Of a stretch of 37,691 nucleotides of DNA, positions 1 to 37,691 are shown in pieces; the stretch's first letter is position 1; every line of letters starts with the position of its first letter. The DNA is from Thalassocella blandensis. GTDB taxonomy: Bacteria; Pseudomonadota; Gammaproteobacteria; Pseudomonadales; Cellvibrionaceae. The notes beneath the pieces were generated by a model that was not told the origin of the DNA, made no database searches, and was given only the letters and a program-made list of their open reading frames with translations. The DNA lies in contig CAMCXE010000011.1 in the NCBI GenBank assembly GCA_945882995.1, positions 1-37,691 of the forward strand, read 5' to 3'. The translations under genes were made by a program, and so were the position numbers.

Positions 1-946
1 TGACGTCTTAACCTCGGGCAGTAAATACAGTGAACAACGCACCGAGGTTTCTACCGGCGCGGCTTACGTACATGACGCCTCCACGTTCAGCTTAGGCGTC
101 ACCAACTCCACAGAGAAAGATTACACATCTAACACCTTGAATTTAGGGCTCGGCCAAGATTTTTTTGGCGACCTCACCACCCTTTCCATGGGTTATGTGG
201 TCGGTGATGATAGGGTCATGATCAATGGCGACGAAGATCAACCGGTACAATTCGAACGCGACCAAACACACCAGCGTTTCAGCCTTGGCTTAAGCCAAGT
301 TGCCACCAAAAACTGGGTAATTGCCTCGAATGTTGAGTCAGTTATCGACGCAGGGTATCTCAACAATCCCTATCGTTCAGTACGTTATTATGACGGCACC
401 GGAGCAGGCTGGCAGGCCGAACGTTACCCAGAAACGCGCAACAGCGATGCCTTGGCACTGCGCTCCATTTATTACTTGCCCTATCGCGCATCCGTACAAC
501 TCCAAGCTAAAGCCTATCAAGACAGCTGGGGAATTAAAGCCCATACCTATGAGCTTCGCTACGTTCATCCCATCGCACGGCAATGGATTTTTGAAGCCAA
601 GGCGAGAACCTACAGCCAGACTCAAGCGAATTTTTATTCCGACATTTTCGCGCGCAAAGATTTTCAAACCTATTTGGGCCGCGACAAAGAATTAAGCACC
701 TTCAGCTCCATAAACGCGGGCTTGGGTGTTACCTATAAAATCAATCAACCCTTATTTGGCGTCTTCGATAAGTCCAGTATTAATTTGTACTGGGACAATA
801 TGCAATTCACCTACGACAACTTCCGCAACGCCACCCAAAGCAAAGCCCCGTCAACGGGTACCGAGGCGTCTTACAAAGTTGGGGAAGAGCCTTTTTACGC
901 TTTCAATGCAAACGTCATACGCCTATTTTTTTCCGCGCAATATTAA
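1..946 (+). CDS. DUF3570 family outer-membrane-type protein (5' truncated)
   Basis: The frame is open from base 2 and ends with TAA at 944-946, so about 314 C-terminal residues are present and the start lies outside the window. The sequence is rich in aromatic and polar residues in alternating patterns (for example TLNLGLGQDFFGDLTTLSMG) and ends in FFSAQY, with a terminal aromatic residue as is usual for outer-membrane beta-barrels. The motif order (SLGLSQVATKNWVIASNVES, then YLPYRASVQLQAKAYQDSW, then IFEAKARTYSQTQANFYSD) matches what I recall of DUF3570 proteins. These usually sit downstream of a thioredoxin-like gene, a DUF4266 gene and an ApbE-type gene, none of which can be checked here. 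The function of the family is unknown. An internal TTG at 137 is not a credible start because coding sequence continues upstream. Confidence 0.75.
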   Translation, partial: DVLTSGSKYSEQRTEVSTGAAYVHDASTFSLGVTNSTEKDYTSNTLNLGLGQDFFGDLTTLSMGYVVGDDRVMINGDEDQPVQFERDQTHQRFSLGLSQVATKNWVIASNVESVIDAGYLNNPYRSVRYYDGTGAGWQAERYPETRNSDALALRSIYYLPYRASVQLQAKAYQDSWGIKAHTYELRYVHPIARQWIFEAKARTYSQTQANFYSDIFARKDFQTYLGRDKELSTFSSINAGLGVTYKINQPLFGVFDKSSINLYWDNMQFTYDNFRNATQSKAPSTGTEASYKVGEEPFYAFNANVIRLFFSAQY

Positions 947-973
947 CGCCCCAAGCGAGAAAATCCGCTCTCG

Positions 974-1375
974 ATGACCAACCTATTTGTTTATGGTTCG
1001 TTAATCTACCCAGAAGTCTGGCAGCCACTGGTGTCCAAAACCTACCGCGCCTCTCCTGCATTTCTACCGCATTATTCTCGACACAGCGTGTTATTCGACA
1101 GCTACCCTATAGCCTTGGCAAACAGGCGGGCCTGTGGATTTTTAGGCACGGCCTATGTCAATCTGGCAGCTGAGGATCTGCGGAGCCTGGATGAATTCGA
1201 AGGGGTAATGTATGAAAAATGTGCCTGTGAAGTTATAACGCCCAAAGGTCTATTAATGGCGCAGTTGTATCTTCCTAAAGCACAATTCCAAGTGCTGGCA
1301 CGCAGCGACCATTGGAATCCCATGCTATTTCGGCGCAATCAGCTTAGCCAATTTTTGGTCCGCCACGGCAAGTAA
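974..1375 (+). CDS. Gamma-glutamylcyclotransferase (GGCT/AIG2-like) family protein
   Basis: A 133-residue protein beginning MTNLFVYGSL. The YGSL motif near the N-terminus binds the gamma-glutamyl group in the GGCT fold, and the acidic residue in LDEFEG (about residues 73-78) matches the catalytic Glu of the family, followed by a YEK segment. Family members release 5-oxoproline from gamma-glutamyl amines or peptides in the cytosol; the exact substrate cannot be read from sequence. Length is typical of small single-domain GGCT proteins. It starts 27 bp after the DUF3570 stop, so it may be co-transcribed, although no functional link is known. The ribosome binding site is weak. Confidence 0.8.
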   Translation: MTNLFVYGSLIYPEVWQPLVSKTYRASPAFLPHYSRHSVLFDSYPIALANRRACGFLGTAYVNLAAEDLRSLDEFEGVMYEKCACEVITPKGLLMAQLYLPKAQFQVLARSDHWNPMLFRRNQLSQFLVRHGK

Positions 1376-1445
1376 CTTGGCTAGCAAAAAGCGTAATAGT
1401 GAATAAACTTGAGTTATCACAGGCTGCATAACCCCGTAAACGTAT

Positions 1446-1474
1446 TCAGGTGCCGCTTGGGGGCGGGCTATAAT
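1446..1474 (+). promoter_or_regulatory. Candidate sigma-70 promoter for apt
   Basis: A perfect TATAAT lies at 1469-1474, about 48 bp before the apt start codon. The -35 side is poor: only TTCAGG or TCAGGT is found at 17-18 bp spacing. The call rests on the -10 box and on its position in the 146-bp gap between genes. Confidence 0.4.
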
Positions 1475-1521
1475 GCTCCGCAAATTACGACTCCGGCCCA
1501 ACCATTTAACTAGGCTTCGCT

Positions 1522-2019
1522 ATGAATTTGAAATCACTGATTACCGATGTGCCCGACTTTCCTCAGCCGGGTGTAGTGTTCAAAGACATATCTCCGCTCC
1601 TCAAAAGCCCCGATGCCTTACTGTATATTTGCCAAGCCATTGTGGAAGGCGTAAATCTCGACAACGTGGATTATTTTGTAGGCATAGAATCACGGGGTTT
1701 TGTACTGGGCTCGATGCTTGCCGCGTACCACAAAAAAGGCTTTATACCTCTGCGCAAAGCGGGAAAATTACCGCCGCCAGTGATTGCCGAAAGCTATACC
1801 TTGGAATACGGCACGGCCACACTGGAAATTAGCCTAGGCACAGGCCGAGTAATGGTAGTAGACGACGTGTTGGCCACCGGCGGCACCCTGCAAGCCGGCA
1901 TCAATTTGGCGCAGCGTGCCGGCTACACCATTGAGCAAGTGGCTGTACTGATTAATCTGACCTTTTTAAACACTATGCGCTTTAAAAATGAAGAGGTATT
2001 TTCACTTGTCAGCTATTAG
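1522..2019 (+). CDS. apt: Adenine phosphoribosyltransferase
   Basis: A 165-residue cytosolic type I phosphoribosyltransferase that converts adenine and PRPP to AMP and pyrophosphate. The N-terminus has the Apt signature DFPQPGVVFKDISPLL. The GIESRGFVLG loop and the LRKAGKLPPPVIAESYTLEYG segment are characteristic of Apt, and the PRPP loop reads VVDDVLATGGTL. It is somewhat shorter than the 183-residue E. coli enzyme, mainly at the N-terminus; no upstream start fits better. The 3' end overlaps the following nucleosidase gene, whose product would release adenine, the Apt substrate, so translational coupling of salvage steps is plausible. Confidence 0.93.
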   Translation: MNLKSLITDVPDFPQPGVVFKDISPLLKSPDALLYICQAIVEGVNLDNVDYFVGIESRGFVLGSMLAAYHKKGFIPLRKAGKLPPPVIAESYTLEYGTATLEISLGTGRVMVVDDVLATGGTLQAGINLAQRAGYTIEQVAVLINLTFLNTMRFKNEEVFSLVSY

Positions 2020-2584
2020 CAAAATAGCAGCAATAATCGCGCTGCCCGATGAAAGCCAAGGTTTGTTTGAAAATGCGAATTGCAATTTGCATTTCTGCGG
2101 CATTGGCAAAGTCAACGCCGCATTCACTGCAGCGGAAATAATTCTAAAACACGGGTATACCCATTTAATCAATTTAGGCACCGCCGGCAGCCAGAAATTT
2201 CCCACACACACGCTGGTGGAGTGTAGCGCTCTGGTGCAGCGCGATATGGACCTGTCGCCACTGGGTTTTCCCTTAGGTGTAACGCCATTTGATTCCCTTT
2301 CAAGCAGTTTGGACATTGACACCTTTTTCACCCAGCTACCCCGCGGCATATGCGGTACGGGCGACCATTTCGCCACAGGGGCGCCCGCCCTGCCCTGCGA
2401 TTTAGTGGATATGGAAGCCTATGCAATTGCCAAAGTGTGTAAAAAATTAGGCGTAGGGTTTACCGCCATCAAATATATTTCTGACGGAAGTGACCATAAT
2501 GCTCACAACGATTGGGCAGGTAATCTGCCGAGGGCGGCGGAGGGGTTGTTTGCGGTTTTTGAATCCATCACTAGCAACACATAG
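1988..2584 (+). CDS. MTA/SAH nucleosidase-like protein (phosphorylase superfamily)
   Basis: A 198-residue member of the PNP_UDP_1 superfamily, nearest to 5'-methylthioadenosine/S-adenosylhomocysteine nucleosidases. The nucleoside-binding motif LINLGTAGS is at about residues 60-68 and VDMEAYAIAKVCKKLG at about residues 140-155 contains the ribose-contacting Met-Glu pair. It is followed by IKYISDGSD, with the conserved acidic residue thought to protonate the purine. The protein is shorter than E. coli Mtn (232 residues). The ATG at 1988 overlaps apt by 32 bp. A TTG at 2006 in the same frame is preceded by AAGAGG at optimal distance and gives an N-terminus (SAISKIAAIIALPDE) closer to the family, so it may be the true start. 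The exact substrate is inferred from family and context. Confidence 0.75.
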   Translation: MKRYFHLSAISKIAAIIALPDESQGLFENANCNLHFCGIGKVNAAFTAAEIILKHGYTHLINLGTAGSQKFPTHTLVECSALVQRDMDLSPLGFPLGVTPFDSLSSSLDIDTFFTQLPRGICGTGDHFATGAPALPCDLVDMEAYAIAKVCKKLGVGFTAIKYISDGSDHNAHNDWAGNLPRAAEGLFAVFESITSNT

Positions 2585-2634
2585 CCATACAAACATCTAC
2601 AATTTACACACAACTCACCACAGCGGAACGCACC

Positions 2635-3150
2635 ATGACCAATGAAAATATCTATTCGCCCCCCAAATCGGATGTCAGCAACGAGCATCATTCAATCTAT
2701 GAAATTAGCTTTTTCCCTCGCAAATCTGCCTGGCTAGTCTTCCTTCTAACCATAGTAACTTGCGGTCTCTACACTCCATACTGGGTATACACGCGTACTA
2801 AGATGGTCACACAAATACCTAATCAGCACCTGTCAACTACGGCCGCAACTTGCTACCTATGCATCACAATCATCAGCATTCTTGTAGTCATTCTCCTGCA
2901 GATGTTTGCCAAAAATGCTGGGATAGGAAACATCTCTGGCATCATGAATCTACTCCAGATTGTTTTCTACATTATTGCGGTGTTTTCGCTGCGTTCGACC
3001 GTTGAAGTATTTTTGCGGAACGCCGGCGCCACAGAACCCAAACTGAATAAATTTTTAACTTTCTTCTTTTGCACTATTTACATGCAATACAAAATCAACA
3101 AATGCCTAGATGAACTGAAGCAGCCGAAAACATCGCAATTTGAATTCTAA
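2635..3150 (+). CDS. DUF4234-like integral membrane protein
   Basis: A 171-residue protein with a short polar N-terminus (MTNENIYSPPKSDV, a style common in small membrane proteins of this type) and about four hydrophobic segments. The first, WLVFLLTIVTCGLYTPYWVY, has the G-(I/L)-Y-x-x-Y-W pattern typical of DUF4234; the others lie near residues 78-98, 104-125 and 138-153. It sits alone between the nucleosidase gene and a convergent operon. No catalytic motif is visible and the function is unknown. Confidence 0.6.
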   Translation: MTNENIYSPPKSDVSNEHHSIYEISFFPRKSAWLVFLLTIVTCGLYTPYWVYTRTKMVTQIPNQHLSTTAATCYLCITIISILVVILLQMFAKNAGIGNISGIMNLLQIVFYIIAVFSLRSTVEVFLRNAGATEPKLNKFLTFFFCTIYMQYKINKCLDELKQPKTSQFEF

Positions 3151-3315
3151 CCCCGGATTACTCAGCAAAGTGCACAAAAAACTGAGCGGGCCGCAGGTGA
3201 AATTAGTGAAGGTTAAAATTGGTGACTAAACTGGCTGGTTGCCCATTTTAACGCTTGCAAAAGGCGTCTGCGAGCGGCACAGGCTTTGATTCGGGCGGGC
3301 TTGTAACTTGCACGA

Positions 3316-4647
3316 CTAAAACCGCCCCGACCGCTTCAGCGCCAAATACTGGTTAACCAGGGCCACGGGCAGCTCCGCTGGCAGGCAGTCAGAAAGCACT
3401 ATCCCCTCTGCAGCCAAACGCGAAATGACACGGGCGCGGCTGCTTAAATGCTCGACAGTAGCCGCATAGGTTAAGGCATCATCAACATTGCCAATTGGGC
3501 GCTGCACAACCTCATCGAGAACCGCTTCGCGCAATGTTGCCATCAGCACTATATGTCGCCGCGACAATAGACGCACGGCAGCGATTAAATCCTCTTCATC
3601 GTCCTCACGCACATTGGTAACCAACACAATTAGGGAACGCCTGTAGCGCGCGGTAACAATTACCTCTGCGGCCTGAATAAAATCGGCCGTTGCGATACTA
3701 CTTTGCACGCCATAAAGCTGATTAATCAGCGTGTTCATAGCCGTGCGCCCCTTGGCTGGCTTCATACCCTGTTTTTCGCCAGCAAACGTGTGATAGCCCA
3801 CTGCATCGCCCTGCCGCAGTGCCACAAAGGCGGTGAGCAATAAAGCATTTAAGGCATGATCAAAATGGCTCAGCGCATGATCCTTGGCGCGCATACGGCG
3901 CCCACAATCAAGCAAAAAAATTACCTGCTGATCTTTTTCATCATGGAATTCACGGGAAATTAATTTGCCGACTTTTGCAGTAGCATTCCAGTCTACTTGG
4001 CGCCACGAATCGCTGTCTCTAAAATCACGCAACTGATGAAAACCCGTACCTTGACCCCGGCGCTGCATTACGTGGATGCCCAATTGCTGCGATTTACCAC
4101 CCTGCATCAATAAGGCTAAGTGACTAACTGCCATAAAATTCGGAAACACCTTAAGCCGACTGACCACGGGGTAGTGCTGCTGAAAATGCCAAAAACCCAA
4201 GCGTGATTTTACAAAAATCTGGGTGCCATCAATAGCCATGTCGCCCCGTTGCTCTGGCCGTATGGCATAACGAATGGCGCGAATTTCCCGTGGAGCGAGC
4301 TCAAGCGTTAGCGGAAACCCCTGTATATTTAACTCTTGTGGCGCCATCTCGCTGACCAGAAGACTGAGCGGGGTTTGGCCTTCATTGGTAATTTTGAACA
4401 CCAGTGTTTGATTAACACCTAAAGCCAAGCTTAGCGGGCACTCTCGTACACAAGTTAACGCTGAATGTTTAACTCCAAGTATTCGATCTATCGCCACCAA
4501 CAATAGCAGCGCAGCCGCGCCCAGAGTCCAAAAACCCGTGAGCGGTGTAACGAGAAAACCATAATTAAATAGCCGAGCAATACCCACAAAAAGGCCCAAG
4601 GCTGCAAGCCCAATCAGGCAACGTAGGCATAATACAGAAGGCTTCAT
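3316..4647 (-). CDS. DUF58 domain protein, last gene of a MoxR operon
   Basis: A 443-residue protein with two N-terminal membrane segments (about residues 7-25 and 35-55), a beta-rich middle and a C-terminal DUF58/VWA-like domain. The DUF58 signature is clear: FRDSDSWRQVDWNATAKVGK at about residues 210-229, then VIFLLDCGRRM, which corresponds to the first VWA strand. The D-x-S-x-S MIDAS motif is degenerate (DCGRR), as in many DUF58 proteins. The start overlaps the MoxR stop by 4 bp. DUF58 proteins are thought to work with MoxR ATPases in assembly or chaperone-like roles at the membrane; the client is unknown. Confidence 0.88.
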   Translation of the reverse strand: MKPSVLCLRCLIGLAALGLFVGIARLFNYGFLVTPLTGFWTLGAAALLLLVAIDRILGVKHSALTCVRECPLSLALGVNQTLVFKITNEGQTPLSLLVSEMAPQELNIQGFPLTLELAPREIRAIRYAIRPEQRGDMAIDGTQIFVKSRLGFWHFQQHYPVVSRLKVFPNFMAVSHLALLMQGGKSQQLGIHVMQRRGQGTGFHQLRDFRDSDSWRQVDWNATAKVGKLISREFHDEKDQQVIFLLDCGRRMRAKDHALSHFDHALNALLLTAFVALRQGDAVGYHTFAGEKQGMKPAKGRTAMNTLINQLYGVQSSIATADFIQAAEVIVTARYRRSLIVLVTNVREDDEEDLIAAVRLLSRRHIVLMATLREAVLDEVVQRPIGNVDDALTYAATVEHLSSRARVISRLAAEGIVLSDCLPAELPVALVNQYLALKRSGRF

Positions 4648-5612
4648 AAACGCGGAGCGTCTATAGTTTCCAGTAAATGAGCCAATATAATGTCACTGGT
4701 ATGGCCATCAATTTCGGCCTCCGCCGTGGGTGTTATGCGGTGTCGTAATGCCGGTATGGCGATGGCTTTAATATCCGCTGGGGTTACATAGTCGCGCTCA
4801 TGTAGCATGGCCAAAACACGCGCGCAGCGCACCAGACCAATAGACGCACGGGGCCCAGCCCCTTGGTGGATCATGGCATGGGTCCGGGTGGCCCGCACGA
4901 TGTTAACCGCGTATTCCAATACCCGAGAATCCACCACCACACTAAGCGCCTTGGCTTGTATTTGCTCCACATCGCTTGCAGTGATGCAAGGTGCAATCGA
5001 AAGCTGCATGGCTTCGTCGCTTACATCGCCCGTTACCGCACGAGTGAAACGCAATTCATTTTCAAGGCTTGGATAATCAATAAATACCTTTAATAAAAAT
5101 CGATCCAGCTCCGCCTCGGGCAGCGGAAAAGTGCCCTCTTGCTCGATGGGGTTTTGCGTGGCCAATACCATAAATGGCGAAGGCACTTTACGCGCCCCGC
5201 CATCAATGGTTACGGAGCGCTCCTGCATAACCTCGAGCAAGGCTGCTTGGGTTTTGGCCGGCGCCCGATTTATTTCATCGGCGAGTAATAAATTGGTGAA
5301 AATAGGCCCAGGTCGCAACCGAAATTTACCTTCCTTCATGTCAAACATGGAGTGCCCAGTGACGTCTGAAGGCATTAAATCTGGCGTAAATTGTATACGT
5401 TTGAAATGCCCGTCAAAACACTTAGCTAAGGATTTTACTAAAAGTGTTTTACCGAGTCCGGGGACCCCCTCGATGAGCACATGACCACCGGCAAATAGTG
5501 CAATAATCACCTGATCTACAACCTTTTCTTGGCCGATCACCACGGCTGTTAACTGCTGTCTTACGGCGGTTATCTGCTGGTAGATGCGTTGAATTTCTGT
5601 GACGTCACTCAT
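4644..5612 (-). CDS. MoxR family AAA+ ATPase
   Basis: A 322-residue cytosolic AAA+ ATPase. Walker A is EGVPGLGKTLLVKSL (about residues 49-63) and Walker B is LLADEINRAPAKTQAALLEVM (about 109-129). Sensor 1 lies in VLATQNPIEQEGTFPLPEAE, and the lid domain carries the usual GASPRASI-type segment as GAGPRASIGLVRCARVLA. Length and order are typical. It overlaps the genes on both sides by 4 bp (ATGA-type junctions), so it is translationally coupled to the DUF4350 and DUF58 genes. MoxR ATPases remodel or mature partner complexes; here the presumed partners are the membrane proteins of the same operon. Confidence 0.95.
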   Translation of the reverse strand: MSDVTEIQRIYQQITAVRQQLTAVVIGQEKVVDQVIIALFAGGHVLIEGVPGLGKTLLVKSLAKCFDGHFKRIQFTPDLMPSDVTGHSMFDMKEGKFRLRPGPIFTNLLLADEINRAPAKTQAALLEVMQERSVTIDGGARKVPSPFMVLATQNPIEQEGTFPLPEAELDRFLLKVFIDYPSLENELRFTRAVTGDVSDEAMQLSIAPCITASDVEQIQAKALSVVVDSRVLEYAVNIVRATRTHAMIHQGAGPRASIGLVRCARVLAMLHERDYVTPADIKAIAIPALRHRITPTAEAEIDGHTSDIILAHLLETIDAPRL

Positions 5613-7015
5613 AAACTTTTCCGAATGGTTTGCAGTAATTGAAGGACGGTTTGCAAGGTGCCGTCTCCCGTAATTGTCGCCACAGATAAAGCCTGCTGCA
5701 CGGAGTTTAACGGCAGGCCACTGTGTGCACTGATTAATGCGATTTTGGCGGCACTGTCTGCCTGTGCAAAACCGGCAATCTGACGGTTGGCCAGCCGGAA
5801 TATATCCGCGATAACCGGTTCAACGATCAATGCAAAGCGTCTCCGTTTGTGTTTGTAATTCGCTAAGCCTTGAATAGCATCAATTATAGAGCGTCGAATA
5901 CTCGGATCAACAACCCGCACTGGCCCCACACGCACAGCTTTTCGCCACAACCAAAAAACTATGGCAGCTGCCGCTACGGAAATAAATTCAGGAAACTTGG
6001 TCCATGCAAGCCGCATAATGGACGGCATAGCGGTGCCATACAGCAGCAAACACCGGCCTTGGTCAAAGCCCAGGGCGTGCAACAATAATCCATGATCGAG
6101 CCTGCCCAACTGGTGACTATCCCAGATGCTAGCATCGGACACCACGGTGATTTCGCCTTTCCCTACTGAAAATTGCATAAAGCTCTCGCCAGCCTCGGTG
6201 CCTGCCGAATAAAAGGGTTTATATGCCTCCTCGGCGTCGGGGTGGGCATTTGACGGGTGTGAAATTATGGCGCGAGGTGAAAAAGCTAGAGGAATTTCGT
6301 TATCGCTGTTCGTCAAGGTTACATGGGTAATTCGACGCGGCGGTACAATTTCCTCCGCCACCGCGCCTTCTGACGCTAACACGATTGGCGGCGCCTGAGC
6401 AGTATTGCGTCGCTCATTCGAGATTTTGCGATTTGCCTCCTTTAAAATATCGCTAAATTTTTTCTCCGGCGGAGACTGTATGTTTTCCTCTTTGGTCTTG
6501 CAGTCATCACAATCTTTTTTATGCTTATCGTGACGAGACTTTTCAAGTAACGCCTTTTCTAAGGGAGAAGTCTTGCCCGAGCTCTGCCAGCCAAAATCTC
6601 CATTCAGCGGTTGTTCGCCATCAGCGTAGGCGTAATCAACCGGTTGATAATCAACGCCTAAGCGCTCCAACAGCAGCCCTCTATTTTCATTGGCACCAAC
6701 CACTAGGTGCCCACCGTTCGAAACCCAGTGCATCAATCTATCGGTCACTGCAGCATTTAGCACCAATGCAGAATTGGTGATCAGCAGATGGTCAACAGAC
6801 TCTAATTTATGCATGGCTAATGCAGAGTCGCTGGATTCCACGACCGCGCCGAGTTTCTTTAAAAGCAATTCGGCGGCAAGGAAATTATTGCGTTTAGCTT
6901 CTAGGGCCCAACCCACATCCGTGGTCTCGTCATACAATTCAACCGCGTTATAGACTATAAAGCCCATTAACAGGCACGCCAATAGAATCACACCTGAAAT
7001 GATTTTATTTTTCAT
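5609..7015 (-). CDS. DUF4350 domain membrane protein
   Basis: A 468-residue protein when started at the ATG at 7015 (MKNKIISGVILLACLLMGF), which overlaps the previous gene by 11 bp and puts the membrane segment at the N-terminus. An open frame extends 13 codons further but lies inside the upstream gene. The DUF4350 core is visible in AKRNNFLAAELLLKKLGA and MHWVSNGGHLVVGANENRG, with a second membrane segment late in the protein (FISVAAAAIVFWLWRKAVRVGP). Between these is a long charged insert at about residues 155-215 with a CDDC pair and many Lys/Glu residues. It belongs to the MoxR/DUF58 operon; the function is unknown. Confidence 0.83.
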   Translation of the reverse strand: MKNKIISGVILLACLLMGFIVYNAVELYDETTDVGWALEAKRNNFLAAELLLKKLGAVVESSDSALAMHKLESVDHLLITNSALVLNAAVTDRLMHWVSNGGHLVVGANENRGLLLERLGVDYQPVDYAYADGEQPLNGDFGWQSSGKTSPLEKALLEKSRHDKHKKDCDDCKTKEENIQSPPEKKFSDILKEANRKISNERRNTAQAPPIVLASEGAVAEEIVPPRRITHVTLTNSDNEIPLAFSPRAIISHPSNAHPDAEEAYKPFYSAGTEAGESFMQFSVGKGEITVVSDASIWDSHQLGRLDHGLLLHALGFDQGRCLLLYGTAMPSIMRLAWTKFPEFISVAAAAIVFWLWRKAVRVGPVRVVDPSIRRSIIDAIQGLANYKHKRRRFALIVEPVIADIFRLANRQIAGFAQADSAAKIALISAHSGLPLNSVQQALSVATITGDGTLQTVLQLLQTIRKSL

Positions 7016-8594
7016 CGGCAAACACCTGCTGCCATTGCGCCAACAGTATTGCAACGCTTGTCGCCTCAGGAGGGCGGTGGGCGTAGGCAGTCAACTCCCA
7101 CACATACGATAATTCAGTAAAATAGGTTGACAATGTCGCATTGGCGCAGGCGCTGCTCACCGCCATCCGGCAATCATGCTCGGTGAAATTGCTGCGAAAG
7201 GCGATATTGCGATCGGCTATGAGTTTAATAAGCGTGGTGCGGTACAGCAGCCCAATGGCCTCGCGATAATCCCCAATTTCCAATAAGTGTTTAACGTCGC
7301 GCAGCGGTTCATTAGGCAAAGACGACTTGCGTAAATCCAAGCCAAATAGCTGTTCTGGCGGTGCTTCGTGTAGGTGTAATGGCGGTTGCTTTCGGGGTAA
7401 AAATTGCCGAAAAAACTCGCGGTATAGGTAAGCCAGCCATAACGCCAGTGCGATGACAGATATCCAGATGATGAAGGCGATCACTTTGGCAAAGGACCCA
7501 AAAAAAACACCCAACATTTTAGAAAAATTAGCAATGGATGCAAAACCCTCAGAATGGCGTTCAAAAAATTCCACCATACGAATGAACCATTGGGGTACAT
7601 CGTCACTTCGCATAGACTGGGAATTTTTAAAGCGCAGTCCCGATTTTCGTTCGGTTTTGTGAAAATGATCGCCTGCCAGAATCGCTTGAACGTCTGACTT
7701 GATTAGTCCGTGGTCCACCACTTTAGCCGGCTGCGGAATTTCAATTTCAGCGGCGTAACTACTGGTGGATTGAAACATGGCGAGTGTGGCAAACACACCA
7801 GCAAAAAACAACGCACTTAGCAGCATGGCGCCTGATCCTGAGGCGCGCGCCGCCGATTTTTGCCGCTGCACCATATCGCGAAACTGCAGCTCGATTCCCC
7901 AACCTTCTAGCGAGATACGACGATTAATGTATTGCGAAAATCCGCATACCACATAAAACGGTGCAACTAACGACATACACACAAATGTAAAAGCATTATA
8001 GACAAAGAGGTCGAGCGACACTTCACGGCGCACAAAATCTATCGCCTGATACGAATATTCATGAGGTATTAGCATGAATAACAATGAGAAAGCAGCCAAC
8101 ACAAAAATAATTTCCACATGAACAAAAACTAAGAGTGTCCAAGCCGCTTCTCCGCCACCGTCTCGGTGTAAAACGGACAACCGTGTACTGCGCGACTGCC
8201 CGTGCAATCCTTCAAGAATCGTCACCGGCAAATCATAGGAACGCGATAAGCTAAAACGCCGCAGAGTCAGCGCCAATAAACAATCTCGGCTATAAAGCCT
8301 AGGCAGCTGACGCAGAACACCCAGTAGAGTCGTCGATTCTCCAAATAGGCGGCGACTGGCAATTAAGAGCGGGCCCCGGTCGAATAGCGGTTTTAACCAC
8401 CATACCAGTGTAATTGGTAACCATGAAACAAGACTCGGGCACACCAAGGCGGTTACTAGTGCTACGCAAATTGCAGGTATTAACCAGCTGAGCCATAGTG
8501 GCAGATACCAAGTGCGCGCTAACACCACGCCAAGATTAATAGCCTGCCAGGCGGTGCGAGGCCTAGTGTTGATTACGATGCGACTAATATTCAT
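7005..8594 (-). CDS. DUF4129 domain integral membrane protein
   Basis: A 529-residue protein when started at the ATG at 8594 (MNISRIVINTRPRTAWQAIN), which overlaps the SpoIIM-like gene by 11 bp; upstream in-frame codons lie inside that gene. The N-terminal half has several membrane segments (residues about 25-70, 150-190 and 210-235) and another near 270-290. After a polar loop and one more segment (AFIIWISVIALALWLAYLYR) comes the cytosolic DUF4129 domain: DVKHLLEIGDYREAIGLLYR and a FTEHDC segment, then the family's usual ending. DUF4129 commonly occurs with transglutaminase-like or MoxR/DUF58 genes. Part of the same operon. Confidence 0.82.
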   Translation of the reverse strand: MNISRIVINTRPRTAWQAINLGVVLARTWYLPLWLSWLIPAICVALVTALVCPSLVSWLPITLVWWLKPLFDRGPLLIASRRLFGESTTLLGVLRQLPRLYSRDCLLALTLRRFSLSRSYDLPVTILEGLHGQSRSTRLSVLHRDGGGEAAWTLLVFVHVEIIFVLAAFSLLFMLIPHEYSYQAIDFVRREVSLDLFVYNAFTFVCMSLVAPFYVVCGFSQYINRRISLEGWGIELQFRDMVQRQKSAARASGSGAMLLSALFFAGVFATLAMFQSTSSYAAEIEIPQPAKVVDHGLIKSDVQAILAGDHFHKTERKSGLRFKNSQSMRSDDVPQWFIRMVEFFERHSEGFASIANFSKMLGVFFGSFAKVIAFIIWISVIALALWLAYLYREFFRQFLPRKQPPLHLHEAPPEQLFGLDLRKSSLPNEPLRDVKHLLEIGDYREAIGLLYRTTLIKLIADRNIAFRSNFTEHDCRMAVSSACANATLSTYFTELSYVWELTAYAHRPPEATSVAILLAQWQQVFADEK

Positions 8595-9549
8595 GGCTAG
8601 AATTACCTCGGCCTCGAGAGCAACTATAACCGATAACAAAAATCCAAAAAAATGCGCCCACAGCATACTTCACAAGCGGCGAAATCGAACCACTTGATGA
8701 CCAAAACGCCTCCAAAAATGCCGCAATTAGCAGCATAAAAATAGCGCCGTACACTATTAATATGGCGTCTTGCGCTGCCCATTTCAGCGCATCAAGACGA
8801 CGATAGGATCCTGGAGCGATTAATGCCATGCCCAGACGCAACCCCGCTGCGCCAGCGTACACAATGGCGGTCAGTTCAAAGGCGCCATGCCCAACAACAA
8901 ACGAATAGAAAGTTTGCGTATAACCCACCTGCACAATGTGGCCCGCCACCGCCCCCAATTGCAGCCCATTGTAAACCAGAAAAAATACCGCACCCACGCA
9001 GGCTAAAATGCCACCGGCAAACACTTGAAATGCGATGCCAATATTGTGCTGAATATAAAATCCGAACATGGCAATATCGGTTTCGGAGGTTCGCTCCCTG
9101 CCAAATTTGTCTTGCCCTGGTGCATACATGGCTTCGAATTCTGCAACTTGGGGCGCCGCCATTAGACTGTAAATTATGTCAGGATTGGTGAAGCATAGGC
9201 CCCACATAATAATGGCTGGCAATAAAAAAATTCCCAAAGAGGCCAATACATAGGTTTTGTTACGGTGTAATGCCGCGGGAAAACCGACAAACAAAAAACG
9301 CAAAAATTGAAAGCGGTAGTTCGAGCTTCCATCGTAGTAGTGGTGGTGACACTCCGTCACCAAACGGTTAAGTTTAGACACCAGACTAAATGTATAGCGA
9401 CGAGTTTTAGCGAGAGCCAGATGATGACTGACTTGATGGTATAGACGAGGCAGCGCGATGTTATTATCTTTAAAGGGTGCCTCCTTGAGTAACTTTTCTA
9501 AATCTAACCAAGCGCCTTGATATTTTTTTTCGAAATCCTGCTGCTTCAT
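8584..9549 (-). CDS. Stage II sporulation protein M (SpoIIM) family membrane protein
   Basis: A 321-residue protein started at the ATG at 9549 (MKQQDFEKKYQGAWLDLEKLL), which overlaps the RDD stop in an ATGA junction. The N-terminal third is a soluble helical region (LPRLYHQVSHHLALAKTRRY). The rest has about five or six membrane segments including a family-like GGILACVGAVFFLVYNGLQLG stretch and VVGHGAFELTAIVYAGAAGLRLG, where the H-G-x-x-E motif is characteristic of SpoIIM-type proteins outside sporulating bacteria. In Bacillus the family works in peptidoglycan remodelling; in Gram-negative MoxR operons its role is unknown. Confidence 0.85.
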   Translation of the reverse strand: MKQQDFEKKYQGAWLDLEKLLKEAPFKDNNIALPRLYHQVSHHLALAKTRRYTFSLVSKLNRLVTECHHHYYDGSSNYRFQFLRFLFVGFPAALHRNKTYVLASLGIFLLPAIIMWGLCFTNPDIIYSLMAAPQVAEFEAMYAPGQDKFGRERTSETDIAMFGFYIQHNIGIAFQVFAGGILACVGAVFFLVYNGLQLGAVAGHIVQVGYTQTFYSFVVGHGAFELTAIVYAGAAGLRLGMALIAPGSYRRLDALKWAAQDAILIVYGAIFMLLIAAFLEAFWSSSGSISPLVKYAVGAFFWIFVIGYSCSRGRGNSSHEY

Positions 9550-10247
9550 CTTGCCCCCAAAAACCAATTGCCAATAGCGCGTAAATAATTCACAGCCTCT
9601 GGCCCTTCCCGCCCGGTGATGGGTGTTAGGATGTCGGCCAGTTCCTGCTGCCGCGACACGCTTAATGATTGATGTCGTGCGGTAAATTCAATAATCGCGT
9701 CCTGCTCCCCCTCGGCAAAACTCCACTCCGGCGGCTGCGTACTGGTATTCGGCAAAACACCGGTCTCGGCTAATGGATTTTTTTGGATGACAATAGTGCC
9801 CGCTGCAAGGTCACCGAGCCGCTGAAAACGCGAAGTTAGGATTAGACTGAGCAGGCCGAATACATACATGAAGGGTAAAAAGTCCACGGCGCGCAATAGG
9901 TTACGAATAATCGAACTGCTCCAAGTTAAAGCCGTAAGATCTTCGTTTACCACGGTTAATTGGAAAATCTTTTTTCCCGGCGTTTGCCCTTGGCGCAGCA
10001 TTTCAAAAAAGACTGGATACCACCACTCCAAAAGAAATGACAAAATCAACCAAAACCCAGCACCCGTTTTGCCAACCAGCAATGCAACAATACCGCTGCA
10101 CGCCAAAATTGCCAACCGTATGGCCAAGTCTGTGGCGTAAGCCATGGCCCTGGGTATCGGCCCGGCCAAGTCCGCGAATAAATCAACCCCTTCTGGGGTT
10201 TCTACGGTGTGAATGGTGTCGAAGCGCTGTGGTGAGTTGTTAACCAT
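9546..10247 (-). CDS. RDD family membrane protein, first gene of the MoxR/DUF58 operon
   Basis: A 233-residue protein with the RDD domain at about residues 25-160: PRAMAYATDLAIR (a degenerate R...D signature), two or three membrane segments, then GQTPGKKIFQLTVV (the GxTxGK motif) and RLGDLAAGTIVIQ, both diagnostic. A soluble C-terminal tail of about 75 residues follows. It is the most upstream gene of six overlapping minus-strand genes, so the promoter should lie just right of 10247. RDD proteins are small membrane proteins with proposed transport or anchoring roles; no specific function can be assigned. Confidence 0.85.
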   Translation of the reverse strand: MVNNSPQRFDTIHTVETPEGVDLFADLAGPIPRAMAYATDLAIRLAILACSGIVALLVGKTGAGFWLILSFLLEWWYPVFFEMLRQGQTPGKKIFQLTVVNEDLTALTWSSSIIRNLLRAVDFLPFMYVFGLLSLILTSRFQRLGDLAAGTIVIQKNPLAETGVLPNTSTQPPEWSFAEGEQDAIIEFTARHQSLSVSRQQELADILTPITGREGPEAVNYLRAIGNWFLGAR

Positions 10248-10764
10248 TAAAGCGAGAGCCTTGTTGCGGTGATAAATTTTAGATGACTAGGCCATGAAGG
10301 ATTGGCCCACAAAAAGCCAATTTCAACAGCCTGTTGTTGACCACAGCATTTTGTGGGGATTTTTTCGCCTATCTCTCGGCAATATCCCCAATAGGGTCAC
10401 CAGTTAGCCGCCCAAAATGCGACGACTGGGTCGGCCCCCTGTATCTTAGACTCTACTGGACCCCTCATGCTTGGGCCAGAAGTCGAGAACTTCCTCAAGA
10501 CTAGCTCAATGCATCGCAGGCCTTAGGCAAGCGCTCGCCGCCTGATAGCCGCAAGCCCCTGAATTTGAGGCTTCTCAAACGCAAATATTTCGGCAGCTCG
10601 CGTGGTACATGGCTCTGGGTGACCCCCTAATGCAATGTGCGTCGGTTGAATGCGTCTGATGCTTATGTCGAATTTATTTACACTACACAGTAACTGTATC
10701 CAGTGGGGACGCTAAGTCGGTATGTTGGTTAGCGAACATTCATGCGTAAATGGCGGCAAAATCC

Positions 10765-10781
10765 TGTCAGGAAATTTTACA
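10765..10781. promoter_or_regulatory. TGTC-N9-TACA motif, copy 1
   Basis: The 17-base string TGTCAGGAAATTTTACA resembles copy 2 at 11082-11098. Both keep TGTC, a G/A-rich centre and TACA at the same spacing. It could be an activator-binding (enhancer) element for the sigma-54 promoter downstream, but this is inference from sequence likeness and position. Confidence 0.25.
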
Positions 10782-10974
10782 CCTAGCCAATTGGAGTGTT
10801 GTGGCCATGTTGACGTTCGAATCATTTTCACACCATGAGTTAATGAATTATTGTGGTAAATGCCTTAGATATGCAGGCTTATACGTTTTAACCTAGAAAC
10901 CTCAGTTGGGCGCCAAAAGCCGTGTAATTCATTGATGTGATTGTTGAAAGTTTAAAGATCACGGGCTACCTAGT

Positions 10975-11040
10975 TGGTTGTTCCTCATTTTTACGTTTGG
11001 TAGGCGCGCCAAAGGATTGCCCAGACGTTGGCGATCCAGC
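10975..11040 (+). repeat. Imperfect direct repeat, copy 1 (66 bp)
   Basis: Begins TGGTTGTTC and ends AGAC-x-TTGGCGATCCAGC. Aligned by hand with copy 2 at 11244-11310, about 50 of 66 positions agree with one gap. Both ends are conserved and the middle is diverged. The origin is unknown. Confidence 0.6.
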
Positions 11041-11081
11041 TGAGGTTGCTATGTTTAATGTATTGGTTATGGATATCACCC

Positions 11082-11098
11082 TGTCGGAAAACGCTACA
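11082..11098. promoter_or_regulatory. TGTC-N9-TACA motif, copy 2
   Basis: TGTCGGAAAACGCTACA shares its two ends and the GGAAA-like centre with copy 1, about 320 bp further upstream. It lies roughly 330 bp before the sigma-54 promoter match, a workable distance for an enhancer-binding protein. No regulator gene is in the window. Confidence 0.25.
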
Positions 11099-11243
11099 GA
11101 CGTCATCATAGTTCGAGCACATTTCTTTACTCGTAACTTTTACCAATAAGCAATTTGGCCTAGCAAACTCGGCTTCATGCAGACAAACATAGGGTGAAGT
11201 TTTGGCTTGATGGGTGGCTGTTAAATATAATGGCCACCCCCTC

Positions 11244-11310
11244 TGGTTGTTCGTCATATTTGACTTTTATTGGTGGCGGCAAGGGGTTAGGTAGACATTG
11301 GCGATCCAGC
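11244..11310 (+). repeat. Imperfect direct repeat, copy 2 (67 bp)
   Basis: The second copy of the repeat at 10975-11040, offset by about 269 bp, again starting TGGTTGTTC and ending TTGGCGATCCAGC. It is preceded by a short hairpin (11212-11239) that has no counterpart at copy 1. Confidence 0.6.
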
Positions 11311-11429
11311 AGAAGTCTCTCGGTGATTACTTGGGCGCCATCCGTCAGAGGTTGATTTACTGGCTTTGCGCGCCTATCAACAAAACTCACTTGTCCTTGA
11401 TTATTCTCAGCTCCATCGCTTCTAGGCAA

Positions 11430-11445
11430 TGGTACGAATATTGCT
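11430..11445 (+). promoter_or_regulatory. Sigma-54 (-24/-12) promoter for the PEP-CTERM gene
   Basis: TGGTACGAATATTGCT matches the RpoN consensus TGGCACG-N4-TTGCW at every defined position but one, with GG (11431-11432) and GC (11443-11444) separated by the required 10 bases. Transcription would begin near 11456, about 65 bp before the predicted signal peptide. PEP-CTERM genes in many proteobacteria are known to depend on RpoN with the PrsK/PrsR system, so the match fits the gene behind it. Confidence 0.7.
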
Positions 11446-11581
11446 GTTCGAAGCCCGGCACTGTTATAAACAGAGTCTCACTAATAAACATTTATTCTAA
11501 CCAACCATAGGCGACAACCAAGAAGCTCCCTTCACTACTCCGTACCTCCCTGGCAACACTGGCGCTTATAGCGCCGGCTCC

Positions 11582-12319
11582 ATGTTTGCCCAGGCAATTC
11601 CAACCACACAACTTGGCTTCCTAGTTGACGCTTCTGGCAGCATCGGCGCGGCTAATTTCACCACCATGCGTTCCGGTTATGCTGCCGCCTTGGCAGCTTT
11701 ACCTACCGACGGCTCCATCGAAGTGACTAGGTTTAGTTTCGCTTTCGGCGCTGTACCGGTGGTAGCGCCTACTGTTATCACACCAGCCAGCCTGCCCACT
11801 GTACTGACACAAATAAATGCAATGGTTTACACAACTGGACAAACCTACACCCATACAGGTTTAAAGGCTATCAGCGACGCCATGATTGGCTCTGCAAATT
11901 ACTCGCAGGGCTTAAACTCTCTGATCAATTTGGCCACGGACGGTGCGCCCAACCCTAGCGCCCAAGGCCCTATGGCCATTGCATTGGCCGCCTCCCTTAA
12001 AAGCAATGGTTTAATCGATTCTCTGACGGCAGAAGCTATAGGCCCGAACCCTGGCCTTAGCTTCTTGCAAAACGTAGTGTTCTCGCCTATCGCTGGGCCT
12101 TGCTTAAATTGCGGTGTAGTGCTGGCGGATGGCGTTACTCCGCCAAATCCACTCACCAGTGCTCCTTGGGTGCTAACCGTTAACTCTTTCGATGATTTTC
12201 CAAAAGCCATTAGCGCCAAAGTGCAAGTATTGGTGGACAGTACCTTACCAGAACCCGCCAGCCTAGTGTTGTTCTGCCTAGGTCTGGCCGGGTTGGCATT
12301 CAGCCGTCGCCGCGTTTAA
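11582..12319 (+). CDS. VWA-domain PEP-CTERM protein with disrupted signal peptide (possible frameshift)
   Basis: From the ATG at 11582 the 245-residue product begins MFAQAIPTTQLGFLVDASGS. The VWA MIDAS residues are intact (DASGS; T in THTGLKAI; D in LATDGAPN). The C-terminus is a PEP-CTERM tail: LPEPASLVLFCLGLAGLAFS followed by RRRV. This tail is processed by an exosortase at the inner membrane and needs an N-terminal signal peptide, which this start lacks. Directly upstream, in another frame (from 11521), lies KKLPSLLRTSLATLALIAPA, a good signal peptide; removing one base near 11581 would fuse it to MFAQA. That frame has no ATG, GTG or TTG after its stop at 11485. The gene is therefore mutated, or the sequence carries indel errors. 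A sigma-54 promoter precedes it and a terminator follows. Confidence 0.72.
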   Translation: MFAQAIPTTQLGFLVDASGSIGAANFTTMRSGYAAALAALPTDGSIEVTRFSFAFGAVPVVAPTVITPASLPTVLTQINAMVYTTGQTYTHTGLKAISDAMIGSANYSQGLNSLINLATDGAPNPSAQGPMAIALAASLKSNGLIDSLTAEAIGPNPGLSFLQNVVFSPIAGPCLNCGVVLADGVTPPNPLTSAPWVLTVNSFDDFPKAISAKVQVLVDSTLPEPASLVLFCLGLAGLAFSRRRV

Positions 12320-12328
12320 TCACCTCTG

Positions 12329-12363
12329 GGACTGTCGGTTCTTGAAACCTACAGTCCGTTTTA
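12329..12363 (+). terminator. Rho-independent terminator after the PEP-CTERM gene
   Basis: Arms GGACTGTCGGTT (12329-12340) and AACCTACAGTCC (12346-12357) pair at 11 of 12 positions around a 5-base loop and are followed by GTTTTA. It lies 10 bp after the stop codon, suggesting the PEP-CTERM gene is transcribed alone. Confidence 0.7.
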
Positions 12364-12391
12364 CATCCCCTTTTTCACTTCAGTACCCCCC

Positions 12392-12748
12392 ATGATTCAA
12401 CACGCTTTTAAAACCAGCCACTTGTTACAAGCCGCGGTAAGCGCTGTTGTTTTCGGCTTAACTGGCAGCGTACAAGGCGCTGACCTTTGCGCAACACGCA
12501 GCCAAAGCCAAGCCCTCGCTATAGTCATCTGCACTTCAGGCGCCTCTCAACCACAGTGGCGAGACGCAGGCACGGCAGCCTGTAAAGACAAATCTCAGTG
12601 CAACGCGTGGATTTGGGATGATGCATCCAAAGCGCCACAAGCGGCCCCCGCCACCGACTCAGACATACCCAAAGCTCAAGTCGGCGACGCCTTGGCCATA
12701 TGGGCGTCGGACGTGAAACAACTTATCGTTTTGCGCAAAACCAAGTAG
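12392..12748 (+). CDS. Small secreted protein of unknown function
   Basis: A 118-residue protein with a signal peptide (residues 1 to about 29, ending GSVQGA). The mature part has four Cys residues (in DLCAT, VICTS, AACKD and QCNAW), which could form two disulfides in the periplasm or outside the cell. The rest is Ala/Gln-rich with an aromatic motif WIWDD and ends in a strand-like LIVLRKTK. I do not recognise the family. No good ribosome binding site precedes the ATG and a terminator separates it from the PEP-CTERM gene, so expression is uncertain. Confidence 0.5.
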   Translation: MIQHAFKTSHLLQAAVSAVVFGLTGSVQGADLCATRSQSQALAIVICTSGASQPQWRDAGTAACKDKSQCNAWIWDDASKAPQAAPATDSDIPKAQVGDALAIWASDVKQLIVLRKTK

Positions 12749-13177
12749 CAGCCGCTGCGAAGTCCGCGGCGCTGGCTGGGGCAATTGCCGCGTCATCCGC
12801 GGGGCGCCAGCTTTACCCTCCATTGCCGCTCCGTCTGATCAAGGCCTGCTTACCGCCCGAGCGACAATATTTCAATTTCGAATGAAAATGTGACCAAACC
12901 TACAAAATTGCTTGCAATTAGTGCCTCAATGGGCGAACCTCCGCGCGGGGTTGATCGGTAACATTTAAGCAGAAAAAAATTACGATCAGTCAGCTTGGGC
13001 CGTGAACCGAGAACCCTCAGTGAATCACCACAGTCTGCGCAGCCTCTTTGGTGCCCAAGCGAGCACCTCCTTGCCGAGCTTGTGGGCAACTCTAGGCTCT
13101 AGGCGGACGTAGGCCTGCCTTTGGGTCCGCGTTGCGTTTTATGCCCGCTAAATCCAGTAATAACTTAGGAGCTTTAT
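12749..13177. other. Intergenic region before the secreted AGE-type gene
   Basis: A 429-bp stretch without a supported gene. It contains CCGCGCGG palindromic sequence near 12940 and should hold the promoter of the large secreted gene, but no clear -35/-10 pair was found. An open minus frame at 12850-13089 exists but has no supporting features. AGGAGC at 13168-13173 is the ribosome binding site for the next gene. Confidence 0.5.
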
Positions 13178-16100
13178 ATGTTAAGTAAGGTATTGTCCCT
13201 CAGAACCCTAACAAATTGGCGCGGCCTTGCAGCGGCGCTAATGAGTCTATTCATTTCTTTTAGTGCCCAGGCACAGCTGCTGAATGGCGACTTTAGCAAC
13301 GGCAGCACGGGCTGGGCCCTGGGTCAATTTGGTGGCGTGTCCGCCGGGGCCGTTACCACGGGCAGCTACAAAATTACCGTGTCTCAAGCCGGTACCGCTT
13401 GGTGGAATGTGCAATTTTTACAAGCCGGTCAAGCCCTGCAGACCGGCAAGCAATACCGTCTCAGCTTCGATGCGTTCAAAGGTCCAGAAAACGCGGGCGT
13501 TCAACAAGTGGAAATTAATGTGGGTCAGGCAATTGCGCCCTACGCCACTTACTCCAACTTCCCCAATAGATTGGTCATCCTGTCTACAACCAGCACCCGC
13601 TTTAGCTATACCTTCACCATGCTCCAACCCTCGGATGTTAACGCCCGCGTAGAATTTAATGCTGGCCTGAATACAGGCACTCTGTTTCTAGATAATGTGA
13701 GCCTTGAAGAAGTTGTTACCACAGTTAGCCAGTTGCAGCCGTCTGTGGCCGGCCTCAGCTTTGGCGACACGCTGGTGGGGGGCACCAAAATTCTACCCTT
13801 GAGCTTGCACAATCCAAGCTCGGTGCCCGTAAACATCAGTCTGGTCAGCTTTGACAATACAGATTTCACTGCCGATAAGACCGGCCCCATCACCGTCAGT
13901 GGCGGCGCTGATGCCATCATCAATGTGAAATTTGCACCCACTCGCTTGGGCGCAAGCCTTAGCAACCTGCGGATCGATACGGATGCAGCTGTCAATCCTG
14001 TGTTAACCCTTGGTTTAACCGGCAACGCTACCGCAGCAGGCCTGAACATTGTGCAAAACGCGCTTAACCTGACGGTTGGCGCAGGCACCACTTCCACTAC
14101 CATGTTGAACCTCAACAACTCTGCTGCCTTTGGCATTAACTGGTCCATCACGGCGGCCAACACTTGGCTATCGGCGCTACCTAACGCGGGCACCCTGAAC
14201 GGCAATCAGAGCCAAGCGGTTACCGTTAGCGTGAACGCTCTCGGTCTCGCCAGTGGCGTCTATCAAAGTTCCTTAGCTATTACCCATACCGCTGGCAACC
14301 TAACGTCACCCGTTACCATACCTGTGACGGTTACTGTGATTCAAAGCTATCAGCCGAAAAGCCCCTATTTACAAAACCCTGCATTGTTCATTGATTTCGT
14401 CCGTGATATTGCCACTTTCCGCAGCTTGTCCCGAGACAACGTCAACGGTGGCTTTTTTACCGATATCACGCGGAGTGGTTTAAGTACCGGCGTGAACGAA
14501 AAGTCTTTAAACGGGCAATCGCGTGTTGCCTGGTGTTTTGTCCGCGCATTCCAATTAACCGGAGACGAAAAATACCTAGAACTGGCACACCACGCACTAG
14601 GATTTTTATACGATCACGGCTGGCAAGACGGTTGGAATTTTGTCACCAGCAATGCCGGAACACCTATCCCTAATCACTGGGGACATGCGCGTTGGTGGAG
14701 TTTTCAGCAAAATTATGCACTCTTAGGTATTGGTGCCATGGTAGAAGCTACGGGCGGTGAAACGCCCTGGGGCGACGCCCGCGAGAGCGATATGACTTGG
14801 TTTTACCGCGGCGTGAATAGCAATTACCAGCGCCTTTGGGATAACAGAGTTAATCAATTAGGTTATTTTGACTACATTAATCGCAATTGGACCAATGGTA
14901 CAGGCAAAGGCTTTACTCCCACGGTGGATGCAATAACCACCCACGCCGCGCTTTTAGCCGCCATGACGGACGATCCACAACACGAGCAGCGCCTACGGGA
15001 TTTGGCCGACAATATCGTATTGCGGCTGGCAGGCAATATGAAAAATGCCGCCATAGGCTTTCCAATGTATTACGACGCCGCTTGGAATATCGATTTAACG
15101 CAAACCACGGCGGATATTGGTCACTTGTATAAAACATCTTGGGTATTGCAGCGCGCCTACCTTAACAACCCTACCCGTGATATTTATCGCACAACGGCCA
15201 ATGCCATTATTAACAACCTATGGAACGGTGGCACCTTCGACAAACAAAATGGTGGCCCCTACTCTGAGTTGAATTGGCAGACAGGGGCAATTACCAGCAC
15301 AGTTAAAAACCATTGGAAATTAGAGCAAGGTTTTATGTCTGGCATGACCAATTATTACACTGCGGATAATCAGCAAGACAAGGACATTTATTTACAAATT
15401 GCTGACGGTTCATTAAATTTTTACATGACCCGCATGCCTGACACCGAATTTGGCGATACATGGACAGAAGTTAACGTGGACGGCTCCGTGGTGACAGATG
15501 CCAGTAAAGGTGGACTATTTACTGCGGGTTACCATTCAGCGGAATGGGGCTATAACGGCTATTTGTACAGCCAGCTTTTTTACCTGAAGCAGCCTGTAAC
15601 GCTGTATTACAAATATCCAAGCTCTACGCTAACACGCAACATTAAAATGACACCGTTAGATATCCAAGACGACCAATTGGTGATTACTGGTGTAGAGCTA
15701 AATGGTTTGACCTACTCCAATTTCGCGAGCAACTCGCGCGTGCTAACGCTGCCGCCCGGCGTTTCTGGGAAATTTAAAGTTACCTATGCGCGCAGCAATA
15801 CCGACGGGGGATCGTCTAGCTCTTCCTCGCCTAGCAGCTCGTCAAGTTCTTCAAGCTCCTCGAGCTCGTCAAAGTCTTCAAGCTCGTCAAAGTCTTCAAG
15901 CTCTCCAAGCTCCTCGAGCTCGTCAAAGTCTTCAAGCTCTTCAAAGTCCTCGAGCTCCTCGAGCTCTTCAAAGCCTTCAAGTTCGTCAAGCTCGTCAAAG
16001 TCTTCAAGCTCTTCAATCTCTTCAGGTGGCGCCACTTGTGGCAACACTAAGTTTACTAAAACAGCAATTAAGGGTATCGAATTCACCGCAACCAATGGTG

Positions 16101-16309
16101 ACTGCGTTAAGTTCACTAAGCCCAACGGTTCACTTCAAGTGGGTTCCTGGAGCGGTAAGTCCTTTACCTTTAACATAGCCGGAGGCCCACAGGGCAGGGT
16201 CAATAGGGGTACTGGCTGGACAACGGTTGCCGGAGTTGCGAACACGGATATTTACGTAAGCATCATAGCCACAGCAGGTACATTTAACGTTAAATTCGAC
16301 GCTTGGTAA
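13178..16309 (+). CDS. Secreted multidomain protein with AGE-type (alpha/alpha)6 barrel
   Basis: A 1043-residue exported protein with a good ribosome binding site. Order: signal peptide (1 to about 32, ending SAQA); CBM4/9-like beta-sandwich (about 33-182, NGDFSNGSTGWAL... LFLDNVSLEEV); ASH/SPD-2-like Ig domain (about 190-288); BACON-like Ig domain (about 290-388); an AGE-type barrel (about 391-800); a short beta tail; a poly-Ser linker (879-949); and an unrecognised 94-residue C-terminal domain with two Cys (954, 976). The barrel carries the AGE landmarks KSLNGQSRVAWCF, DIGHLYKTSWVL (His649) and KGGLFTAGYH (His786), the two His placed like the catalytic pair of N-acylglucosamine and cellobiose 2-epimerases. 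Known AGE enzymes are mostly cytosolic, so a secreted form with a carbohydrate-binding module suggests action on extracellular glycans. The reaction (epimerase, isomerase or hydrolase) is not decided by sequence. Confidence 0.8.
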   Translation: MLSKVLSLRTLTNWRGLAAALMSLFISFSAQAQLLNGDFSNGSTGWALGQFGGVSAGAVTTGSYKITVSQAGTAWWNVQFLQAGQALQTGKQYRLSFDAFKGPENAGVQQVEINVGQAIAPYATYSNFPNRLVILSTTSTRFSYTFTMLQPSDVNARVEFNAGLNTGTLFLDNVSLEEVVTTVSQLQPSVAGLSFGDTLVGGTKILPLSLHNPSSVPVNISLVSFDNTDFTADKTGPITVSGGADAIINVKFAPTRLGASLSNLRIDTDAAVNPVLTLGLTGNATAAGLNIVQNALNLTVGAGTTSTTMLNLNNSAAFGINWSITAANTWLSALPNAGTLNGNQSQAVTVSVNALGLASGVYQSSLAITHTAGNLTSPVTIPVTVTVIQSYQPKSPYLQNPALFIDFVRDIATFRSLSRDNVNGGFFTDITRSGLSTGVNEKSLNGQSRVAWCFVRAFQLTGDEKYLELAHHALGFLYDHGWQDGWNFVTSNAGTPIPNHWGHARWWSFQQNYALLGIGAMVEATGGETPWGDARESDMTWFYRGVNSNYQRLWDNRVNQLGYFDYINRNWTNGTGKGFTPTVDAITTHAALLAAMTDDPQHEQRLRDLADNIVLRLAGNMKNAAIGFPMYYDAAWNIDLTQTTADIGHLYKTSWVLQRAYLNNPTRDIYRTTANAIINNLWNGGTFDKQNGGPYSELNWQTGAITSTVKNHWKLEQGFMSGMTNYYTADNQQDKDIYLQIADGSLNFYMTRMPDTEFGDTWTEVNVDGSVVTDASKGGLFTAGYHSAEWGYNGYLYSQLFYLKQPVTLYYKYPSSTLTRNIKMTPLDIQDDQLVITGVELNGLTYSNFASNSRVLTLPPGVSGKFKVTYARSNTDGGSSSSSSPSSSSSSSSSSSSSKSSSSSKSSSSPSSSSSSKSSSSSKSSSSSSSSKPSSSSSSSKSSSSSISSGGATCGNTKFTKTAIKGIEFTATNGDCVKFTKPNGSLQVGSWSGKSFTFNIAGGPQGRVNRGTGWTTVAGVANTDIYVSIIATAGTFNVKFDAW
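15812..16024 (+). repeat. Poly-serine linker coding repeat
   Basis: Low-complexity TCN/AGC codons encode 71 residues, nearly all Ser, with Lys or Pro interruptions at irregular 6-9 residue spacing. Such linkers separate binding and catalytic domains in Cellvibrio-type secreted enzymes. Near-repeats of TCGTCAAAGTCTTCAAGCTC suggest growth by slippage. Confidence 0.9.
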
Positions 16310-16608
16310 GACGAGGGGCTTTTAAGTAAACCTCACCAGACGAGCCCGTTACCCACTCCAATTACTCTAAGGATGAAGCTGATTTTGGAGTGGCTTCGGG
16401 CTGCTGTTTTGTCCTGCTAGGCGAGTAATTTTTTCATGCATGAAGGTGTTCTTCGGCCTATCCCCTCGACACCCGTTTGCTGTAGCAATTTGACCCCAAC
16501 AAACAGCTGTCTGGCCACAGAAAATTGCTGGCTGCAATTCGCCTACTATTTTTACCTTGCACTAAAATCGCATCAGTGAATTACAAAGGATTTTAGCTTT
16601 CAATTGAG
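16310..16608. other. Convergent intergenic region
   Basis: A 299-bp gap between the 3' ends of the AGE-type gene and the NIT-like gene. It holds one long inverted repeat (listed separately) and no supported gene. TAATTTTTT at about 16427-16435 could end transcripts from the left. Confidence 0.5.
16343..16402. terminator. Inverted repeat, probable terminator structure
   Basis: Arms 16343-16361 and 16385-16402 pair through AGCCCG and CCACTCCAA, with a small mismatched centre and a loop of about 23 bases, followed by CTGTTTTG. Placed between convergent genes. The left arm resembles sequence at 17822-17845. Confidence 0.45.
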
Positions 16609-17550
16609 TCAAGCCACACTGGCAGACTGTAGCCAAGCCTCCATGTCTTCCTCGTGCCAGCGACTTAACAATGCCAAGCCGTCATCCACCACTTTTATAT
16701 AGACATCAATAATTTCGCTGGCCAATTTAAATACCTGATGACTGCTAGCCGTTATGGTGCGACCCGATAAAATATCCTGTTCCACCATGGTCAGCAAAAA
16801 CATCAGTTTTAATTCATAGGTTTTTATTAACAACAGCGATGAAATTGCACCACCCAAAATACCTTCCAACCGTTCAGCTTGGTGGCGAAGTTTTTCGTGC
16901 TGCGCGCGCGCAAGTGAAATGACATAGCGCAACTTACGATCATGGTGATAGTCGCATTCACCCTTCGCCGCCGCGTAGGTGGCCAAGCCGCGAATACGGG
17001 CAATTTGCTCCATCATGGTAGGCGCTTGTACGGAGACAAAACTGAGTAATTCAATTTGCTTAAATAAACGTGGGTAAGCCTGTGCATCCTCAGCGGGAGC
17101 CGGTTGATTGGTTGCTTCTGCCACCAACACGGACACGGGTCTAGCGATTTGTTTGGACAACGCCACCAGCATGCCTTGTAGCTGTTCGATGAAGTGCGAA
17201 TGCAGTTCAAAATTATCGATAACCTCGTCACCCTGCCAGTCAGCCCGTATGGAGCACCACGCGTGATGCAAATTCTCTTTGTCACGGTTGGTTAACAAAC
17301 CACCGGTGCGCGAAGTAAACGCTTCAAGGCAGGCCAAGCGGCGTTCAAGTTGAGCCTGCAGTACATCAAAATCCCCTTGAAAAACAAGGTTACCCGCCAA
17401 AAGCGCCATGCTCATTCCACGGTGACGCTGTACGGTTTTAGCCAACTGCGATAGCTGTTTCATCAACGATAAGGCATCCTGACGCTCGCGAAAAGCGACA
17501 CAGAATGCATCAAAAATATTGTCAGCTTGAGTATCAAAAGGTGCGTTCAT
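16609..17550 (-). CDS. Soluble NIT-like sensory domain protein
   Basis: A 313-residue all-helical protein without signal peptide or membrane segment, started at the ATG at 17550 (MNAPFDTQADNIFDAFCVAF); an in-frame TTG 33 bp upstream is less likely. It resembles nitrate/nitrite-sensing (NIT, PF08376-type) domains: QLAKTVQRHRGMSMALLAGN has the R-G-x-S-x-x-x-L motif and MEQIARIRGLATYAAAKGE repeats the theme in the second half. NIT domains normally sit outside the membrane in chemoreceptors, kinases or cyclases, or in the NasR antiterminator; here there is no visible output domain. It may be a stand-alone sensor or partner protein. Ligand and role are unproven. Confidence 0.6.
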   Translation of the reverse strand: MNAPFDTQADNIFDAFCVAFRERQDALSLMKQLSQLAKTVQRHRGMSMALLAGNLVFQGDFDVLQAQLERRLACLEAFTSRTGGLLTNRDKENLHHAWCSIRADWQGDEVIDNFELHSHFIEQLQGMLVALSKQIARPVSVLVAEATNQPAPAEDAQAYPRLFKQIELLSFVSVQAPTMMEQIARIRGLATYAAAKGECDYHHDRKLRYVISLARAQHEKLRHQAERLEGILGGAISSLLLIKTYELKLMFLLTMVEQDILSGRTITASSHQVFKLASEIIDVYIKVVDDGLALLSRWHEEDMEAWLQSASVA

Positions 17551-17708
17551 ATTAAATTCTGCGTCAAGACGGTGCCCACACAAGACTGTATCGGCATTTT
17601 TTTGCGTTTTTTTGAGGCTAACCGAGGCGCGCCACTAAGGCGTCCGCGCTGCAACTCTGATACAGCAATGCTTGTGCCACTGCGCCTTGCTAAAACAAAC
17701 ACCCATAA

Positions 17709-17742
17709 AAAAAGCCCCGCATCTCACAACACGGGGCTTTTT
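17709..17742. terminator. Bidirectional Rho-independent terminator
   Basis: AAAAAGCCCCG (17709-17719) and CGGGGCTTTTT (17732-17742) are perfect inverted repeats with a 12-base loop, T-rich at the 3' side on both strands. It would stop transcripts of the DUF1552/DUF1592 operon arriving from the right. Confidence 0.85.
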
Positions 17743-17818
17743 ATAGGAACTCGTTGTTTTACCAAAGGCGGGGCACACGACTAACGCGCGCCCCCTAACC
17801 TAACAATGACGGACAACC

Positions 17819-17910
17819 CAGTACCCACTCCGATTAACCTTGAGGTATCACACCAATGGATTACACAACATTTTACCGATCAACAAAAGTTAGTGGTTTA
17901 GTGGGTACTG
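17819..17910. repeat. Perfect 11-bp inverted repeat downstream of the DUF1552 gene
   Basis: CAGTACCCACT (17819-17829) and AGTGGGTACTG (17900-17910) enclose about 70 bases. The right arm begins 4 bp beyond the DUF1552 stop codon. Between the arms runs most of a 31-codon open frame, MTDNPVPTPINLEV..., at 17806-17901 on the plus strand. Could be an RNA-stabilising stem or a recombination site; no ribosome binding site supports the small frame. Confidence 0.45.
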
Positions 17911-17913
17911 ACG

Positions 17914-19251
17914 CTAGGGCTTAACATCGCCCAGCCACGCATTGTGAATTCGGCCTTCCGAACCTGGCAACACCACATTTTTATAGCCGGCCACTTCGGC
18001 AATCGTATTGAGCACATCGGTATGGCAAATAGAGGCCACGGTGGCGTCTTGGTCGCCCTGCACGCGCGCTTTACCATAGGGCGCTAGGTTCACAGTACGC
18101 CCGCCAACCAGCCCGGTATTTTTTCCTCCAGCGATGAACATGGGGATACGGAAGTGGTTATGGCGATTGCCATGGGCCAAGTCTGAAACTGTAACCAAGA
18201 TCGTATTATCCAACAAGCTGCTGCCGTCCCCGTCTGGGGTGTTGGCCATTTTGGTAATCAGCTTGGCAATCTCACCCATCCACCAAATTTTACTCGTGGT
18301 ATGTGTTGCGGCGTCTTCATGTGACAATTGGTGGTCATTGTTGGTTGTGCCCGGCACAACAATAGGCGAAACCGAAACGCCATAACTAAACGCCATGGTA
18401 CGAGTAAGGCCGCAACTCAATGCGGCAATGGCCATGTCCTGTTGAATGCTGGAAATATTCTCGAGCACAGCGGTGCGCCACAAGGCTGTTTCGGCGCGTT
18501 CGGTCCCCACGCTGGAAATGTTGGGCCCGGTGCAAACTCCACCCGTACCCGAGGCGGTGATCCGGGTCTCGAGTGCTGAGAGAGCCTCGGTATGTTGGTC
18601 CATACGCTCTTTTTCCAGGGTCCCGAGCTGGGTACGCAGACGCGCCATATCGGCCTTCGCGGCGCTGAGCATATCTAGGCGCAGGTCGCCTGGCGCTGTG
18701 CCAGTTCCGGTGTTGCCAAACAACAAGGGATAAAGTTTGCGCGGATCATCTTCGGCCTGCAGATCTTTGGTGCCATCGAAGCTAATACGCTTGCTTACTG
18801 AATCTCCCCACTGGGTAGCCACACCCATCTGGATAGATTTAAGGCTGATGCCGTTACTGGCGCGGTTAGTCCAATCTTCATTGCCCATTAAAACTTCAAT
18901 AGACGACAAGCCTTGTGAACCTTGGTCTTTAGTGGCGCCACTGTAGCCGGTCAAGCACTTGGCGCAGCCGCCTTCGTGGGTGAAGGCAGCTCCGGCGTAA
19001 CCAATACCGTCAACAAACAACAGGTTGTTAAACACTTTTTGCAAGGGTGCCGTCATCGCCGGCAACACCGTACCCCCAGGTTTAGGGAAAAAGATGTCTG
19101 GAACGCAGCCGTTGGGATGAAACAAAAATACGGTACGGATTGGCCGAGTGGTGCCGGCGGCTAGAGCATTGCGTCCGACTAGACAGGTTAAAGGTGTCGC
19201 CGCTGTTAGAGAACCCGCCGCAATTGCCTTGATTAAGGAACGTCGTTTCAT
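17914..19251 (-). CDS. DUF1552 family Tat-exported protein
   Basis: A 445-residue protein with a twin-arginine signal (MKRRSLIKAIAAGSLTAATP), indicating export of a folded, perhaps cofactor-bearing protein. DUF1552 features follow: TVFLFHPNGCVPDIFFP, LLFVDGIGYAGAAFTHEGG, FSYGVSVSPIVVPG, TTNNDHQLSHEDAATH and TILVTVSDLAHGNRHNHFRIPMF, together resembling the alkaline-phosphatase/sulfatase-like DUF1501 group. The HNH and DH motifs could bind metal. It lies 12 bp downstream of the DUF1592 gene; the two families occur together in planctomycetes, myxobacteria and some gammaproteobacteria. The biochemical role is unknown. Confidence 0.88.
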   Translation of the reverse strand: MKRRSLIKAIAAGSLTAATPLTCLVGRNALAAGTTRPIRTVFLFHPNGCVPDIFFPKPGGTVLPAMTAPLQKVFNNLLFVDGIGYAGAAFTHEGGCAKCLTGYSGATKDQGSQGLSSIEVLMGNEDWTNRASNGISLKSIQMGVATQWGDSVSKRISFDGTKDLQAEDDPRKLYPLLFGNTGTGTAPGDLRLDMLSAAKADMARLRTQLGTLEKERMDQHTEALSALETRITASGTGGVCTGPNISSVGTERAETALWRTAVLENISSIQQDMAIAALSCGLTRTMAFSYGVSVSPIVVPGTTNNDHQLSHEDAATHTTSKIWWMGEIAKLITKMANTPDGDGSSLLDNTILVTVSDLAHGNRHNHFRIPMFIAGGKNTGLVGGRTVNLAPYGKARVQGDQDATVASICHTDVLNTIAEVAGYKNVVLPGSEGRIHNAWLGDVKP

Positions 19252-19263
19252 GATGCTGTACTC

Positions 19264-22260
19264 CTAGCGGCGCTGTAAAAATGAGGGTGAAGACACGGAT
19301 TCGAACCAGAGGCCATTTAGGGCATTAACGCCCCCCTGCCAACGCGTGGAGGTGTTCTGAGTCACGCAGGTATCAGGCTGGTCCACACCACTCATGTAAC
19401 GCTGAAATTGGTCCGTCATACACGCCGCTACATAAGGCGCCCCTTCCGTAGCCAACACTTTCGAAAGACCAAGCACATCAGTGTATTCATGCTTGTCCGT
19501 ATCAGTCATTTTGTTTAACCCGGTAAGCGAGCCCGTGGCATCAATGGGTAAATTATTCCCTTCAGTGGAGCGATACTTGCCGATTGCATCGAAATTCTCG
19601 AAGGCAAAACCAATATCATCGATATATTGATGACACGACTGGCAGACACTATTGGTGGAGTGTGCGCTAAAACGTTCGCGAGTCGGCTTGGAGGGATCCA
19701 ATGGCTCCACTTCGCCCACGTTGGCCGGCGGAGGAGCAAATTCCTGACACAACAAATAGTGACGCACCAATAGCCCCCGCTTGATGGGGTGCGACTCTTT
19801 CGGCGAGGCATTGGTGGCCAGAATAGCGCCGAGCGTTAGCAGACCGCTACGCTGCGGGCTGTTCATAACTTTTTGGAAAGCTGGGGAATTGGCTGCAGGG
19901 ATACCGTAAAACGCCCCTAAGGTGTTGTTGGCGTAGGTGAAATTTGCGTTGAATAAATCGCCAACTTTGTAGGCATTGCCGGTAAACAGCTCCTGCAAAA
20001 ACATCTCCAATTCGGTTTTCAGACTGGTGCCAAGGGCTTTGTTTTGAAATTCGGGGTAGAGGGTTTCGTTGCGCTGTAACCCTGCCACGTCGCCTACATG
20101 CAGCCACTGGGTCCCGAAATATGCCAACTGTTTCTTGGCTCGAGCGTCGGTCAACAGGCGCGCAACCTGAGCGCGAATCTCTATGCTGGTGCCCAATGTA
20201 TTGGTGTCCGCTGCCGCCAATAATGGCGCATCGGGCATAGAACCCCAGAAGGTATAGGACAATAGGCTCGCCGTTTCATAGGGTGTCAAGGCATAAATGC
20301 CATTGGTGGGAGCGCCACCTAATTCTGTGCGATACAGGAAATTAGGTGACATCAACATGGCCTGAATCACCGCCTTTGCGCCTAGATCCTTCGTGGACGC
20401 TTTTTGGAATAGCGCCCGATAGGTAGTTGTCTCCGCAACGCTTAGCGGCCGACGAAATGCCTTTTTACCAAAGGTGGGCACGAAAGTATTCGCGCACGCT
20501 GCCAGGCTGTCGCCTGTGGCGCAGGTCATAACCTTAGTGAGGTCCAGCGCCGCGATTAGGATTTCCGCGGCGTTCCACTGGGCGTTTAGCAACGCCAAGT
20601 TAATGGTGGTGCCCCGAGGGTTATTGTCAAACCCATTAACGAGCCCATTGGCGCCAAACAATACTGTGAAGCTGGAACCATCGGTACGGCCAAACAGGTC
20701 ATTTACCGTATTCGCATATTCCACGTTAGTTAGCGGCCTTAAACGTCGTGGCAAGGCGTTTTCGGTGGCGCCGCAGCTCACCTCGGGCTTCCAGGTGAGG
20801 ATATAGGCGGCTATCAAGCTCGCGCACTTGTCGTCATCGGTACAGCTACCCGGTTTGTTATAGGGCATAGAGACGGCAATTTTTTGGGTCAGCGAGGTCT
20901 GCGTCCAGTTTTGAACAATGATGCCCCGCTGCGCCGCCGTGCCGTCGGCATTCACCCTGCCGTCAACCCCGTGGCAGCCTTGGCACCTGCTTAAAAAAAG
21001 ATCTTTCCCAGTCAGCATACCGCCGGCGGTACTGGACGAACTGCTGGAACTAGAAGGGCTGCTCGAGGACCCACTGCTAGGTTGAACCGTAAAACCATTG
21101 CGAATATAGGCTGCCACATCCAACGCACATTGCTCGGTGCATTTGGCACCGAAGGGCGGCATATACATCTCGATGTAGGGAGCCAGATCTAGCGGCGCCG
21201 AGTTGTCGATAACATAAGCCAGCTTGGTTGGGTCTATAGCGGTTTTGTTGTTGCGGCCACTGCCGTCGGTGTTGTGGCAGGTTGTGCAGCGCGCGGAGAA
21301 CAACCCTTGGCCATTCGCCGCATCGCCCAAGGGGTGGCCGGCGGAACTGGAGGTGCCCGAATTCGACGAAGAGCTGTTATTGCTACCCGCACCACTCACG
21401 ACAATTGCACAAACTGTTGCCTGATCCACTGAAGCTGTGAAATTGAGTGTTAACTTGCCATCCGCTACCGCTACGACGGGAAAAACATAGTCTTTTGCTA
21501 CGTTTTTACCTAGCGTTTTGAAAAGGTCTAGGTTGTTGATCAGGCTCGTTCCCTCGGCCGCCACACTCATGGCGCGTTTTCCAGCGGCGTCCCAATACTG
21601 TTCGCTGAGCTGCAACGTGACCTGGTACTCGCCATTGGGCACTGGGAATTCATACACAAATTGGCCCCAACGCTGATATTGGTAAAGTGCATCGTCCACT
21701 GTGTTAGCCACGGCGACGACAGAATTACTGGTTTTACCCCCAGTGAAATAGGCATCGGCCAGGTAGGCTTGACCATTGCTCGCTTTGAATGCCGCGCCGC
21801 CACTGTTAACAGCGTATAACACCGCAAGGCCTGATGAGCCGGAGGAACTTGACGAGCTGGAGGCGCTAGAAAGGCCAGAAGAACCAGAGGTAGTTGCCGA
21901 GCTGGACGAATCTGATGAATTCGTAGCGCCGCCAGAACTCGATGAATTCGCAGCGCCGGCAGAACCCAATTCGCTTGAAGAACTTGAAGAATTTGGAGAA
22001 CTTGAAGCGTCTAACGCCCCTGAACGACTTGAAGCGCTAGACGAACTTGATGAACTAGCGGTACCTGATGAACCAGCGGTACCTGATGAACTAGCGGCAC
22101 CTGATTCCAATTTGGCGCCGCCTCCACAGCTCGCAAGGCTTGTAACCAGCAGCCCCACCGCCCCCCAAACCTTAAGCTGGGTAAGTGCCGGCGATACATT
22201 GCGATGGCTTCGCGACACCATAAGTTGTTGGCTAGGTCTATCCGAATCTAGGTAGGTCAT
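19264..22260 (-). CDS. Tri-haem malectin/DUF1592 lipoprotein (DUF1587-1595-1592-1588-1585)
   Basis: A 998-residue lipoprotein when started at the ATG at 22260, which has GAGG 5 bases upstream; the frame is open 48 codons further but without a comparable site. The lipobox is LASC (Cys45). Then: a Ser-rich linker (about 46-150), a malectin-like carbohydrate-binding domain (about 152-300, AVNSGGAAFKASNGQAYLAD), a cytochrome c domain with CTTCH (Cys325), a poly-Ser spacer, a second with CQGCH (Cys426), DUF1587 (RRLRPLTNVEYANTVNDLFG), DUF1595, DUF1592 (LTPYETASLLSYTFWGSMPD), DUF1588 with a third motif CQSCH (Cys873), and DUF1585. It is probably an outer-membrane or surface electron-carrying protein acting with the downstream DUF1552 partner. 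The substrate is unknown. The malectin and Ser modules suggest glycan contact. Confidence 0.85.
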   Translation of the reverse strand: MTYLDSDRPSQQLMVSRSHRNVSPALTQLKVWGAVGLLVTSLASCGGGAKLESGAASSSGTAGSSGTASSSSSSSASSRSGALDASSSPNSSSSSSELGSAGAANSSSSGGATNSSDSSSSATTSGSSGLSSASSSSSSSGSSGLAVLYAVNSGGAAFKASNGQAYLADAYFTGGKTSNSVVAVANTVDDALYQYQRWGQFVYEFPVPNGEYQVTLQLSEQYWDAAGKRAMSVAAEGTSLINNLDLFKTLGKNVAKDYVFPVVAVADGKLTLNFTASVDQATVCAIVVSGAGSNNSSSSNSGTSSSAGHPLGDAANGQGLFSARCTTCHNTDGSGRNNKTAIDPTKLAYVIDNSAPLDLAPYIEMYMPPFGAKCTEQCALDVAAYIRNGFTVQPSSGSSSSPSSSSSSSSTAGGMLTGKDLFLSRCQGCHGVDGRVNADGTAAQRGIIVQNWTQTSLTQKIAVSMPYNKPGSCTDDDKCASLIAAYILTWKPEVSCGATENALPRRLRPLTNVEYANTVNDLFGRTDGSSFTVLFGANGLVNGFDNNPRGTTINLALLNAQWNAAEILIAALDLTKVMTCATGDSLAACANTFVPTFGKKAFRRPLSVAETTTYRALFQKASTKDLGAKAVIQAMLMSPNFLYRTELGGAPTNGIYALTPYETASLLSYTFWGSMPDAPLLAAADTNTLGTSIEIRAQVARLLTDARAKKQLAYFGTQWLHVGDVAGLQRNETLYPEFQNKALGTSLKTELEMFLQELFTGNAYKVGDLFNANFTYANNTLGAFYGIPAANSPAFQKVMNSPQRSGLLTLGAILATNASPKESHPIKRGLLVRHYLLCQEFAPPPANVGEVEPLDPSKPTRERFSAHSTNSVCQSCHQYIDDIGFAFENFDAIGKYRSTEGNNLPIDATGSLTGLNKMTDTDKHEYTDVLGLSKVLATEGAPYVAACMTDQFQRYMSGVDQPDTCVTQNTSTRWQGGVNALNGLWFESVSSPSFLQRR
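22049..22102. repeat. Three tandem 18-bp repeats in the lipoprotein linker
   Basis: Units 22049-22066, 22067-22084 and 22085-22102 (GATGAACTAGCGGTACCT type) differ at one or two bases. On the coding strand they encode repeated GTAGSS-like hexapeptides in the Ser-rich linker, consistent with recent slippage. Confidence 0.85.
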
Positions 22261-22605
22261 GCTGCCCTCGGCGCAAGTTTTAAGAAAAATGGTTGCTGTC
22301 AAATAAGAACGAAGCAGCCAATAGAGGCAGAGCAGACGCAAACCCTGACAAAAAAGTAAAAGTAGTCTAAAAGACCCATGCGCATAAAGTGCGGATGACG
22401 TCACATTCCACGATGGAACTTGTTAAATTCCAGATAAGCAGTGAACCAGCAAGCAAACAGGCCACTGGATACAGTTGTCATTGGTGGGTGTGACGCGCAT
22501 AACCTCCTAGTTTAGCCGAAGCCACCGCAAAAAAACTAAACCGATTTGACTGCCCCTACAGGTGTGTTACAAGGCCTAGGTCCATTATCTTTAAGAGGAG
22601 CACCT
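22261..22605. other. Divergent promoter region, lipoprotein versus glycine-zipper gene
   Basis: A 345-bp gap between divergent genes. The left part encodes the ribosome binding site of the DUF1592 lipoprotein (GAGG on the minus strand near 22266-22269) and the right end holds AAGAGGAG at 22592-22599 for the plus-strand gene. No convincing -35/-10 pair or operator was seen. Confidence 0.4.
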
Positions 22606-23574
22606 ATGAACAAACAAACGATTTTCGGAATAGCCATCGGCACCGCCATCGGCATTGCCGTTGCCGCCGCTGGTGGCGCTCTAGCGCTGCGTGAAAAGCC
22701 GCCTGAATTTGCCGAAGTGTTAGAAGTTACCCCCATAAAGTCCACCGTCGAACCGGACTACGCCCAAGTTATCAGCGTCATCCCTCGACGTGATCCCAAC
22801 GAACCCGAATTTGCCGACGTGATTAGGGTAAAGGCGCTCAAACAACCTGGCGGCTCCCGTGAAGTCTGCCGCGACCATGTGGTCACTCGCCAACGCCCCG
22901 TTGAAGATGAGCACCGCGTTGCAGGCACCGCCACTGGCGCCGTTCTGGGTGGATTACTCGGTCACCGGGTGGGAGCAGGCAAAGGTAAGGACGCCGCCAC
23001 TGTGGTGGGGGCCATCGCCGGCGGCTATGCCGGCAATCGTGTGCAGAACAATATGCAGCATAAGGACACCTACGAAACCAACGAACAACGTTGCTCCATG
23101 GTGCGCGATGAGGACCGTGTCACTGGGTATGAAGTGACCTATAGCTTTGACGGACACCAAGACGTCGTGAAAATGGATCGCAAACCCGGCAAAACCCTAA
23201 CCATGATTAATGGCCAAGTCGCACAGGATCAGCGAGCCGCAAGCCGCAGCAAAACCCCGGCACAACCTACAGAGTTCGACGTGACCTACAGCTATCAAGG
23301 GCGAGAAGACTCCATCGTACTGGACCACGACCCAGGTGAAGGCAGGAAAATTCCCGTAGAAAACGGTGCCGTTGACTTTAATGCCCGTAGCTCGGGCCGC
23401 GTTTTAGTGGCGCGGGAAGAAATACGCGGCTACGACGTGATGTATAGCATCCCGGGGTCCGCAGAGAAAAGTCTGGTACGCCTGTCCCACGAGCCCAGGG
23501 TAGGAAGCCGCCTACCACTCAAAGACGGCAAAATTGATATGGCATTTGACCCTAGCGCCACTAAAAACCGTTAA
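22606..23574 (+). CDS. Glycine-zipper 2TM domain envelope protein with internal repeats
   Basis: A 322-residue protein started at the ATG at 22606, behind AAGAGGAG. The N-terminus is a signal or anchor sequence with small residues (IFGIAIGTAIGIAVAAAGGA). It is followed by three repeats of about 17-20 residues with the pattern (F/Y)-A-(E/Q/D)-V-(L/I)-x-V: EFAEVLEV, DYAQVISV and EFADVIRV. A glycine-zipper segment (ATGAVLGGLLGHRVG... VVGAIAGGYAGNRV) lies at about residues 105-150 and resembles Rick_17kDa/SlyB-type outer-membrane proteins. The C-terminus has three repeats of about 50 residues opening with YEVTYSFDG, FDVTYSYQG and YDVMYSIPG, with a DRKPG/DHDPG/SHEPR turn. Likely envelope-associated; function unknown. 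Confidence 0.78.
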   Translation: MNKQTIFGIAIGTAIGIAVAAAGGALALREKPPEFAEVLEVTPIKSTVEPDYAQVISVIPRRDPNEPEFADVIRVKALKQPGGSREVCRDHVVTRQRPVEDEHRVAGTATGAVLGGLLGHRVGAGKGKDAATVVGAIAGGYAGNRVQNNMQHKDTYETNEQRCSMVRDEDRVTGYEVTYSFDGHQDVVKMDRKPGKTLTMINGQVAQDQRAASRSKTPAQPTEFDVTYSYQGREDSIVLDHDPGEGRKIPVENGAVDFNARSSGRVLVAREEIRGYDVMYSIPGSAEKSLVRLSHEPRVGSRLPLKDGKIDMAFDPSATKNR

Positions 23575-23941
23575 TCCCTGTCTGCCCCGCCACATAACCC
23601 GGGGCTGGATAGCGCGCCGCCTAAGGCCCACTCACCGCTTTTTGAGCGCCCTTCGGCGTTTGGTGCTAAAGGGACGGCGGCTGTCGCTTAATCACAGCCG
23701 CTATTGCTGAAAGCGCCGCGCAGCGCCCAAGCCAAAGGCAGTCTCGCCAGGGTATAACTCGAACCCCAAGTCTAGCCATCTCAGCGGATTCGCGGCAAAA
23801 TCCGCATATGTCCAACTGCCTACGCGGGGCCATCTAAAATATCCCGTTTAGCGTATAGCTGCTGCCGCCAACTGCCTCCCACGCAAGGGCCCATAACACC
23901 TCACCTTGGCGCCAACGCGCGTCAATCAATTAGGAAGCGCT
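23575..23941. other. Intergenic region before ovoA
   Basis: A 367-bp stretch without a supported gene. Two hairpins are visible: GCCCCG/CGGGGC (23584-23589 and 23600-23605) just after the glycine-zipper gene, and GCGGCTGT/ACAGCCGC (23677-23684 and 23694-23701). Neither has a clear T-run. AGGA at 23932-23935 serves the ovoA start. Confidence 0.5.
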
Positions 23942-26050
23942 ATGCCCCACCGTCTGTTCCCCCGAACACCGAATTTACAAAACCCAGATACCCAGGCGCT
24001 GCGCGCTGAAATCTGTGCTTATTTTCTCGCCACGTTTGACACCTACGAAGACTTATTCAACACCCTGCGCAACGACGAAGCCTACTACCAAAAGCCCATT
24101 AATTTGCGTCACCCACTCATTTTCTATTTGGGCCATACGGCTACTTTTTTCGTGAACAAATTAATTTTGGCGCGGCTTATCGACACACGCATTAATCCCC
24201 GGTTTGAATCCTTATTCGCCGTGGGCGTAGATGAAATGGGTTGGGACGACCTAGGCGTCCAGCGAAATAATTGGCCAACCGTTAGCGAGGTTAAGGCATA
24301 CCGCCGTCAAGTTCGTGAACTTGTCAAAAGCATCATTGAAATCACCGACCTGCAATCTCCCATCCACTGGCAGCATCCTTGGTGGGCAATACTCATGGGT
24401 ATTGAGCACGAGCGCATCCACCTCGAAACCTCGTCCGTGTTGATTCGCCAACAACACATCGCCCTCGTGCAACAGAGTGAACGTTGGCAAGCCTGTAAGC
24501 TGTCCGGTACAGCGCCTGAAAATCGACTCATCAGCGTGCCGGCGGGTGAGGTAAATTTACACAAAACCAACGCCGACGCCTATTACGGATGGGACAACGA
24601 ATTCGGTGAACACCACGCCACTGTGGAGTGTTTTCAGGCCAGCCAATATTTAGTGAGCAACCAAGAGTTTCTGGCATTTGTAGAGGCTGGGGGATATCAA
24701 ACCCCCGACTATTGGCTCCCTGAAGGCGCCAGCTGGTTGGACTATTCCCAGGCCAAAATGCCGACTTTTTGGCTGCAGTCAGACCGCAGCTGGCAACTGC
24801 GTTTGATGACCGACATTATCCCCATGCCGTGGGATTGGCCGGTAGAAGTGAATTATCACGAAGCCAAGGCTTTTTGTAATTGGAAACAAACTACCACTGA
24901 CCTTCCCATACGTTTACCCTCCGAGGACGAATGGCATCGCCTTTATGCCGTAGCCGGCTGCGCTCCAGTAGGCGCAGAGTCCGCAAAGGCGAATGTGCAT
25001 TTGGATCATTTCGCCTCAGCTTGCCCCGTGAACCATTTCGCCCAAGGTGAATTTTTTGATGTTACCGGCAATGTTTGGCAATGGACGGAAACACCCATTT
25101 ATCCATTTGCCAATTTCGAAGTACATCCACTGTACGACGACTTCACCACCCCAACGTTTGACGCGCGCCACAATCTCATTAAAGGCGGGTCATTTATTTC
25201 CTGTGGCAACGAAACGCTTAATACAGCGCGCTACGCTTTTCGCCGGCATTTTTTCCAGCATGCCGGTTTCCGTTATATCGCTTCCGACAAGGTCCAGACT
25301 GTGCCCAGCTCTCATTACGAAACTGATAAATTATTGTCCGAATATGCCGAATTCCACTACGGCGATAAGTATTTCAATGTCCCTAATTTTTCTGTGCAGC
25401 TGGTTCAGGCCGCGCTCCCGATTATCGCCAATTTACCGCGAGCTAAAGCTCTGGACTTAGGTTGCGCCTCTGGGCGTGCCAGTTTTGAATTGGCTCGCCA
25501 CTTCGCGCAGGTGACGGGCATCGATTTTTCCGCCCGATTTATAGGGCAAGGTATACAGATGATCGAAGAGGGAAATTTACGCTATACCCTGCAAGACGAA
25601 GGTGAATTGGTCAGCTACAAAACCCGCTCACTCAGTGATTTAGGATTGGACGACATAGCCGAAAAAGTGGCGTTTTATCAAGGCGATGCCTGCAACCTCG
25701 GGGCACAATTTACTGGGTATGATTTTATTTTAGCCGCCAACTTAATTGATCGGCTCTATAAACCGACGCAATTTTTAGAAGCCATTCACGAACGCTTAAA
25801 TATCGGTGGAATACTGATGCTGGCCTCTCCCTATACCTGGCTAGAAGAACACACACCACGGGAGGAATGGATAGGTGGGTTTAAGCACGATGGCGAAAAC
25901 GTTACCACCCTTGACGGCCTGAAAGGCTGTCTACTAGCGCATTTCCGGCTAATCCAAGCACCCATGGAAATTCCTTTTGTGATACGCGAAACCAAACATA
26001 AATTCCAACACAGCCTTTCGGAGGTCACGTTTTGGGTGCGGTTGAATTAA
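23942..26050 (+). CDS. ovoA: 5-histidylcysteine sulfoxide synthase / mercaptohistidine methyltransferase (OvoA)
   Basis: A 702-residue iron enzyme when started at the ATG at 23942 (MPHRLFPRTPNLQNP, AGGA upstream); a TTG 36 bp earlier is less likely. Order: DinB-like domain (about 1-180) with the iron-binding His65 (GHTATFF) and HERIHLE (His156, His160); an FGE-sulfatase domain (about 195-440) ending GGSFISCGNE... ARYAFRRHFFQHAGFRY; and a SAM methyltransferase domain (about 450-702) with the LDLGCASGRASFELARHF motif. OvoA uses O2 to couple cysteine to C5 of histidine as a sulfoxide, and its C-terminal domain N-methylates 5-thiohistidine to ovothiol A. The fused methyltransferase and the RHFFQHAGFRY segment separate it from EgtB. 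The C-S lyase gene begins one base after its stop. Confidence 0.93.
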   Translation: MPHRLFPRTPNLQNPDTQALRAEICAYFLATFDTYEDLFNTLRNDEAYYQKPINLRHPLIFYLGHTATFFVNKLILARLIDTRINPRFESLFAVGVDEMGWDDLGVQRNNWPTVSEVKAYRRQVRELVKSIIEITDLQSPIHWQHPWWAILMGIEHERIHLETSSVLIRQQHIALVQQSERWQACKLSGTAPENRLISVPAGEVNLHKTNADAYYGWDNEFGEHHATVECFQASQYLVSNQEFLAFVEAGGYQTPDYWLPEGASWLDYSQAKMPTFWLQSDRSWQLRLMTDIIPMPWDWPVEVNYHEAKAFCNWKQTTTDLPIRLPSEDEWHRLYAVAGCAPVGAESAKANVHLDHFASACPVNHFAQGEFFDVTGNVWQWTETPIYPFANFEVHPLYDDFTTPTFDARHNLIKGGSFISCGNETLNTARYAFRRHFFQHAGFRYIASDKVQTVPSSHYETDKLLSEYAEFHYGDKYFNVPNFSVQLVQAALPIIANLPRAKALDLGCASGRASFELARHFAQVTGIDFSARFIGQGIQMIEEGNLRYTLQDEGELVSYKTRSLSDLGLDDIAEKVAFYQGDACNLGAQFTGYDFILAANLIDRLYKPTQFLEAIHERLNIGGILMLASPYTWLEEHTPREEWIGGFKHDGENVTTLDGLKGCLLAHFRLIQAPMEIPFVIRETKHKFQHSLSEVTFWVRLN

Positions 26051-26051
26051 C

Positions 26052-27266
26052 ATGACAGGCACAACCCGTTTTAATTTTGATGCAGTCATATCGCGTCAAG
26101 GCACCCATTCCGAAAAGTGGGATGGCCGCCAACAACAATTTGGAAACGCAAATATTTGCCCGCTTTGGGTGGCGGACATGGATTTTGCATCGCCGCCCTG
26201 TGTAGTGGAGGCACTGCAGGCCCGTGCCTTGCATCCTATTTACGGATATACGCAGCACCCCAGCAGCTTATTTAGTGCCGTTATCGGCTGGCTTGAAAGG
26301 CGCCACCACTGGCAAATTACGCAGGACTGGATTTTGATGGTGCCCGGTGTTGTGACAGCGCTACATGCAGCGGCCCTCGCCCTGGTTCCGGAAAACGCAG
26401 GCATTATTGTGCAGCCACCCGTCTATTTCCCGTTTTTTTCGTCGGTAACTAAAACCCAGCGCAAACTGCTACTCAACCCACTGCAATTACAAAACGGTCA
26501 TTACACTATCGATTTTGCCCAACTCAAACAGCTAGCGCCGGAGGCGCACATGATCGTTTTATGCAGCCCCCACAATCCTGTGGGTCGAGTCTGGCAAAAA
26601 TTCGAGCTGCTGCAATTATTGCGCATCGCCAAACACCACAATTTGCTGATTTTTTCAGACGACATTCACGCCGATTTGATTTTGCCCGGCCACCAACACC
26701 AGATGCTCGCTGCACTAGTCACAGATCCAGATTGTGCCGAATTCGCGGAATTTATTAACACCAATGTCATCACCGCGGTAGCACCCAGTAAAACTTTCAA
26801 TATCCCAGGTTTATCCTTGTCTAGCTTGATAGTGCCCAATCCAGAACTCCGCAAAAAGCTGCAAAACACCTTAGGTTTGTTACACATAGGCATTTTTAAT
26901 CCCTTTAGTATTGCCGCCTGCGAGGCCGCCTATACCCATGGCGATGACTGGCTAGACGCGCTGATGCTCTATCTCAACAACACCAAACATCGCGTTGCGG
27001 ATTACTTGATTAAAAATCTCCCGCAAATCAAGCTAATCGAGCCTCAGGGTACTTATCTATTATGGCTGGACTGCCGCGCGCTAAACCTAGACGACAAACA
27101 ACTGCAACGCTTTTTCATTGAAGACTGTGGGCTAGGTTTAAGCCCTGGCGTTATTTTTGGTGAAGCTGGGCAGGGTTTTATGCGGCTGAATATGGGAGCG
27201 CCGCAGAGTCTTATTATGGAAGCCTTGGATAAGGTAGCCGCGGCGCTGCAAAAATTAGGCGGTTGA
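26052..27266 (+). CDS. ovoB: PLP-dependent C-S lyase of the MalY/PatB family, probable OvoB
   Basis: A 404-residue fold-type I PLP enzyme. MalY/PatB hallmarks are the N-terminal NFDAVISRQGTHSEKWD, PLWVADMDFASPPCVVEAL, the CSPHNPVGRVW segment, the DDIHADL motif (PLP-ring Asp) and the PLP lysine in APSKTFN (Lys247). Such enzymes cleave C-S bonds of cysteine conjugates to pyruvate, ammonia and a thiol. OvoB of Erwinia is a PLP sulfoxide lyase that converts the OvoA product to 5-thiohistidine. The start lies one base after the ovoA stop, which makes co-translation and this role likely. The alternative is an ordinary cystathionine beta-lyase; the assignment to ovothiol synthesis is from context. 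Confidence 0.85.
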   Translation: MTGTTRFNFDAVISRQGTHSEKWDGRQQQFGNANICPLWVADMDFASPPCVVEALQARALHPIYGYTQHPSSLFSAVIGWLERRHHWQITQDWILMVPGVVTALHAAALALVPENAGIIVQPPVYFPFFSSVTKTQRKLLLNPLQLQNGHYTIDFAQLKQLAPEAHMIVLCSPHNPVGRVWQKFELLQLLRIAKHHNLLIFSDDIHADLILPGHQHQMLAALVTDPDCAEFAEFINTNVITAVAPSKTFNIPGLSLSSLIVPNPELRKKLQNTLGLLHIGIFNPFSIAACEAAYTHGDDWLDALMLYLNNTKHRVADYLIKNLPQIKLIEPQGTYLLWLDCRALNLDDKQLQRFFIEDCGLGLSPGVIFGEAGQGFMRLNMGAPQSLIMEALDKVAAALQKLGG

Positions 27267-27394
27267 CTTTTTCCTGAGCGGCGCATCGAGCACAACCACT
27301 GAACGGCAACTGAGCATGCAGGCTACGCTTAAAAACACTAGTTAGGGCACCAACGTTCACGCAACTCCTCGGCACCCAACTGTGGGCTTCCAAG

Positions 27395-30061
27395 TTAAAA
27401 CAGATGGTCTAGGTTGTACTTCAGTAGCCACGCCAAAAAATCTTTAGCTGGCAGTGGTCGACTAATTAAATACCCCTGCACTTGCTCGCAATCCAGTGCA
27501 CGCAGCGCCGTCAATGTGGGCTCATCCTCAACCCCTTCTGCAACTACATCCAACCCGAAACCGTGTGCCAACCCTAAGGTAGAGCGCACGATCATGGCAT
27601 CCTGTTCGTCAATCAACATATCACGGATAAAAGAGCGATCAATCTTGAGTGTATCTATGGGTAAACGTTTGAGATAACTCAGGCTGGAATAGCCGGTGCC
27701 AAAATCATCAATGGCAAAACGGACACCTAACGCATGAATTTGATTCAACACGGCAAGCGTGCGCTCCGGCTCACTAATTAAGGTGCTCTCGGTAATTTCG
27801 ACTTCCAAGCAGGCCGCCGGAATTTGCTGTTCTTTTAACACGCGTTGTATCGTGGTTGGAAAACTTTCCTCCATCAAATTTCGCGCGGTAAGATTAATGG
27901 ACATAATTAATTCAAGCTTCATGTCGCGCCATTCGCGCGTTTGCGCCATGGCCTTTTCTAGCACCCACACACCCAATGGCTGAATTAAATCACTGGCTTC
28001 GGCCAGCGGAATAAATTCATTGGGCGGTATTAAACCTAAGGTTGGATGCTGCCAACGTACCAAAGCTTCACAGCCAAGACAGCGGCCCGTCGCAATGTCC
28101 ACACGCGGCTGATAATGCAATACCAATTGATTTTCCCGAATGGCTATACCCAACTCCGCCAGCAGCGTTAAGCGGCGCGGGGTATGGGCGTCCATTGACG
28201 GCTCATAAAATGTGGGGCCGGCGGTTTGTTGCTTAGCCTTGTACATTGCCACATCGGCGCAGCGCAATAAATCGTGGCTGTCTTGGCCGTGTTCGGGATA
28301 AAACGCAATGCCGATACTGCCGCCCAATTCCAAGGTAATACCATCAATATGCAATGGCGACCGCAAAATGGTTTTAATGGTTTGCGCCAGTGCAATAGTG
28401 CTTTCTTTGGAGGGGGAGCGCGTAACCATAATGGCAAATTCGTCACCGCCTAGCCGATATAAATAGGCGCCAAAACCCAGCAGCAAGGTTTGTAAACGCT
28501 GCGCAACCATCTTTAGTAATTTGTCGCCAACCGCATGGCCTAGGGTGTCATTAACCTCTTTGAATCTATCCAAATCTAACAACATAAGCGCTAGATTTTG
28601 GTGACGTTCCGCCGCATTGCAGATGGCTACTCGCGCAACGTCATGCAGCCGATTGCGGTTGGGTAACCCGGTCAGCGCATCGTGGTTGGCATTGCGTTCA
28701 ATTTCGCGTTTCGAATTCAGCAATTCCGCATTGGCACGAATGCGCTCGCTAATGTCAGAAGCTATACCCACGAAACCGGCTATTTCATTGTCGCTATTAC
28801 GTAAGGCCGTTACAGACAACAAAACGGGAAAGGTTGTGCCGTCTTTGCGCACGTAAGTCCACTCAGACTCATCCAGCATATTTTGCCGTGCCTTGGCCAC
28901 AAAAGCCTCAAACCCCGGCTCTACGCGCACACCTAATTCATGGGATAACTCCAGCGCCCGCTTGCGGATTTCCGCCGCCGAGTGGAATATATCGGGGCTT
29001 TTTTTGCCGATCACTTCTAGGGCGCGATACCCCAAAAACCGCTCGGCCGCCTTGTTAAACGTGTGAATTATACCGCTCAAATCTGTTGCGATAATGGCGT
29101 AATTGGCGCCGTCGAAAATCGCTTGTTGAATAGAATTTAATTCGCGGATTTGACGCTCGGTTTGTTTTCGGGTGGAAACATCACGAATACAGACAATTTG
29201 ATGCAGCCTGCCTTCCAAAAAAATCGGCGTTATGCCTAACTCCGCATCAAATTCGGCTCCATCGGAACGTCGGTGCCGCCACTCCAAGCCTTGTACACCA
29301 CTCTTCGCGGCCTGCTCAAACGCCGTTTTGGCTTCCAGCTGCGAAAGCCTGCCGTTGGCCTGCCGTTCGGCCCAAAAACGTTGGGGCTGACTGGCGTATA
29401 ACTGCGGCCGGCCCACTCGAAACATTTTTAAGGCCACTTCGTTGCAGTCCACCACCCGATCACCGCAGAGCAGCGCCATGGCGTCACCAGCCGCGTTAAA
29501 CACCTTGCGATAACGCTCTTCAGTGCTGCGCAGGCGATGAAACACAATCAATTGGGAAACGAGGTCCGCTACCGAGCTGGCAAAATTACGCTCCTCTAGG
29601 CTCCATATGCGAGGCCCGGCTTCGTGTTCCCAGCAGATAGCCCCAATCAGCTCCCCCTCGCTGCGCAGCGTGGCGTCGAGCATGGCTCCAATATTGAACG
29701 CGGCAAAATACTCGGTGAAGCTCAAAGTACGGATGTCAGTGTGTGTATCCGCGACTTCAATTACACGGTCATTGTCTAGACATCGAAAATATTCAGGGTG
29801 ATCAGTGCGTTTCAGGCGCACGCCGGGATTCGGGTAGCAGGCGTTGCGCTCACACAGCACTTCGCAGTTAATCTCATCAACCGCCCTATCCATCAGCCAC
29901 ACACTGCACCGCGCCGTACCAATAGCATTGCCACACAAGTGCGCTACCAGCTGAAAACCTGTGGCCAATTCACCTTCCCACAGGCGACGATCTTTCATAA
30001 GTGCAATGTAGACACTCTGCAGGTGGGCTATAGGGCCTGCTTGAATGGGTAGTTCAGTCAT
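27395..30061 (-). CDS. GAF-PAS-PAS-GGDEF-EAL c-di-GMP signalling protein
   Basis: An 888-residue cytosolic protein without membrane segments. Order: GAF (about 20-180), PAS (about 185-305), PAS (about 315-440), GGDEF (about 455-610), EAL (about 630-880). The cyclase site is intact (RLGGDEFAI, GGDEF at 538-542) with NDTLGHAVGD before it. No RxxD inhibitory site stands at the usual place just upstream (LLGFGAYLYRLGGDEF). The phosphodiesterase site is also intact: EALVRW (665-670), SINLTARNL, EITEST, DDFGTGYSSL, LKIDRSF and VAEGVED. Either activity is possible. It would tune c-di-GMP in response to small ligands or redox state sensed by the GAF/PAS domains. Confidence 0.93.
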   Translation of the reverse strand: MTELPIQAGPIAHLQSVYIALMKDRRLWEGELATGFQLVAHLCGNAIGTARCSVWLMDRAVDEINCEVLCERNACYPNPGVRLKRTDHPEYFRCLDNDRVIEVADTHTDIRTLSFTEYFAAFNIGAMLDATLRSEGELIGAICWEHEAGPRIWSLEERNFASSVADLVSQLIVFHRLRSTEERYRKVFNAAGDAMALLCGDRVVDCNEVALKMFRVGRPQLYASQPQRFWAERQANGRLSQLEAKTAFEQAAKSGVQGLEWRHRRSDGAEFDAELGITPIFLEGRLHQIVCIRDVSTRKQTERQIRELNSIQQAIFDGANYAIIATDLSGIIHTFNKAAERFLGYRALEVIGKKSPDIFHSAAEIRKRALELSHELGVRVEPGFEAFVAKARQNMLDESEWTYVRKDGTTFPVLLSVTALRNSDNEIAGFVGIASDISERIRANAELLNSKREIERNANHDALTGLPNRNRLHDVARVAICNAAERHQNLALMLLDLDRFKEVNDTLGHAVGDKLLKMVAQRLQTLLLGFGAYLYRLGGDEFAIMVTRSPSKESTIALAQTIKTILRSPLHIDGITLELGGSIGIAFYPEHGQDSHDLLRCADVAMYKAKQQTAGPTFYEPSMDAHTPRRLTLLAELGIAIRENQLVLHYQPRVDIATGRCLGCEALVRWQHPTLGLIPPNEFIPLAEASDLIQPLGVWVLEKAMAQTREWRDMKLELIMSINLTARNLMEESFPTTIQRVLKEQQIPAACLEVEITESTLISEPERTLAVLNQIHALGVRFAIDDFGTGYSSLSYLKRLPIDTLKIDRSFIRDMLIDEQDAMIVRSTLGLAHGFGLDVVAEGVEDEPTLTALRALDCEQVQGYLISRPLPAKDFLAWLLKYNLDHLF

Positions 30062-30686
30062 GGCGAGTGGGTTGGCTTCTTGTTATTACGCATTGATCGA
30101 TACTCGATGGTCGACGCATTTCACCTAGTATAGGAAACGATTGGAGATTTAAATGGAAACTTGGGAGTTGAGAGCCGAATATTCCTGTTTGCCTATCAAA
30201 TAATGACGTAATACTTAGCAAGTGCAGCTGCAGCGCTGAAAATGTGAGCAGTTTTCCGGAAAAATCCAGTAATGCGCTATCTAGAGTTCATGCTCACCAT
30301 ATTTTTTGGCAACTATTCATTACATTTTTCTGTTTCTTACGTCATCCCCGCGTAGGCGGGGATCCAGACGGCTATCGCGCTAAAGCTATTACGATCTTAA
30401 CTTAAATAAAAACTGCCTATTTACCGCTGGATCCCCGCCTGCGCGGGGATGACAGGGAAACATGCTGAATAGTTACGTTTTTTGAAAACTGTTCGCCAGC
30501 GAACACACCCCGGTGAGGCCCAATTTTTTGCCGCAGTTTCTGGGCTCTGTCTAGGGCAATTTCACCTCCACATTGGCGGCCACCGCGCAGCGCGCAACAG
30601 CCTTACCGATGCTCCCTTAACCGTTAGTTTGCTGTAGAATCCACGCCCTCCTTTATGTCCTAGCCACCCCATCATTGAGGCTCCCT
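30062..30686. other. Intergenic region before glyA with a REP-like element
   Basis: A 625-bp gap between divergent genes. It contains the palindromic element at 30246-30494 and, near glyA, a TAGAAT at 30635-30640 that could be a -10 box although no good -35 was found. GAGG at 30677-30680 is the glyA ribosome binding site. No gene or riboswitch fold was recognised. Confidence 0.5.
30311..30474. repeat. REP/MITE-like interrupted palindrome
   Basis: Two 27-bp arms, 30341-30367 and 30427-30453, are inverted copies (GTCATCCCCGCG... GGATCCAG) with two differences, and each arm can also fold on itself (CCCCGC/GCGGGG). Outer arms AACTATTCA (30311-30319) and TGAATAGTT (30466-30474) extend the dyad, and GAGCAGTTTTC (30246-30256) pairs with GAAAACTGTTC (30484-30494) at 10 of 11. 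The core is a widespread intergenic repeat type in proteobacteria, probably spread by a REP transposase in trans. Confidence 0.8.
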
Positions 30687-31949
30687 ATGTTTGACCCGAA
30701 CCAAACCCTTGCAAATTTTGACCCCGAAATATGGGCATCCATCGAAAACGAAGGCCGTCGTCAAGAGGAGCATATAGAGCTCATCGCCTCCGAAAACTAT
30801 ACCAGCCCTCTGGTGATGGCCGCCCAGGGTACCAAGCTCACCAATAAATACGCCGAGGGTTACCCTCACAAGCGCTATTACGGCGGCTGTGAATACGTAG
30901 ACCAAACCGAAGAATTGGCCATCGCCCGCGTCAAAGCCTTGTTTGGTGCGGATTACGCCAACGTGCAGCCACATTCCGGTTCACAAGCCAACGCCGCTGT
31001 TTATCAAGCGCTACTCACCCCAGGCGACACTGTGTTAGGTATGAGCCTTGACCACGGCGGCCATTTAACGCACGGCGCCAAAGCAAACTTTTCCGGCAAA
31101 AACTACCACGCCGTACAGTATGGGCTTAACCCCGCTACAGGCTTGGTGGACTACGAGGCCGTGGCGCGCCTAGCTGAAGAACACAAACCGAAAATGGTCG
31201 TGGCTGGCTTTTCCGCCTATTCCCAAGTAATGGATTGGCAGAAGTTTCGTGAAATCGCCGACAGTGTTGGGGCCTATTTGTTTGTAGACATGGCCCACGT
31301 AGCCGGTTTGGTTGCCGCGGGGCTCTATCCTTCGCCGGTTCAAATCGCCGACGTTACCACCTCTACCACCCATAAAACCCTGCGCGGTCCACGGGGCGGC
31401 ATCATTTTGGCCAAGGCCAATGAGGCCCTCGAAAAGAAATTTAACTCCGCCGTGTTCCCCGGTTGCCAGGGTGGCCCGTTAATGCATGTTATCGCCGCCA
31501 AAGCCGTTAGTTTCAAGGAAGCCATGAGCCCCGAATTCAAAATTTACCAACAACAGGTGATCACCAACGCTAAAGCCATGGCCGGCACGTTTATGGAACG
31601 AGGCATTAAGATCGTGTCCGGCGGGACTGAAAACCATTTGATGCTGGTGGATTTAATCGGCAAAGAGTACACCGGTAAAGACGCCGACCAAGCCTTGGGT
31701 GAAGCGAATATCACCGTGAATAAAAATGCCGTGCCCAACGACCCGCGCTCGCCGTTTGTTACCAGCGGCCTGCGCATAGGCACACCAGCCATCACCACCC
31801 GAGGCTTCACAGCGGCCGAAAGTGTGCAGCTGGCGCATTGGATCGTGGACGTGCTCGATAGCCTTGAAAACGGCACATCCAGCCAAGTGATTGCGGACGT
31901 TAAAACCAAAGTGTTGGCTTTGTGTAAGACCTTTCCAGTTTACGGTTAA
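30687..31949 (+). CDS. glyA: Serine hydroxymethyltransferase
   Basis: A 420-residue PLP enzyme that converts serine and tetrahydrofolate to glycine and 5,10-methylene-THF, the main source of one-carbon units. The start is the ATG at 30687 ([16 protein letters not shown]), 6 bases after GAGG; a TTG 12 bp upstream adds four unlikely residues. Signatures: [55 protein letters not shown] and the PLP lysine Lys230 in [14 protein letters not shown]. Length and spacing match E. coli GlyA closely. A strong terminator follows. No purR box or riboswitch could be identified upstream. Confidence 0.97.
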
Positions 31950-31956
31950 GTTCGGC

Positions 31957-31990
31957 AAAAAAGGCCCGGTTTTAAAAACCGAGCCTTTTT
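31957..31990. terminator. Bidirectional terminator between glyA and the GAF gene
   Basis: A-rich left side, then GGCCCGGTTTT and AAAACCGAGCC pairing with one mismatch, then TTTTT. It can end transcription from both convergent genes. Confidence 0.85.
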
Positions 31991-32022
31991 CATTGCGGGT
32001 TGCCTCTTCCGTCGTACTAGGC

Positions 32023-32622
32023 TTATGGCCGCGACGCTAACTGCGCCTGCAACTGTTTTATTTCGCGCTCATATAACTGAACCTGCTCCTGCGCCTTAGC
32101 CTCTCTCACAGTTAAATCACGCAGTGTCTCCAGCGCTTTACCCATCTCCAACTGATGTACCACTTGTCGGGCCAAGGCCTTCAGAGCCTGACGTTGACTG
32201 TCATATAAATTGCCAGCCGCATAATCGATGGCGCACAGGGTGCCTATGGCCTCCCCGGTTGGCGTCACCAAAGGCGCCCCCGCGTAAAATCGGATATTAG
32301 GGTTATCTACGACTAAGGGGTTATCCGCAAAACGCGCGTCACGGGTAGCGTCGGAAACAATAAGCACTTCCCCAGGACTACAAATGGCATGTGCACAAAA
32401 CGCCATATCGCGATGGGTTTCCGTGGCATCCAACCCAAAATGCGACTTAAACCACTGCCGATTTTCATCCACAAGGGAAACCAAGGCGACAGGCGTGCCA
32501 CAAATAAAGGCGGCTAACTCTGTGATATCGTCGTAAGACTGCTCCGCCTCCGTATCCAGCACCGCATAGTCATGCAATTTGGCTAGTCGGGTTTTTTCAT
32601 TACTGGGAATGGGCGGCTTCAT
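32023..32622 (-). CDS. Stand-alone GAF domain sensory protein
   Basis: A 199-residue cytosolic protein started at the ATG at 32622 (MKPPIPSNEKTRLAKLHDYA), with AAGAGGAA 5 bases upstream; the open frame extends 29 codons further but without such a site. The GAF domain covers about residues 30-165 (LAAFICGTPVALVSLVDENRQWFKSHFGL... FCAHAI... FYAGAPLVTPTGEAIGTLCAID), a subtype usually fused to histidine kinases or GGDEF domains. A C-terminal coiled coil (about 160-199) could mediate dimerisation. There is no output domain, so it may act through a partner, perhaps the divergent hybrid kinase; that link is inference. Confidence 0.85.
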   Translation of the reverse strand: MKPPIPSNEKTRLAKLHDYAVLDTEAEQSYDDITELAAFICGTPVALVSLVDENRQWFKSHFGLDATETHRDMAFCAHAICSPGEVLIVSDATRDARFADNPLVVDNPNIRFYAGAPLVTPTGEAIGTLCAIDYAAGNLYDSQRQALKALARQVVHQLEMGKALETLRDLTVREAKAQEQVQLYEREIKQLQAQLASRP

Positions 32623-32982
32623 AAGGGTTCCTCTTGTTTCTAAAGCTGTGGCTTCGACGTGCGTCCCCAAAAACCCTATTGCATTGAGAATCATCAGGGG
32701 CCTTTTCAAAGTCTAGCCGATGAAAAGCGGATCGCCGCCTCTCTCACTTAGAAACCTGCGCTGACCAACCACAGGCTGCACAACCTCTCGGCGCGCCTTG
32801 AAAAAATGAAAAATGCGGCCCCTGTACCTGTGTTGCCCACGGCTTTCAGCCGTCATTGCTTACGCCATCACACCCGAGCTCAAGCAGCGCCGAAATTATT
32901 GGCGCTTCGCCAACATTCGCGCTCGAATCCGCCCCTGTCTCCCCTATAATTCCGCCTCACCAATCTAGGCTAGTGAAGCGCC
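32623..32982. other. Divergent promoter region, GAF gene versus hybrid kinase
   Basis: A 360-bp gap. It includes a hairpin ACGGCT-TTC-AGCCGT (32839-32853) and a TATAAT at 32945-32950, about 33 bp before the kinase ATG, which is a candidate -10 box without a recognisable -35. No gene was found. Confidence 0.4.
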
Positions 32983-35694
32983 ATGTTTAAAACGCCGTCA
33001 ATCACGCACGCTGGTGCTCGCCAGAATTATCTGCTGCGCATCACCACCTTCGGCCTAATTTTTTTAACCCACTTAAGCCTATTCACCGGCCAAGACAAGG
33101 GCTTGGCGTACTGGCTGGTGATCAGTGTAAACGGCCTACTCTACCCCCACCTGGCCTATCGCCTAGCCAAAACAATCCAAGTGGAAGAGCGCTTACTCTT
33201 ATGGGATGCCATGGGTTACGGTGTGCATCTGGCCCTCTGGGGCTTCAATCCGTACCTCGTTTCCCTATTTTGTGCGGCCATCTGTATTACCTACTTAGCC
33301 GTAGGCGGGGTGCGTTTTTGTTTGCTTAGCAGCCTGTTTTTAGTGTCTGGCATGACCCTCGGCGGTTCGCTGAATAACTGGGCGTTTCGCCCCCAGCTGC
33401 CCTTAAACACGCTGGTCATTGTGAGCACTGGCTACATCGTTTACATGATCAACCTAGGTATTTTGCTCTTTTCCACCAATGCGCATCTGCGCAAAGCGCG
33501 TCAAAGTCTTATCACACAACAGGACGACTTGCTGATCATGAACCGCCTGGCTAGGGCGGTGAATCAGAGCCTGAACCTGGACACCATTATGGAAGCCATC
33601 ATGGAGGCCCTGCAAAAACGCTACAGCTTTGAATCGCTGTATATTGTCCCCCGCAGCGAAGACAAAACCGGTTTCGTCATCAGCGGCATTTATGGAAGTA
33701 CCATCAGCACACAAGAGCGTGACATGTTCATGAAGCTCAAATTCGATGTGGAGACCGACAAACGCAGTATCTTCGTTAAAGGCCTCATGCAAAACCGCAC
33801 CATCTACGTGCCGAGGGTCAACGTCGAGCAAACTCGGCTAGGCGCGGAACTTGACCAACAGCTCTACACCATAAAACCGTGCCGCTCTATCGCCTATTTC
33901 CCCATCTCGGTGGATAACCAAGTGATTGCCGGTGCGGCTTTCATTAACTACCAACAGCCATTTGACCTTGCACCGGACGACCTCCAACGTATTGGCGAAT
34001 ATCTTCTGCACGCCGGATCTTCCATGCGCAACCTCCATCTTTTTAACGAATTAACTGCAGCGAAAAACAATGCGGAAAGCGCACGTCTGCACGCCGAACA
34101 ATCTATGGAAGCCAAGGGCCGATTTCTTGCCAACATGAGCCACGAAATACGCACGCCACTCACGGCCGTGCTGGGATATGCAGAAGCCCTGTTAGAAAAA
34201 GACCTCAGCGAGGACGATCAAGAAAAATTTGTACAAATTATTTTACGCAGCGGCCAGCATCTGGTGGCAATGATTAACGATATCCTCGACATTGCAAAAA
34301 TAGAAGCGGGCGGCATTGCCATTGAAATACTGCCCGTATCATTGGCACCATTTCTATACAACCTTATCTCCATTGTTGAATTCAATGCGCAGCAAAAAAA
34401 CCTAGCCTTTCAACTGCGCGTGGACTACCCCATTCCCGCCACCGTTTTTACAGATCCCACCCGGCTCAACCAAATATTATTGAACCTACTCAATAACGCC
34501 ATAAAATTCACCCAGCAAGGCAATATTTGTTTGCAAGTTGGCTATCAACACGGGCACCTGCAACTGAGCGTGATTGACACCGGCATTGGCATAAGCCAAA
34601 CACAACAATTCAACCTATTTACCGCCTTCACGCAGGCCGACTCCTCCACCACACGGCGTTTTGGTGGTACAGGTTTGGGGCTATTTATTTCCCAAAATCT
34701 TGCCCAGTTAATGGGCGGGCGCATTCAACTCAGCTCCAGCCCAAGTGAGGGCAGCTGTTTCGAACTGCAATTACCGACACAGGCCAGCGAGGCATGGATA
34801 AATTCCGAGCCAGAATTTAATAACCTCTGGCAAAGCCAAGCCGCTATTCAACAAGAAGAAAACCTACCAAGGTTGCGTGGTCGCTTACTGATTGCCGAGG
34901 ACAACCTCGAAAACCAACAGCTGCTTAGCCGCATACTCGACCAGCTCGGCCTAGAATACGACTTAGTCAACAACGGTGCTCAAGCGCTGGTTAAAGCCCT
35001 GCAAGGTGCTTACGATTTATTAATATTTGACCTCCAAATGCCCATCATGGGCGGCAGAGAGGCGGCCGAAATTCTGCTAAGGCACAAGATGACAACGCCC
35101 ATACTGGCGTTTACGGCTAATTTAATGCGTTATCAAACCGCCGAATACCTCGCTATTGGTTTTGCAGGCATTCTTGAAAAGCCCTTTACCAAACGTAAAG
35201 TGGTGCAACAATTAGAGCAGCACCTAAAACGCATACCTTATTACGAAAAAATACTGCTGGTGGACGATGACCCCATCAACCAAATGATTATTCAACAGCT
35301 CATCAAAAAACTGCAGCCCGACATAGAAATCGTGCTGGCTGGCAACGGTCAGCAAGCGATTGAGCGTATTGCTGACCAGCACTTTGATCTGATTTTGATG
35401 GATAAACAAATGCCGATCATGGACGGGCTAGAAGCCACCCAACATTTAAGAGCCAACGGCAATAACACGCCAATTTATGTATTGAGTGCTCACACCGCGG
35501 CCGAGTTCTTACCGCAGGCTTTGGCGGCTGGCGCCAACGGCTATTTAGAAAAACCCATCAAACGCAGTGAAATTCTGGCGCTATTAGGCATGCAGCCCCA
35601 ACTCACCCAACCCCATCAGGCCGCCAAAAATCGAAAATTGATGAGCGATAGACACTTGGCCGAAAATTCGAAGCCCCCGGTTGTAACCAGTTAA
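32983..35694 (+). CDS. Hybrid histidine kinase (MASE2-like, GAF, HisKA, HATPase, two receivers)
   Basis: A 903-residue inner-membrane sensor kinase. The N-terminal 170 residues hold about six membrane segments with a MASE2-like opening ([18 protein letters not shown]). A GAF-like domain follows (about 195-355). The HisKA domain has [21 protein letters not shown] with phospho-acceptor His387, and the HATPase domain has N ([12 protein letters not shown]), G1 (DTGIGIS), F and G2 (FGGTGLGL) boxes. Two receivers follow: REC1 with AEDN, Asp683 (FDLQMP) and Lys in EKPF; REC2 with VDDD, Asp807 (MDKQMP) and EKPI. All phosphotransfer residues look intact. No HPt domain is present, so phosphate would pass to a separate HPt or regulator. 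The 3' end overlaps trmL by 4 bp on the opposite strand. Confidence 0.93.
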
Positions 35695-36152
35695 ATCAAA
35701 GCAAAATCGCACTGCCGCCAAGCTTCGTAGCTGATAATTGCCACAGCATTCGATAAGTTCAGGCTACGATTATTCGGTTGCATAGGAATACGTAGGCGCT
35801 GTTCAGTTGGAATGGAAGCCAATACTTCTGGCGGCAAACCGCTGGTTTCCGAGCCGAACAACAATACGTCACCACGTACATAGGCAATTTGATCGTGCCT
35901 TTGGTTGCCTTTGGTGGTGCACGCCAGAATGCGTTTACCCGCTACGCACTGCAGAAATTCCGCATAATTGGCATGGCGTGTAACCTTCTGCAGATCCGCG
36001 TAATCCAAACCAGCGCGCCGCAATTTCTTTTCTTCCAAATCAAAACCCAAAGGTTCGATTAAGTGTAAGTGGCAACCGTTATTGGCGATCAAGCGAATAA
36101 TATTCCCCGTATTCGGGGCTATTTGGGGCTGGTGCAGGGCTATATGGAACAT
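35691..36152 (-). CDS. trmL: tRNA (cytidine/uridine-34-2'-O)-methyltransferase
   Basis: A 153-residue SPOUT-class methyltransferase that 2'-O-methylates the wobble base of tRNA-Leu isoacceptors. Signatures are [54 protein letters not shown] and the C-terminal knot [18 protein letters not shown]. Length and motifs match E. coli TrmL (YibK). It lies 64 bp downstream of fur on the same strand and could be read from the fur transcript. Confidence 0.95.
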
Positions 36153-36216
36153 GAGGCTCTTTTACAGGAAACAATAGGCTGGCTGGCTAACCTTACCCAG
36201 CCATTAGACGGCGACG

Positions 36217-36627
36217 TTAGGGCTGCAACGGGCGGCCGTAGAGTACCAGGCTGTGCCCCGTAAGCTCGTAGCCTAATTCGCGCGCGATTTCTTCTTGAAG
36301 CTGTTCAATTTTCTCGCTGTGAAACTCTACAACCTTACCCGTTTCCGAACACACCATATGATCATGATGGGCACCGCTATCCAGCTCAAATACCGCATGG
36401 CCACCATCAAAATTATGCCGTTCAACCAAGCCTACCTGTTCGAATTGGGTAAGCACCCGGTACACCGTGGCTAGGCCTACATCCTCACCAGACTCCAGTA
36501 GTGCTTTATGTACATCTTCAGCGCTGACGTGGCGGTCTCTAGCCTGTTCCAACAACTGAAGGATCTTGATACGTGGTAACGTGACCTTCAGCCCCGCTTT
36601 ACGTAATTCTTGATTTCCGGCACTCAT
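36217..36627 (-). CDS. fur: Ferric uptake regulator
   Basis: A 136-residue iron-responsive repressor. The start chosen is the ATG at 36627 (MSAGNQELRKAGLKVTLPR), which matches the Pseudomonas Fur N-terminus; an in-frame TTG five codons upstream is less likely. The winged helix holds AEDVHKALLESGEDVGLATVYRVLTQFE and the metal sites hold HAVFELDSGAHHDHMVC. The second Cys of the E. coli CxxC pair is absent (CSETGKVVEF), as in Pseudomonas Fur. The gene is divergent from bamE, as in Pseudomonas, where the fur and omlA promoters overlap. Confidence 0.97.
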   Translation of the reverse strand: MSAGNQELRKAGLKVTLPRIKILQLLEQARDRHVSAEDVHKALLESGEDVGLATVYRVLTQFEQVGLVERHNFDGGHAVFELDSGAHHDHMVCSETGKVVEFHSEKIEQLQEEIARELGYELTGHSLVLYGRPLQP

Positions 36628-36844
36628 AAACGGACCACTCAAAATAAGAGAAATGAACTTGGCGAACCTAGCTGAGTCTAGCCACTAGCAAAACCCAAGC
36701 TCGCCTAGTGACAGCAGCCCCAGTGTATAACAAGGCCCGAGGATTCTACCTGTAACCGGTGCGGAGGGACTAGCGCAGTTTTCCAGTAGCGCGAACTCAG
36801 GTATCATCCCGCGCCCGCCCTTTACCCCGATTCGAGAGACCATC
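36628..36844. promoter_or_regulatory. fur-bamE divergent promoter region
   Basis: 217 bp between the fur and bamE start codons must contain both promoters. No sequence close to the 19-bp Fur box was seen and no strong -35/-10 pair stands out. The arrangement itself is the known Pseudomonas fur-omlA layout. Confidence 0.5.
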
Positions 36845-37294
36845 ATGCGTTGCGCACTTACCCCAAGGGCTAGCCGCCTTATCCTGATCACGTTGGCGCT
36901 TTGTGCAGCCGGCTGTTCGCAGCTGAAATTTCCAGGCGTTTACCGTATCAATGTGCAACAAGGCAACATTCTCGACCAAACCAAACTCGACCAGCTGAAG
37001 CTTGGACAAACCCGACGCCAAGTACAATTTGTGTTGGGTACACCCCTGGTCCAAGACACCTTCAGCCCTGACCGCTGGGACTATGTGTACACGGTACGCC
37101 GAGGGGACAAACTATTAGGCGAAAAACGTATCAGCCTATTTTTTGAAGCAGACAAATTAGCCCGCTATGAAGGTACCGTAGGCCCCGGCAAAGCCGCCAT
37201 TGCAGACCCCGAACTCAACGAAAAAATGCCTACTCCGCAGGAGCAAGCTGAGATCAATGCGGCCTCGGGACCTAAAGGCAAAGCTAAAAAATAA
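36845..37294 (+). CDS. bamE: Outer-membrane assembly factor BamE (OmlA) lipoprotein
   Basis: A 149-residue lipoprotein with a signal peptide and lipobox LCAAGC (Cys24). The SmpA/OmlA domain is clear: KFPGVYRINVQQGNILDQ, LDQLKLGQTRRQVQFVLGTPLVQDTF and RWDYVYTVRRGDK. BamE supports the BAM complex that inserts beta-barrel proteins into the outer membrane. A charged Ala/Pro/Lys tail of about 35 residues follows the domain, longer than in E. coli BamE (113 residues) but common in pseudomonads. Confidence 0.95.
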   Translation: MRCALTPRASRLILITLALCAAGCSQLKFPGVYRINVQQGNILDQTKLDQLKLGQTRRQVQFVLGTPLVQDTFSPDRWDYVYTVRRGDKLLGEKRISLFFEADKLARYEGTVGPGKAAIADPELNEKMPTPQEQAEINAASGPKGKAKK

Positions 37295-37339
37295 TCGCCA
37301 CTCAGACCAACACCCACACACTGGCAATTAGTGAGGCCC

Positions 37340-37669
37340 ATGAATTTAAATATTTGCCAAAACTGTGGCTGTGATTTTAAAAGGCAAAAACCTTTAACAG
37401 ACACTCGTTATGACGCAAAAGTAACTCCATGGTATAAATTCGTACCTGCAAAAATACGCTGCGCAAATTGCAATACTGAATTATCACGCAATCCAACCAC
37501 ACCAAAAGCCATAACCACAATTTTTTACTTGATTTTTTTTGGATTACTAGCGTCAGGATCTATATTTCACATTTATTTTCTAGGGCTTCTAGCAATAATT
37601 TTAAGCGGAGTATTTTCGCACTGTGAAAACCTGTATTTTGTGGTTTATAAAAACAAAAACTTAATTTAA
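37340..37669 (+). CDS. Zinc-ribbon plus two-helix membrane protein
   Basis: A 109-residue protein starting at the ATG at 37340 (MNLNICQNCGCDFKRQKPL); a GTG at 37331 in the same frame is an alternative. Two Cys pairs, CQNC near the N-terminus and CANC about 30 residues later, look like a zinc ribbon. They are followed by two hydrophobic segments (ITTIFYLIFFGLLASGSIFHIYF and LGLLAIILSGVF). The codon use is clearly more A/T-rich than that of the genes before it. The family is not recognised; similar small proteins are annotated as hypothetical. It ends 22 bp before the window edge. Confidence 0.6.
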   Translation: MNLNICQNCGCDFKRQKPLTDTRYDAKVTPWYKFVPAKIRCANCNTELSRNPTTPKAITTIFYLIFFGLLASGSIFHIYFLGLLAIILSGVFSHCENLYFVVYKNKNLI

Positions 37670-37691
37670 GGCGGATTTTTTAAAGGCTCCC

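Follow-up and report, generated by a model that had tools for sequence, protein, structure and literature searches.

A gene for a predicted tri-haem lipoprotein and its DUF1552 neighbour

The window, the whole 37,691-nucleotide stretch of Thalassocella blandensis DNA that was analysed, carries on its reverse strand a gene for a DUF1592-type lipoprotein and, 12 bp downstream, a gene for a DUF1552 protein, both at the places given by a first-pass annotation made from the letters alone. The lipoprotein gene has the following features:

19264..22260 (-): DUF1592-type tri-haem lipoprotein gene, 998 aa from ATG 22260; reading frame open from GTG 22404
22126..22137 (-): lipobox L-A-S-C, read from the sequence, with its Cys at 22128
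21826..22113 (-): Ser-rich linker 1
21406..21822 (-): malectin domain, PF11721 (Pfam 3e-22; solved malectins matched too, 7e-11)
21085..21339 (-): cytochrome c domain 1, X183-like; top PDB match 7B21 (CjX183 of Cbp2D), 5e-8
21274-21288 (-): CTTCH of cytochrome c domain 1
20770..21027 (-): cytochrome c domain 2, X183-like; PDB 7B21, 2e-7
20971-20985 (-): CQGCH of cytochrome c domain 2
19267..20772 (-): X132-like core of DUF1587, DUF1595, DUF1592 and DUF1588
19630..19644 (-): third haem motif, CQSCH, within DUF1588

The best start is the ATG at 22260, preceded by GAGGG; the longest reading frame begins at GTG 22404 and likewise ends at 19264 (-). The lipobox, Ser-rich linkers, malectin domain and two cytochrome c domains that had been proposed were all recovered with Pfam or in the sequence, and the Gly at position +2 after the lipobox Cys is compatible with sorting to the outer membrane. 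The core matched DUF1587 (2.8e-7), DUF1595 (6e-18), DUF1592 (8e-35) and DUF1588 (7e-31). Exactly three CxxCH motifs are present (21288-21274, 20985-20971 and 19644-19630). The third does lie inside DUF1588, as the first-pass annotation had it, but its reading as an added, special feature was rejected, since this CxxCH is 98-100% conserved in the DUF1588 family and typical of it. The pair stands alone: the upstream gene is divergent, the large gene at 13178-16309 lies on the other strand, and no glycan genes adjoin the pair in one operon. A scan for promoters and terminators gave nothing above chance.

Kinship with X183/X132 redox proteins

Searched singly against the PDB, both cytochrome domains gave 7B21, 8Q1W and 8Q1V as best matches, of which the first is CjX183 of Cbp2D and the other two are X183 domains of Teredinibacter (TtX183). 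Haem-bound structures have been solved for CjX183 and TtX183, both X183 relatives. Isolated CjX183 binds haem with a potential of +193 mV, and it reduces and activates AA10 LPMOs (PMC8981238). The X132 module starts with DUF1587 and contains one CxxCH (PMC8981238, PMC10916295); in the Cbp2D sequence, we found the Pfam order and the CxxCH of X132 to be the same as in the window's lipoprotein. This protein thus has the X183 domains and the C-terminal, CxxCH-bearing X132 of the X183/X132 redox proteins, and its malectin domain (3e-22), predicted to bind sugar, stands as the carbohydrate-binding module. Taken together, the X183 and X132 matches identify it as a TERTU_2913-like redox lipoprotein in which malectin replaces the Cip1-like X122.

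TERTU_2913 of Teredinibacter turnerae is a putative lipoprotein with the order X122-X183-X183-X132 (PMC10916295). It shares with the window's protein the X183-type domains, the X132 of DUF1587 to DUF1588 with its CxxCH, and a DUF1552 gene directly downstream, and differs in having Cip1-like X122 in the place of malectin and four CxxCH motifs rather than three. Cbp2D of Cellvibrio japonicus, built as CBM2-YceI/X158-FN3-X183-X132 (PMC8981238, PMC12542752), likewise combines X183 with the X132 core and is followed 47 bp downstream by a DUF1552 gene in the matching genome; unlike the window's protein, it has a single X183 rather than two, carries CBM2 and YceI where the other has malectin, shows no lipobox that we could see, and has a cbp2E gene upstream of its own.

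The DUF families of the lipoprotein are also known as the planctomycete-specific domains PSCyt3-PSD3/4/5 (Studholme et al., cited in PMC2754498), and adjacency of PSCyt-type genes to a gene family of unassigned role was noted in Verrucomicrobia (PMC5615132). These share with the locus here both the Pfam families and the conserved neighbour gene; in their main texts, those authors name neither a fold, nor a complex, nor a link to Cbp2D. The first-pass annotation had seen in the pair an undescribed system rebuilt in this genome. That claim has to be given up, since X183-X183-X132 was already published for TERTU_2913 (PMC10916295) and in part for Cbp2D (PMC8981238); an undescribed system unique to this genome was rejected as well, close architecture and pairing being widespread. 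What is new here is the DUF1552 fold, the adjacency to cbp2D and to the TERTU_2913-like gene, the predicted complex, the co-divergence of its two halves and the X132 fusions; the system itself is not undescribed.

Pairing of X132 with DUF1552 across genomes

Among 38 relatives, 60 of the 67 DUF1588 matches have DUF1552 just downstream on the same strand, and at least six of the remaining seven have DUF1501 in its stead. Nearly all of 80 loci from Gammaproteobacteria, Myxococcota, Acidobacteriota, Planctomycetota, Verrucomicrobiota and Oligoflexaceae, spanning six phyla, are paired. The gene order is reversed in a few of them and, apart from contig ends, only one locus (L127) is unpaired, so that the conservation across distant phyla ascribed to the pair is borne out. 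In one own-genome locus (L181:1849-5685, on C3), a divergent cytochrome protein with a weak DUF1588 match is paired with DUF1501 and not with DUF1552.

One genome encodes an X183 with 100% identity to PDB 7B21. Its cbp2D has the published length of 1122 aa and lies between a cbp2E-like gene, upstream, and DUF1552, which starts 47 bp downstream; in Teredinibacter-type genomes, DUF1552 begins about 8 bp after a TERTU_2913-like gene with a Cip1-like domain. On these identities, we take the former to be C. japonicus Ueda107 and the latter to be T. turnerae T7901. None of the open-licence papers searched on Cbp2D and TERTU_2913 mentions the DUF1552 neighbour, and its position directly after both genes is a new observation within that literature. 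At L175:1860-3916, genes for DUF3570 and for ApbE, a flavin transferase, come after a Teredinibacter-type pair, an order that is the same in two related genomes.

The N-terminal part of the lipoprotein varies among relatives. Malectin recurs in a second copy in the same genome (C13), in one Cellvibrionaceae relative (L072) and in 4 of 20 X132 paralogues of genome G010, which removes the malectin-bearing architecture as a unique trait. Elsewhere X132 is fused to CBM2 and YceI, to CBM2, GH5, an esterase and CBM9, or to CBM26 and a glucose/sorbosone dehydrogenase. These varied modules suggest that the N-terminal part is an exchangeable glycan or enzyme module, joined to an X183-X132 end that stays constant. 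The largest such fusion (L070:5096-11608) has 2171 aa comprising CBM2, a GH5 cellulase, an esterase, CBM9, cytochrome c and the X132 core, and a DUF1552 gene adjoins it. G010 itself, a 4.1 Mb Cellvibrionaceae genome (L233-L252), holds 23 or more DUF1592/DUF1552 pairs, whose modules are as varied as malectin, CBM26, CBM35, CBM6 and CBM60.

DUF1552 has a predicted alkaline-phosphatase-type fold and a His-rich conserved site

The partner gene and its conserved residues are placed as follows:

17914..19251 (-): DUF1552 (HXXSHH, PF07586) gene, 445 aa; Tat signal MKRRSLIKA; alkaline-phosphatase-superfamily fold predicted
18976..18978 (-): H92, 98% conserved; spaced to L-T-G as the sulfatase nucleophile is in CxPSRxxxLTG, a mapping by inference
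18319..18333 (-): H307-x3-H311, putative metal ligands, 89% and 99% conserved
18160..18183 (-): D357 (Asp/Glu in 94%) and H364 (100%), putative metal ligands, aligned with the sulfatase SDNG region

The protein matched its Pfam family at 1.9e-37 (129.9 bits, curated cut-off 30) and no other. Its Tat-type signal, proposed earlier, was confirmed, the twin Arg being invariant in 81 homologues. An AlphaFold2 model computed with these homologues (pLDDT 86.9, pTM 0.83) gave 51 PDB matches at E<=1e-3; among the matches listed, all belong to the alkaline-phosphatase superfamily and most are sulfatases, at TM-scores of only about 0.4 for the latter. A PDB sequence search found no match. By profile comparison, DUF1552 is homologous to DUF1501 (E 2.5e-12 over 371 columns), the family beside at least six of the seven DUF1588 proteins that are without DUF1552; DUF1501 differs in being a separate Pfam family whose partner is of a divergent cytochrome type. 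The C-terminal part of DUF1552 also matched sulfatases in profile comparison (E 1e-7).

DUF1552 is therefore predicted to fold like alkaline phosphatases and sulfatases, and it conserves four His and an acidic residue almost without exception. It resembles that superfamily in the fold and in the C-terminal SD(N)G region, and departs from it in lacking the nucleophile motif and in having a His-rich conserved site: the sulfatase C/S-x-P-S-R motif (PF00884) is absent, no Ser or Thr nucleophile is conserved, and H92 stands there instead. As the N-terminal profile alignment of the H92 region to the sulfatase nucleophile was not significant, the correspondence of H92 is kept as a spacing argument only. 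Asp/Glu119 (97%) and D348 (96%) are conserved as well. The usual nucleophile seems to be replaced, and a His-rich metal site without it would be the simplest reading of this conservation. The earlier guess at a metal site fits these His residues, with some redrawing of the motifs on which it was based: in 'HNH', the first His (H364) is invariant and the other residues are not, and 'DH' corresponds to H307 of the H307-x3-H311 pair. A true sulfatase was rejected for want of the nucleophile motif.

A predicted complex of X132 and DUF1552

As no shift of frame separates the two genes, reading through the stop codon between them allows the pair to be modelled as one chain. We modelled such a fusion of 952 residues, in which X132 is joined through five residues to DUF1552 and the Tat peptide serves as a flexible linker. 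This single prediction, from an alignment of 87 rows of which only seven were truly paired, reached pLDDT 89.7 and pTM 0.85, where our own estimate for independently placed halves is a pTM of roughly 0.55-0.6. X132 and DUF1552 are thus predicted to bind directly as a complex, with the kind of interface that the first-pass annotation had made a test of its proposal. All of the top 50 PDB matches of the fusion are sulfatase-type, with none to the X132 fold among them. The distance matrices of X132 and DUF1552 from the 20 paralogous pairs of G010 are correlated (Mantel r = 0.76, p = 0.0001), which indicates that X132/DUF1552 pairs stay together over deep divergence.

Genome context and the probable role of the pair

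The T. blandensis genome (3.96 Mb, 97% complete), of which the window is contig C11, belongs by genome kinship to the same family as the C. japonicus-like G045 and the Teredinibacter-like G151, probably Cellvibrionaceae, and holds four complete pairs and a fifth DUF1552 gene; we found no AA10 match and no PF00884 sulfatase in it. Of 14 genomes with DUF1552, 13 carry GH5. AA10 occurs in 12 of 14 genomes with DUF1552 versus 4 of 24 without; among GH5-bearing genomes this link is gone (p 0.43, small numbers). Strong in raw counts, it is inseparable from a GH5 lifestyle, and lifestyle and kinship confound all such counts. Two points weigh against the reading favoured below: the window's pair shares no operon with adjoining glycan genes, and in Verrucomicrobia, PSCyt density is inversely correlated with glycoside hydrolases and the proteins are predicted to be periplasmic or cytoplasmic (PMC5615132).

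C. japonicus mutants in cbp2D and cbp2E have a cellulose defect beyond that of LPMO loss, for which a novel direct action was suggested (PMC12542752, PMC13227985). The tie to GH5, the absence of AA10 and PF00884 from the genome at hand and these phenotypes lead us to favour, by a narrow balance of probability, a single extracytoplasmic redox complex aimed at polysaccharide. Its architecture, family membership, pairing, fold and predicted interface come from computation; metal binding, the substrate and the way in which electrons flow are inferred. The lipoprotein would anchor the complex to the outer membrane, and malectin on its Ser-rich linkers would bind glycan. The haems of both X183 domains and of X132 would form the electron relay, and Tat-exported DUF1552 would dock on X132, carrying a His-rich metal site in its alkaline-phosphatase-type fold. 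The working step would be a one-electron exchange between that site and the haems; the outer partner would be either a saccharide or a glycan-located redox enzyme. As the usual nucleophile seems to be replaced, a sulfatase is less probable for DUF1552 than a metalloenzyme of oxidoreductase-like kind. The predicted domains and motifs lend support to the extracytoplasmic, haem-bearing, glycan-linked pair that had been envisaged.

The pair might instead donate electrons to LPMOs, malectin bringing the haem chain to glycan and X183 reducing the LPMO copper, with DUF1552 only feeding or stabilising the chain. The activation of AA10 LPMOs by isolated CjX183 (PMC8981238) and the raw AA10 counts speak for such a donor; loss of the AA10 link among GH5-bearing genomes does not, nor does growth of C. 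japonicus on cellulose, which is hurt more by loss of cbp2D or cbp2E than of lpmo10B (PMC12542752). A dedicated donor role is less likely here because no AA10 was found in a genome with so many DUF1552 genes, though one that is only 97% complete, and we consider it unlikely overall. Less probable still is that DUF1552 acts as an alkaline-phosphatase-superfamily hydrolase or transferase, removing sulfate or phosphate from glycans, the cytochrome protein being mainly a targeting scaffold: its fold matches are mostly sulfatases, and in Verrucomicrobia the vicinity of PSCyt genes often contains sulfatase genes (PMC5615132), but neither CxPSR nor a Ser/Thr nucleophile is conserved, a His holds that spacing in 98% of homologues, and the conserved haem sites and dehydrogenase fusions would be left unexplained. 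A haem wire serving as a respiratory or extracellular electron outlet, with malectin for attachment and not for substrate choice, suits a multihaem outer-membrane lipoprotein and the DUF3570 and ApbE genes after the Teredinibacter pair, but is very unlikely: the haems number only three, neither a porin nor a large multihaem partner adjoins the window's pair, carbohydrate modules recur, and the GH5 association fits a sugar role better.

Within the favoured reading of a glycan-anchored redox complex, X132-DUF1552 could even be a new class of polysaccharide-acting metallo-haem oxidoreductase, with a His-ligated metal in an alkaline-phosphatase fold wired to cytochrome c, which we regard as unlikely. 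If so, DUF1552 would be an overlooked third subunit, needed for the direct cutting of cellulose that has been suggested for Cbp2D/E. Apart from that possibility, the finding of an alkaline-phosphatase-fold partner, with which X132 is predicted to form a complex, supplies a missing component for the role of Cbp2D and X132 in bacterial cellulose breakdown (PMC12542752, PMC13227985). As the pair is also found in Myxococcota, Acidobacteriota, Planctomycetota and Verrucomicrobiota, one assay could assign function to several large DUF families.

Other genes in the window were observed in passing. The gene at 13178-16309 (+) encodes a secreted-type protein of 1043 aa with CBM4_9, ASH and BACON domains, an N-acylglucosamine-2-epimerase-like barrel and a long Ser-rich stretch, possibly a glycan enzyme. 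A short VWA-domain protein with a PEP-CTERM sorting motif is encoded at 11582-12319 (+). At 23906-26050 (+) lies a gene for an OvoA-like protein with DinB_2, FGE-sulfatase and methyltransferase domains; a gene of the aminotransferase family comes close behind it at 26052-27266.
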